The position numbers and the translations under genes were made by a program. Positions 1 through 43,929 of a stretch of DNA of 43,929 nucleotides are shown piece after piece. Under the pieces are notes generated by a model. The model ran no database searches and had not been told where the DNA came from. It saw nothing but the letters and a program-made list of their open reading frames with translations. The DNA comes from a virus, in the IMG/VR virus record IMGVR_UViG_3300032236_000806, positions 1-43,929 of that record. The stretch is one strand, 5' to 3'. Each line of letters starts with the position of its first letter. Positions within the stretch are counted from its first letter, which is position 1.

Positions 1-61
1 GCAGTTCTCTCCCCCCGACGTTTTCGCACGTCAGGGCCGGTTCAAGTCAACGGATCGCACC

Positions 62-334
62 ATGCCTGACCTGCTAAAACCCAATTCTGGCGATTCTGCT
101 CCCCACAGCAAACCCCAGGACCGCGTCGAACGCCAAGAACAACGGCTGGAAAGTTTGCTGGATGCGTTTTGGGTGTCGGCGTTGGAAGGCGATCACAAAT
201 CCGGGGAGTTGTGCCGCCGGGTGTTGCAGCAGCAGGCTGATCTGTTCGGTTTGGCCGCGTTGATCGCTGCGCCGCCGGCCGACGATGGTGATGACGAACT
301 TGCGAAGCTCCGCGCTCGCCGTTCCGGCTCGTAA
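62..334 (+). CDS. terS: terminase small subunit (C-terminal part or complete short form)
   Basis: This is probably the DNA-recognition subunit of the packaging terminase. It lies directly before the large subunit, overlapping it by 50 bp. The 90-residue frame has a charged helical stretch (RVERQEQRLESLLDAFW, about residues 21-37) and ends in a hydrophobic-plus-acidic tail around LFGLAAL, the pattern of the C-terminal half of many actinophage small terminases. No HTH is visible in this part. The ATG at 62 has no good ribosome binding site. The same frame is open back to base 2, and joins in phase to a frame starting at 43823 with a better site, which would give a protein of 146 residues. Identification rests mainly on position. 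Confidence 0.65.
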   Translation: MPDLLKPNSGDSAPHSKPQDRVERQEQRLESLLDAFWVSALEGDHKSGELCRRVLQQQADLFGLAALIAAPPADDGDDELAKLRARRSGS

Positions 335-1775
335 GGGCTGCACCGAACCCCGCATCTTCACCCCGGCGTTGCAGGAGTTGACGCCGGACACGTCGTGGGG
401 TTTCGAAGCAATCGACTTCATCGAAGGTGTTCTCGGCTGGGAACTTCTTCCGTGGCAAAAGTGGCTGTACATCCACGCCCTGGAGAAGTCGGCGGATCGC
501 AAAGGTTTCCGGTTTCAGACAATCGTTGTGCTGATTGCACGTCAGCAGGGCAAGACTCACTGGCTTAAGGGCTTGGGTTTGTGGCGGCTGTATGTCGACG
601 GTGCCAAGCAGGTGTTGATCTCGGCGCAGAACTTGGAGTTCGCAGAGACCACGCTGTCTGAAGCGGTGGACGAAGTGAAGAAGAACCCGCTGCTGATGGC
701 TGAGTTTGAACGGTTCTCCCAGACGAACGGCAAGTTCAAGTTGGGGTTGTCGGATGGTCGGGAGTGGCGGGCAGCGGTGTCGACCCGTAAGGGTGGCCGA
801 TCGTTGTCGGTGGATCTCGCGTTGTTGGATGAGTTGCGCGAACATCAGAACTGGTTGGCGTGGAACGCTATAGTGCCGACGACGACGGCACGCCCCAGGT
901 CGTTGGTGGTGGCCGCGTCAAACGCGGGTGATGCCACGTCGGTGGTGTTGCGTTCGTTGCGTGACGGCTGCGTTCAGCGCATCATCACCAAGGCCACGGA
1001 CGACACACGCACCGGTTTGTTTGAGTGGTCGGTGCCCGATGATGCCGATCCGCTAGATCGGGAGTTCTGGCCGGTGGCGAATCCGGCGATGGGCTACCTG
1101 TTTGAAGAAGATTCGTTGGCCGGCCGCGCCGAAGCCATGTTTGACAACATGGCCGGGTTCAAGACTGAGCATCTGTGCCAATGGGTTGACGCCCTGGAGC
1201 CGGGTGTCATTCCGGTGGCGGATTGGATTGCCACCACCGACCCGGAGTCGAAACGCGCCGATGGCGCTGCGGTGTATGCGTCGGTGGATGTGAACTTCTC
1301 CCGCACTAAAGGCTATGTGGCTGTGGCTTCTCGCCGTGATGACGGGTTGTTGCATGTGGAAGTGGTGGCTGCGGAGCGTGGCACGGAGTGGATTGTGCCG
1401 TGGCTGACTGAACGCAAAGATCGCTTTGATGCGGTGGTGGTGCAGGCCCGGGGAGCGCCAGCGTCCGGGCTGATTGACCCGCTGAAAGAAGCCGGGATCG
1501 AAGTCATTGAGTTGGGCGGCTCGAATCTGACGAAGTGCTACGGGTACAGCTTTGATCTGATCGCGGAACACAAGCTGATGCACCGCCCGTCTCCGGTGTT
1601 GGATTCGGCTGCGGAGTCTGCTCGGGCGAAAGTTATCGGCGATTCGTGGGTCATTGATCGGAAGAACTCGCCGATAGATGCGAGCCCGTTGGTGGCGTGT
1701 TTCCAGGCTGCGTGGGGTGAGCAGATCCACGATCAAGTCAGCGTCTACGCCACATCGGACGTGCTGATCATTTAA
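285..1775 (+). CDS. terL: terminase large subunit
   Basis: This is the packaging motor ATPase and nuclease. Walker A is ARQQGKT at residues 85-91 and Walker B is VDLALLDE with acidic pair D182-E183, followed by the coupling segment. The C-terminal half begins a new beta-rich domain at VYASVDVNF (D335), consistent with the RNase H-like nuclease that cuts the concatemer. At 496 residues the length is normal. The start could be the ATG at 285 or at 291; both lie inside terS, which implies translational coupling. Its stop overlaps by 8 bp the 3' end of a leftward gene, so transcription from the two strands converges here. Confidence 0.95.
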   Translation: MVMTNLRSSALAVPARKGCTEPRIFTPALQELTPDTSWGFEAIDFIEGVLGWELLPWQKWLYIHALEKSADRKGFRFQTIVVLIARQQGKTHWLKGLGLWRLYVDGAKQVLISAQNLEFAETTLSEAVDEVKKNPLLMAEFERFSQTNGKFKLGLSDGREWRAAVSTRKGGRSLSVDLALLDELREHQNWLAWNAIVPTTTARPRSLVVAASNAGDATSVVLRSLRDGCVQRIITKATDDTRTGLFEWSVPDDADPLDREFWPVANPAMGYLFEEDSLAGRAEAMFDNMAGFKTEHLCQWVDALEPGVIPVADWIATTDPESKRADGAAVYASVDVNFSRTKGYVAVASRRDDGLLHVEVVAAERGTEWIVPWLTERKDRFDAVVVQARGAPASGLIDPLKEAGIEVIELGGSNLTKCYGYSFDLIAEHKLMHRPSPVLDSAAESARAKVIGDSWVIDRKNSPIDASPLVACFQAAWGEQIHDQVSVYATSDVLII

Positions 1776-1920
1776 CTGTGATCTGGCCATCAACCCAGGC
1801 TTGTAGAAGTTCGCGCAGCACTTCCGACACGCTGGTGTGTTCTTGATCTGCTCGAGCTAACGCTGCGTCCCAGAGTTGATCTGAGACGCGAACGTTGCGG
1901 ATAGTGGTGCCGCGGCTCAC
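1768..1920 (-). CDS. 50-residue ribbon-helix-helix DNA-binding protein
   Basis: A short leftward gene starts at GTG 1920 and reads MSRGTTIRNVRVSDQLW..., with a helix pair ending ARADQEHTSVSEVLRELLQAW. The strand-turn-helix-helix pattern (RNVRVSDQLWDAAL, then TSVSEVLRELL) is that of the Arc/CopG/MetJ ribbon-helix-helix family, whose dimers bind short palindromes through the N-terminal strand. Its GTGA start overlaps the stop of the 74-residue gene by 4 nt, so the two are one operon. It is the natural candidate to bind the GGTGT-N4-ACACC sites upstream, which is inference. Such proteins are also the antitoxin half of many toxin-antitoxin pairs, but the partner here is not a recognised toxin. 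Confidence 0.75.
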   Translation of the reverse strand: MSRGTTIRNVRVSDQLWDAALARADQEHTSVSEVLRELLQAWVDGQITVK

Positions 1921-2141
1921 GCCGCGACCGCCACATTCTTAGCGGCCAAGCGAGCGGCCTGTTCGGCCACTGCGTAGTCCATCACGCGGGGAGCAACGTC
2001 AGGGTTGCTTCGGTAGTAATCATCGATCTCCAGAACGGAGTTGATGAACAGCGTCGCTGCTGTCCGGTTGACCGGGTATCCCTTGGCGACGGTCCAGGCG
2101 ACGAACTTGGTGGCGATGGCGGTGGTGGGCTGGATGATCAT
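1917..2141 (-). CDS. hypothetical 74-residue protein, first gene of leftward operon
   Basis: I do not recognise this family. It starts at ATG 2141 with a good ribosome binding site (GGAG eight bases upstream) and reads MIIQPTTAIATKFVAW. A central amphipathic helical segment (NRTAATLFINSVLEIDDYY) is followed by an alanine-rich C-terminus. There is no membrane segment, signal peptide or cysteine. It is preceded by a promoter-like region with two palindromic sites and is coupled by 4 nt to the ribbon-helix-helix gene. Its position in reverse orientation between terminase and portal suggests expression independent of the late operon, perhaps in the lysogen. A toxin or accessory DNA-binding partner is possible but unproven. 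Confidence 0.75.
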   Translation of the reverse strand: MIIQPTTAIATKFVAWTVAKGYPVNRTAATLFINSVLEIDDYYRSNPDVAPRVMDYAVAEQAARLAAKNVAVAA

Positions 2142-2160
2142 TTGGTTTCTCCTTCGTTGT

Positions 2161-2220
2161 GGTGTGGTTACACCCTAACACAGTGTGGGGACACCCTGTC
2201 AACACTTTGACAAAATTAAT
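2161..2220 (-). promoter_or_regulatory. leftward promoter/operator P1
   Basis: On the minus strand there is a perfect -35 TTGACA (2197-2202) and, 16-19 bases on, weak -10 candidates TGTTAG or TAGGGT. Two palindromes, GGTGT-N4-ACACC (2161-2174) and AGTGT-N4-ACACC (2183-2196), are centred 22 bp apart, two helical turns, and cover the spacer and -10. A third palindrome TGTCAA-N4-TTGACA overlaps the -35. Fifty of 60 bases match the region at 2567-2626. This drives the 74-residue and ribbon-helix-helix genes. Confidence 0.7.
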
Positions 2221-2241
2221 TTTTCGGCGCGTCTAACTTGG

Positions 2242-2273
2242 AAAATAAAACCGCCCCGGCTGGTAGGCCGGGG
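2242..2273 (-). terminator. rho-independent terminator of the 77-residue gene
   Basis: Read on the minus strand the sequence is CCCCGGC, loop CTACCA, GCCGGGG, then CGG and TTTTATTTT. The 7-bp GC stem with a following T tract is a textbook intrinsic terminator. It separates the 77-residue leftward gene from the next leftward promoter, so the two leftward units are transcribed separately. Confidence 0.85.
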
Positions 2274-2292
2274 CAGTCAAAGTCAGAGCCGA

Positions 2293-2526
2293 TCACCCGA
2301 AGGTGACCAGGCCGTCCTTGTGCTGCCACGTCGTTGTGACCGCCGGCCGCATGTAGCCATCGGCTTGGGTGAACGTGCAAGTCCACGACCGGCCACCCTT
2401 GGCGACGCAGTCCGGGCAGGGCTTAACCGTTACCGGCTTGCCCCATCCGCGGATGATGAGTTCCGACTCGCCGCCGCACAGCAGCGGGCAGTCGATGGTG
2501 TACTCGGAAGAGAAGCTGGTGGCCAT
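2293..2526 (-). CDS. hypothetical cysteine-rich (zinc-ribbon-like) protein
   Basis: This 77-residue leftward gene has a strong ribosome binding site (AAAGGGGGG) before ATG 2526. Cysteines at C13, C17, C37, C40 and C50 (CPLLCGG, then KPCPDC) suggest a zinc-binding knuckle or ribbon; the rest is beta-rich. I do not recognise a named family. It has its own promoter/operator region (2567-2626) and its own terminator (2242-2273), so it is a one-gene transcription unit lying against the direction of the late genes. That arrangement is typical of lysogenically expressed cargo genes in temperate phages, which is an inference from architecture only. Confidence 0.75.
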   Translation of the reverse strand: MATSFSSEYTIDCPLLCGGESELIIRGWGKPVTVKPCPDCVAKGGRSWTCTFTQADGYMRPAVTTTWQHKDGLVTFG

Positions 2527-2566
2527 GTGGCCCCCCTTTCGTGTTACCGCCGGGTCGTTCCCGGCT

Positions 2567-2626
2567 GGTGTAGTTACACCTTAACATGGTGTACCTACAC
2601 CCTGTCAACACTTTGACCAAACTAAT
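2567..2626 (-). promoter_or_regulatory. leftward promoter/operator P2
   Basis: Near copy of P1. Minus-strand -35 TTGACA (2603-2608) and -10 candidates TGTTAA or TAAGGT. Two perfect palindromes GGTGT-N4-ACACC at 2567-2580 and 2589-2602 are spaced 22 bp apart. It drives the 77-residue gene. The outer half also reads out toward the rightward gene at 2643, so it could affect transcription entering the head genes. Confidence 0.7.
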
Positions 2627-2642
2627 TTTGAAGGGCGGTGAC

Positions 2643-2873
2643 ATGCGCCGGGAACGATTGATTAAGCAGGTTCTGCGGCAGCGTTTCGCCGTCACGCTGA
2701 AGGGCAACGAAGGAACCTTCGCTGGTGTGTTGACCGATTCCGATCCCACGACGTGGGTGTTTGAGCAATGTTCGACGATTCCGAAACAGCCCGGAGAAAC
2801 CCCAGAGCCGATTACCGGGCGTGTCTTTGTTGACCGCCGCGAAGTCGCTTATCTTCAGGAGCTTTCGGCGTGA
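2643..2873 (+). CDS. small beta-rich protein between terminase and portal
   Basis: A 76-residue protein with start ATG 2643 chosen because AAGGGCGG lies at the right distance; upstream in-frame starts overlap the leftward promoter and lack a site. The sequence FAVTLKGNEGTFAGVLTDSD followed by VFVDRREVAYLQEL looks like alternating strands of an Sm/SH3-like barrel. Similar small proteins sit at this place in many actinophages without a known role. Its stop overlaps the portal GTG by 4 nt (GTGA), so it is coupled to the portal gene. No catalytic motif is seen. Confidence 0.75.
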   Translation: MRRERLIKQVLRQRFAVTLKGNEGTFAGVLTDSDPTTWVFEQCSTIPKQPGETPEPITGRVFVDRREVAYLQELSA

Positions 2874-4267
2874 TCTTGTCTAATGGCACGCAGCGCCCGT
2901 TGGCGCCGCAGGCGTTCGCGGAACTGTCGCCGCAGTTCTACAACAGCTACTTTGTGCCGCGTACCGGCATCGATCTTGAGACCACGTTCGCCACGTATGC
3001 GGAGTTGTATCGGCGTCAGCCGTGGGTAAACACTGTTGTTAACAAGATCGCGAATCTGATTGCCCGCCTAGGGTTACAGGTGTGGGACATGTCTGCCCCT
3101 ACCGGCAAGATGCTGGATACCACTGGGCCGTATTCGAAGTTGATTGCGAATCCCAGCCCGTACATGGACAATCATTCGTTTTGGGCGTGGGTGGCGGCGA
3201 CGATTGAAATCTTCGGCGAAACGTATCTGATCAAGATTCGTCAATCTGGCCGGGTGACCGGGTTTGCCCCGATGCATCCGGCCCAGGTGAAGATTCATCG
3301 CAATCAGGATGGCACTGTCACCTATCAGTTCCTGGGTCATCCGAATGAAGAGTTCGCCCAGGACGATGTGGTGCCGTTCCGATCGTTTGATCCGTTCGGG
3401 ACGATGCGCGGCATGTCCCGGCTGGAACCGTTGCGGTCCACGCTGTTAAGTGAAGACTCTGCTCGGCGTGCCACAGCGTCGTGGTGGCGCAACATGGGCC
3501 GCCCGTCAATGGTGTTGCAGACCGATAAGAAACTCGGCCCTGATGGACGCCAGCGGGTCCAGGATGCGTTCCGTGCGGTAGCAGGTGGATCAAGCAATGC
3601 CGGCGGGATCATTGTGCTGGAAGATGATCTGAAAGCCACGCAGATGCAGTTGTCTGCCGAAGAGATGCAGTACATCGAATCCCGCAAGCTGAACCGCGAA
3701 GAAGTATGCGCGGTGTACGACATTCCGCCCGCAGCCGTCCACGTCCATGATCACAGTACCTACAGCAACGTGACCGAAATGATGAGGTCTGTTTACAGGG
3801 ACTCCATGGCCCCGCGAATCGGGTTTATTGAGTCGGTGCTGGATTGGTATGTGGGTTCGGAGTTCAACGGAAATCGCAAAGCACAGTTTGCGGTGGCGGA
3901 AGTGTTGCGCGGCGATTTCGAAGCTCGAGCCGAAGCGATGGCGTCGCTGGTGCAAGCGGGTATCGCGAAACCCAGCGAAGCCCGCCCGTTCTTCGACTTT
4001 GATGATGCCGGCCCTATCGCCGATCAGTTGTATGCGAACTCTGCTATCCAGCCGTTGGGTTCGGTGAAGCCCACCAGTACAGCCCCGCATGAACCGTCCA
4101 CGAATGTGGTGCCGTTTCCTGCCGCAAAGTATGTGCGGGATATCGGCGGTCTGATTGGGCGCGGGAAGTCAATTCAGGAAGCCGCAGCCGCGCTGTTGGA
4201 TAAGCACCCCGCGGATCGGGATTCGATCCGTGCGGCGTGCGAACAGATCATTGAAAGGTCTTTGTGA
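2870..4267 (+). CDS. portal protein (HK97-like)
   Basis: The portal forms the dodecameric ring at one head vertex through which DNA enters and leaves. This 465-residue protein has the family landmarks: an N-terminal segment RQPWVNTVVNKIANLIARL, a central region with MHPAQVKIHRNQDG and VVPFRSFDPFGTMRGMSRLEPLR, and the long helical stem ESRKLNREEVCAVYDIPPAAV. Its position between terminase and protease fits. The C-terminal 60 residues, rich in alanine and glutamate, may be the barrel. The start is GTG 2870, coupled by overlap to the preceding small gene. Confidence 0.93.
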   Translation: MILSNGTQRPLAPQAFAELSPQFYNSYFVPRTGIDLETTFATYAELYRRQPWVNTVVNKIANLIARLGLQVWDMSAPTGKMLDTTGPYSKLIANPSPYMDNHSFWAWVAATIEIFGETYLIKIRQSGRVTGFAPMHPAQVKIHRNQDGTVTYQFLGHPNEEFAQDDVVPFRSFDPFGTMRGMSRLEPLRSTLLSEDSARRATASWWRNMGRPSMVLQTDKKLGPDGRQRVQDAFRAVAGGSSNAGGIIVLEDDLKATQMQLSAEEMQYIESRKLNREEVCAVYDIPPAAVHVHDHSTYSNVTEMMRSVYRDSMAPRIGFIESVLDWYVGSEFNGNRKAQFAVAEVLRGDFEARAEAMASLVQAGIAKPSEARPFFDFDDAGPIADQLYANSAIQPLGSVKPTSTAPHEPSTNVVPFPAAKYVRDIGGLIGRGKSIQEAAAALLDKHPADRDSIRAACEQIIERSL

Positions 4268-5184
4268 TGGATGTTGTGACGAAGAACGTCGAAGCCCAGG
4301 TGGCCCCGGTGATGGATTCCACCCACCCCAGTGGCGAGTTCGATGTGATCCTGTCCACGGACACGTTGGATCGTGATGGTGAGCGTCTGTATCTGGATGA
4401 GTGGAAGCAGCCGCTGCCGGATCACATCACCATCGATTCGGATCACGACATGTCGGTGGTGTCGACGGTGGGCTCGGGTCGACCGTTCATCAACGATGCC
4501 GGCCAGTTGCAGGTTCGTGGCACGTTCGCGTCGACCCCGCATGGGCAGAACGTTCGCACCCTGGTCAACGAAGGCCACATCAAAACCGTGTCGGTGGCGT
4601 TCCGGGTGGATAAGACACGCAAGGACGCGAAGCCGCAACGCGAACTGCTGAACGCCGGGTTCGTGGCGGTGCCGGCCAACCCGGATGCGGTGGTTCTCTC
4701 GAGCAAGACGGCGAAGAAGGACGGAATGATGTCGCATCAGCAGGCCATCCATGATGCTGCGGTGTCGTTGGGTGCGATGTGCGGTGCCTACAAGAACACC
4801 GACAACGTGGAAACGAAAGCGTTGTTGGATGACGAACTGGTTGATCCCGCCAAGATCCTGGCCGGTATCGATGCGATTCTGGATCAGGCCCAGGAACTGG
4901 TTCTGAATGTGGATCGCACCGTGCTGCCGCCGGAAGTGGCCCAGGCATTGGACATGCTGTTCGGTGTCAGCCCTGCCGTGGATGAACTGATGGAAACTTT
5001 GGGCATTTATGACCCGGATGATTCCGGCACCGAAGAAACTTCCAGCACTGCTGGATTGCCGATGGGCACTGTGATGGAGACCGCCGCCGCCGCGAAAGCC
5101 GCCGCCGCCGCCGATATCGCAAACGCCGCGGCGCTGCGGGCACGATCGCTCGCATTCCTTGTCACCAAGACAACTCAGCTCTGA
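4264..5184 (+). CDS. capsid maturation protease (HK97 prohead protease family)
   Basis: The protease domain occupies about residues 25-145: LSTDTLDRDGERL opens it, H61 in DSDHDMS and S110 in HIKTVSVAF are the likely catalytic His and Ser of the U35/S78 fold, and AGFVAVPANPDAVVLS closes it. It cleaves scaffold and capsid N-termini during head maturation. The remaining 160 residues are helical, acidic and end in an alanine-rich run; they may act as a fused scaffold, since no separate scaffold gene exists. The start is GTG 4264 or ATG 4267, both overlapping the portal stop. Confidence 0.88.
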   Translation: MMDVVTKNVEAQVAPVMDSTHPSGEFDVILSTDTLDRDGERLYLDEWKQPLPDHITIDSDHDMSVVSTVGSGRPFINDAGQLQVRGTFASTPHGQNVRTLVNEGHIKTVSVAFRVDKTRKDAKPQRELLNAGFVAVPANPDAVVLSSKTAKKDGMMSHQQAIHDAAVSLGAMCGAYKNTDNVETKALLDDELVDPAKILAGIDAILDQAQELVLNVDRTVLPPEVAQALDMLFGVSPAVDELMETLGIYDPDDSGTEETSSTAGLPMGTVMETAAAAKAAAAADIANAAALRARSLAFLVTKTTQL

Positions 5185-5200
5185 AGGGAGCAACACACAT

Positions 5201-6607
5201 ATGAGCACCAAGGAAGGCTTGCGTCAGCAGGCCACCGAACTGGCGAACGAAGTCAAGGCTAAGTCCGTCGCGTTCGAGAAGGGCGAGATCAGCGCCGCTG
5301 ATTTCTCGCAGGCAATGGACAACATCGAAGCGAAAAACGCCGACATCGAAACGGCCATGAAGTCCTACGACCGGGCGGCTCGTCTGTCGTCGGCGTCGGA
5401 CATGGCGCCGGCGGATGTCGCACCGGTTGCCGATCAGCGCAACGTCGTAAAAGACGCTTTCGACCGCATCAAGTCCGCCGCCGCGGGCCGTGGCCGCGAG
5501 TCGGTCGGTTTCGAACTCGGATTCAAAGCGCAGGGCGTCACCGGCTTGATGGGTGATGCTGCTTCCGGCACCACCGCACCATCGGCACTGTCCGGGTACT
5601 TCCTGGGCGGCACCGCCGGTCCCGCGATCGCACCGGAGTTCATCCCGGGAATCGCGGAGTTGCGGTTCTACCCGAACCAGATCGCCCAGTTGTTCCCCAG
5701 CATGCCGGTCAGTTCACCGGTTGTCACCTACGTGCGTGAAGCAAGCTGGACGAACAATGCCGCGAAGGTGAAGGAAGGCGAGACCAAGCCGACTTCCACC
5801 AACAGCCTGACTCGGTACACGGAGCAGGTCGGCAAGATCGCCGCCTTGGCTCGCGTCACCGACGAGTTGATCGCCGACGCACCGTACTTCTGGTCGCTGA
5901 TTCAGACCCGTCTGGCTCAGGGCGTTGTCCGCAAGGAAGAAGTGGAGTTGCTGGCTGGTTCCGGCGCTCCCGGCGTCAACGGTCTGCTGAACCGCACCAC
6001 CGGGTTCACCGCACCGCAGACGATCACCGCTGTCAGCAACTTGGTGATCCCGGCTTCCGGTACCGCTGGTATCGGCGCTGGCACCGCCACGGTTAGCTCG
6101 GTCACCCCGGGCCGCGCAGTCGTCGGCACCGGCACTTCCGGTACCGCACCGACTGGTGTGCAGATCGCGGAAGGCATTCTCGCCGCGATCACCGACATCC
6201 GCACGCTCACCTTCTTTGAGCCGGATGCCATCGTGATGAACCCCACCGACTGGCTCACTGTGCGCCAGTCCAAGGACAGCGCCGGCCAGTACCTGGGCGG
6301 TTCGTTCTTCGGCTACAACTACGGCGGCGCCGTTGGTGAGCCGACAGGAGCCCTGGACAGCGGCATCACGCTGTGGGGCAAGCGGGTTGTGTCCACCCCG
6401 GCGATCCCGGCGGGCTACATCCTGGTGGGCGACTTCGCCGAAGGCGGCCAGGTGCTGCGTCTCGGCGGGTTGCAGGTCAACGTCGCGAACACCAACGGTT
6501 ATGACTTTGAGCAGAACCTGTGGACCGCTCGCGCTGAAGAGCGTGTCGGGCTGCTGGTTGAGCGTCCCGAACTGTTCGAACTGATCGTTCTTCAGAACAA
6601 GGCGTAA
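5201..6607 (+). CDS. major capsid protein (HK97 fold)
   Basis: The main shell protein, 468 residues. ATG 5201 is preceded by GAAGGGAG at ideal spacing, while the upstream in-frame ATG lies inside the protease gene. Residues 1-65 are a charged coiled coil resembling the HK97 delta domain that is removed by the protease. The HK97-fold core begins near PEFIPGIAELRFYPNQIAQL and includes ASWTNNAAKVKEGETKP (E-loop/spine region) and the A-domain. A glycine-, threonine- and alanine-rich insert near residues 265-325 (GTAGIGAGTATVSSV) is unusual and may be a surface-exposed domain. Confidence 0.93.
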   Translation: MSTKEGLRQQATELANEVKAKSVAFEKGEISAADFSQAMDNIEAKNADIETAMKSYDRAARLSSASDMAPADVAPVADQRNVVKDAFDRIKSAAAGRGRESVGFELGFKAQGVTGLMGDAASGTTAPSALSGYFLGGTAGPAIAPEFIPGIAELRFYPNQIAQLFPSMPVSSPVVTYVREASWTNNAAKVKEGETKPTSTNSLTRYTEQVGKIAALARVTDELIADAPYFWSLIQTRLAQGVVRKEEVELLAGSGAPGVNGLLNRTTGFTAPQTITAVSNLVIPASGTAGIGAGTATVSSVTPGRAVVGTGTSGTAPTGVQIAEGILAAITDIRTLTFFEPDAIVMNPTDWLTVRQSKDSAGQYLGGSFFGYNYGGAVGEPTGALDSGITLWGKRVVSTPAIPAGYILVGDFAEGGQVLRLGGLQVNVANTNGYDFEQNLWTARAEERVGLLVERPELFELIVLQNKA

Positions 6608-6613
6608 CCACCT

Positions 6614-6649
6614 TGTGGGGATGGGCATACCAGCCCTGCCCATCCCACA
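6614..6649 (+). promoter_or_regulatory. stem-loop after the major capsid gene
   Basis: TGTGGGGATGGGCA (6614-6627) pairs with TGCCCATCCCACA (6637-6649) with one bulged G, giving a 13-bp stem and a 9-nt loop. It begins 7 bases after the capsid stop. There is no long T tract, so partial termination, mRNA 3'-end protection or processing are all possible. Confidence 0.7.
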
Positions 6650-6674
6650 CATCGTTTGTCGAAAGGGTAAGCAA

Positions 6675-6830
6675 ATGGGTCACACGGAAAAGATTTCCGA
6701 CTACGAGTTGGAGCGTGCCACCACGGTGGGCGCTGATGACGGCGGCGTCGACATCGATGTCGAGCAGCCGGTGCAAGAAACCGAAACCAAGGTTGTCGCG
6801 TCTGACTCGGATGGTGTCGTCACCAAGTGA
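6675..6830 (+). CDS. small acidic head-region protein
   Basis: A 51-residue protein starting at ATG 6675 after GAAAGGG. It is very acidic in its C-terminal half (DDGGVDIDVEQP) and lacks cysteines or hydrophobic segments. It sits between major capsid and the first neck gene, and its stop overlaps the next GTG by 4 nt. Short proteins at this position occur in many actinophages; a decoration or connector role is possible but nothing in the sequence proves it. Confidence 0.7.
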   Translation: MGHTEKISDYELERATTVGADDGGVDIDVEQPVQETETKVVASDSDGVVTK

Positions 6831-7414
6831 CAATCTCGGTCTCTGCTTCGCAGATGCCATCGTTCCTGAAAGGGGCGTGGCCTGACGCTGATGTGTCTGC
6901 GGCGTTGTCGTGGGCGGCGTCGGCTGTCGAATCGTACTGCGAGCGGGACTTCTCGTACCGGGTTGACGATGTGGTGTTGGTTGATCCGTTCCCGGTTCGA
7001 CGTTCAGCGCAACTCCCCAACCCGCCTGTTGTGTCGATCTCCAAGGTTGAGGCGTACATGCGGGATAACACCGGGGCTACGTCGTGGCAGGAATTAACCA
7101 ACTATGCGTGGACCCCGGACGGGTTGTTGTATGACACGTCGGGCATTCCTGGGGTGACTGTGGTGGCGGTGCCGTCGTGGCCGACGCTGCCAAAAGGTTT
7201 ACGGGTCACCTACACGCACGGCTTCCAAAGCATTCCGCAGCCGCTGATCGATGCGGTGATCAAAGCGGCCGGCATGTATTTAGCCAACCCGTTCGGTAGT
7301 ACCCGTCGCAGGGTCGGCGACGTTCAATCTGATTGGGACCCGTCGTTGATCCCTAATGGCGGTCTTGATGAATCCCTTCTCGCTCAGTACAGGCTGATCT
7401 CGGTTCCCCGATGA
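6827..7414 (+). CDS. head-to-tail adaptor
   Basis: This 195-residue protein follows capsid and carries an early helical bundle (DADVSAALSWAASAVESYCERDF) followed by a beta-rich part and a C-terminal helix region. That is the pattern of the HK97 gp6/SPP1 gp15 adaptor family which docks under the portal. It is the first of four neck genes joined by 4-nt overlaps (GTGA or ATGA). Assignment is based on order plus helical signature; the family diverges strongly in sequence. Confidence 0.75.
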   Translation: MTISVSASQMPSFLKGAWPDADVSAALSWAASAVESYCERDFSYRVDDVVLVDPFPVRRSAQLPNPPVVSISKVEAYMRDNTGATSWQELTNYAWTPDGLLYDTSGIPGVTVVAVPSWPTLPKGLRVTYTHGFQSIPQPLIDAVIKAAGMYLANPFGSTRRRVGDVQSDWDPSLIPNGGLDESLLAQYRLISVPR

Positions 7415-7746
7415 TGCTGCTGGGTTCCCAGACGGTGACGGTGCGGAACTATTCCACGTCTGGGCGTGACAGGTTCAACGCCCCGGTAAAAACTGCTGTG
7501 GACACAATGGTGTTCGGGGTGTCGATGATGCCGATGTCAGTGCAGGAAGTGGTTGCGCTGACCGATGTGGAAACAGAACTGTGGACGTGCATCCTTCCGC
7601 CGGTTGCCGCCGCCCTGGCGATCAATACCACATCGGAGATCGTCTACAACGCAATGACGTTTCAAGTGTTGGGTGCCAAGCCGGCTGTCGGGTTCATGGG
7701 TTTGACCGATCATGTGTCGCTGGATTTGAAGAAGCAAATCGCATGA
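7411..7746 (+). CDS. head-to-tail stopper
   Basis: A 111-residue beta-rich protein with the pattern TVTVRNYSTSGRDRFN, a typical opening of small siphovirus connector proteins that close the neck after packaging. It lies second in the neck series and overlaps both neighbours by 4 nt. The assignment as stopper rather than another connector follows gene order (adaptor, stopper, HK97-gp10-like, terminator) seen in related phages. Confidence 0.65.
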   Translation: MMLLGSQTVTVRNYSTSGRDRFNAPVKTAVDTMVFGVSMMPMSVQEVVALTDVETELWTCILPPVAAALAINTTSEIVYNAMTFQVLGAKPAVGFMGLTDHVSLDLKKQIA

Positions 7747-8168
7747 TGTCCCGCGAAGAGATCGAAACGCAGATTTACGCGCAGGCGTCGGCGTCGGCCC
7801 AGGTCCGTCAGGAACTGGACAAGCTAGCCGCGCAGGTTCGCGACTACTGGCGGTCGGTGTCCCCGATTGACGACGGCGTGTATGCGGCGTCGGTCAAAGT
7901 GTACAAACGCAAATTCACCTACAAGGGCATGCCCGGGGTGGGTGTGGGTGCCACCGACTTCAAAGCGCACTGGATTGAGTACGGAACCGGTGAGCCCGGA
8001 CCTACCCCAGCGTTTGCCCCGCGGGCGAAGACCGCCGCCCATTTCGGTGGCGACGAAACGTTGGTGCAGAACATTCTTCAAGACGACGATCTGTCGCGAG
8101 ACGAATTAAAAGCCGCGCTGGAAAAATTCAAAATGCCGTTGATCGCTGATCTTGGTGGTTCCCGATGA
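7743..8168 (+). CDS. HK97 gp10-like neck/tail-completion protein
   Basis: The start ATG 7743 overlaps the preceding stop; an upstream in-frame extension lies wholly inside the stopper gene and is rejected. The 141 residues begin with a charged helix and include SPIDDGVYAASVKVY and HWIEYGTGEPGPTPAFAPRAK, the glycine/proline-rich segment common in the HK97 gp10 (minor capsid/neck) family. It probably helps join tail and head. Next gene overlaps by 4 nt. Confidence 0.72.
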   Translation: MMSREEIETQIYAQASASAQVRQELDKLAAQVRDYWRSVSPIDDGVYAASVKVYKRKFTYKGMPGVGVGATDFKAHWIEYGTGEPGPTPAFAPRAKTAAHFGGDETLVQNILQDDDLSRDELKAALEKFKMPLIADLGGSR

Positions 8169-8557
8169 TCGTATCCGGTGTCGAACTGATCATTGCGTGG
8201 TTGAAACCGCTCGGCGAAGTCGGTGCCCAACGCGGCCCTGGAGCAGCGTTGCCGTTCCGGCTGGTGGAATGTGTGGCCGGATCTGATGATAAAGTCACCG
8301 ACTCGGGCATCTACCAAATCTCTACGTTCGCCAGCACCTATGAGCAGGCAGAAACGCAGGCGTCGTTGACGCATCAGCGCATGCAGAAACTCGGCCCGCC
8401 GTTCGCGCCGCAGCAGCGCGTCACGTTGTCAGATAACAGTGTGGTGTGGGTTGATTCGGTGACCACATCTCAGCGCCCAATCTGGGTGAATTTCACCGAC
8501 GCCGCTCCGATCAGCCGTTTCGTTGCCCGCTACAGCATCGACATCCGGTTTCGCTAA
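8165..8557 (+). CDS. tail terminator
   Basis: A 130-residue alpha/beta protein that is last of the neck genes and immediately precedes the major tail protein, where the lambda gpU-type terminator is found. It starts MIVSGVELIIAWLKPLG, with the helical N-terminus and later strands (RPIWVNFTDAAPISRFVARY) expected of that fold. It would cap the growing tail tube and attach it to the head. Assignment is from position and predicted fold, not a diagnostic motif. Confidence 0.7.
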   Translation: MIVSGVELIIAWLKPLGEVGAQRGPGAALPFRLVECVAGSDDKVTDSGIYQISTFASTYEQAETQASLTHQRMQKLGPPFAPQQRVTLSDNSVVWVDSVTTSQRPIWVNFTDAAPISRFVARYSIDIRFR

Positions 8558-8634
8558 AAGACTTCAGCCCACCACCCCGTTTGGCCTTGCTCTGTTGCAG
8601 GGCAAGTCACATTCTCCGTGAAAGGAAATTAGTT

Positions 8635-9642
8635 ATGGCCCTGCAATCCACTGGTGTGGAGTGGTCCGCCGCCTACGGCAACTCCTACAACCCGTTGGGT
8701 ATCCGCAAAGCCCTGATCACGAACATCCTGATCAGGGACTACAGCGGCCCCACCACCAACCTGAAGAACGACGCTGTCGGACTCAACGCCGCCGGCTGGT
8801 TCACCCCGTTCGCCGTGGACGGTCTGTACCGCAGTGATCTGCTGGACCCGTCGCTGGACGGCGGACAGTTCTACGATGTCGGCTCGCTGAAGGATGACGG
8901 CATCAAGCTGACCCCCGACGTGCAGATCGAAGCGGTGAAAATCGCGCAAGCACGTCGCGCCGTCCGTTACGATATAAACGAAGAAAATGATGAACTGATG
9001 TTTACGTGCCGGGAGTCAAACCCGGTGGTGGACGCGCTGCGGTTCGACTTGCCGCTGTCCAGCATCGTTGATGCCGGCGGTGCCGGATACACATCCGTGA
9101 AGCCGTCTGAAGGCGATCTCATCGAACGGCAAATCATCGCCCTAGCCGAAGACGGCAACCAGCGGTTCGCCTACATCTTCCCGCGGGTGTCGCGGAAGAA
9201 GGTTGGATCAACCCAACTGAACCGCAAAGACCCCGACGACCTTGAGTTGACGTACGGAGCTTTGATCTGCCCGTTCGTCGATGCCCCGGTGTATCTGGTT
9301 CGTGACGGGTTGTCGTGGCGCAACCAGGCCGGTTTGCTGGTGTGGGGTGCCGCCCCGACTGCCACCGCGAACGGTGCTACGGCGGCGTCGGTGTCTTTCA
9401 CCAAGCCGCGTCTGACCCAAGATCCGCAGCCCGACGCTCTGACCTATGTGGTGCAGCGCAAGACCGGTGCGGGTTCGTTCACCACCGCCACCACCACGGC
9501 ACCCACGGTGTCCGGTTCGACGGTCACCATCCCGGTGACTGGTTTGACCACGGCGACGAGCTACACCTTCCAGGTGATCGCCACCGCGGGCAGCGGCCAG
9601 ACCGCGACGTCGTCGGTGTCGAACAGCATCACCACGTCGTAA
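8635..9642 (+). CDS. major tail protein with C-terminal Ig/Fn3-like domain
   Basis: The tail tube subunit. ATG 8635 is chosen because GAAAGGAAA stands ahead of it. The 335-residue protein has a tube domain (about 1-235; ARRAVRYDINEENDELMF and ESNPVVDALRFDLPL are characteristic stretches) and an appended beta-sandwich from about residue 239, rich in T, S, A, with Fn3-like strands (TYVVQRKTGAGSF, SYTFQVIATAGSG). Such surface domains on tail tubes are common and may bind cell surfaces weakly. It is followed by a very stable stem-loop. Confidence 0.9.
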   Translation: MALQSTGVEWSAAYGNSYNPLGIRKALITNILIRDYSGPTTNLKNDAVGLNAAGWFTPFAVDGLYRSDLLDPSLDGGQFYDVGSLKDDGIKLTPDVQIEAVKIAQARRAVRYDINEENDELMFTCRESNPVVDALRFDLPLSSIVDAGGAGYTSVKPSEGDLIERQIIALAEDGNQRFAYIFPRVSRKKVGSTQLNRKDPDDLELTYGALICPFVDAPVYLVRDGLSWRNQAGLLVWGAAPTATANGATAASVSFTKPRLTQDPQPDALTYVVQRKTGAGSFTTATTTAPTVSGSTVTIPVTGLTTATSYTFQVIATAGSGQTATSSVSNSITTS

Positions 9643-9648
9643 CAGTCT

Positions 9649-9717
9649 CTCGCCGGGTGGGTGTTTCCGGGGCAACGCAACTGCGTTCCCTTGGTGGGCT
9701 GGCGCCCACCCGGCGAG
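9649..9717 (+). promoter_or_regulatory. 69-nt stem-loop after major tail gene
   Basis: CTCGCCGGGTGGG (9649-9661) pairs perfectly with CCCACCCGGCGAG (9705-9717), a 13-bp GC-rich stem, enclosing a second hairpin AACGCA/TGCGTT (9674-9687). It fills most of the 121-base gap between the major tail gene and the chaperone gene. No T tract follows, so it may act as attenuator, RNase-processing site or stabiliser setting the high tail-tube to chaperone ratio. Confidence 0.8.
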
Positions 9718-9763
9718 CCACCACACGCCAGCCCATTTCAATCAGCCCTTGAAAGGACAGCCC

Positions 9764-10264
9764 ATGTCTGTGAACGAAGAAGCATCTACCCGCCGGCGTC
9801 TATCCCTGGATGATGCCGTCACCCAGGTCACGCAGTACTTCGGGTTCGATGGTGTAAAAGAGATCGAACACGACGGCGAAGTGTATGAGATCCGCGCGAA
9901 GGTGTTGTGGTCACCGGCTCAGATCAAAGCGATGTCCGAACTGGACGAGTGGGTCAAAACCCTTGACCACGAAGACGTGGAAGTTCAGAACCCACTGACC
10001 AACGACATCATCGTTCACCCCGATACGGGTAAGCCGCTTACGGAGAAGGTGCTGAAAGTTCCGCACCGCATCAAAGGCAAACCGGTGTCGCCGCCGTTTG
10101 AGTCCCGCTATTTGGCTGCGCTGTGGGGTGAAGGTAAAGCGCAGCGGTTCGAAGCGGCCGGCGGAACGTACGGGTTGGTGACAATGCTGATGGCGCAGAT
10201 GGACGACGAGTTCGCGCAGTGGCGGAAAAACCGGGAGACCCGCGGAGATTCCAAAAGTCTCTGA
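9764..10264 (+). CDS. tail assembly chaperone, short form (G)
   Basis: A 166-residue protein between major tail protein and tape measure, the conserved place for tail assembly chaperones. Start ATG 9764 follows GAAAGGACAG. It is acidic and helical, with VYEIRAKVLWSPAQIKAM and a C-terminal MDDEFAQWRKNRETRG. The chaperone coats the tape measure before tube polymerisation. Translation stops at TGA 10262, but the adjacent frame continues without a start of its own, giving a longer form by frameshifting. Confidence 0.85.
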   Translation: MSVNEEASTRRRLSLDDAVTQVTQYFGFDGVKEIEHDGEVYEIRAKVLWSPAQIKAMSELDEWVKTLDHEDVEVQNPLTNDIIVHPDTGKPLTEKVLKVPHRIKGKPVSPPFESRYLAALWGEGKAQRFEAAGGTYGLVTMLMAQMDDEFAQWRKNRETRGDSKSL

Positions 10265-10646
10265 CGCTTTCGGTGTCTGGCTGTGGTTTTCCCGCGAGAT
10301 TGAATCCGATCTGCTGCGGTTCTACTCGGTGGATGTTCGGGACTGGTTTTCCGGTGTCATGGATTCCCGCCGCCTGATCTCGCTGCTGGATGGTTTGCCT
10401 GACGAGTCGATGTTTAAGACCTGGGCGGTTCGTGGAGGCGACTGGTCCGAAGCACAGTATGTGCAGGCCCGCCTGATCAACGAAGTGGCGTTGTCGCGGG
10501 CGGACGGCAAGGGATATGTGCCGGCCATGTTGAAATCGCCGATGCAGATCGCCGTCGAAAACTTTGAAGACGAGTACCGGAACCGTCGACACAACGACGC
10601 ATTGAACGAACTACGCGGGAAGGAACCTAGTGGCGATAACGCTTGA
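9764..10646 (+). CDS. tail assembly chaperone, frameshifted long form (GT)
   Basis: The T segment (VSDAFGVWLWFSREIESD onward, about 129 residues) lies in the +1 (equivalently -2) frame relative to G and is open upstream through the end of G. Its first possible start, GTG 10329, lacks a ribosome site and would remove clearly coding sequence. A +1 slip of Lys-tRNA on AAAA (10253-10256) would read TCC AAA, skip one A and continue GTC TCT GAC, giving a fusion of about 293 residues. Frameshifting at this gene pair is conserved among long-tailed phages; most use -1, so the direction here is notable. Confidence 0.75.
10253..10256 (+). promoter_or_regulatory. candidate +1 slippery site AAAA
   Basis: In the G frame the codons are TCC AAA AGT CTC TGA. 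Moving one base forward on AAAA allows complete re-pairing of the same Lys anticodon and enters the T frame three codons before the G stop. An alternative run of five A at 10226-10230 would also permit it, so the exact site is not settled. Confidence 0.5.
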
Positions 10647-13600
10647 CGTGATCACCAAGGTGGTTGAAGGTTCCCTGCGTGATTCATCGACCACGGTGCA
10701 GAATCATTTCACTCGGGCGGGCGAGCAAGCCGGAACGGGTTTCTCCAAGACGTTTTCTAAGTCGATCAGCAATTCGACGGACATGCAGAAAGCGTTCGAC
10801 AAAGCCGCGGATGCTGCCGGTAAGTTGCGTGTTGAGCAGCAGAAACTTAACGAGTTGCAGGAGAAGGGCACTGGCGGGGCGAAGCTGATCGCTCAGCAGG
10901 AGAAGCTGGCGAAGGTCACGCGGGAAACGCAACGCGCTGTCAAAGAAACTGCTGAAACTTTTCAGCAAGCCGACAAGGCTGCCGGTTCGATGGTATCGAC
11001 GTTATCGAACATAACTGCGGGTACTCGTATCGGCGAGTTGACATCGCAGGCGACATCGTTGGCGTCATCGTTGAGCGGTGTCGGATTAGCGACGGGTGTC
11101 GCGATAGGCGGATTTACCGCGATCGCGGTGGGTGCCGTTGAATTGGGCAGCAAGCTCTACGACATGGGCCGTGCGTGGGACGACGTGTCCGACAACATCA
11201 CCCGTAAGACCGGTCTTGTCGGCGACGCCCTGGCGTCTGTCACCGATCAAGTTGCAAACGTCAGCAGAGACACCGCGGCAAGCATCGAAGATATCGGAAA
11301 AGTTGCCGGCGGCGCTGTCCAAAGCCTGAAATTGTCCGGCGACGAGCTGGGCGTAATGACTCAGCGGATCGTGGAACTGAACGGTCTGACCGGCGAAGAC
11401 ACCAACTTGCAGAAACTCGGCCAGGTGTTTCGCAAATTCAAGATCGATGCAGGGGATCAAAGCAACTTTCTTGAGTCGCTGTACCAGGAGTACAAAGCGA
11501 CTGGCGTTCCGATCAATGACTTGATTGACACCATCGTCAAGGGCGGATCTGTTCTGTCCGGGTTCGGGCTGACGTTGGATCAGGTGGGCGGCCTGCTCGG
11601 GGTGTTTGAGCGCGACGGCATTCCTGCCGAAGCCGCGATGCGCGGACTAAACATTGCGTTCGGGAAACTGGTTGCCGCGGGCAAGGAACCGCTGCAAGGT
11701 CTCAAGGACATTGTGGAGCAGATCAAAGCTCTGTCCGATGCCGGAGATAAGCTCGGTGCCGCCGATCTCGCCGAACAGTACTTCGGGAAAAAAGGTTTCG
11801 CTCCGATCTTGCAGGCCATTGAAGATTCCAACCTTGAGTTGGACAAGATGCCCGACAAAGTTCAACACATAGGCACCAGCATCCACGATGCAACGACCGC
11901 GACCGAAGACTTCGCAGAGCACTGGCAGAAATTCAAAAACGGCTTTGAAGCTGATCTAAAGCCAGCATCGGATGCGTTCTTCAGTTGGATGAACGACAAC
12001 CTGGATTCACTGCTGCATCACGTCGATCAGTTGACGAGTGCGTTCGCCAACATATTCGGCGACGGCAATCCTTCCGTTCCTGGTGGACGCAACGCCAACA
12101 TTCTCGGCGGCTCACCGAGAGCCGGATCGGTCGGTGCTGCACCGTCAACCCGCACTGGGTCCAATGAAGGATTGACCCCGAACAGCTTGAACGCCAAAGG
12201 CGCTATTGAGTCGGCGTTCCCGGCGGTCACGTCCATCGGCGGCTACCGCCCACCGGATGTGACCCCGAACGGAACGTTTACGGAACATTCTTCCGGGCAA
12301 GCAATTGACGTGATGGTGCCCAACTGGAACACCCCGCAAGGCAAGTCGTACGGGGAGCAGATCAAAGCGTATGCGCTGGCGAATGCTGCATCGCTGGGTG
12401 TGGATTATGTGTTGTGGCAGCAGACGCAGTGGAACGCTGACGGCTCAAGCAGCCGCATGTCGGATCGTGGCAGCCCCACCCAGAATCACATGGATCATGT
12501 CCACGTCCACACCGTCAAGGGCAGTGCCGCAAGTTCCAGCAGCCCGGACTACGGTGTTGGTTCCGCGGCCGGCGTTCCAATTCCACGATCTGGCAAAACG
12601 TCACCGGTTGGCCCTACGGCGGCACCATCAAATGTCGGCCCGGGTGTCGCACCGTCATCGCCGTCTGTTCCTGATTTCCCGTCAGCGGATCAAGTCGGTC
12701 CTGCCAGCGGTGTGACCACTCCGGTGCAGATGGTGCCGTCGCCGTTCGGCCCGCAGTACGCCCCGGTCCCTGCGGGTTCAACACCGGGATATAACCAGCA
12801 GGGCAAGCCGGGAACGTATCTTCCCGACGCCGGCCAGATCAAATCATCCACGGAGCGATATCAGTCATCGATCGACAACATTCGCGACGCTAATGAGCGG
12901 TTGCAGGAAGCGATCGATGCCCAAACTGAACAAGCAAAGATTGCTACCACCACCACTGCTGAAAAGAATCGGTCTCAGAAAGCTGTCGATGACGCCACGA
13001 AACGCCGTGATCAAGCGATCGTTGCCGCCCACGACGCTGAGGATGCTTTAGCGCAAGCCAAGCTCGGTACGTTCCGCGAAGCGCAGAAAGCGCAGCAAGC
13101 ACAACAACAAGCGTTGCAAGCCAAAGCTGGCGGTGCTGGCGGTCTTGGCGGTCTTGGCGGTGTGGGTGCGTCGTTGGCCGGTGACTTTGGAATATCGGGC
13201 GGTCTACCTGGTATGGCGCAATGGTTTACCACGTATCTGGCCAATCTTGCGTTCGCCCCGATGATGGGCCAGTTGTCGGCGGTGTCGGCGGCGAACCCCA
13301 TCAAGGGCGGCTCGGGTCTGCTCGGCATCATGGGCGCCCAGAACATTGCGGCGACCGGCAACGTGTTGGGCAATATCGGGCCGGGTCCGTTGGGTGGTGG
13401 GGTTGTCGGCCCCGGCACCGGCACCAGTGACAGCATCCCGGCGATGTTGTCGAACGGCGAATATGTGTTACCGGCATCGACTGTCAACGGTTTGGGTGGC
13501 CCGGGCGGGGTGCAGAACATCATGCAGGGGTACGCCGATGGCGGACCTGTCACCGACATGAAGTCCGTGCCGCAATCCACTCAGGGCGGCTCAGGGTTCC

Positions 13601-14085
13601 AAGGTTTGGGTGGGTTGCCGATGCAGGCCATCACCACAGCGGTGGCCGCGGCGGGACCGGCGTTGGATGCTATCGCCCCGGGCGCATCGCAGGCCGCGCA
13701 GATCGGTGTGCAGCTCGCGAACCGCACCGCCGCGTTCGCAGGGCAACTAGCCGGTATCGGTGTCGGCGGGCTGCTCGAGACTTTCCTGCCGCACGGCTCC
13801 CCGTTGGCCGATCCGGGTAAGTCGTGGCTGGGCAAGATCGCATCCGGGTTCGCCGGCGCACGCCCCGCCTTGCCGAACACTGCCGGCCAGTCCCCGGCGG
13901 GCCAGTCAGCCCCGGCACAAACACCGGAGCAGGCCGCTGCGCTGAATCAGCAGACAACCCAACCGAACGCCCCGATGGTCAACGTGGAACAGATGAACAA
14001 CTACACCCCGGACAGCGGTCGTACGATCGCCGATCAGGTGGCGTGGCACGGCATGGTCGCTAACGGTGCGGGCGGTCCACGATGA
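10630..14085 (+). CDS. tape measure protein with embedded M15-like peptidase domain
   Basis: At 1151 residues this is the longest protein and sets tail length. The start GTG 10630 follows GGGAAGGAACC and overlaps the T stop. Order: charged coiled coils (to about 120), a hydrophobic segment at about 148-172, long helical region, then at about 515-630 a domain with HSSGQAID (H553, D560) and HMDHVHVH (H620, H623, H625). This H..D..HxxHxH arrangement matches zinc peptidases of the M15/VanY-like type found in actinophage tape measures, which may cut peptidoglycan at DNA injection. Further coiled coil (about 740-840) and glycine-rich hydrophobic segments follow. Confidence 0.93.
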   Translation: MAITLDVITKVVEGSLRDSSTTVQNHFTRAGEQAGTGFSKTFSKSISNSTDMQKAFDKAADAAGKLRVEQQKLNELQEKGTGGAKLIAQQEKLAKVTRETQRAVKETAETFQQADKAAGSMVSTLSNITAGTRIGELTSQATSLASSLSGVGLATGVAIGGFTAIAVGAVELGSKLYDMGRAWDDVSDNITRKTGLVGDALASVTDQVANVSRDTAASIEDIGKVAGGAVQSLKLSGDELGVMTQRIVELNGLTGEDTNLQKLGQVFRKFKIDAGDQSNFLESLYQEYKATGVPINDLIDTIVKGGSVLSGFGLTLDQVGGLLGVFERDGIPAEAAMRGLNIAFGKLVAAGKEPLQGLKDIVEQIKALSDAGDKLGAADLAEQYFGKKGFAPILQAIEDSNLELDKMPDKVQHIGTSIHDATTATEDFAEHWQKFKNGFEADLKPASDAFFSWMNDNLDSLLHHVDQLTSAFANIFGDGNPSVPGGRNANILGGSPRAGSVGAAPSTRTGSNEGLTPNSLNAKGAIESAFPAVTSIGGYRPPDVTPNGTFTEHSSGQAIDVMVPNWNTPQGKSYGEQIKAYALANAASLGVDYVLWQQTQWNADGSSSRMSDRGSPTQNHMDHVHVHTVKGSAASSSSPDYGVGSAAGVPIPRSGKTSPVGPTAAPSNVGPGVAPSSPSVPDFPSADQVGPASGVTTPVQMVPSPFGPQYAPVPAGSTPGYNQQGKPGTYLPDAGQIKSSTERYQSSIDNIRDANERLQEAIDAQTEQAKIATTTTAEKNRSQKAVDDATKRRDQAIVAAHDAEDALAQAKLGTFREAQKAQQAQQQALQAKAGGAGGLGGLGGVGASLAGDFGISGGLPGMAQWFTTYLANLAFAPMMGQLSAVSAANPIKGGSGLLGIMGAQNIAATGNVLGNIGPGPLGGGVVGPGTGTSDSIPAMLSNGEYVLPASTVNGLGGPGGVQNIMQGYADGGPVTDMKSVPQSTQGGSGFQGLGGLPMQAITTAVAAAGPALDAIAPGASQAAQIGVQLANRTAAFAGQLAGIGVGGLLETFLPHGSPLADPGKSWLGKIASGFAGARPALPNTAGQSPAGQSAPAQTPEQAAALNQQTTQPNAPMVNVEQMNNYTPDSGRTIADQVAWHGMVANGAGGPR

Positions 14086-15815
14086 TCTCCTACCCTTCCG
14101 GGGAGTTAACCCCCAACGGTGGGCGCAGATTGCTGGAAGGCAAAGAGCCCCACATCTCCTATGTGGCCTATGACGACTCTGCTGTGTTTCATCTGATGGG
14201 TCCGATGGCCCCAACGGCGGGCGTGCAGGAAGGCGTCACCGTTGGTCGCGAATCTATTAAAGGGTTGATTCCGAACTGGCGGATGCTGGATCAGGCTGGC
14301 GCGAACCAGGACGGCGTCACCTTCAACGATGCCTTGTATGAAGCCGCCGAAATCGACATGGTTGTCGAAGCGCAAGGGTTAACCCCGGCGGGTACCCGCA
14401 AGGTCATCAGGGATTGGGTGGCGGCGTGGGATTCCAAACAGCAGGGCGAACTGCATGTGTTCACCCCTGAGCAGGGTTTGTGGTGGGCGAAGGTCCGGTG
14501 GATGAAAGCTCCGGGCGAATCGTTGATGCGTGCCCAAGCGAACCGGCAACGGTTCGTGTGGTCTGCCCGCATCGATGATGCGTTCTGGCAGTCCTACGAT
14601 TCGGTCGGCACGTTCCAGTTCGCGTACGACGACATGACTGACACGTTCACCACAGGCGGTGTGCAGTACACCGACCTGGGCAGCAACTGGCCCATGTATT
14701 ACACCGATGGTGGGACAGCCGTCAACCCGGCATCCGGCTCTGGTGGCGGCTACCTGTACTCGACGGGTTCGCAGGCGGTGTGGAAAGACGACCCATCGAA
14801 CCTGTTCGCCACCAGCGCCCGCGAAGTGGTGGCCGGCCCGTATAAGAACTTCAGCACCAGCACCGACAACCAGATCGTGTCGATCGTGTTGGGCACCATT
14901 CCTGAAGCGTCGCTACCGGAGTCGGCGTACAACGACATCTGGGCTCGGATGGGCCGCAACTCAGACGGCACCTGGAACGGCTACGGTGTGCGAGCCCGCA
15001 TGGGCTGGGGATACATTGAATTGGCCCGGTTCAATAACTTCGCCAAAACGGTGATGTATTCGCGACCGTTGATCCTTCCCCCGGTGATCGGCGAAAAGTT
15101 CACGCTGGTGGCCGGATTTGAAGGCGATCCGCGTCTATTCAAAATCACCCGCGACGGTGTCGAAATCTTGTCGCACAAAGAAGAAAGCACCGGATCGGCG
15201 ATCGGGTCGACGTATCGCGGGGTGGGTTTCGGTATGCGTGCCGCCGCGGCTCTGATCACTCAGGCCACCCCGGCGAGTGTCCGCAAGATTTCGTCGGGCG
15301 TCAATACGACGGTGTCGCAGTCCGGGTATGTGTCGCTCACTAACACCGGGGATGTGGAATCTTGGCCCCGATATTTGTTGTACGGGCCGGGGTCGTTCAC
15401 GATCGGCAACGGACCCGATAGCAGCGACACCGTGCAGTTCGGGCCGCTGCTGGACGGGCAGGTGGTGTTGATTGAAACCGAACCGCGGCGCCGCTCGGTG
15501 GTGGATCTGACCCCGTCGACAGTGTCGACGGCGCAGGAACTGAACGTATTCCAGAAGCTGCTGAAGGCGTTGGTGTCGTTCGCATCGAACAACAATGTGC
15601 CGCCGCTGCTGGCCCAGTTTGAGTCGCTGTTCGGCATCCTGCCGCCGCAGGGCAATCTGTATTCGTATCTGACGGGCCGGTTCACGAAGTCGGTGCCGGC
15701 GAAATCTCCGGGCGCGGAACCGTCGACCAGCAACATCTTTGTGAAGATCGACAACGGTAACGCCAATTCGAAGATCGTGGCGGCGTTGACGCCCAGGCGA
15801 CGATGGCCGCTGTAA
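14082..15815 (+). CDS. minor tail protein (distal-tail-like)
   Basis: A 577-residue protein immediately after the tape measure, overlapping it by 4 nt. This is the place of the distal tail protein (Dit-like) that links tube to tip. It opens MISYPSGELTPNGG and has the early segment MLDQAGANQDGVTFNDALY typical of actinophage first minor tail proteins, with a central carbohydrate-binding-like beta region (DDMTDTFTTGGVQYTDLG to about residue 400) and a second beta-rich C-terminal half. Function follows from order; adsorption apparatus component. Confidence 0.8.
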   Translation: MISYPSGELTPNGGRRLLEGKEPHISYVAYDDSAVFHLMGPMAPTAGVQEGVTVGRESIKGLIPNWRMLDQAGANQDGVTFNDALYEAAEIDMVVEAQGLTPAGTRKVIRDWVAAWDSKQQGELHVFTPEQGLWWAKVRWMKAPGESLMRAQANRQRFVWSARIDDAFWQSYDSVGTFQFAYDDMTDTFTTGGVQYTDLGSNWPMYYTDGGTAVNPASGSGGGYLYSTGSQAVWKDDPSNLFATSAREVVAGPYKNFSTSTDNQIVSIVLGTIPEASLPESAYNDIWARMGRNSDGTWNGYGVRARMGWGYIELARFNNFAKTVMYSRPLILPPVIGEKFTLVAGFEGDPRLFKITRDGVEILSHKEESTGSAIGSTYRGVGFGMRAAAALITQATPASVRKISSGVNTTVSQSGYVSLTNTGDVESWPRYLLYGPGSFTIGNGPDSSDTVQFGPLLDGQVVLIETEPRRRSVVDLTPSTVSTAQELNVFQKLLKALVSFASNNNVPPLLAQFESLFGILPPQGNLYSYLTGRFTKSVPAKSPGAEPSTSNIFVKIDNGNANSKIVAALTPRRRWPL

Positions 15816-17476
15816 CCACCGACCAGTTGAAGTCGGCGCTGACATCGACCGACGATTCGACCGCTGTCGGGTTGTCGACGCTTGCTGCTCGGGCGAAAGC
15901 TGCCGAACCGACGCAGATCCTTGTCACGGTGTACGACAAGTTCTGGACCCCGGTAGGGGAGTCCCACGACTACATCGAACTGTCGGCGTCTCATCCGCGT
16001 AACGGTGTGCCGGTGTTGCAGATGACGTTCAAGGGCACCGATCCGTTGGTGCCGTTGATGCGAAAGTGCCGCACCGAAGTGGTCGGGTTGACAGTTGAAG
16101 TGGGTGCGTTGCGGTGGGCGTACACCGTGGATACTGCCACCTACAAGCTGGATGGCGGCCAGAAGACGTTGCAAATCAAAGCGTTAGGGCTGTTTGATTA
16201 CCTGGCGTATCTGCTCGTCTGGCCGAATTTTGCCTTGCCTATTCAGGCCCAGATACCGTCGCGGGCCGTGTTTTTTGCTCCGCTGTGCACCGCGATTGAA
16301 GTGATGATCGCAGAGCAAGCGTTCCGCATGCAGTCCGGTCTGTGGGAACTGGTCAACAACTTGGGTTCGTTGAACCCGGACTGGCGTGCCTGGTTCGGCA
16401 ATGTGCTGGAGTCACGCGGCAACGTCTTAGATGTGTTGCACACCCCGATCTACGTTGTCCACACCAACCCGCTGCTGGACACATCCCCGTTGGTGGCGAT
16501 CACCGCCCGAATGGAACCGGTGTCGACGGTGATCGACAAACTGGTGAAGTCCTACGGCGTGACGGTGGACATGGAGTTGTGGCTTCCGGGCGATCCCCAA
16601 CCCGATCAGTTCGCCAACCTGAACCTACCCACCTATGTGGTTCGGGTGACCGATCGCAGTAATGTCACCGGACCCACGAACACGATCCTTGACTCGGTGG
16701 TCAAGCAGTTGGTGACGTTAGAAGAGTCGGTACTCGGTGGGGTGCTCAAGCCGTTCCTAAACCCAGACGGGCTGTATGCACCCGATGGTGTCTACATTGC
16801 GCCCGGTGTGGGAGTGAACTATGTGGTGCCGTGGACACTGCTGGTCGATCATCCGCGCGGGCCGCTTGAAGGCTACGAGATCGTTGACCATCAGGCACAG
16901 GGCTGGCAAATCCTGGTCGGCGGCAAAAGCCCGAAGTGGCTGAACGACGTTATCAATGGGACAGCGTCGTTCATTTTGGACAGCATTATGATCGTGCTGG
17001 GGTTGACCGGTGTCCCATCGAACCTGTTTGACGGCATCTTCAATGACGTGCTGCTCAGTTTCCAACTGGTGGAAAACTTCCAGCGCCGCAACGACGGCGG
17101 GCCGTACAGCCGGCCAGAACGATTCGTCTCTACCGGCGCAGCCCCATACAACATCGACGCCCTGTTCTCCTTCATCGGCGCAATGTGGGACAGCCGCGGC
17201 TACCGCTCAGCGGTGTGCCAATTCCGAAACGGCTACCCCTACTCGGTAGGACGCGACATCTTCCCCGGAGCCATGATGTCCATCGCCGAAAACGGCACCC
17301 TGTACACCGACTACATCGAGAACATCGTCATCACCGACAACCGCAAAGAACGCTGCAAAGTGATCGTCCAGATCGGTGACGGCAAAGCCGAAGAAGCACC
17401 CATCGCACGCTTCCAACGATTGATCACCGGGGTGCAGGAAGCAATCAACGTACTGACCCTAGCCCCAGGACAATAG
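15803..17476 (+). CDS. minor tail protein (ReqiPepy6 gp37-like)
   Basis: A 557-residue second minor tail protein overlapping the previous one by 13 bp. It contains TQILVTVYDKFWTPVGE, then HPRNGVPVLQMTFKGTDPLVP and a long region with PVSTVIDKLVKSYGVTVDMELWLPGD, all typical of the gp37-like tail-hub family in phages of Mycobacteriales. It probably forms the baseplate hub (Tal position). No enzymatic motif is seen. Confidence 0.8.
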   Translation: MAAVTTDQLKSALTSTDDSTAVGLSTLAARAKAAEPTQILVTVYDKFWTPVGESHDYIELSASHPRNGVPVLQMTFKGTDPLVPLMRKCRTEVVGLTVEVGALRWAYTVDTATYKLDGGQKTLQIKALGLFDYLAYLLVWPNFALPIQAQIPSRAVFFAPLCTAIEVMIAEQAFRMQSGLWELVNNLGSLNPDWRAWFGNVLESRGNVLDVLHTPIYVVHTNPLLDTSPLVAITARMEPVSTVIDKLVKSYGVTVDMELWLPGDPQPDQFANLNLPTYVVRVTDRSNVTGPTNTILDSVVKQLVTLEESVLGGVLKPFLNPDGLYAPDGVYIAPGVGVNYVVPWTLLVDHPRGPLEGYEIVDHQAQGWQILVGGKSPKWLNDVINGTASFILDSIMIVLGLTGVPSNLFDGIFNDVLLSFQLVENFQRRNDGGPYSRPERFVSTGAAPYNIDALFSFIGAMWDSRGYRSAVCQFRNGYPYSVGRDIFPGAMMSIAENGTLYTDYIENIVITDNRKERCKVIVQIGDGKAEEAPIARFQRLITGVQEAINVLTLAPGQ

Positions 17477-17483
17477 GAGCATC

Positions 17484-18338
17484 ATGGCTGCGTCATCGTG
17501 GACGACCGACGACAACAACTACTACATTTGGAACGGCGAAGTCCGCATCCCCAAGACGTTCGACCCGTCATCGAAGGCCGCGGTCATCATGCTCGGCCCG
17601 CCCGGTGGTGTCGCACAAATCCCCGCCCTGGTCAAAGGCGATCCCGGCAAGCACGCCGAAATCGATTCCACCATCGTCCTGAACGCCCTGGCGTATGACG
17701 ATCCCACCGCCGACTCGGCGACGTGGACAACGATCACCCCGGGCGACGACACCACATCCCCGGTGTACCGGCTCACCCTGAACCTGCACAAAGGCGCACC
17801 CGGATCGTCCGGCACATCCACAATTCTGACCGCATCCGATGTGACCGGCACCGCCACCGATGGCTATCTGCTGTCGAAGAAAGTCGGTTCGGCGCAGGCC
17901 ACGTGGATCGCCCCGAAAGTCGGCGGACAGTATTGGCCGGCCACCATCAACAACACCGCCGACACCGATGGTTCGGCGCGAACACTGTGTTCGGTCAGTA
18001 TTTCCCCGGCGCCCGCGTTCGACTACCGGCTGCGAGTTCACGCCCAGTCGGTGATCACCAGTTCCGGCACATCCAGCCGCGTCGATCTGATCGCCCGGGT
18101 GGGTAACGCCACCAGCGGCGACATCGTCGGCAGGGGATTCGGGCTCGCGGGCAGCAGCGACCGCGTCATCATGGTGTCCGGTGTGCCCGCAGGATCAGCA
18201 TCAACGGTGGGCAAAATCTCTGCCGGCACCGCCACGACCGTGTATCTGCGGGCAGAGCAGCAAGCCAGCACCACACAGACGTTCACCACGTCGGCGTCGA
18301 CCACCACATTCATGGTTGAAGTCGTTCCGATTCCATGA
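17484..18338 (+). CDS. minor tail protein
   Basis: A 284-residue beta-rich protein starting at ATG 17484 with AGGAG five bases upstream. It begins MAASSWTTDDNNYYIWNGEV. A short Gly-Pro rich linker (VKGDPGKHAEI; HKGAPGSSGTS) separates an N-terminal anchoring domain from a C-terminal jelly-roll-like domain with LRVHAQSVITSSG and TVYLRAEQQAS. This organisation suggests a fibre or tip protein. The stop overlaps the next start by 4 nt. Confidence 0.75.
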   Translation: MAASSWTTDDNNYYIWNGEVRIPKTFDPSSKAAVIMLGPPGGVAQIPALVKGDPGKHAEIDSTIVLNALAYDDPTADSATWTTITPGDDTTSPVYRLTLNLHKGAPGSSGTSTILTASDVTGTATDGYLLSKKVGSAQATWIAPKVGGQYWPATINNTADTDGSARTLCSVSISPAPAFDYRLRVHAQSVITSSGTSSRVDLIARVGNATSGDIVGRGFGLAGSSDRVIMVSGVPAGSASTVGKISAGTATTVYLRAEQQASTTQTFTTSASTTTFMVEVVPIP

Positions 18339-19351
18339 CATCCCCGGATTGGGGCAGCCAGGTCAACCCGTCTGCCACGGTTCACCTTGCGCCGCCCGCA
18401 GTCAAAGGCGTGCAGCCGTTAACACCGGCCCAGATCGGTGCTGTCGGCGAAATCATTCTGGATCTGACCTTGGCCCAGGTGGCGTTGGCGTTGGGCAGCA
18501 TCAACATTCTCGGGGTGAAACCGTTCGCCAGTCTCACCGACTGGGGTTACGCCCTACAGGACAAAGCCAAGCAGGCATACGACAACGCCTTTAACGCACA
18601 AACGTCCGCGAACTTCGCCAACAAACAGTTGACGGTGCTGACCGGTTCGGCGTTGGCGTCTGATGTGTCCGGTGGGGTATCGGTCAACGACGGGTTCAGC
18701 GGCGCGGCGGCATCGACGTTAAGCACATCGAACTGGACGCGACTGACATCCAGCACATCCACTGATGGTTCGGGTGGTGGAATGTTCGGGCCGAACGGCT
18801 CCGGGCAGGCAGTGTGGACGAAAAGCGGATTCATATCGCGCCGCGACATCTACCGATTCAACACCGCGCTGGCAACCGACTACCAAGCGGTTTTCGCTGT
18901 GGTATCCACCCCACCCGAATCGCCCTTGGGTGAAGACGCTTACCTGTACCTGATCGGGCGGATGAACTCGGCCGGCACAGAGTTCGTGTATGCCCGCATC
19001 GGGAACAACGATTTGGCGATCGGCAACGTCACATCATCCACCCGGAACACTGTGCCGTGGGGTGGCACCAGTTCGCCAGTGTGGGCGTCGGTATCGATCA
19101 CCGCCAACCCGGGAGACCAGTTCGTGTTTTATCTCGGCTCCAATGACGGCACCACCGACAAACCACTGGATTTCGTGATCAAACAGAACGGCATCATCCG
19201 CCTGTCGTACAGCGACACCACCACCAGCACCGGAAACAAATATGTCGGTGTCGCCGCGTTCGCCGGAAACCGATTCCTGAACCTGACCCAAACGTCGCCC
19301 GGGGCCATCGATTTGTGGGCCGCGGCGGATCGCAAGCCCACCACCATTTAG
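18335..19351 (+). CDS. minor tail protein with lectin-like domain
   Basis: A 338-residue protein. The first 100 residues are a helical anchor (LTLAQVALALGSINILGVKP; DKAKQAYDNAFNAQTSANFA) that resembles the coiled-coil stem of actinophage tail-tip proteins. Residues about 115-330 form a beta-sandwich (FSGAAASTLSTSNWTR... YLYLIGRMNSAGTEFVYARIG) of the concanavalin-like or DUF7257-like type seen in minor tail proteins. A receptor-binding or tip role is plausible; no diagnostic active site. Confidence 0.75.
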   Translation: MTSPDWGSQVNPSATVHLAPPAVKGVQPLTPAQIGAVGEIILDLTLAQVALALGSINILGVKPFASLTDWGYALQDKAKQAYDNAFNAQTSANFANKQLTVLTGSALASDVSGGVSVNDGFSGAAASTLSTSNWTRLTSSTSTDGSGGGMFGPNGSGQAVWTKSGFISRRDIYRFNTALATDYQAVFAVVSTPPESPLGEDAYLYLIGRMNSAGTEFVYARIGNNDLAIGNVTSSTRNTVPWGGTSSPVWASVSITANPGDQFVFYLGSNDGTTDKPLDFVIKQNGIIRLSYSDTTTSTGNKYVGVAAFAGNRFLNLTQTSPGAIDLWAAADRKPTTI

Positions 19352-19361
19352 GAGAACGACT

Positions 19362-19631
19362 GTGTCTGTGACGTTGACTCGGAAACCGACGCCCATCACG
19401 GCGTGGCATTTAAGTGACCAGACCGAAATGCTGGACGCGCTCACATCGTTGGCGGACGCCGGCTGGCGCGGAGCCCTAGCCCCAGTAAACGACGGCTGGC
19501 GGCTGGAGTTGAACGCCGACGCACCGACACGCCAGGTGATCGCCGAAATCGGTGACTGGCTCGTCATCGACGGCGGGTTACGGAAACTGTCCGACGCCGA
19601 AGTGACCGAAGGGTATCAGGTGACCGCGTGA
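19362..19631 (+). CDS. small tail-region protein with GDWLV motif
   Basis: An 89-residue protein starting at GTG 19362 after AGGAGAACGA. The C-terminal half, EIGDWLVIDGGLRKLSDAEV, resembles a small phage family carrying a GDWxV core and ending in an F/Y-Q-V tail; its role is unknown. It is coupled by 4 nt (GTGA) to the large Ig-repeat protein and may assist its assembly. No signal peptide or membrane segment. Confidence 0.65.
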   Translation: MSVTLTRKPTPITAWHLSDQTEMLDALTSLADAGWRGALAPVNDGWRLELNADAPTRQVIAEIGDWLVIDGGLRKLSDAEVTEGYQVTA

Positions 19632-22012
19632 GCATCATCAATTTCACCGTCAACTACGACCTGTTCGCATCACAAACAGACTCGTCAGATTCGGGTATCG
19701 ACGCCGACATCGTGCCGCTGATCGGCACCGTCACCTTCACGCCACTAACCACGGATGACCGCCCGGTGTTGGCCCCGACGTATTCGCCGCGGCCAGCCGG
19801 ATTCAAGTTGTTGCCGTTCACCGGATATCTGGACATTGATGGCCGACTAAAATCGGAACGATCAGGCGCTACCGGCGTTCGACTGTGGGCCAACGATCCG
19901 GTACTGAAACTAAACAGCTTGAGCTACAGGGTCGATTTCGACCTGCGAACTCCACTTGGCGAAAAAGTCAAAGTGGAACATGGTTACTTCACCGCGCCAG
20001 CCACCGATGTGTCGATTCAACTAACCGACGTGTTGCAATCCACCGGCACAGTATCGACATCTACTTTGCTGCCGCAAGGCCCCAAAGGGGACCGAGGCTA
20101 CGGTTTCGCGGGATTTACTCCCGCCCTAGATGGAACGTACATTCAGGCACTTGTCGAATCGGCCAACGGTCCTGTAGCCATAGGCAGTCCGTTCATCCCG
20201 TCTAACTCGTACAACTCAACGGTGACCCACGGAACTAATGCGTCATATGCGCGACCAAGCGTTTCGGTGGCTGTCATTTGGATCGGTTCGGTTCAGCCCA
20301 CTAACGCCATCGATGGCGATGTGTGGCTGGACACGTCGGGTACTGCACCGACCATTACGACTACGACTTTGAATAGCTTGAATCAGAACGCCCCGGTTAG
20401 TCAGGTTCTGGTTGCATCGGGAACTACACCGTTGGTGTGGTCGGTGGTCTCGGGTATGCCGTCCGGGCTGACATTGTCTTCGGCAGGAAATCTGTACGGT
20501 TCGCCCACATCGACTGGCTCGTACACGCTGACCGTGAAATGTGAGAACGCTTTCGGTAACAACACGAAGGTGTATACCGGAACTGTCGGCGGCGTCGTTG
20601 CTCCCACGATTAGCACCACCACGTTGGGCACTGTGCTGGCAGGTACCGCGTTTTCGCTGACCCTGGTTACGAGTGGATCGTCAGCAACCAGTTGGGCAGT
20701 GCAGTCAGGAACCCTTCCCACTGGTCTATCGTTGAACACGTCAACCGGTGAAATTTCGGGAACCCCTTCGGCTACTGGTTCGTACACGTTCACCATTCGG
20801 GCGACGAATAGCGCCGGCTATAACGACAAAGCATTTTCGGGGAGTGTCACCGGGTCCGCGCCGATCATCACCACCACGTCTTTGGGAACCCTGTACCGGG
20901 CGTTCTCGTCGTCAATCACTGTGGCAGCGACCGGCTCGGCCACCATCACGTTCGCGGTTCAGTCAGGAAGCCTGCCAACGGGCCTGTCACTGAACACGTC
21001 TACCGGCGCTATCACCGGCACGCCATCGGCTACTGGTTCCTACACGTTCACAGTTCGGGCCACAAACTCATACGGAACTTACGACCAGGCGTTCACCGGC
21101 AACGTGCTGGAATCCACACCTGTCATCGTGGAAACGTCGCTCAATACGATGAAAGTGTCGACGGCGTTCTCGCAGACGTTGACGTTGTCAACGGGCGGAC
21201 CCACCATCACATGGTCGGTATCTGCTGGAACGTTGCCGACCGGTCTGTCGTTGAACACGTCCACCGGCGCGATCACAGGAACCCCCACCACGGTCGGTTC
21301 GTACAGTTTCACCATCGCGGCCAGCAACGGCACCGCGAGCGGCAGCCGCGCATACACCGGATCGGTCACTGCTCTAGCACCGCAACTCCTGTCGGTTGGT
21401 ACGGGTTCCACTGCTGGCACCGCAAGCCTGTCGTGGACCGACACCGTCCCTTCGGCAACCAAATGCGCGGTTCTCTTTGTCGTCTTCGCATCACCATCCA
21501 CGCCATCGACACCGACAGTCACCATCGATGGTGTGTCCATGACCGGATCTACACCCCAGATTTCAGGGTCTGGCCCGTACGGCAGCGTGTACACATCATG
21601 TTTCTACCGGATCAATCCCAACACCGGATCATCCAAAGCAATATCGGTCACACTGTCCGGTTCAGCCAATAACGCATCAGCCAATATCGCCTACTTTGAC
21701 AGCGTCACGTCGGTGGGCACCGTGGCGTCAACCAGCGGCACCGGTACTACGGCAAGTCAGACAATTTCGTCTACGTCAACGAACTACATGTACGTTCACG
21801 GGTTCGGATATTTCTCGGCATCGGCTGGCGGAACGTTCACCGGATATAACCAGACGCAACTGTGGTCTCAAAGTTCAAGAACCGGAACGAATGGAACGTA
21901 TCCGCAACTGATCGGGTCTGCTACAGGTACAGGATCGTCACTGACTTTTAGCGGCACGATTCAGTCTGGCAACGTTGGCTGGGGCAGTGTCGTGCTGCCA
22001 CTGATCCCGTAG
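19628..22012 (+). CDS. minor tail protein with four Ig-like (He_PIG) repeats
   Basis: A 794-residue protein. The N-terminal 225 residues are a beta-rich head-on domain with KGDRGYGFAGFTPAL; GDVWLDTSGTAPTITTTT leads into four tandem putative Ig domains (about residues 240-585), each marked by LPTGLSLNTSTG and a GS-Y-F-T strand. Residues 590-794 form a distinct beta-sandwich similar in style to the N-terminus of the 24215 protein. Ig arrays of this type are common on tail tips and fibres. The start GTG 19628 overlaps the preceding stop. Near-identical DNA repeats encode the Ig units. Confidence 0.82.
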   Translation: MSIINFTVNYDLFASQTDSSDSGIDADIVPLIGTVTFTPLTTDDRPVLAPTYSPRPAGFKLLPFTGYLDIDGRLKSERSGATGVRLWANDPVLKLNSLSYRVDFDLRTPLGEKVKVEHGYFTAPATDVSIQLTDVLQSTGTVSTSTLLPQGPKGDRGYGFAGFTPALDGTYIQALVESANGPVAIGSPFIPSNSYNSTVTHGTNASYARPSVSVAVIWIGSVQPTNAIDGDVWLDTSGTAPTITTTTLNSLNQNAPVSQVLVASGTTPLVWSVVSGMPSGLTLSSAGNLYGSPTSTGSYTLTVKCENAFGNNTKVYTGTVGGVVAPTISTTTLGTVLAGTAFSLTLVTSGSSATSWAVQSGTLPTGLSLNTSTGEISGTPSATGSYTFTIRATNSAGYNDKAFSGSVTGSAPIITTTSLGTLYRAFSSSITVAATGSATITFAVQSGSLPTGLSLNTSTGAITGTPSATGSYTFTVRATNSYGTYDQAFTGNVLESTPVIVETSLNTMKVSTAFSQTLTLSTGGPTITWSVSAGTLPTGLSLNTSTGAITGTPTTVGSYSFTIAASNGTASGSRAYTGSVTALAPQLLSVGTGSTAGTASLSWTDTVPSATKCAVLFVVFASPSTPSTPTVTIDGVSMTGSTPQISGSGPYGSVYTSCFYRINPNTGSSKAISVTLSGSANNASANIAYFDSVTSVGTVASTSGTGTTASQTISSTSTNYMYVHGFGYFSASAGGTFTGYNQTQLWSQSSRTGTNGTYPQLIGSATGTGSSLTFSGTIQSGNVGWGSVVLPLIP
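20345..21385 (+). repeat. four tandem Ig-domain repeats of about 258 bp
   Basis: Units begin at about 20345, 20600, 20858 and 21116. Units two to four share a core at DNA level (for instance around TTGAACACGTC-ACCGG and CTACTGGTTC-TACACGTTCAC). A fifth, more diverged unit lies in the next gene at about 22839-23090. Shared sequence could allow unit gain or loss by recombination. Confidence 0.85.
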
Positions 22013-22021
22013 GGCTGACGT

Positions 22022-23215
22022 ATGCCTACCGGGCCGTGGTCTAACGTCAACAACAAACTGTCTTTGGGGCAGAATGTCACCATTCAAACGTGCGGTGACT
22101 CCGTCACTTACGGATGGAACGGCTTTTCCGTCGACGCTAACCACGGTTGGGCTGGAAGGCTCGGAATACTTATCGGCCAGGTCTACGACTACAACGTGTC
22201 ATTCACCCAATTCAATCCTGGTTCGACTCCCGCATACGCGACACCAATCGCGCTGTACAGCAGCAAAAGGGGATCGCTGGCTCCGACGCTTTTGATACGC
22301 AACGGCGGCATCAACTTCGCCGCGATACAGCAACAAGCGTTGACGTATCTCACTCAGGGAATGCTCAATAAGTCAGACCCCGATGTCATCATCACCGGGT
22401 ACGGATTCAATGACATTCAGCGAGTGAAACGAACCAACGCCCAGTTCGTAGCCGATTACCAAAACTTCATTACCCTAGTACAAAACACTTACTGTCCCGG
22501 CGTTCCGATCATCGTCACTACAGAAGATTCGTGCGGACCTTCCGTGTGGTCTGTCATGTACCCGGCGTGGAATGCACTCATCGCAGGACTCGGAATCAAC
22601 CAGAGCATTCCGCTGTTGCCGAAACCGTCTGTGGTCAGCCCCACCTACAGCGGCGTGTGGATGCTCGACACGATGCAAGCATTCAACGGAACCCAGCCGT
22701 TACCGATGACGCTCGCATATTTCAACGCGAACGTTTCGAAGTACCTGAACGATGCCGCCCACTGCAACCCGCTCGGATATCAGACATGGGCAGAGTGGCT
22801 GTTCCAGCAGATCGTCGCAGAACCGACGACATACCTACCGTCAATCACGACGACCCAGCTTGATGACATCACCTACCAGGTAGCGTTCTCTCAGACCATT
22901 CAAGTGGTCAGCGCCACGACAACTACGTGGGCAATTGCGGCCGGCCAGCTTCCCTACGGATTGACACTCGGAACTTCCACCGGGGTCATCTCGGGAGTTC
23001 CGCAGTTCGGCGGACCCTACGACTTCACTGTCAGCGCAACCAATGATTCGGGCTCGGCCACTCAACGATTCACCGGCAACGTAATCCTGAACTTCATCCC
23101 GCTCGTTGCAGACACCGTGCCCACATTCAAACGTCGGGCACTGAACTTGTACTACCCAGTGCAACCAAAAATAAAGGTCAGCGGTGCATTCCAGAATTTT
23201 GTTCCCAGGAGTTAA
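22022..23215 (+). CDS. tail protein with SGNH/GDSL hydrolase domain plus Ig domain
   Basis: Residues 15-265 show the SGNH hydrolase blocks: block I CGDSVTYGW with nucleophile S27, block III GYGFND with N130, and block V DAAHCNPLGY with D244 and H247. Members cleave esters or O-acetyl groups. Residues 272-355 are an Ig-like unit related to those in the preceding gene (LPYGLTLGTSTGVISG). A short basic tail follows. Being in the tail gene cluster, it is likely a virion enzyme that removes acyl groups from a surface glycan or lipid. The start ATG 22022 lies 9 bases after the previous stop; no strong ribosome site. Confidence 0.85.
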   Translation: MPTGPWSNVNNKLSLGQNVTIQTCGDSVTYGWNGFSVDANHGWAGRLGILIGQVYDYNVSFTQFNPGSTPAYATPIALYSSKRGSLAPTLLIRNGGINFAAIQQQALTYLTQGMLNKSDPDVIITGYGFNDIQRVKRTNAQFVADYQNFITLVQNTYCPGVPIIVTTEDSCGPSVWSVMYPAWNALIAGLGINQSIPLLPKPSVVSPTYSGVWMLDTMQAFNGTQPLPMTLAYFNANVSKYLNDAAHCNPLGYQTWAEWLFQQIVAEPTTYLPSITTTQLDDITYQVAFSQTIQVVSATTTTWAIAAGQLPYGLTLGTSTGVISGVPQFGGPYDFTVSATNDSGSATQRFTGNVILNFIPLVADTVPTFKRRALNLYYPVQPKIKVSGAFQNFVPRS

Positions 23216-23327
23216 AGTTCGCCATCTTGCGTTGGCCGCTGCCGGTATAGCGACTTGCTGGGCAATTTTCTGCTACGTGGCAATCAACGCATTCTGCGAC
23301 GACGACTACTGGCCCGACTGGGCATGA
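23184..23327 (+). CDS. tiny membrane protein (47 residues)
   Basis: GTG 23184 preceded by AAAGG opens a frame MHSRILFPGVKVRHLA with one hydrophobic segment (LALAAAGIATCWAIFCYVAI, about residues 15-34) and an acidic, Trp-containing C-terminus (CDDDYWPDW). It overlaps the end of the SGNH gene by 32 bp and is coupled to the next tiny gene by ATGA. I recognise no family. A membrane helper of infection or lysis is conceivable; no direct evidence. Confidence 0.55.
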   Translation: MHSRILFPGVKVRHLALAAAGIATCWAIFCYVAINAFCDDDYWPDWA

Positions 23328-23410
23328 TCGCCGACACCCTTACCGCCATCGGTATCTACCTAACCGTGGTGGTACTTACCGCTGCCGCCGTCACCGACCT
23401 TTGGCTTTAG
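23324..23410 (+). CDS. tiny membrane protein (28 residues)
   Basis: ATG 23324 overlaps the preceding stop by 4 nt and encodes MIADTLTAIGIYLTVVVLT followed by AAAVTDLWL, essentially one transmembrane helix. It is followed 9 bases later by the next structural gene with its own AGGAG. At 28 codons the gene is uncertain, but the precise ATGA coupling and the wholly hydrophobic product support it. Confidence 0.45.
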   Translation: MIADTLTAIGIYLTVVVLTAAAVTDLWL

Positions 23411-23419
23411 GAGTTTGTT

Positions 23420-23701
23420 ATGTCGTGGTCCCCGAAATCTCCCGCTGACGTGGCCGACTACTACATTGACTGGTCTGCATTCCTAGCGACCGCTGAAGTG
23501 ATCTCTTCGGTCACCGTGACAGCCGATGCAGGGCTGACAGTTGGCAGCACGGATTACACCGACAAGGTTGCTCGGGCTCGCCTGTCCGGTGGAACGGCCG
23601 GCAACACCTATGCGGTGACGTGTCTGATCACCACCAGTTCCAACGAAGTGTTCACGGTTACCAAAAATCTGATTGTCCAAACCCGCGTGGAGCCCTGGTG
23701 A
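23420..23701 (+). CDS. small structural protein (phage Ig-like)
   Basis: A 93-residue protein with start ATG 23420 after AGGAGTTTGTT. The sequence DVADYYIDWSAFLATAEVIS and ARLSGGTAGNTYAVTCLITT follows the pattern of a widespread small phage beta-sandwich protein (YxxDWs...L...I... GGTaGxxY.v) found near tail or decoration genes. It probably is a virion component. No catalytic residues. Confidence 0.7.
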   Translation: MSWSPKSPADVADYYIDWSAFLATAEVISSVTVTADAGLTVGSTDYTDKVARARLSGGTAGNTYAVTCLITTSSNEVFTVTKNLIVQTRVEPW

Positions 23702-23730
23702 CTCACCGCACAACCCAAGGAGAGAAGTAA

Positions 23731-24165
23731 ATGGCTGCACCCGGAGCGTGGACCCTTGTCAACGGCGCACGCGCTGACATCCTGAACGGAACGTTCGTGG
23801 TGGGATCGGGCTACAAAGTTGCCCTTGTCACGTCCACATCGAATGTGTCGGCTTCGTCAACGACGTGGGCCGCTGTCACGAACGAAGTTGCTAACGCCAA
23901 CGGATACACCACAGGCGGCGTCAGCGTGACGTTGTCGCAGACCGGCACCACATCGGTGGCGGTGTACTTCTCATCTAACCCGTCATGGACCGCCAGTGGC
24001 GGCAGCATCGTTGCCCGGTGGGCTGTGCTGTACAAGACCGGCTCGGACGTTCTGGCCTACTCGCTACTGGACTCCGCGCCGGCTGACGTGACCGTCGCAT
24101 CCGGTAACACCTTGACCATCAAGTCGGACAACACCGCGAGCAATCCTGTCTTCACGATGGCGTAA
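23731..24165 (+). CDS. putative tail-fibre-associated structural protein
   Basis: A 144-residue beta-rich protein, start ATG 23731 with AAGGAGAGAAG upstream. It contains YKVALVTSTSNVSASSTTWA and NEVANANGYTTGGVSVTLSQ, typical of a common phage structural family that lies near fibre genes. The Ser/Thr/Ala content matches its neighbours. Likely a fibre or decoration protein; function not established. Confidence 0.7.
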   Translation: MAAPGAWTLVNGARADILNGTFVVGSGYKVALVTSTSNVSASSTTWAAVTNEVANANGYTTGGVSVTLSQTGTTSVAVYFSSNPSWTASGGSIVARWAVLYKTGSDVLAYSLLDSAPADVTVASGNTLTIKSDNTASNPVFTMA

Positions 24166-24214
24166 CGCGAACTAGTCAGGTCCGCAATTTGTCGATGATG
24201 GGAGTGGGTGACTG

Positions 24215-25786
24215 ATGGCCGTCGCATACGACACAACAGTCTCGAAAAACAACGCCACTTCTCCATCGACAATGACGGCAGCACCCACTGCGGGAACTGC
24301 TGGACTGTTGTTTGTCGGAACCGTGACGAACGGTTCAACTGGAGTCATTTCTGCCACTTACGACGGCACTGCAATGACTCAAGTCGGGACACAGATAAAT
24401 TCAGGCCCGTACAACACGTTCTATTACATCCACTTATCAGTGTTTAAGATCGACTCAACACCAAGCGGATCGAAAACCATCTCGATCAGTTCGACCGGGA
24501 CGGTCACGGCAATTCGTTCGACTTTTACGTCGTACAGCGGAGTCGCATCAATCGGATCGCTGCAACAAACTACTGCTACCGGCGCTAGCATGTCGCATAC
24601 GACAACGTCGGCCACCGATAACATGATTGCCCAAGCGTTCTATGCCGCTACAGCAACATCGATAACCAGCTACAACAAGACAACTCGTGGATCATTTCCC
24701 ACCGTTGGATGGTATGCAGGCGATTCGGTCGGCGCATCAAGTGTCACGTTTACTGCTACGCAAAACTCATCGGCATATCACTCGGCCGCCGTTGATCTAA
24801 CCGCAGCAGTCGTTAACACGCTCACCCCATCGGGTGCCAGTATTTCTGTTACCGGTGCAGTGCCGTCACTGATAACCGGTTCAGTTGTGACCCCGGCTGC
24901 CGACATCATTTCGATCACTGGCACGGCACCGACACTGATTACCGCGATCGCTGTGGCACCGTCCGGTGCCAGTATCGCCGTGACGGGTACAGCACCATCC
25001 TTGGTGACAACGTCTGTGCTGACACCGGCTGCCGCCGCCATCTCGGTTACAGGATCGGCACCGACGCTTGACGTAGCAGTATCACCGCCTGGTGCAGTGT
25101 ATGGCGCACTGATCACCGTCACCGGTTCAGCACCCACCCTGACAACAACAACGATCCCCGGCAAGGCCGCAATCACCGTCACTGGTGGCACACCATCCAC
25201 CGCCGGGGTCACGACAATAGCGCCATCCGCAGCCGCAGTCAGCATCACCGCCGGCACACCCCGCAATACGCTCACCATCAGCCCAAACGGTGCCACTGTT
25301 GCGATTACGACGGGCACACCCAATCTGCCCACTGTCGGCATCATTACTGCGTCGTCATCCACGATCACCGTCACTGGCGGCACCCCGCTGGTTTCACAAG
25401 CCGTCACGAAAACCCCAGCCGGTGCCACGATCACAATCACTGGTGCAACACCGACAGCCGCCGCCACAAACGCCGTATCTCCAACTGCCGCCACGATCGC
25501 ACTAACTGGCAGTCGGCCGCTGCTGCTGGCAACCCTGATACCGGCTCCGCCGACAATCTCAATTACCGGCACAGCACCGGCACTGCTGTCATCAGTACAA
25601 CTGAGCCCAGCCAAGGCATCAATTTCGGTGACCGGTGGAAATGCATTACTGACGGTCAACGTCTACACAGCGCCAGCCCCGGTTACCCGCGACACCCTGA
25701 TCGTTCGACATGAAGAACGAAAGATCCTGGTGTCGGGAACCCGCAGCCACCTTGTCAACCGTGCCAGCCGATCCACCGAAGCGTAA
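24215..25786 (+). CDS. fibre-like protein with about 13 short beta repeats
   Basis: A 523-residue protein. Residues 1-195 resemble the C-terminal beta domain of the 19628 protein (FTSYSGVASIG, STAV-type strands). Residues about 203-485 consist of about 13 units of 20-23 residues with consensus h-P-x-G-A-x-I-x-V-T-G-x-x-P-x-L. The final 40 residues are basic and end RASRSTEA. No Cys; composition is Ala, Thr, Val and Pro. A repetitive beta stalk, perhaps trimeric, that projects a tip is likely. Start ATG 24215 after GGGAGTGGG. Confidence 0.75.
   Translation: MAVAYDTTVSKNNATSPSTMTAAPTAGTAGLLFVGTVTNGSTGVISATYDGTAMTQVGTQINSGPYNTFYYIHLSVFKIDSTPSGSKTISISSTGTVTAIRSTFTSYSGVASIGSLQQTTATGASMSHTTTSATDNMIAQAFYAATATSITSYNKTTRGSFPTVGWYAGDSVGASSVTFTATQNSSAYHSAAVDLTAAVVNTLTPSGASISVTGAVPSLITGSVVTPAADIISITGTAPTLITAIAVAPSGASIAVTGTAPSLVTTSVLTPAAAAISVTGSAPTLDVAVSPPGAVYGALITVTGSAPTLTTTTIPGKAAITVTGGTPSTAGVTTIAPSAAAVSITAGTPRNTLTISPNGATVAITTGTPNLPTVGIITASSSTITVTGGTPLVSQAVTKTPAGATITITGATPTAAATNAVSPTAATIALTGSRPLLLATLIPAPPTISITGTAPALLSSVQLSPAKASISVTGGNALLTVNVYTAPAPVTRDTLIVRHEERKILVSGTRSHLVNRASRSTEA
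24820..25670 (+). repeat. 13 protein-level repeats, period about 66 bp
   Basis: The encoded units follow P-x-x-A-x-I-x-V-T-G-x-A-P-x-L with lengths of 20-23 residues. DNA identity between units is moderate, so the repeats are old or under selection at protein level. They are in frame throughout. Confidence 0.8.
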
Positions 25787-25796
25787 GGAACCCTGC

Positions 25797-26447
25797 ATGC
25801 CCGCTCTTGGCCGGATCGTGGAACACGACCCAAAGTCACGGTTCTATCAAGCCGCGATGGCTGTCGCACCCCGATCGGTGCTGTGGGGACATCACGCCCC
25901 AGTGCTAGATCAGGGAAACGTCGGCAGTTGCACCGGCAACGCACTAGCCCAAGCATTGAACTGCGACTACTTTGCCAAATGCCGCAGCCAATATCTCACC
26001 GAAACCGACGCCTTGAGCTTGTACTCGGCGGCAACCCAAATCGATGACGTGCCCGGAATCTACCCGCCCGACGACACCGGCAGCAGCGGTTTAGCCGTCG
26101 CAAAAGCCGGAGTGAAAGCCGGATATCTGACCGGCTACAAACACGCATTCGGGTTCGCTCACTTCGCCGCAACGTTGCAACTGCAACCCGTCATCGTGGG
26201 CACGTCATGGCACGAAGGAATGTTTACGCCCGACAAGTCTGGGCTCGTTCGTCCCACCGGCCCGGTGGCCGGCGGACACGAATACCTGGCTATTGGCGTG
26301 GACTACACCCTGAAGTCGGTGACGTTCCTGAATTCGTGGGGCGACAAGTGGGGCCAGCATGGCCGCTTCCACATGACGTTCGGCGATTTCACTGCGCTGC
26401 TGGCTGACCAGGGCGATGTCGTTGCACCCGTACCCGCCAAAGTTTAG
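25797..26447 (+). CDS. papain-like cysteine peptidase (endolysin component)
   Basis: A 216-residue C1-type cysteine peptidase. The oxyanion Gln and nucleophile lie in DQGNVGSCTGNA (Q39, C45), the histidine in GGHEYLAIG (H161) and the Asn in LNSWGDKWG (N179), a full papain triad. Start ATG 25797 follows AAGGAA. Next to an amidase, lysin B and holin, it is best read as the peptide-cleaving half of a two-gene lysin A, cutting peptidoglycan cross-links. No signal peptide, so it needs the holin for release. Confidence 0.87.
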   Translation: MPALGRIVEHDPKSRFYQAAMAVAPRSVLWGHHAPVLDQGNVGSCTGNALAQALNCDYFAKCRSQYLTETDALSLYSAATQIDDVPGIYPPDDTGSSGLAVAKAGVKAGYLTGYKHAFGFAHFAATLQLQPVIVGTSWHEGMFTPDKSGLVRPTGPVAGGHEYLAIGVDYTLKSVTFLNSWGDKWGQHGRFHMTFGDFTALLADQGDVVAPVPAKV

Positions 26448-26455
26448 GAACACAC

Positions 26456-27160
26456 ATGCCCGCTGTCGCAGCCCCGTTCACCGAAACAAACTTGATCAAC
26501 GGATGGCCGAACTGCCAATTCCGCAACGGCCAGAAGCCACGCTATTTCGTGCTGCACACATCCGAAGGTGCCGGCGGAATGGATCTGGTCAACTACATGC
26601 GCGGCGCCCAAGTGTCCTATCACTACGTCGTTGACAACAACGGCGACGTGTTCGATCTGGTCGACACCGACGACGCATCCTGGTCATGCCTGGATTGGAA
26701 CGGCTTCACCATCAACGCCGTGTTCGGCGCATCTCGAGCTGGGTGGTCTCGCCAACAGTGGATTGACAACATGGGTGTGGGCATCCGCAACATGGCGTAT
26801 CTGTGCGCCCAGGACTGCTTGAAGTACGGCATCCCGATCGACGTGTCACTGACCCACCCATATCGCACCATCAACACCGGGGTGATCGATCACCACTACA
26901 TCACCGTCGTCGGCGGCATCGGCTCGCATGTCGACTGCGGTGACAACTTCCCCACGGATCTGTTCATCGCGCAACTGCAAACGTTCTACAGCCAAATGAA
27001 GGGAACCCCAGTGGCAGCGCCGTTCCAATACCCGTCGACCGACCAGATGGTGCGACAAATCTGGGAACAACTGTTCGGGCCGCAGGCCAAAGGGTGGCCG
27101 CAACTCGGCAACCGCACCTTGGTCGATGCTGTCGCCGATATTGAGAAACGGATCAAGTGA
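26456..27160 (+). CDS. N-acetylmuramoyl-L-alanine amidase (endolysin component)
   Basis: A type-2 amidase/PGRP fold enzyme of 234 residues. Zinc-site candidates are H34 in YFVLHTSEG, H146/H147 in GVIDHHYIT, H158 in SHVDCGDNFP with C161. Residues about 180-234 carry the actinophage C-terminal module QIWEQLFGPQAKGWPQLGNRTLVDAV, probably for wall binding or oligomerisation. It removes the stem peptide from muramic acid. ATG 26456 follows AGGAACACAC. It lies 8 bases after the peptidase and overlaps the next small gene. Confidence 0.88.
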   Translation: MPAVAAPFTETNLINGWPNCQFRNGQKPRYFVLHTSEGAGGMDLVNYMRGAQVSYHYVVDNNGDVFDLVDTDDASWSCLDWNGFTINAVFGASRAGWSRQQWIDNMGVGIRNMAYLCAQDCLKYGIPIDVSLTHPYRTINTGVIDHHYITVVGGIGSHVDCGDNFPTDLFIAQLQTFYSQMKGTPVAAPFQYPSTDQMVRQIWEQLFGPQAKGWPQLGNRTLVDAVADIEKRIK

Positions 27161-27432
27161 TGGCCGACGCCGAATCCATCGCCCGCGACAACAACGGCAT
27201 CGACGTCACCGGACATTGGTTGCCGTGGCGGCGCGTCCACATGCTGCGCGAAGCACAGATTGGGGATTTGTCCACCCAAACCAACGGTGACGCTGAAGGC
27301 CCGAACGTTTCATCCAGCATGTACGACCAAGTCGTGACGTTGGCGAAAATCCTGACCCGACGCCACAACGGCAAGGACATCTGGGACATGGTGTGCGAGA
27401 TCCACGATCAGGTCGTCACGCCTAAACCATGA
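27160..27432 (+). CDS. small protein of the lysis cassette
   Basis: A 90-residue soluble protein between amidase and lysin B (start ATG 27160, GTG 27157 possible). It contains ESIARDNNGIDVTGHWLPWR and MYDQVVTLAKILTRRHNGKD. The latter segment resembles the C-terminal module of actinophage endolysins (a helix with conserved D/N and G), so it may be a lysin accessory or wall-binding protein. No family recognised. Four-nt overlap with lysin B. Confidence 0.7.
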   Translation: MADAESIARDNNGIDVTGHWLPWRRVHMLREAQIGDLSTQTNGDAEGPNVSSSMYDQVVTLAKILTRRHNGKDIWDMVCEIHDQVVTPKP

Positions 27433-28271
27433 GTTACGCCTGGGCGTGTTTAGAAGCCGACATCGCCGGGGTGCAGCGCCGCGACCGCATCACCTTGTTC
27501 ACGGTTCACGGCACCGCGGTCACCATGTGGGATGGCCCGCCGGCCGACACCGCCCGGGCACTATCCGACGAACAGTTCTACTGGCAACCCATCGACTATC
27601 CGGCGGCGACGTTTCCGATGCTTCCCAGCCGCAAAGCCGGGGAAGAAGAACTGGCACGACAAATCCGGTTGCACCCGGGCCGGATCGCGTTGGCCGGTTA
27701 TTCGCAGGGCGCTCTGATTGTTGACGCGGTGTGGTTACGGATCTGGTCCCCGGACGGAGACCTGCACCACCGGCTCAACGACGTGGTGGGTGTTTGCACG
27801 TGGGGTGATCCGATGCGATGCCCCGGTATCGCTCGAGGAAACGAATTCTCGGGCATGCCGTTACCGCAGAACCTTGACGGTCAAATCACTGGTGGCATTG
27901 CAGGCCCGGACTGTTTAACCCCTGAACAAACACCCGACTATTTCCTGTCGTGGGCGTTAGACGGCGACCTGTACGCAGCCTGCCCAACCGGCGGCAACCC
28001 ACACGATGGGCACGAAGCCGAAGTCGGCAAGATTGAGAAAATGGTCTACGACATCGTGCAGGAAGTGACCTTCCCTGACGTGATGGAAATCGCCAAACTT
28101 ATTCTTGAAGTGGTGTTCTGCCCGTTCGTGTATCTGATTCCGCTCATTCAGGCAGTGATCAACGCCGGCTTGTTCTTCTTCCAAGGCATGGCCGCACCCC
28201 ACTACCACTACGACACCGCCGGTGCCGTGAAGTTTCTGCAACAAACCGCACAGAAAGCGTTGACGATATGA
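27429..28271 (+). CDS. lysB: lysin B, mycolylarabinogalactan esterase
   Basis: An alpha/beta hydrolase of 280 residues that releases mycolic acids from arabinogalactan and so disrupts the outer membrane of Mycobacteriales. The nucleophile elbow is GYSQGA with S92; candidate acid D178 (ALDGDLYAA) and base H258 or H260 (PHYHYD). A hydrophobic stretch around residues 225-250 (VFCPFVYLIPLIQAVINAGL) forms the lid-like helix seen in the family. Its presence is the strongest indicator of host group. Overlaps both neighbours by 4 nt. Confidence 0.92.
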   Translation: MSYAWACLEADIAGVQRRDRITLFTVHGTAVTMWDGPPADTARALSDEQFYWQPIDYPAATFPMLPSRKAGEEELARQIRLHPGRIALAGYSQGALIVDAVWLRIWSPDGDLHHRLNDVVGVCTWGDPMRCPGIARGNEFSGMPLPQNLDGQITGGIAGPDCLTPEQTPDYFLSWALDGDLYAACPTGGNPHDGHEAEVGKIEKMVYDIVQEVTFPDVMEIAKLILEVVFCPFVYLIPLIQAVINAGLFFFQGMAAPHYHYDTAGAVKFLQQTAQKALTI

Positions 28272-28540
28272 CGTGGGCCTTTTGGAAAGACGCCGGATGG
28301 CGGGCATTCCGCACCTTCGCGCAAGCACTGGCTGGCCTGCTGGTCACATCGCACATCTCGTCGGCATTCCAGGCACCGTGGACAGACCTGCTCGGCGCAG
28401 CCCTGCTCGCCGGTCTCACGTCACTGCTGATGAGCGTCGACCGATCAACCGTGACACCCACAGTGGTCACCGATGCAGCGCCCGCCGCGTTCGTGGCAGC
28501 ACCGCCATCGGGCGGTGGGTGCGGGGATGATCTCCGGTGA
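28268..28540 (+). CDS. holin
   Basis: A 90-residue protein with two hydrophobic segments (about 16-34, 38-57) and the motif FWKDAGWRAFRTFAQALAG, characteristic of the r1t-like holin family of actinophages. The C-terminus is Pro/Ala rich and carries charged residues. It sits directly after lysin B and before a second membrane protein, the usual arrangement in this group. It makes membrane lesions that release the endolysins at the end of infection. Confidence 0.85.
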   Translation: MTWAFWKDAGWRAFRTFAQALAGLLVTSHISSAFQAPWTDLLGAALLAGLTSLLMSVDRSTVTPTVVTDAAPAAFVAAPPSGGGCGDDLR

Positions 28541-28860
28541 ACTTCCCGCCCGACGCATCGAACTGGCTTGACGTGTTCGATCACGGAATAGTCATTCTGG
28601 GCGCCCTTCTGCTAGCCGCCATCCCATCGTGGTTCGCCGCCCGAAACCACAAAGGCATCGAAGCCGTCAAAGAACAAGTGAAGAACGCTCACTCAACCAA
28701 TCTGCGTGACGACGTTGACCGGGCCATCAACGCCGTCGAACAACTCGGCCATGACTTCCGTGGGCTACGCCAAGACCTAGCCGCCGAAGAAGACCGCCGC
28801 CGCAAACAAGTGGCGGACCTGGAGGAGCGACTCAACAAAGTGAATCGCCGCCACCAATAA
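28537..28860 (+). CDS. membrane protein with coiled coil (DUF2746-like, holin partner)
   Basis: A 107-residue protein with one transmembrane segment (GIVILGALLLAAIPSWFAA, about residues 16-34) and a long charged coiled coil (about 50-105: DDVDRAINAVEQLGHD, AAEEDRRRKQVADLEE). This is the DUF2746 organisation, found next to holins in mycobacteriophage-like genomes. It may tune lysis timing as an antiholin or spanin-like partner. GTG start overlaps the holin stop. Confidence 0.78.
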   Translation: MNFPPDASNWLDVFDHGIVILGALLLAAIPSWFAARNHKGIEAVKEQVKNAHSTNLRDDVDRAINAVEQLGHDFRGLRQDLAAEEDRRRKQVADLEERLNKVNRRHQ

Positions 28861-28870
28861 GGAGAACCTA

Positions 28871-29113
28871 GTGTCTCTCGCCGCCCGTCTATCGACGGTT
28901 GTAGTGTCCCGCGGCAACCGCGGGTGTGTCACCTGTCAATGGCTGGAAACCCTGTCCAAAGTCGACCGCAGTGCGTTCGATGACTGGGTCATCGGACAGC
29001 ACAGCCTGGTGCAGTTATGGGATATTTGCATCACCGAAACGCCACCGCTCACCGTCAGCATCAGCGGGCTGCGTAACCATGTCCGCCACCATCGGACAGC
29101 CGATGAGTCTTGA
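28871..29113 (+). CDS. small CxxC protein upstream of phosphoesterase
   Basis: An 80-residue protein with GTG 28871 after AAGGAGAACCTA. It includes RGCVTCQWLETL and SLVQLWDICITETPPLTVSISGLRNHVRHHR. The pattern (Cys-x-x-Cys, a helix, then a C-terminal His-rich helix) is a small actinophage family often preceding metallophosphoesterase genes and possibly HTH-like. Function unknown. It overlaps the next gene by 11 bp. Confidence 0.7.
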   Translation: MSLAARLSTVVVSRGNRGCVTCQWLETLSKVDRSAFDDWVIGQHSLVQLWDICITETPPLTVSISGLRNHVRHHRTADES

Positions 29114-30260
29114 AGACCGTCTCGAAGACCTGAAGGCGTACCCGCAAGCCGAAGAAGTCAAATACCAGCCACGAACAGAGTTCGACGGCACCACCGGATA
29201 TTTACAGACCGGGGTGATGAAAGAACCACCGACCGACTACACCGACCTGTTATCTCAGTTCGGATATGACCCTGATGTTGTGCAGATCGTCGGCCACCCG
29301 CGCATCAGCAAGTGGCAGCAACGTTCCCGAATCCGGGGAACCAGCGATTACGAGACATCGTGGCTGACCGCATTCAAGTTCCAGATCTCGACAAAACAGG
29401 CAATTTCCCGAACAGCAGACCTGGACGCCATCGTTGCTCGGGTAAAGAAACAACCCAAGCCCGGGACCGGGCCGCACTGGCTGGTGTTCCAGGCCGGTGA
29501 CCTACAACTAGGCAAACGCAGCCGCGACGGCTCCACCGAACAGATCGTGGAACGCTACTTCCAATCCCTGGAATCCACGATCGCCGAATTCAAAGCCCTG
29601 AAGAAGCACGGCATCGAAGGCATCCAGATTTCCATGCCCGGGGACATGTGCGAAGGCAACCAATCCCAAGCCGGTAGGAACCTGTGGCTCACCCAGGAGA
29701 CCATCACCGAACAAGGCCGCATCCTGCGCCGGCTGATGATGTCCACCGTCGAAGCATTCGCACCCTTGGTCGATCAGATACTGCTCACCGTGGTAAACGG
29801 CAACCACGACGAAGCCCAACGCCAACAGTCCACCTACCCGGGGGACGGCTGGGCCACCGAATCGGCCATCGCCGTATCCGAAGCCCTAACCCTGAACCCC
29901 ACCGCATTCGGTCACGTGACGGTACAAGTACCGGAAAAGTGGTCCGGGTCGATGACAATCCCCGTAGGCAACACCGTCGTGACCGTCGTACACGGCCACC
30001 AGTGGCGTCCCGGGCAAGGCTTCAAATGGTGGTCCGACCAAGCCATGAACAACCAACCCGCCGGGGCCGCACAAATCTTGCAGCACGGCCACTACCACAC
30101 CTGGCAGATCGAAACCACAGAACACAAGACCCGCATCCAATCCAGCACGTTCGATTGCGGATCTGACTGGTACCGGGACAAGCGCGGCGCAACCAACCGC
30201 CGCGGCGCACTTGTCTACCTTCTCAACGGCGGGGAAGTATCACGGATGAGTCTGCTATGA
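29103..30260 (+). CDS. calcineurin-like metallophosphoesterase
   Basis: About 385 residues with all motifs of the binuclear-metal phosphoesterases: GDLQLG (D133), GDMCEG (D181), NGNHDE (N234-H235), VVHGHQWR and HGHYHTW near the C-terminus. It probably cleaves phosphodiesters (nucleic acid or cyclic nucleotides); the substrate cannot be read from sequence. Start ATG 29103 is chosen for small overlap with the preceding gene; ATG 29079 is an alternative. Its place after the lysis genes, rather than in replication, is common in related actinophages. Confidence 0.88.
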   Translation: MSLEDRLEDLKAYPQAEEVKYQPRTEFDGTTGYLQTGVMKEPPTDYTDLLSQFGYDPDVVQIVGHPRISKWQQRSRIRGTSDYETSWLTAFKFQISTKQAISRTADLDAIVARVKKQPKPGTGPHWLVFQAGDLQLGKRSRDGSTEQIVERYFQSLESTIAEFKALKKHGIEGIQISMPGDMCEGNQSQAGRNLWLTQETITEQGRILRRLMMSTVEAFAPLVDQILLTVVNGNHDEAQRQQSTYPGDGWATESAIAVSEALTLNPTAFGHVTVQVPEKWSGSMTIPVGNTVVTVVHGHQWRPGQGFKWWSDQAMNNQPAGAAQILQHGHYHTWQIETTEHKTRIQSSTFDCGSDWYRDKRGATNRRGALVYLLNGGEVSRMSLL

Positions 30261-30481
30261 GACACGGCGACGTGGCATGGATTGTGCTGGCTGCCGGCAT
30301 CGTCATCTACGAAGCCGCCTGCCCAACCGGCGAACTGATGTCCGAAGCCGTTGATCGCTACCGAGCTCGGCACCCATTCATCACTAACACCGTCATCGCC
30401 TATGTGTCCTTGCACCTTCTAAGGCAATGGCCCAAGCGCATCGACCCGCTGCACCAGATCGCCGTCCGGGCATCCCGATGA
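30257..30481 (+). CDS. small membrane protein
   Basis: A 74-residue protein with two hydrophobic segments (about 5-22, VAWIVLAAGIVIYEAAC; about 43-58, TNTVIAYVSLHLLRQW) linked by a cytoplasmic-looking charged stretch, then a basic C-terminus. The pattern CPTGELMSEAVDRYRARHP between the segments recalls an actinophage family (DUF7427-like) that lies close to lysis genes. ATGA overlap with the phosphoesterase. Possible additional holin-like or infection-exclusion role; not proven. Confidence 0.72.
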   Translation: MRHGDVAWIVLAAGIVIYEAACPTGELMSEAVDRYRARHPFITNTVIAYVSLHLLRQWPKRIDPLHQIAVRASR

Positions 30482-30717
30482 TCACCCCGGTGGACAGACT
30501 CCGAAACGCCATCCAGAAACTGCTGAACGCTGAAGGCGATGGATGGTGTCTAGATCAGTTCGTGCTGGCGCTCGGACTTCAACGCCTGAAATCTGACGGC
30601 ACCGTCGAATCCACCGCCTGGGTGTGGGCGCCGGCCGAACAACCCGACTGGCAGACCGATGGGCTGCTCCGGGCCGCATCGGAGTTACGCGAAGAATCCG
30701 ACATCGACACCGACTGA
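30478..30717 (+). CDS. hypothetical protein, last gene of late operon
   Basis: A 79-residue soluble protein starting at ATG 30478. It contains GDGWCLDQFVLALGLQRLKSDG and WAPAEQPDWQTDGLLRAASE, similar to a small actinophage family of unknown role with a conserved GW.L..F.L..G segment. ATGA overlap with the preceding membrane protein. It ends 10 bases before the tmRNA-like element, so that RNA can be co-transcribed with it. Confidence 0.68.
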   Translation: MITPVDRLRNAIQKLLNAEGDGWCLDQFVLALGLQRLKSDGTVESTAWVWAPAEQPDWQTDGLLRAASELREESDIDTD

Positions 30718-30727
30718 TTTGTGACCG

Positions 30728-30810
30728 GGGGCCGTGCCGGTTCTACATTCCGCTGAAGGCCGCACGCGGCACCGGAATGGACGCGGGTTCGACTCCCGCC
30801 GGCTCCACTA
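30728..30810 (+). ncRNA. minimal tmRNA-like (tRNA-like domain only) RNA
   Basis: The 83-nt segment folds as a tRNA-like domain: acceptor GGGGCCG (30728-30734) with CGGCTCC (30800-30806), including a G3-U70 wobble, the alanine identity pair; a D-loop-like TGCCGGTTCTA without stem; a long hairpin (CATTCCG/CGGAATG, then GCCG/CGGC); a 5-bp T-arm (GCGGG, TTCGACT, CCCGC); discriminator A and CTA in place of CCA. Missing D stem, long second stem and GGAC before the T-arm match tmRNA, not tRNA. There is no anticodon arm, tag reading frame or pseudoknot region. A UUCG terminator-like hairpin follows. Product not proven; could be a relic or attachment sequence. Confidence 0.65.
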
Positions 30811-30831
30811 GCTGTTTGCTGATTTGACGTT

Positions 30832-30849
30832 CCCCACCTTCGGGTGGGG
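30832..30849 (+). terminator. UUCG-loop hairpin, likely terminator
   Basis: CCCCACC (30832-30838), loop TTCG, GGTGGGG (30843-30849) is a 7-bp stem with the very stable C(UUCG)G loop. Only a weak T-rich tract (ATCTTTCGTC) follows. It lies after the late genes and the tmRNA-like RNA, so it likely ends the late transcript. Confidence 0.7.
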
Positions 30850-30866
30850 ATCTTTCGTCATTTACG

Positions 30867-30887
30867 GGTGTGGCCCTGGGCCACACC
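30867..30887. repeat. 21-bp palindrome near attP
   Basis: GGTGTGGCCC, T, GGGCCACACC is a perfect inverted repeat with 10-bp arms. Its half-site GGTGTG resembles the leftward operators at 2161-2602, but the spacing differs. As DNA it may bind a dimeric regulator, integrase or excisionase; as RNA it would form a hairpin. Confidence 0.6.
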
Positions 30888-30900
30888 TAAAAGTGTTCCC

Positions 30901-31017
30901 GCAGGTCGTCTGGGGTACTGTGGGGTACATCCGAAAACGCTTAACAGCAGGTCAGGGGGCAAAATGGCGGTAATTTTGTGGGGTTCGAATCCCCTTAGCT
31001 CCACCCATCTGACCTGC
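30901..31017 (+). other. probable phage attachment site (attP)
   Basis: The core candidate is 30978-31005, a T-arm (GGGG, TTCGAAT, CCCC) followed by TTAGCTCCACC, i.e. the 3' end of a tRNA-Ala- or tmRNA-type gene, the usual target of tyrosine integrases. GCAGGTC occurs at 30901-30907 and 30947-30953 and inverted at 31011-31017; TGGGGTAC occurs at 30911-30918 and 30921-30928. These are plausible arm-type sites. The integrase follows within 0.7 kb. The exact core can only be set by comparison with a host. Confidence 0.65.
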
Positions 31018-31069
31018 GAAAACAGGGGTTTTCAGAAGGCCCGTCCACACACCCTGTCCACATTGCGCC

Positions 31070-31075
31070 TACAAT
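31070..31075 (+). promoter_or_regulatory. -10-like box before HNH-integrase operon
   Basis: TACAAT lies 7 bases before ATG 31083, so a start at 31082-31083 would give a leaderless mRNA, which is common in mycobacteria. No good -35 is present; two GTCCACA repeats (31043 and 31055) lie upstream. No ribosome site precedes the ATG. Confidence 0.45.
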
Positions 31076-31082
31076 AGCCGTC

Positions 31083-31658
31083 ATGGCGGACATGTACGAC
31101 ATGAAGACAATCCTTGCAGAGCACTTCGTTCGGAGCTTTACCCGACGATCATCCACGGGCGATTTTGGCTGCCGGGAATGGCGCGGTCTGCGTTCGGTGG
31201 AGGGCTACGGGATCGTACGTATCAACGGGCTGTCGCACGTCGCCCACCGTGTCGCATGGATCATTCATCACCAGCGCCCGATTCCCGCCGACTTGGTCAT
31301 TGATCACCTGTGCTGCAACAAGGGTTGCGTGAACCCGAAACATTTGGAAGCGGTCACGGCCAGCACCAACATGGCCCGTATTAAGAACCCGCCGGCCAAC
31401 TGGGTGTCAACCGGTGAAGGCACCCGGCGGCGGTATCAGACCCAAGCCGAACGGACACGCCTTGAACGTGAAGCTCGGCGGCAGCAATCAGAGCAGCTAC
31501 CAAATAGGCCAGTGGGGGCGAACATGCGTATGCGGAACGGCAAGTATCAAGTTCGGTGGCGGCAGATCCGCGATGGACAATCGTGTGAGCGGTCTCGGAC
31601 TTTCGCATCTAAAGAAGATGCTCAACTGTTCATCGCTTCGTTGTGGCAGTTGACATGA
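31083..31658 (+). CDS. HNH endonuclease with C-terminal AP2-like domain
   Basis: A 191-residue protein. The HNH core reads VIDHLCCNKGCVNPKHLEAV (D74, H75, C77, C78, C82, N84, H87), with the preceding GYGIVRINGLSHVAHRVAW typical of this class. Residues about 146-191 (MRNGKYQVRWRQIRDGQ, FASKEDAQLFIASL) resemble an AP2-like DNA-binding module, also found at the integrase N-terminus. It is coupled to the integrase by ATGA. It could be a homing-type nuclease or a recombination helper. Lacks a ribosome site, consistent with leaderless translation. Confidence 0.8.
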   Translation: MADMYDMKTILAEHFVRSFTRRSSTGDFGCREWRGLRSVEGYGIVRINGLSHVAHRVAWIIHHQRPIPADLVIDHLCCNKGCVNPKHLEAVTASTNMARIKNPPANWVSTGEGTRRRYQTQAERTRLEREARRQQSEQLPNRPVGANMRMRNGKYQVRWRQIRDGQSCERSRTFASKEDAQLFIASLWQLT

Positions 31659-32767
31659 GTAACCGCATTCGCACCCGGGCTGACGGCACGTCATATACCC
31701 AAGTTAGGTTCCGGGTTCGTGGTAAGGAGACTTCGGTGTCCTTCGATGACCACGCTGAAGCGTTGGGATTTGACAAACTAATCCGCAAAGTCGGTGCCAT
31801 CAAGGCGTTGGAGATCACTCGGATTGTGGTGGCCCAGGAGCAGGGCATCACGGTGGGTCAGTGGCTCACTCACTACATCGATCATTTGACCGGTGTGGGT
31901 GCGGAATCGATCACGAATTATCGGCGCTATGTGGAGAAGGATTTCACTTCCCTGGTGCCTATGCCGCTGGTTGCTCTGACACCGGACGATGTGGCGGCGT
32001 GGCAGCAGGCGCTACGGAACTTAGATGGCAGCGTCCCATCGGGCAAGACAGTCGCCAATAAGCGTGGCTTCTTGGCGGGAGCGTTGGCCGGTGCGGTGGA
32101 GCGCGGGCATCTCAAGTCGAATCCGTGCGACAACATTCGGCTGCCGCGGTGGGACCGGGCCGAAATGGTGTTCCTTGAGCCCGACGAGTACCAGTTGTTG
32201 CGTGGTGAGATCCCGCTGTATTGGCGTCCGCTCACGGATTTCTTGGTGATGTCGGGCTGCCGTTGGGGTGAAGCGACGGCGTTGCGTCCGCACAATGTGG
32301 ATCGCAAGGCGGGGACGGTGCGGATCTCGCAGGCGTGGAAGAAGAAGGAAGGCGGCGGGTACGAGTTGGGTGTGCCGAAGACCCGGAAGTCGGTGCGGAC
32401 GATCAACCTGCCCGGGTGGGTGGTCGATCAATTGGATTTCTCCGGGGAGTTTCTGTTCACCAATTCGGGCCGGGGCCGACACCATGCGGGCGGGGTGGTG
32501 CGGAATGGGTCGTTCGCCCCGAATGTGTGGCATCCCGCGATCGACAGAGCGCAGGCGAAGGGGCTGATGAAACAGCCCCGGGTTCACGATCTACGCCACA
32601 CCTGCGCCAGTTGGATGATCAATGCGGGCCGGCCGATCACCGCCGTGCAGGAAATGCTCGGACATGAGTCGATTAAAACGACCGTGGATCTGTATCACCA
32701 CGCCAACCGGACGAGCGGCAAGGAGAACGCCGACGTGCTGGGTGGGTTAATCGATCCGTTGCAGTGA
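31655..32767 (+). CDS. int: tyrosine integrase
   Basis: A 370-residue site-specific recombinase. ATG 31655 is chosen because it overlaps the HNH stop by 4 nt. Domains: AP2-like arm-binding (about 1-45), SAM-like core-binding (about 60-145), catalytic (about 165-360). Catalytic residues: R203 (SGCRWGEA), lysine in GVPKTRKSVRT, H311 and R314 in HDLRHTCASW, H337 (LGHESIKTT), nucleophile Y347 (VDLYHH). It recombines attP with the host site. Its 3' end overlaps a leftward gene by 21 bp. Confidence 0.95.
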   Translation: MSNRIRTRADGTSYTQVRFRVRGKETSVSFDDHAEALGFDKLIRKVGAIKALEITRIVVAQEQGITVGQWLTHYIDHLTGVGAESITNYRRYVEKDFTSLVPMPLVALTPDDVAAWQQALRNLDGSVPSGKTVANKRGFLAGALAGAVERGHLKSNPCDNIRLPRWDRAEMVFLEPDEYQLLRGEIPLYWRPLTDFLVMSGCRWGEATALRPHNVDRKAGTVRISQAWKKKEGGGYELGVPKTRKSVRTINLPGWVVDQLDFSGEFLFTNSGRGRHHAGGVVRNGSFAPNVWHPAIDRAQAKGLMKQPRVHDLRHTCASWMINAGRPITAVQEMLGHESIKTTVDLYHHANRTSGKENADVLGGLIDPLQ

Positions 32768-33529
32768 CCGCGACGGCTCGGACATGCGGTGGCGTTTCCT
32801 GCGCCACGACAATCCACTGATGCCGATCTTGCCGCCGGTCATAATGCCGAATAGCAGAGCTGACGACACAATCAGCGATGGAGTGGCACCGTATCCTTGG
32901 GCGGCTGCTATCGCAATCACCGATAAGCCCATGCCGGCCAGACACGAACCCAAATAGATGATGACCGGGCCGCGATCACCGCGACGTTTATCGGCCAGCA
33001 GCTTGACCAGTTGGTGCGCGATGATGGCAAGCAGGTAGGTCAAGACGCACGCGATGGTTGTCCACAAGATTCTGATGCCTGTGTTTAATCCGGTGACTGC
33101 TGGATCAAGCAGCCACGGATTCTGCCACGCACCGGAGCCGATGTAGGCGGCGACGATCACGCCCAGGCCGACGATCGTTGGGATGACGATCAGCCGGATG
33201 GATCGGATTGGGGGAGCGCCGTGCTGTTGTCGACGTTTCATCGTGATGGCGAAGAACGCCAACCCGGCGAACGTGAAGAAGTCGGCGGCGATGTAGGAGT
33301 GACTCCACCACCCGATGTGTTGGCGCCCAAAGAACATTGGTGTCACGCATACCGCTCCGGCTGTCAGCAAGATGACGCCGATGCTGGTGGGTGATTCCCA
33401 CCAACCCCAAGCGTGTCGGCGTTGCCACATCGACCACAACCCCAAGGTTGCTAGAACGACGGCAAATAGGCAGCCGATCAGCGTGTTATCGCCGCCGGTC
33501 AAAATCTCGGGGGGGGGCTCGGGCGTCAT
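32747..33529 (-). CDS. seven-helix membrane protein (MAB_1171c-like)
   Basis: A 260-residue protein with about seven transmembrane segments (for example GCLFAVVLATLGLWSMW, LTAGAVCVTPMFFG, DFFTFAGLAFFAI, VIPTIVGLGVIVAAYIG, TIACVLTYLLAIIA, YLGSCLAGMGLSVIAI, LIVSSALLFGIM) and a basic C-terminus (SWRRKRHRM). Helix layout and pairing with an XRE regulator resemble the MAB_1171c family of actinobacterial membrane proteins. Leftward, downstream of the repressor, so expressed in the lysogen; superinfection exclusion is the likely use. Nine G (C on the coding strand) lie at its start. Ribosome site GAAAGGA. Confidence 0.75.
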   Translation of the reverse strand: MTPEPPPEILTGGDNTLIGCLFAVVLATLGLWSMWQRRHAWGWWESPTSIGVILLTAGAVCVTPMFFGRQHIGWWSHSYIAADFFTFAGLAFFAITMKRRQQHGAPPIRSIRLIVIPTIVGLGVIVAAYIGSGAWQNPWLLDPAVTGLNTGIRILWTTIACVLTYLLAIIAHQLVKLLADKRRGDRGPVIIYLGSCLAGMGLSVIAIAAAQGYGATPSLIVSSALLFGIMTGGKIGISGLSWRRKRHRMSEPSRSLQRID

Positions 33530-33566
33530 TGCGTCTGTAATCCTTTCAGGGACTGGGAAAGGCTGA

Positions 33567-33950
33567 TTACAGGTCAGGAGTGGGTGGTGTGCGCTTCTTC
33601 CAACGCCGCTGGTCTACGGCGACCCTTTTTGGGTCGTTGACCGCATTACCAGCTAACCGAACTTCCGCCCACAGGTCGTCGTCAGAAATTTCCGACAAAC
33701 CCATGCCCTTGCCGACTTCCACTGCGGAGAAAGCATCGGACATTTCTAGGTAGCCGGCAGCGATCAACGCTTCGACGGCGGGCCGGCCGTAACCGCGAGC
33801 GAATGCAATCACTGTTTTGACGCGGGGCTGTTCACCGGCTCTCCACCGGGAGATCGCTGACGCATCTACTCCGATGCTTTGGGCGATCTCTCGGTTCTGT
33901 TGATCCCCGGCGATGCGGGTGACGTATTCCCAGAACGATTCGGTGGGCAT
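33567..33950 (-). CDS. XRE-family repressor (probable immunity repressor)
   Basis: A 127-residue protein starting at ATG 33950; an upstream in-frame extension exists but adds non-conserved sequence. HTH at about residues 18-42 (NREIAQSIGVDASAISRWRAG), followed by VIAFARGYGRPAVEALIAAGYL, a motif typical of actinobacterial XRE regulators. A C-terminal acidic helix (EISDDDLWAEVRLAG) and basic tail follow. Divergent from the excisionase-like gene and co-directional with the membrane protein, it is the best immunity-repressor candidate. No SD is visible, so translation may be leaderless. Confidence 0.85.
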   Translation of the reverse strand: MPTESFWEYVTRIAGDQQNREIAQSIGVDASAISRWRAGEQPRVKTVIAFARGYGRPAVEALIAAGYLEMSDAFSAVEVGKGMGLSEISDDDLWAEVRLAGNAVNDPKRVAVDQRRWKKRTPPTPDL

Positions 33951-34111
33951 GGTGCAAACACTGTGACATGCGGTGAACGCATCTGCTAGCAGTTTCCGCA
34001 TGCCAATTTTGTAAAACCGCTGGTAGTGCAGAAATACAGCCATGTCATTCAGGGCTGTTACCAAATTGTTATGTTTCGGTTCTTGTGTTTACCGCACGCA
34101 AAAGTATTGTC
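33951..34111. promoter_or_regulatory. divergent control region of the genetic switch
   Basis: The 161 bases between repressor and excisionase-like genes are AT-richer than surroundings and must hold leftward and rightward promoters and operators. Candidates: minus-strand TACAAAAT near 34004-34011; plus-strand TTGTGT (34083) with TATTGT (34105). ACCGC-type elements recur (e.g. AAACCGC near 34015, TTTACCGC near 34088). No operator can be fixed by eye. Confidence 0.45.
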
Positions 34112-34393
34112 ATGCCCATGCCACAGCCAGCCACCAGCGTATCGGTGACGTTCTCGCTGGAAGAAGCCGCCACCATTTTGTGCGGTGCCGCCGGCCCTTC
34201 GGAGCAACGGTGGGTGCTTGAGCGGCTACGCGGCAACCGCTATCCCACCCTTCCCGGGTATCGGGTCCAGAAGCGGTGGCGCATGACCCAGGCCGACATC
34301 GACGCATCCATCGAACTGCTGCGCCCGAACGTGGTTCGTATCCCGACGCTCACTTCATTGACGACACGCTCACAAAGACGACTGGCCGTCTGA
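34112..34393 (+). CDS. excisionase/MerR-like HTH protein
   Basis: About 93 residues (starts GTG 34085, ATG 34112 and ATG 34118 are all possible; no ribosome site is convincing). It has the winged-helix pattern FSLEEAATILCGAAG, RWVLERLRGNRYPTLPGYRVQKRWRMTQADIDASIELL, shared by phage excisionases and MerR-type small HTH proteins. First rightward gene of the early region and divergent from the repressor, it is a Cro- or Xis-like switch protein. Next gene overlaps by 3 nt (TGATG). Confidence 0.8.
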   Translation: MPMPQPATSVSVTFSLEEAATILCGAAGPSEQRWVLERLRGNRYPTLPGYRVQKRWRMTQADIDASIELLRPNVVRIPTLTSLTTRSQRRLAV

Positions 34394-34575
34394 TGCCGGA
34401 AACGAAGTCGTGGATCACCGTGCTAGCAGAAGTGGATCGGCTGACCGCGCAGCGCGACGAACTGCTGGCGAAACTGTTGGACGCCGAAACCGAACTGCGA
34501 AAGTTCCGCAACGACTTGGCTGCGGCCAGGGCCGAACGTGACAACGCTCGCGCCAAGGTGGTGTCGCTGCGATGA
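34393..34575 (+). CDS. small coiled-coil protein
   Basis: A 60-residue protein from ATG 34393, almost entirely a heptad-repeat helix (VLAEVDRLTAQRDELLAKLL and on through RNDLAAARAERDNARAKV). No family recognised. It overlaps both neighbours (3-4 nt), first of the densely packed early operon. Coiled-coil helpers of this type may assist replication or regulation; no more can be said. Confidence 0.65.
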   Translation: MPETKSWITVLAEVDRLTAQRDELLAKLLDAETELRKFRNDLAAARAERDNARAKVVSLR

Positions 34576-34901
34576 CGGTTGTTGCGGTGTTCGCGGTGGC
34601 GTTAGCGGTGGGCGGTTGGATTGGTGTCCGCTACAGCGAAGCGCGTCGACCCGTCGACATCGATGCTAACTGGTTGGCCCGCGTTGAAGCTGACCGCGAT
34701 GTGTGGGAACCCGACGAACTGTGGGCAGCCGAACACCACAAACTCACCGACCCCGCAACTCCCTTTGCGGGTGTGTCGGTGACGCCCACCGCCGCTGATG
34801 CCAGCGCAACTGCCGGCGGCGGTGGGCACCTACTTCGCGACGAACTGATCGAAGAGTTGGTCTCGGAGTACCGCACCAAATTGTACGAGTGGTTCCGCTA
34901 A
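34572..34901 (+). CDS. membrane-anchored hypothetical protein
   Basis: A 109-residue protein whose N-terminal 20 residues (TVVAVFAVALAVGGWIGV) are a transmembrane segment or signal anchor. A linker rich in Ala, Thr and Gly (VSVTPTAADASATAGGGG) leads to a short charged C-terminal helix (RDELIEELVSEYRTKLYEWF). It has no named family. A hairpin lies right after its stop. Confidence 0.65.
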   Translation: MTVVAVFAVALAVGGWIGVRYSEARRPVDIDANWLARVEADRDVWEPDELWAAEHHKLTDPATPFAGVSVTPTAADASATAGGGGHLLRDELIEELVSEYRTKLYEWFR

Positions 34902-34908
34902 CAAAAAT

Positions 34909-34938
34909 GGCCCCGGACTGTTTACGCAGACCGGGGCC
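34909..34938 (+). promoter_or_regulatory. hairpin upstream of secreted-protein gene
   Basis: GGCCCCGG (34909-34916) pairs with CCGGGGCC (34931-34938); CTG/CAG extend the stem past one mismatch, loop TTTACG. It lies between two early genes and 8 bases before AAAGGAAGG. No T tract; may be an attenuator or mRNA stabiliser. Confidence 0.55.
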
Positions 34939-34961
34939 GAACAAAGGAAGGCTAAGTTCCA

Positions 34962-35321
34962 ATGTCCGAACCCACTATATCTAACGTCCGCCGAAGTACG
35001 GTGCGTGCCTTTTCTCTGGGCATCATCTGCGGCGGATTTATCACGGCCGGCACGATCGCCGCGATCCCGGCGAAAGCCACACCCGATGCGGCGCTCGCCA
35101 ACATCGCCGTCATCGAAGAGCCGTACGTCTGCACCGCACTGGAAATCAAACCGACCGTGTCCAACTTGATGACCGTGCTGGCGACGGTGTCGGCACGGCA
35201 ACACACCACCGCATATGACACCGGCACGGTGGTCACGATGGCCGTCTACGACGGCTGCGACCAATTCGTGCCGGTGCTGCAACGGTTCGTCGCGATCTAT
35301 GCGCCAGGACAACCGGCATGA
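34962..35321 (+). CDS. secreted protein, DUF732-like
   Basis: A 119-residue protein with a signal peptide: basic n-region, hydrophobic GIICGGFITAGTIAAIPAKA and a cleavage-like AKA-T at about residue 39. The mature part has two cysteines (YVCTALEIKP; YDGCDQFVPVLQRFV) in the spacing and context of the mycobacterial DUF732 family, small secreted proteins with one disulfide. Early expression of a secreted host-type protein by a phage is unusual. Start ATG 34962 follows AAAGGAAGG. Coupled to the next gene by ATGA. Confidence 0.65.
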   Translation: MSEPTISNVRRSTVRAFSLGIICGGFITAGTIAAIPAKATPDAALANIAVIEEPYVCTALEIKPTVSNLMTVLATVSARQHTTAYDTGTVVTMAVYDGCDQFVPVLQRFVAIYAPGQPA

Positions 35322-35635
35322 AGGTTCCCGATTTCGTTCACTGGATGAAACAGCACGAAGACCTGCCGTTGCTGACACGCAAACCGGCACCGATGGACGA
35401 CTCCGATGTGGAATTCCACGGCGACGTTCAGTACATGCGTCTGCTGCTGGACGACATTTGGCAAAACGCGTACTACTCGGGCCGCAAGGTCACCGTCCCG
35501 GCGGTTTTCTTCGATTACATGGCGACGATGTCGGCGGCGATGAACGCACTGACGAAAGCCATCACCGTCAGCAACGCGGCATTCGATCTGTTCCTGATCG
35601 ATTGGCGGCAGTCACTCAAGGCGGTGACCGAATGA
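35318..35635 (+). CDS. hypothetical early protein
   Basis: A 105-residue soluble protein with predicted helices. Motifs visible: KVPDFVHWMKQHEDLPLL at the start and FFDYMATMSAAMNALTKAI near the C-terminus. No zinc or catalytic pattern. I do not recognise the family. ATGA overlap before and after place it in the early operon. Confidence 0.65.
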   Translation: MKVPDFVHWMKQHEDLPLLTRKPAPMDDSDVEFHGDVQYMRLLLDDIWQNAYYSGRKVTVPAVFFDYMATMSAAMNALTKAITVSNAAFDLFLIDWRQSLKAVTE

Positions 35636-36060
35636 CCCTGCTGCCGCTGCACCGCAAAGCGATCGACACAGCCGAAGTGCAATATCGCCAGTTGGATTCC
35701 GAACGTTACAAGCTGCACTGCGAAGTCCATCGGTTGACTCGGGCCGGGGTGTCCGCGATGGCGATCGCCACCCTGCTCGGCATTTCCGACCGCCAGGTGC
35801 AACGCATCCGCGGCGCCCAAGAGCCACCACAAAAGTTTTACGAGTTCGACACATCGGATCAGCGTGCCCGCGAATTGGAACGCACCGCCCACGCCGTCAT
35901 CGACTTGGCGTGCCGACTCAAAGACGAAGACCCGCAACTGGTGTTCAAAGCCCTTGAACTGATGGACGACGACGCCCTACGCGAACTGCTGATGGTGGCG
36001 TTGGCCGGCATCCCGATCCACCTGACCGCAGAGCAACTGTTCGGGTGGTGCCAGCAATGA
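35632..36060 (+). CDS. helix-turn-helix DNA-binding protein
   Basis: A 142-residue protein. A clear HTH is seen at about residues 38-60 (RAGVSAMAIATLLGISDRQVQRIRG), of the resolvase/sigma-like type that recognises DNA through a GISDRQVQRI helix. The rest is helical and acidic (LERTAHAVIDLACRLKDED). Probably an early transcription regulator or replication factor. ATGA at both ends. Confidence 0.75.
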   Translation: MTLLPLHRKAIDTAEVQYRQLDSERYKLHCEVHRLTRAGVSAMAIATLLGISDRQVQRIRGAQEPPQKFYEFDTSDQRARELERTAHAVIDLACRLKDEDPQLVFKALELMDDDALRELLMVALAGIPIHLTAEQLFGWCQQ

Positions 36061-36278
36061 ACCGCATCCGCATCGGATTAGTCGCCACATTCATCGTGGG
36101 CTGCTTGTACGCAGCGTTTGGGGTGTTCGAATCGCTCACAAAGTTTGGTGTCGGGTTGATCGTGGCAAGTGTCGCCGCGATCGTCCACGGATTCATCGAC
36201 TACCGCGAATCCGACCACGACTACCGCATCACCCAGCAGCGCGAACAGGTGTGGGCTCGCAGGGACGGCCAACGATGA
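36057..36278 (+). CDS. small two-helix membrane protein
   Basis: A 73-residue protein with hydrophobic segments at about 5-23 (IGLVATFIVGCLYAAFGVF) and 29-46 (FGVGLIVASVAAIVHGF), and a charged cytoplasmic tail (REQVWARRDGQR). No signal for cleavage. A membrane role in exclusion or host modification is possible. Coupled by ATGA to the HTH gene before and the next gene after. Confidence 0.65.
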   Translation: MNRIRIGLVATFIVGCLYAAFGVFESLTKFGVGLIVASVAAIVHGFIDYRESDHDYRITQQREQVWARRDGQR

Positions 36279-36457
36279 GCGGATCATTCGATGACCGTGC
36301 CGCCCTGGTGCTGGCACCCAGCGACTACGACTTCGTAGTGGTGGGTTCCCACATCGAAGGACAGTCCAAGGTATACCGCAACCCCAACATCCACCCGGAT
36401 CTGGTGTGCGCTTCCCTGCGAAGAATCGCCGACTCATTTGACGCGGTCAACAAATGA
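36275..36457 (+). CDS. hypothetical small protein
   Basis: A 60-residue protein starting at ATG 36275 in overlap with the previous stop. It contains DYDFVVVGSHIEGQSKVY and ASLRRIADSFDAV, suggesting an alpha/beta fold. No family recognised. Four-nt overlap with the next gene. Confidence 0.6.
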   Translation: MSGSFDDRAALVLAPSDYDFVVVGSHIEGQSKVYRNPNIHPDLVCASLRRIADSFDAVNK

Positions 36458-37248
36458 CACTGTGTTCGCAATGCACCCGCCAAGCAAGCCGCCGCGGCTT
36501 GTGCCACACCCACTACGAAAACCGGCGACGCCGCGAACTCGCCTACGGGCGCTGGCGATCCACCATGATCGACGCCGAACCGACCCGCCAACACGTCAAA
36601 GCGTTGATGGCAGCCGGGATGGGATCGCGGCGGATCTCGGAACTGTCCGGGGTGCAACGCGGAACCATGCAGTGGTTGATCACCGGGCGCACCGAACGCG
36701 GCTACGGACCCGCTAAACGCATCCGCGACACCAACGCGGCAGCCATCCTGGCGATCCCGGTACCGGACGTTCCGCACCATCTGGTGGCCGGCGGAACCAG
36801 AATCCGCGCGTTGGGCACCACTCGACGGCTGCAAGCCCTAGTCGCTATCGGCTACACCCAGGTGTATCTGTCGGATCGGATCGGCTGGACAGCAAGCAAC
36901 GCCACACGGTTGTTCACCGGGCGGGCCACCTACGTGACCGCATCTGCGGCACGCCGCGTCGAAACGGTGTTCAACGAATTGCAGTTGATCCCCGGGCCTA
37001 GCGACAGGTCTCGGCTACGCGCCAAGCAACTCGGCTGGGTGCCACCGCTGGCGTGGGACGAAGACACCATCGACCAGGCCGATGCGGAACCGGATCTCGG
37101 TGAGCCCAACAAAGTGACGTTCGCCGACAGGTATCAGGAACTGCGGGACTTGGGGTATCCGCACGAACGGATCGCCGACAAGCTCGGCATTCAACTTGAA
37201 TCGTTGGATCGGCAGTTGATGCGGCATGGCGTGAAGGTGGCGTCGTGA
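36454..37248 (+). CDS. zinc finger protein with three HTH-like repeats
   Basis: A 264-residue protein. N-terminal zinc knuckle: C4, C7, C17, H20 (LCSQCTRQASRRGLCHTHY). Three HTH-like modules of similar layout follow: about 46-78 (GMGSRRISELSGVQRGTM), 124-157 (GYTQVYLSDRIGWTASNA) and 224-259 (GYPHERIADKLGIQLESLD). Each has G-a/y start, conserved I/L-S and a recognition helix. Such repeated HTH architecture is found in actinophage early regulators. It may bind repeated DNA sites, possibly the origin. Coupled to neighbours by ATGA. Confidence 0.75.
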   Translation: MTLCSQCTRQASRRGLCHTHYENRRRRELAYGRWRSTMIDAEPTRQHVKALMAAGMGSRRISELSGVQRGTMQWLITGRTERGYGPAKRIRDTNAAAILAIPVPDVPHHLVAGGTRIRALGTTRRLQALVAIGYTQVYLSDRIGWTASNATRLFTGRATYVTASAARRVETVFNELQLIPGPSDRSRLRAKQLGWVPPLAWDEDTIDQADAEPDLGEPNKVTFADRYQELRDLGYPHERIADKLGIQLESLDRQLMRHGVKVAS

Positions 37249-37394
37249 TGTGCGAATGCGGCCACATGATCGAAGAACACAGCCACGGGATTGGCCGGTG
37301 CTTCGGCAAAAGCCGCGACCCGCAATACGGCGTTTTTAAATGCCTATGCCCACAAGCCATACCGGAAGGAATCAGCAGTGAATCGAATGAATGA
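37248..37394 (+). CDS. 48-residue cysteine-rich (zinc-binding) protein
   Basis: A short gene from ATG 37248, overlapping the preceding TGA by one base (TGATG). MCECGHMIEEHSHGIGRC continues to VFKCLCPQA. Cysteines C2, C4, C18, C32, C34 with several His fit a zinc knuckle. It overlaps the next gene by 17 bp. No family recognised. Confidence 0.6.
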   Translation: MCECGHMIEEHSHGIGRCFGKSRDPQYGVFKCLCPQAIPEGISSESNE

Positions 37395-37593
37395 CACCCG
37401 ACTCATCCAGATGGCGGGACTGCTGTCCGACGCCCAAAACCTGGGGTTGGAGTTGGTTCGCGAAACCAGCTACCTGCCCGAACTGCATCGCGAACTGATC
37501 AGCGTCGTCGGCCACATCGTCGCCGCCCACATCGGCACCAAAGATGTCACCGCCACCGCACTACTCACCGGGCCGCTGGAGCAGCACGCATGA
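37378..37593 (+). CDS. hypothetical early protein
   Basis: A 71-residue protein starting at GTG 37378, seven bases after GGAAGGA; ATG 37387 also in frame. Wholly helical by composition (LIQMAGLLSDAQNLGLELV; HRELISVVGHIVAAHIGT). No family recognised. ATGA overlap with the next gene. Confidence 0.62.
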   Translation: MNRMNDTRLIQMAGLLSDAQNLGLELVRETSYLPELHRELISVVGHIVAAHIGTKDVTATALLTGPLEQHA

Positions 37594-37844
37594 ACCGGTG
37601 GGAAGAAGACATCAAAGCCGGGGCCATCGGCGAACAAGCCGGCACCACGACGAGCAAGGAAGACATTTCGCTGGCGTTTCTGCGACTGCGAATGAGTCAC
37701 ATCGCCGATTTGTGCCACTTCATTGCCGCCCAGCACACCACCGGAACCGAACGCGACATCTCAATTCGGCTGGCCTTGCAGTACCTACGCCAAGACCTAG
37801 GCCGATCCGATGTGCATCTGGCACGGCTGGAAAGGAAACACTGA
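37590..37844 (+). CDS. hypothetical early protein
   Basis: An 84-residue helical protein with one Cys (MSHIADLCHFIAAQ) and a charged C-terminus (YLRQDLGRSDVHLARL). No family recognised. It overlaps both neighbours within the early operon and has no membrane segment. Confidence 0.62.
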   Translation: MNRWEEDIKAGAIGEQAGTTTSKEDISLAFLRLRMSHIADLCHFIAAQHTTGTERDISIRLALQYLRQDLGRSDVHLARLERKH

Positions 37845-38230
37845 TGGCAATCGACCTGAGTTCCTACAACACCGTCGCGGAACGGATCGCGGAGTTCGCC
37901 GCGAAATACCCGGACGGGTCGTTGCAATGCGAGTGGCAGATGCTGCTGGTTCCCACACTGGTGAAGAACCCCGACAACACCTACACGCCCCAAGACCGCC
38001 CGGTCATTGTGGCGAAAGCATTCGCCTACCGGACACCGGATGATCCCCGCCCGGGTATCGGTCACGCCCAGGAGCCGATGCCGGGGAAAACCCCGTACAC
38101 GCGGGACTCGGAAATTCAGAACGCGGAAACGTCGGCGTGGGGCCGCGCCATCGTGGCGGTGCTGGCCGCTGACACTCGCAAGGGTGTGGCGTCTCGAGAT
38201 GAAGTGCAGTCACGCCGCGGTGACAACTGA
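37844..38230 (+). CDS. putative ssDNA-binding/ERF-like early protein
   Basis: A 128-residue protein starting at ATG 37844. The closing segment SEIQNAETSAWGRAIVAVLA is a characteristic block of an actinophage family that resembles the core of ERF/RecT-type ssDNA annealing proteins or SSB-like proteins. The first half, YNTVAERIAEFAAKYPDGSL, and the internal KAFAYRTPDDPRPGIGHA are also conserved-looking. Location in the DNA metabolism block, before HNH and PD-(D/E)XK-like genes, suits a recombination role. Assignment is tentative. Confidence 0.55.
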   Translation: MAIDLSSYNTVAERIAEFAAKYPDGSLQCEWQMLLVPTLVKNPDNTYTPQDRPVIVAKAFAYRTPDDPRPGIGHAQEPMPGKTPYTRDSEIQNAETSAWGRAIVAVLAADTRKGVASRDEVQSRRGDN

Positions 38231-38583
38231 TGCCGGAATACGAAGTGACCCTGTCGGGTGTGGCTGCTCGGTTGGCGCAGCTATCCCGCGAAATGGATTC
38301 GCTGACTCGGGCCTTGGGCCAGCTTGACCGGGAAGCCGTTGAGAAGCGCGAAACCTACGTGATGGCGTACGCGCGGGCGTTCCTGACCGCCGAAGGGTCA
38401 ATGGACATCCGGCGATACATCGCCACGGAACAAACCCATGTGGAGCGGTTAGCCGCTGAAGCCGCCGAATGTTCGGTGCGGGATAAGCGGGCACAGATCC
38501 GGGCCGTCGAAGGCTCAGTCGATGTCGGACGGTCGGTGGGCTCACTGGTGAAGTCGGAAATCGAACTTGAGAAGGTTCGGTGA
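38230..38583 (+). CDS. coiled-coil early protein
   Basis: A 117-residue protein with charged heptads (ARLAQLSREMDSLTRALGQL and onward) and a C-terminal helix (RAVEGSVDVGRSVGSLVKS). No Cys and no membrane segment. It follows the ERF-like gene and precedes an HNH gene, overlapping each by 1-4 nt, so it probably takes part in DNA metabolism. No family recognised. Confidence 0.6.
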   Translation: MPEYEVTLSGVAARLAQLSREMDSLTRALGQLDREAVEKRETYVMAYARAFLTAEGSMDIRRYIATEQTHVERLAAEAAECSVRDKRAQIRAVEGSVDVGRSVGSLVKSEIELEKVR

Positions 38584-38915
38584 CCCCGATCCCGAAGACG
38601 CAGCGGGACTTGCTGCGAATCCGTTCCCAAGGTGTATGCGAAATCTGCGGAGTCGCTATCGCCACGAACTGGCATCACCGAAAGAACCGCAGCCAGGGCG
38701 GCGCCCACGACCTATCGAACGCCCTGCACTTGTGCGGCTCGGGAACCACCGGATGCCACGGCATGGTCACCGAACACCCCATCAAAGCGTTCGACAACGG
38801 CTGGTCCGTGCGGTCCCGGTTCCGGCCGGCCGACGTGATCGTGAAACGGCAAGGGGAGTGGGTGTGGCTGGACGACCTGCGATACGTCACCCCAACCGAA
38901 TCGGGCATCGCATGA
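38580..38915 (+). CDS. HNH endonuclease
   Basis: A 111-residue protein with the HNH/zinc pattern CEICGVAIATNWHHRKNRSQ, GGAHDLSNALHLCGSG, TGCHG. WHHR carries the catalytic His, and two CxxC-like pairs (CEIC; C and H downstream) hold zinc. GTG start at 38580 overlaps the previous stop by 4 nt. Paired with a PD-(D/E)XK-like gene, suggesting DNA processing in recombination or packaging, not a free-standing homing gene. Confidence 0.85.
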   Translation: MTPIPKTQRDLLRIRSQGVCEICGVAIATNWHHRKNRSQGGAHDLSNALHLCGSGTTGCHGMVTEHPIKAFDNGWSVRSRFRPADVIVKRQGEWVWLDDLRYVTPTESGIA

Positions 38916-39421
38916 CCGGTAACCGTGCAGAGTTCCTAGCCCGACTTGAAACCGGGCAAACCCACGAACTGCGGGTGCTGGAATCGTTGATCCGCCGCGG
39001 CTGGCACGCCGAATGGTTCGGGCAAGCGATGCTGTCCGAAACGATGCGAACCTACCTGCGAACCGTCGACACGTTCGTGCGGTGGATGCCCGACATCATC
39101 GCCGCGAAGAACATTGCGGGCTGCAACCAGATCGTGTTCGTGGACGCCAAAGGCGGGCAGCGATACAAGGACACCGGTAACCACGATGTCGAAACATCAT
39201 CGGTCAAAGCCGCCACCGCGTGGATTGAATTTGACCAGTGTCCGCATTACTTCGTGTTCGGCGATGGCGGCGTAGCCACCCCAGCAGACGTGGAAGAACA
39301 CGGCCAGCCCGGAACGTTCCGCGGCACCGGCTCGGGCACCCCATTCATGTTGATTCCAGCTACGAAAACACAACCGTTTGAGTCTGTTTTCGGCGAATTC
39401 GTATTCGATCTAGCCCAATGA
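38912..39421 (+). CDS. PD-(D/E)XK-like nuclease
   Basis: A 169-residue protein showing the core of the restriction-endonuclease fold: E19 in an N-terminal helix, PDII (P60-D61), 16 residues later FVDAKGG (D78, K80), then VKAATAWIEFDQCPHYFV. The D-x-K replaces the usual E-x-K but D-x-K is accepted in the family. Probably a Holliday-junction-resolvase- or RecB-like nuclease in replication/recombination. Coupled by ATGA to the HNH gene. Confidence 0.7.
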   Translation: MTGNRAEFLARLETGQTHELRVLESLIRRGWHAEWFGQAMLSETMRTYLRTVDTFVRWMPDIIAAKNIAGCNQIVFVDAKGGQRYKDTGNHDVETSSVKAATAWIEFDQCPHYFVFGDGGVATPADVEEHGQPGTFRGTGSGTPFMLIPATKTQPFESVFGEFVFDLAQ

Positions 39422-39432
39422 AGGAGTACTGA

Positions 39433-39777
39433 GTGGGTCTTCCGTGGGTCCGTTTGGACACCCAGTTCCCTTCCAATCCGAAGGTTCTGGAACTCACCGC
39501 CGCTGGGCTGTGGCGCTCCGCATTCGTCTACATGACCGCCCTGGCGTACTGCGGCCAACACGGCACTGACGGCTATGTGCCCGAAGCGTGTCTGCCGTTC
39601 ATCCACGCCACCAAAAGAAACGCAGAAGATCTGGTCAAGGTCGGTTTATGGCACACCGACATGGGTGGCTGGTCGATCAACGGGTGGTCTGAGTTTCAGA
39701 TCTCGGATGAAGCGGCGAAAGAGCGTTCGCAGAAGGCCCGGGAAGCTGCGTTGAAACGGTGGCACGGCAATGCGTGA
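39433..39777 (+). CDS. DnaD-like replication protein
   Basis: A 114-residue protein with GTG 39433 after AAGGAGTACTGA. It has the actinophage replication-protein signature LPWVRLDTQFPSNPKVLEL and VYMTALAYCGQHGTDGYVPE followed by WSINGWSEFQISDEAAKERS, a winged helix plus charged tail (DnaD/replisome-organiser-like). It probably recognises the origin and recruits host helicase machinery, since no other replication gene is seen. Its 3' end enters a cluster of direct and inverted repeats. Confidence 0.75.
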   Translation: MGLPWVRLDTQFPSNPKVLELTAAGLWRSAFVYMTALAYCGQHGTDGYVPEACLPFIHATKRNAEDLVKVGLWHTDMGGWSINGWSEFQISDEAAKERSQKAREAALKRWHGNA

Positions 39778-39880
39778 GCAATGCGCCAAGCATATGCGTT
39801 CGCATTGCGACGAGCAGATGCACGTACGGACGTACGTACGTACTAACGAAGAATTACTCACCTTAAGCATTCATTCTCAA
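39767..39880. repeat. iteron-like repeat cluster, candidate replication origin
   Basis: GCAATGCG is repeated directly at 39767-39774 and 39778-39785 and inverted as CGCATTGC at 39801-39808; ATGCG-TT-CGCAT is a local palindrome; ACGTACGG and then (ACGT)3AC occupy 39822-39843. An AT-rich stretch (39843-39890) follows. No convincing gene fits; two tiny frames of 21-30 codons are possible. Repeats next to an initiator gene plus AT-rich DNA suit an origin. Confidence 0.5.
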
Positions 39881-39908
39881 CTAAGTAACGCGCAGGAAGC
39901 AGGCCAAG

Positions 39909-40142
39909 ATGCGTGACCGTTTCGGAGAAGAAATCGAAGAACTGCCGGCCGAAATTGAAGGCCAGGACGACGAACCCGAAGGCCCACCCGACGAATACAT
40001 GACCGCCCACTGCGAGTTTTGCGGCGACGACGGCATACGACTGAACGGGCTCGGACGGTGCAACCACGTCGACTACGGAGCCATCGCACGCCGCCACCTA
40101 CCCGCCATCAAAGCCGCCTTGAAGAAAGGCACCACCGCGTGA
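39909..40142 (+). CDS. small zinc-finger protein
   Basis: A 77-residue protein. A very acidic first 30 residues precede a zinc knuckle C35, C38, C51, H53 (AHCEFCGDDG, GRCNHVDYG) and a basic helical C-terminus (RRHLPAIKAALKKG). It probably binds nucleic acid or protein. ATG 39909 is preceded by AGGAAGCAGG at slightly long spacing. GTGA overlap with the WhiB gene. Confidence 0.68.
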   Translation: MRDRFGEEIEELPAEIEGQDDEPEGPPDEYMTAHCEFCGDDGIRLNGLGRCNHVDYGAIARRHLPAIKAALKKGTTA

Positions 40143-40372
40143 TCATCCAGATCCAAGCGCCCGACTGGATGGACGGGGCTGTGTGCGCCCAAACCGACCC
40201 CGAAGTGTTCTTCCCAGAGAAGGGCAAGTCATCTCGGGAAGCGATCCGCGTGTGCAGGAAATGCACAGTGGCCCCTGAATGCCTGACACACGCCCTAAAA
40301 GCGGGAGAACGGTTCGGTGTATGGGGCGGCATGTCCGAACGCCAGAGACGCAAAATGCGGCGCATCGCATGA
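40139..40372 (+). CDS. whiB: WhiB-family transcription factor
   Basis: A 77-residue protein with the family iron-sulfur ligands C16, C39, C42 and C48 (DGAVCAQTDPEVFFPEKG; VCRKCTVAPECL), the G-V-W-G-G turn (FGVWGGMSERQRRK) and a basic C-terminal DNA-binding tail. WhiB proteins are actinobacterial redox-sensing regulators that bind the housekeeping sigma factor. The phage copy of TM4 (established knowledge) inhibits host septation and blocks superinfection. GTG start at 40139 overlaps the preceding stop. Confidence 0.92.
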   Translation: MIIQIQAPDWMDGAVCAQTDPEVFFPEKGKSSREAIRVCRKCTVAPECLTHALKAGERFGVWGGMSERQRRKMRRIA

Positions 40373-40545
40373 ACTGGATCACCGACGCCACCGATCACCG
40401 CGTCCAGACCGCGCTCGGCTGGACGTGCGACATCTGCAAAGCCCGCATCAAACATCTATGCACAAACACCATCCGGCCAGCGGACCCACTCCCGGGCCGC
40501 GTCATCCATTTCGGCAGATTGATTGATAGGAGACCGGCTAAGTGA
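40369..40545 (+). CDS. small CxxC protein
   Basis: A 58-residue protein from ATG 40369 with WTCDICKARIKHLCTNT, a zinc-knuckle-like arrangement (C20, C23, C31), and a basic C-terminus (RLIDRRPAK). It follows WhiB by ATGA overlap and may modulate it, but there is no direct evidence. GTGA overlap with the next tiny gene. Confidence 0.62.
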   Translation: MNWITDATDHRVQTALGWTCDICKARIKHLCTNTIRPADPLPGRVIHFGRLIDRRPAK

Positions 40546-40616
40546 CTGAATTCATGGCGTCGTTAGTGCTGGCCGTCGTAGCCGGCATGGTCATCCACGC
40601 TTGGTGGTGGAAATGA
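40542..40616 (+). CDS. 24-residue membrane peptide
   Basis: GTG 40542 encodes MTEFMASLVLAVVAGM followed by VIHAWWWK, a single hydrophobic helix with a tryptophan-lysine end. GTGA overlap with the previous gene and ATGA with the next support real translation. The short length leaves doubt. Confidence 0.5.
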   Translation: MTEFMASLVLAVVAGMVIHAWWWK

Positions 40617-40738
40617 CCGAACCCAAAACGGTGGCTGAGCAGCTAGACGCAGCGCCAGACGGCCAAGCATTCGGCCAAGTCATCCTGAACTTGTTCACCA
40701 CCCTGGAATCACTGATGGATGCGGAAGAACAACCATGA
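40613..40738 (+). CDS. 41-residue hypothetical protein
   Basis: ATG 40613 encodes MTEPKTVAEQLDAAPDGQAF and a helical acidic C-terminal part (TTLESLMDAEEQP). No family recognised; no Cys. Four-nt overlaps with both neighbours. Confidence 0.55.
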   Translation: MTEPKTVAEQLDAAPDGQAFGQVILNLFTTLESLMDAEEQP

Positions 40739-40914
40739 CCGTCGCTCACCACTGCGACCGTGACGGCTGCGACTCATGGCAATCCAAAGACACCCAGTTC
40801 CCGGCATTCCTAGAACTGTGGGAAGGCAACAAGTTAATCGGGCACTTCTGCACGATGTGGTGCATGGTTCGCTGGGGAGCAGACCGCGCCGAACCCACGG
40901 AAGTTGTGACATGA
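40735..40914 (+). CDS. 59-residue four-cysteine protein
   Basis: ATG 40735 encodes MTVAHHCDRDGCDSW and later HFCTMWCMVRWG. C7, C12, C39 and C43 with a helical spacer fit a small zinc finger similar to actinophage CDxxGC proteins. ATGA overlaps on both sides. No named family. Confidence 0.62.
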   Translation: MTVAHHCDRDGCDSWQSKDTQFPAFLELWEGNKLIGHFCTMWCMVRWGADRAEPTEVVT

Positions 40915-41123
40915 ACCGGTGGTCGGTCAAATTCCGCAACGGCGAATGGCGCGTCTATCACGGCCAATCCTGGGCCGACAGATTCCCCACACTGACCCAA
41001 GCCCACACCGCCGCCACCCAATGCGCCATCGCCTGCGAACTGTTCGCCCCAGGCGGGCTCACCCGATTCAAAGCATGGCAAGACATCGTGTTCGGGCCGT
41101 ACGAGTGGGTGTGGGATGAGTGA
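40911..41123 (+). CDS. hypothetical early protein
   Basis: A 70-residue protein with SVKFRNGEWRVYHG and FPTLTQAHTAATQCAIAC, a small beta-hairpin followed by a helix, resembling AP2-like minimal DNA-binding folds but not certain. ATGA overlap before; overlaps the next gene by 8 bp. Confidence 0.6.
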   Translation: MNRWSVKFRNGEWRVYHGQSWADRFPTLTQAHTAATQCAIACELFAPGGLTRFKAWQDIVFGPYEWVWDE

Positions 41124-41286
41124 ACCGCTGGTCACGATGGAAGTCGTGGTGACTCGAATGATCGATGAAGACGGGCGCATGCAAGTGAAGATTCGCACCC
41201 CAGCCCGCTACAACAGCGTGGAAGTGCTTGGGCTGCTGGAAACCGCCAAAGCCTACATTTTTAGCGAAATGAGAACCCATGATTGA
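41116..41286 (+). CDS. 56-residue hypothetical protein
   Basis: ATG 41116 encodes MSEPLVTMEVVVTRMIDEDG then RYNSVEVLGLLETAKAYIF, a strand pair followed by a helix. No Cys and no family recognised. Eight-bp overlaps with both neighbours suggest coupling. Confidence 0.58.
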   Translation: MSEPLVTMEVVVTRMIDEDGRMQVKIRTPARYNSVEVLGLLETAKAYIFSEMRTHD

Positions 41287-41503
41287 TGACCTACGCACCC
41301 GCATCGCCAAAGCGTTGTACAGCCGCGTACAGGAACTCGGAGTACCAACACCGGAATGGCACACGCAACCCGCGGCCGTCCACGACGCTTGGTACGACGA
41401 CGCCGACACGGTCATCCGCGAACTAGGGCTGCGCCAAGAGCGTCAGCATGGCCCGTACAACTTCATGTACCGATACACCACCGACTGGATGACCGATGAC
41501 TGA
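41279..41503 (+). CDS. hypothetical early protein
   Basis: A 74-residue soluble protein, rich in aromatic and acidic residues (HDAWYDDADTVIRELGL; YNFMYRYTTDWMTDD), opening with the helix DDLRTRIAKALYSRVQEL. No family recognised. Overlaps neighbours by 8 bp. Confidence 0.62.
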   Translation: MIDDLRTRIAKALYSRVQELGVPTPEWHTQPAAVHDAWYDDADTVIRELGLRQERQHGPYNFMYRYTTDWMTDD

Positions 41504-42098
41504 CGGCAACATCCAAGCAGCACGCACGAAACTCACCCGGGCCGTTGACAGGCTGTGCAAACCCCGGATGGCCGTCTATCACGACAAAACCCGCTACGCC
41601 CTGTCTCTGTACCGCCAGTTGCAAGCCGATCTGGCCGGCACCCAAGGCGACACCCGAACACCGGCCAAATCCCTGCCACCGCTGTGGATTGACGCCGTTC
41701 AACTGCTCGGAGACATGGACAGCGAAACCCGGAAGTGGTGTCCTAAAGGACGCGGCGTACCCGCCCGCCTGGGCGCACTATCCGCCACATCGTGGCGTCC
41801 CCAAGACACCGACAAAGTCACCACCATCGCCACCACAGTGGACGGCTGGTGCGAAACCATCCTAAACCTACTGGATCCCGAAGCCGTTAAACACATCAGC
41901 GCACCCTGCCCATCGTGCTCGCGGGCGTGGATACACCGCCGCGACTCCGGTGGCGACGTAGTCCGAAAGCAAGCCCTGAAATGGGCGCCCAACGTCGGCT
42001 TCGAATGCCAAGCATGCAAAGCCCACTGGGCACCAGACCAAACCCTGTTCTTCTCCCGGCTGCTCGGATTCGACCTACCCGAAGGTGTGCTGGAATGA
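41496..42098 (+). CDS. zinc-ribbon protein (DUF7341-like)
   Basis: A 200-residue protein with a helical N-terminal domain and a C-terminal zinc ribbon: C138, C141 (APCPSCSRAW) and C171, C174 (ECQACKAHW). The combination matches a protein common near the right end of actinophage genomes (DUF7341). Role unknown; likely nucleic-acid related. ATGA overlap with the next gene. Confidence 0.75.
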   Translation: MTDGNIQAARTKLTRAVDRLCKPRMAVYHDKTRYALSLYRQLQADLAGTQGDTRTPAKSLPPLWIDAVQLLGDMDSETRKWCPKGRGVPARLGALSATSWRPQDTDKVTTIATTVDGWCETILNLLDPEAVKHISAPCPSCSRAWIHRRDSGGDVVRKQALKWAPNVGFECQACKAHWAPDQTLFFSRLLGFDLPEGVLE

Positions 42099-42304
42099 AA
42101 CACCATCCCGGCGACGACGTGATCATCGACTTCAAAGGCGTTGACGTGGCCGGCGAAGTGATCCGCCAATCCAACGGCTGGGTCATGGCCGTAGTCGATA
42201 TCGACGGCACAGAAGACTTCGGATCAGTAGGGCCACGTTTAGACCCACGATCCACGATCTGCGTCCCCGAAGGTCGCGTGAAACCCGCCCACAATAATGC
42301 CTAA
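42095..42304 (+). CDS. small SH3-like protein
   Basis: A 69-residue protein with alternating strands (DDVIIDFKGVDVAGEVIR; WVMAVVDIDGTEDFGSV; RSTICVPEGRVKPA), typical of a small SH3-like barrel often found beside the zinc-ribbon gene in actinophages. Function unknown. Last gene before a terminator. Confidence 0.65.
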   Translation: MKHHPGDDVIIDFKGVDVAGEVIRQSNGWVMAVVDIDGTEDFGSVGPRLDPRSTICVPEGRVKPAHNNA

Positions 42305-42359
42305 TTACATTTGCGTAATTCGTGTGCTACATTTAACACGCGCTAGAAGTGCGCCCACA

Positions 42360-42391
42360 CCCCGCCACCCAGATCGGTGCGGGGTTTTTTC
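42360..42391 (+). terminator. rho-independent terminator
   Basis: CCCCGC-C-ACC pairs with GGTGCGGGG (42376-42384), with one bulge and a short loop, followed by TTTTTT (42385-42390). It ends the early operon. Upstream, AATTAC/GTAATT (42303-42320) and CGTGT/ACACG (42321-42340) inverted repeats lie in the AT-rich gap. Confidence 0.85.
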
Positions 42392-42410
42392 ATTCCGCTA
42401 GGCCAATCCC

Positions 42411-42587
42411 ATGACCGTTGACCTGACGCAACCCCAAGAGCGCATTGTGCTGGCCCTTGCCCACGCCCGCAAAGCCAAACACCACCCAGACTGCCGCTGC
42501 CGCACTTACCAGGGCTACTGCACCCCAAACCACAAACTCTGGTCAACAGCCGTCGACCGCGAACTGCTGGCCTGGGAGAAGCAATGA
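42411..42587 (+). CDS. 58-residue cysteine-containing protein
   Basis: ATG 42411 encodes MTVDLTQPQERIVLALAHAR, then HPDCRCRTYQGYCTPNH and a charged C-terminal helix (TAVDRELLAWEKQ). C28, C30 and C37 with nearby His could hold zinc. It is the first gene after a terminator and couples by ATGA to the next. No family recognised. Confidence 0.62.
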   Translation: MTVDLTQPQERIVLALAHARKAKHHPDCRCRTYQGYCTPNHKLWSTAVDRELLAWEKQ

Positions 42588-42874
42588 TCTTTCAAAGTTT
42601 CACGCTCATAATCTGCGGTTTCACACTCTGGGTTGCCGCATACATCACCCAACAAATTGGAAGGCTCACCATGTCCACTCAGGAAGCAATCGACGCCGTC
42701 GTCACCCAGCTCGGCAAGGCCAAGACCGAAATCGTCGCCAAGATCGCCGACGTGCAGGCCCAACTGGATGCCGCGAACGTGCCGGCCGAAGTGGTCAACC
42801 TGTCCGCTCTGACCGCCGCCGCCCAGGCTCTCGACGACATCGTTCCCGACGCCCCAGTAACCCCGTCGCAGTAA
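42584..42874 (+). CDS. membrane/coiled-coil protein with a possible second start
   Basis: A 96-residue protein from ATG 42584 has an N-terminal transmembrane segment (LIICGFTLWVAAYIT) followed by a coiled coil (AIDAVVTQLGKAKTEIVAKI). In frame, ATG 42671 is preceded by GGAAGG at good spacing and would give a 67-residue soluble form, MSTQEAIDAVV. The soluble form is like short coiled-coil proteins with Ala/Val-rich heptads in phages. Both forms may be made. Confidence 0.65.
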   Translation: MIFQSFTLIICGFTLWVAAYITQQIGRLTMSTQEAIDAVVTQLGKAKTEIVAKIADVQAQLDAANVPAEVVNLSALTAAAQALDDIVPDAPVTPSQ

Positions 42875-42882
42875 CAACAGCT

Positions 42883-43233
42883 ATGAGTTCCCCAGCCCAA
42901 CTCATCGCCGCTAACCTGCAAGCGTTACCGCACCCGGACGGCACACCACGCCAACTACCCGGATTCACCAGCCAACTGCTGCCCGAAGGGTTACGCACCC
43001 AAGTGCAGCAGGCAGCCACCGACATCGGCGACGCCATCATTCACCTGTTGGAATCAAACGGCTACCGGGTGACCACAGAGCCAAGCCAGCCCACCCAAAC
43101 TTCCGACATCAAACCAGTGGCATCTGTTCATTGCCACCATTGCGACGCCCGGGTGCTGCAACTCAACATCGCCAACCCTGCTCGGGTGATGACCGGCCAT
43201 CATTTCGCCCTAACCGAATGCCCCAACCGGTGA
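42883..43233 (+). CDS. hypothetical protein with C-terminal zinc knuckle
   Basis: A 116-residue protein: an N-terminal helical part (LIAANLQALPHPDGTPRQL; ATDIGDAIIHLLESNGY) and a C-terminal Cys/His cluster (VHCHHCDARV; ALTECPNR). It begins 8 bases after the previous stop. Family unknown; short nucleic-acid-binding protein likely. Confidence 0.62.
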   Translation: MSSPAQLIAANLQALPHPDGTPRQLPGFTSQLLPEGLRTQVQQAATDIGDAIIHLLESNGYRVTTEPSQPTQTSDIKPVASVHCHHCDARVLQLNIANPARVMTGHHFALTECPNR

Positions 43234-43508
43234 CCGCATTCAACCCGGACCAGTTGCCGCAACAACCCGACATCATCCCGCCCGAACTTCGGCAGCTCGC
43301 AGCAGATAACACCGTCTCCGACTGGACGACCCGCGTCCCACCGCAAGGCGTCGGCATGTTCATCGCCGCCGTAGTCCGATGGCTATCACATCCACGGTTC
43401 GGCGTGAAGGTCACCGTCGACACTGAGCCCACCGGCTGGACGATCCGCGTCGAACTACCAGCTCGCGACACACGCGAAGACATCATCGTCGGTGACATCA
43501 ACCAGTAA
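43230..43508 (+). CDS. hypothetical protein before terminal HNH gene
   Basis: About 92 residues from GTG 43230 (ATG 43218 also in frame). It contains QLAADNTVSDWTTRVPPQGV and LSHPRFGVKVTVDTEPTGWT, mixed alpha/beta. No family recognised. GTGA overlap with the preceding gene and a 17-bp overlap with the HNH gene. Confidence 0.6.
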   Translation: MTAFNPDQLPQQPDIIPPELRQLAADNTVSDWTTRVPPQGVGMFIAAVVRWLSHPRFGVKVTVDTEPTGWTIRVELPARDTREDIIVGDINQ

Positions 43509-43794
43509 GTACGCCGGCCGATCCACCCGCCGGTACAAAGAATTGCGCGCTGAGTTTCGACGTAAGTGCAAGGCCAACAACAAACCGTGCTGGCTATGCG
43601 GCAACACCATTGACTACTACCTGCCGTTCACCCATCCGGATTGTTTCAACTTGGATCACGCTATCCCGCGGATCAAACGTCCCGACTTGGCTGAAGATCC
43701 CGCGAACTTTCGCCCATCTCACAAGGTGTGCAACGAACGCCGCGGGGCCGAAGCACCAGAGATACCCATAGGCCAGCCCAGCGAGTTCTGGTGA
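43492..43794 (+). CDS. HNH endonuclease adjacent to terminase
   Basis: A 100-residue protein with the packaging-type HNH layout: CWLCGNTID (zinc), NLDHAIPRIKRPDL (catalytic DH), NFRPSHKVCNERRG (N and second H/C). HNH proteins of this type lie next to the terminase in many HK97-like phages, and in HK97 stimulate cos cleavage by the large terminase. By circularisation it lies just before terS. GTG start at 43492 overlaps the previous gene. Confidence 0.9.
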   Translation: MTSTSKYAGRSTRRYKELRAEFRRKCKANNKPCWLCGNTIDYYLPFTHPDCFNLDHAIPRIKRPDLAEDPANFRPSHKVCNERRGAEAPEIPIGQPSEFW

Positions 43795-43822
43795 CGCCGC
43801 AGATCAACCGAAAGGCAGGACG

Positions 43823-43929
43823 ATGACCAGCCCACCATCAACCTGGGATCAGTTGATCCCACCAGCGCGGTTTGCTGACCCCGGCATGGGTAGGGGGGTG
43901 TCCGAAACACGGCAACCAACGCGGCCTAC
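43823..43929 (+). CDS. terS: 5' part of an open frame running off the right end (terS N-terminus candidate)
   Basis: ATG 43823 preceded by GAAAGGCAGG encodes MTSPPSTWDQLIPPARFADP and on to the end with no stop. Joined to base 1 the frame continues through 20 further codons into the small-terminase ATG at 62 in phase, giving a 146-residue product, normal for terS. Proline-rich start, no HTH seen. Either terS spans the ends or this is a chance extension; a random stop-free run of 56 codons in phase is not impossible in GC-rich DNA. Confidence 0.55.
   Translation, partial: MTSPPSTWDQLIPPARFADPGMGRGVSETRQPTRP
43890..43929. other. right end of genome, candidate cos region
   Basis: A GGGGGG tract (43892-43897) and GTGTCCGAAACAC lie 32 bases from the end; a CCCCCC tract lies at 11-16 on the left. 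The ends sit between HNH and terminase, where cos lies in HK97-like phages. No overhang can be deduced from one strand. Confidence 0.35.

Follow-up and report, generated by a model that had tools for sequence, protein, structure and literature searches.

What could a phage gain from the tRNA-like part of a tmRNA when the rest of the molecule is missing? The question is raised by an 83-nt stretch, positions 30728-30810, of an IMG/VR virus record whose 43,929 bases were analyzed as a whole and are referred to here as the window. The window looks like the genome of a temperate actinobacterial siphophage; its tape measure is closest to those of Mycobacterium and Gordonia phages, and it also encodes a terminase, an endolysin and a tyrosine integrase. 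A preliminary description of the DNA had seen in this stretch a tmRNA-like RNA of one phage that can be charged with alanine and can neither decode nor tag. Nearly all bacteria have trans-translation, and if the broadest reading given below is true, such RNAs would form a phage counter-measure to this process that is made of RNA and the first of its type to be shared by many phage lineages. All window features given below lie on the + strand.

Anatomy of the RNA

The Rfam model for tmRNA (RF00023) matches exactly positions 30728-30810, scoring 61.4 bits where the cut-off is 47 (E 1e-21), and the alignment spans the full model, positions 1-374, with about 300 positions in the middle deleted. 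The parts named in the preliminary description, including the tmRNA-like and alanine-type character of the whole, can all be located along this stretch. The 5' acceptor strand GGGGCCG (30728-30734) pairs 7/7 with the 3' strand CGGCTCC (30800-30806), and the stem contains G3 (30730) opposite U70 (30804). Between the two strands lie a D-region without a stem, TGCCGGTTCTAC (30735-30746; tmRNA consensus GGuUUCGAC), the P2 hairpin CATTCCG/CGGAATG (30746-30779) with an inner part CTGAAGGCCGCACGCGGCAC at 30753-30772, a GGAC junction (30779-30782) that matches the tmRNA consensus, and a perfect T-arm, GCGGG-TTCGACT-CCCGC (30783-30799). The D-stem is absent from CGGTTCTAC, and the second hairpin can be followed as ATTCCG...CGGAAT with an inner CCG/CGG. 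The 83 nt include A73 and three further bases, the 3' CCA being only partly encoded (ACTA).

What is missing is equally characteristic and had been correctly listed before. Only 36 nt, mostly covarying hairpin, separate the GGTT of the D-region from GGAC, with neither a tag reading frame nor a resume codon among them; the pseudoknots and helix H5 fall within the deleted model positions, and there is no anticodon loop. A canonical tRNA-Ala was rejected on account of the missing D-stem and anticodon loop, and ARAGORN calls neither a tRNA nor a tmRNA here. A permuted two-piece tmRNA was rejected as well, the 5' acceptor strand preceding the T-arm on one 83-nt stretch and the permuted tmRNA model reaching 20.8 bits, under its cut-off of 47. 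As judged from its sequence, the RNA is a stand-alone tRNA-like domain (TLD) of tmRNA, in which the P2 hairpin, short and capped, stands in place of the entire mRNA-like domain and the pseudoknots. Its folding energy is no different from that of shuffled sequence (z -0.75), a measure that is uninformative in GC-rich DNA and was dropped as support, and the case for the RNA therefore rests on comparison.

A family of covarying RNAs

BLAST of the window region against phages gave no matches, and relatives were sought by structure. The first DNA pattern, which allowed only a short gap between the D-region and GGAC and demanded G3-U70, found 77 stretches in viral contigs. The TLD-only RNAs extracted are mostly 76-81 nt long, and a covariance model (R1) built from 43 of them separates the TLD-only class, at 52 bits or more, from ordinary tRNAs, at 46 bits or less. 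A second pattern, which put no constraint on pairs 3:70 and 4:69, yielded additional RNAs and brought the alignment to 94 distinct stand-alone TLD RNAs (77 non-redundant at about 90% identity), of which a few at the low-scoring end (L145, L172, L031, L063 and L081) are doubtful or diverged members. When the window and its group of close relatives are left out of the training set, the resulting model (R2) gives the window RNA 74.9 bits (E 1e-15); no full tmRNA or tRNA in that search exceeds 38 bits. The RNA had been described as that of a lone phage; it is real in the window, but it has dozens of related RNAs over diverse phages.

Covariation in relatives, to which the preliminary description had looked for proof of the fold, is strong in all four helices. 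In the 94-sequence alignment, which was fitted to the model and is thus biased towards structure, 95.9% of cells pair, and the covariation score is 0.663, as compared with 0.128 +- 0.009 for shuffled alignments and at most 0.085 with the partners slid; without the window's group it is 0.652. Changes on both sides are seen in all seven P2 pairs, in the three inner pairs, in four acceptor pairs and in three T-stem pairs. A structure-free MAFFT alignment of five close relatives keeps 99.1% of the pairs, with eight pairs changed on both sides, a result that none of 500 shuffles equaled. An RNAalifold consensus that pairs the D-loop GGUU with an inner AACC was dropped, the P2 fold covarying far more strongly. 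In most sequences the D-loop GGUU is nevertheless complementary to AACC or AGCC of the inner hairpin (alignment A1, columns 13-16 and 34-37), and the letters could in principle permit a different pairing or a switch.

The features that are kept are those by which a TLD is known. The T-loop reads TTCGANT in 94/94 RNAs, the junction is GGAC in 88 of the 94, and the window's D-region motif, GGTTCTAC...GGAC, has its counterpart in the relatives as GGTTTCGAC. G3-U70 is present in 94/94. For RNAs from the first scan this invariance is circular, since the pattern required the pair; in the 45 distinct RNAs that were picked blind to pair 3:70, G3-U70 is found in every one, and the neighboring pair 4:69 has five forms (GC 33, CG 6, UA 3, AU 2, GU 1). 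G3-U70 is the identity element of alanyl-tRNA synthetase (AlaRS), and alanine charging therefore appears to be under selection. Purifying selection, as read from the alignment, acts on exactly the TLD features, namely G3-U70, the T-loop and GGAC. The inner hairpin is likewise conserved in the family, often as AAAGCCGCAYGCGGAAC, and may mark a further partner.

Several neighboring observations belong here. RNAs at L063:762-841, L081:11816-11895 and L031:11490-11571 are tRNA-like and diverged, with an Ala-type acceptor and a short P2 and without GGAC, and may form another lineage of RNAs that have no anticodon. BLAST matches in S-CRM01, Moby, DLP_6, X1, BUCT628, QDWS595, PA_L9 and RpAliso turned out to belong to complete tmRNA genes of the permuted type and were set aside as not being TLD-only. 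These genes (L245, L246, L289, L290, L291, L292, L364 and L366) lack a tmRNA annotation in the isolate-phage records.

Distribution among phages and bacteria

Nearly all of the 94 RNAs come from viral records. The isolate phages that carry one are Streptomyces phages BRock, LuckySocke, GiJojo, pSt2308, Alone3, Riptide and Shaeky and Stenotrophomonas phage Jojan60, of which BRock, LuckySocke, GiJojo, Shaeky and Jojan60 offer material on which to work. The RNA comes after tRNA-Val in six of the Streptomyces phages, and in Shaeky it is surrounded by a densely packed array of tRNA genes. Among 50 carrier records, about one in three has a large set of tRNAs, and many of the others have no other tRNA at all. 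An SmpB gene was found in none of these 50 records, many of which are fragments, the bacterial genomes used as controls do encode SmpB, and so host SmpB would be needed by any RNA that works through this protein. ARAGORN called no TLD-only gene in the carrier loci tested, and genome annotation overlooks such genes. In Streptomyces phage GiJojo, gene 44 ("hypothetical protein", L359:1499-1741) overlies the RNA and is probably a false gene call.

When the first pattern was run over 85,462 bacterial and archaeal species, 39 matches were obtained: 33 are by ARAGORN the 3' ends of ordinary full tmRNAs, four are genuine TLD-only copies, and two (L252 and L283) were assigned to neither class. The four chromosomal copies are in MAGs of Acidimicrobiales, Mycobacterium and Phycisphaerales and in Cellulomonas massiliensis, and each of these genomes contains, apart from that copy, a tmRNA match of the usual size (353-390 nt). 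Genes beside two of the copies (L380 and L381) match phage proteins; none of the tested neighbors of the Cellulomonas copy does. A scan of 398 actinobacterial genomes under strict filters added no chromosomal copy.

The genomic slot

In the window the RNA follows directly on a gene for a 96-aa phage protein (phrog_1791/4307; 30427-30717), the stop codon of which lies 10 nt before it, and the operon also includes an exonuclease/metallophosphoesterase-like protein (28926-30260; phrog_284, E 5.5e-86). The same slot, behind the gene for a 96-aa protein or its homologue, holds the RNA in five phages, namely the window and records L168, L158, L033 and L107. Record L196, which is 76% identical upstream and 85% identical downstream, is by sequence comparison a clean empty site: the RNA is absent, and the distance from stop codon to terminator is 24 nt, as against 114 nt in the window. 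Record L195 has a different insert in the slot. The RNA thus behaves as a precise accessory gene, and the window and L196 form a natural pair with and without it.

The UUCG hairpin that had been reported to follow the RNA is indeed there (30831-30850), but it does not belong to the RNA; it is also present in L195 and L196, which lack the RNA, and it is therefore taken as the intrinsic terminator of the upstream operon. A search for a sigma-70-type promoter upstream of the window RNA found none, which agrees with co-transcription with that operon.

The insert in L195, at ~5690, is accessory too and carries two GTACCTACAG repeats. An insert with the GTACCTACAG repeat is also seen upstream of the RNA in L107 (RNA at 2044-2128, - strand) and L158 (RNA at 559-641, - strand); the repeats look like an operator, and the insert appears to be independent of the presence of the RNA.

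What the RNA may do

The best-supported function that we infer is that of a decoy or modulator of trans-translation, which the preliminary description had also suggested. The RNA would probably be co-transcribed with the upstream operon, ending before the terminator, and would probably be matured in the manner of a tRNA, through RNase P and the addition of CCA. G3-U70 would make it a substrate of host AlaRS, and its intact acceptor, T-arm, D-loop and GGAC junction would allow EF-Tu and SmpB to bind. TLD, SmpB and EF-Tu by themselves dock on stalled ribosomes in crystals (PMC3968760), so that a charged TLD without coding capacity should compete with host tmRNA, and because the phage RNA lacks a tag the outcome would be competition instead of tagging. 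Such an RNA would contend with host tmRNA for SmpB and for the A site of codon-less stalled ribosomes and could block or dampen tagging during infection or lysogeny, presumably to the advantage of the phage. We lean towards the view that the RNA is in this sense an alanine-charged decoy, drawing SmpB and stalled ribosomes away from host tmRNA.

Support for the decoy comes from the match to the complete tmRNA model with only the middle deleted and the TLD features under purifying selection, from the carriers (0/50 with SmpB, and 4/4 of the bacterial carrier genomes with a full tmRNA) and, by analogy, from the inhibition of tmRNA by a TLD like that of mycobacteriophage DS6A (PMC4131195, PMC11915505). 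Against it stand the many other phages that carry full-length tmRNAs instead, and the fact that inhibition by overexpression does not prove a natural function. The published inhibition is, moreover, reported to be independent of charging, and pure titration would leave the invariant G3-U70 unexplained; the conflict suggests that the charged form acts on the ribosome. Either the charged form would do more, by jamming the ribosome or by tag-less rescue, or charging would aid the competition via EF-Tu. The discrepancy between an inhibition that is indifferent to charging and a G3-U70 pair that appears to be selected offers a sharp test of function. For the family as a whole we put forward, tentatively and with slightly more doubt than belief, that these are widespread alanine-charged phage TLDs with an inner hairpin of their own, selected to enter SmpB-marked stalled ribosomes and to disable or redirect host rescue.

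Rescue without a tag is the main rival of the decoy, and we regard it as unlikely, if worth keeping in mind. The alanyl-TLD would enter the stalled ribosome with host SmpB and accept the nascent chain, which would be released untagged; the route would be drop-off followed by peptidyl-tRNA hydrolase, freeing ribosomes without marking proteins for proteolysis. The invariance of G3-U70 implies that charging matters, many phages keep the RNA in tRNA arrays that support translation, and mitochondrial tmRNAs without a tag frame are retained along with SmpB and are thought to help with incomplete mRNAs (PMC11915505). Against these points, there is no known step by which, in the absence of a resume codon, the peptidyl-TLD and the ribosome could be freed, and the sole experiment on such an RNA, as it is summarized in PMC4131195, shows inhibition.

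The position of the RNA has led us to consider that its fold might direct cleavage by RNase P and RNase Z after the 96-aa gene, as a form of 3'-end punctuation with a roleless RNA product. The RNA begins 10 nt past the stop codon in the window, and its G1 falls within the stop in L033; yet such cleavage needs neither G3-U70 nor the tmRNA D-loop nor GGAC, an intrinsic terminator already follows the RNA, and many carriers have the RNA elsewhere, for example in tRNA arrays, all of which makes punctuation improbable. No better, in our estimate, is the prospect that the RNA serves apart from SmpB and trans-translation, as an alanine donor (such as one that feeds a peptide or lipid ligase) or as a sink for AlaRS or EF-Tu; the invariant G3-U70 would fit, but the tmRNA-specific D-loop and GAC/GGAC junction would be superfluous, and a limited survey of neighbors revealed no shared enzyme.

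In L033 (5315-5401) the upstream 96-aa homologue ends with a TAG stop whose final G is at the same time G1 of the RNA, and maturation by RNase P would therefore leave its mRNA non-stop. A similar arrangement has been noted for smpB/ssrA in Carsonella (PMC4131195).

The probable attachment site

A 26-bp stretch at 30980-31005 is identical to the 3' ends of tRNA-Ala genes in 3/41 Mycobacteriaceae genomes tested and is kept in both L195 and L196. It had been a candidate for a second tmRNA-like 3' end, which was rejected as the match is to tRNA-Ala, not tmRNA; from its sequence it is likely to be the core of an attP, which would rebuild the 3' end of tRNA-Ala upon integration. In the window an HNH endonuclease gene (31083-31658; phrog_3593, E 3.2e-24) lies between this core and the tyrosine integrase (31643-32767; phrog_1, E 2.8e-63), and in L195 and L196 the integrase comes after the core at a distance of no more than about 90 nt.

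Integrases often use tmRNA genes, and the nearness of attP and integrase could suggest that the RNA is a functionless attachment-site relic or a captured fragment of host tmRNA, the danger against which the preliminary description had warned. That this is so we consider very improbable: the RNA is whole and lies 170 nt upstream of the attP core, itself the end of a tRNA-Ala; the fold is complete and not just a 3' half, with two acceptor strands that covary; L196 retains attP without the RNA; carriers with the RNA in tRNA arrays provide other contexts; and conservation extends across the 77 non-redundant sequences. Hardly credible at all is tRNA-dependent lysogeny, in which the RNA would stand in for a host tRNA that integration had broken. 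The phage probably integrates at tRNA-Ala, and actinobacteriophages are known to have such systems (PMC10865867), but an RNA without an anticodon cannot decode and the 26-bp core would restore the tRNA-Ala 3' end by itself.

Comparison with known systems

The preliminary claim of a new minimal tmRNA-derived system has to be given up, since a TLD-only phage RNA is of a kind already known from mycobacteriophage DS6A, the tmRNA of which is listed as "(TLD only)" by Lau and Williams (2014, PMC4131195), a case repeated in the 2025 tmRNA database paper (PMC11915505). According to the former, tmRNA in E. coli is strongly inhibited by a DS6A-like molecule whether or not this can be charged, and titration of SmpB is offered as a possible cause (Mao et al. 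2009 RNA Biol 6:355). Both RNAs are phage-borne and consist of little beyond the tmRNA TLD; DS6A, compared here by its published description, integrates at tRNA-Lys, and the window phage probably at tRNA-Ala. The literature searched, which took in few subscription papers, held no further TLD-only phage case and no report of a broad phage family, a conserved inner hairpin or an invariant alanine pair. It is the breadth across phages that is new: what was a footnote in the literature, one TLD-only phage RNA, becomes a family of 94 with a covarying fold and an invariant alanine pair.

With standard tmRNA (RF00023) the phage TLD shares the G3-U70 acceptor, the stem-less D-region, the GAC/GGAC at the base of P2 and the T-arm, but standard tmRNAs are 230-400 nt long, with an mRNA-like domain, tag frame, resume codon, H5 and pseudoknots, whereas the phage TLD has ~80 nt and none of these. 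Mitochondria and the plastids of Mallomonadaceae also have CDS-less tmRNAs, which have lost the tag frame and kept the tRNA-like part; of 97,179 tmRNAs, nine are counted as "standard, no CDS" (PMC11915505). The mitochondrial ones are usually permuted and accompanied by mitochondrion-targeted SmpB, and the plastid ones measure ~65 bp (PMC11915505), whereas the phage RNAs are in one piece, have a conserved inner hairpin, occur beside an intact host tmRNA and have no SmpB gene found with them. The full-length tmRNAs of other phages (Streptomyces and Mycobacterium phages, and in permuted form S-CRM01 and DLP_6) are likewise phage-borne and often located near tRNAs, but they keep a tag frame or a permuted mRNA-like part, and the TLD-only RNAs are without either.
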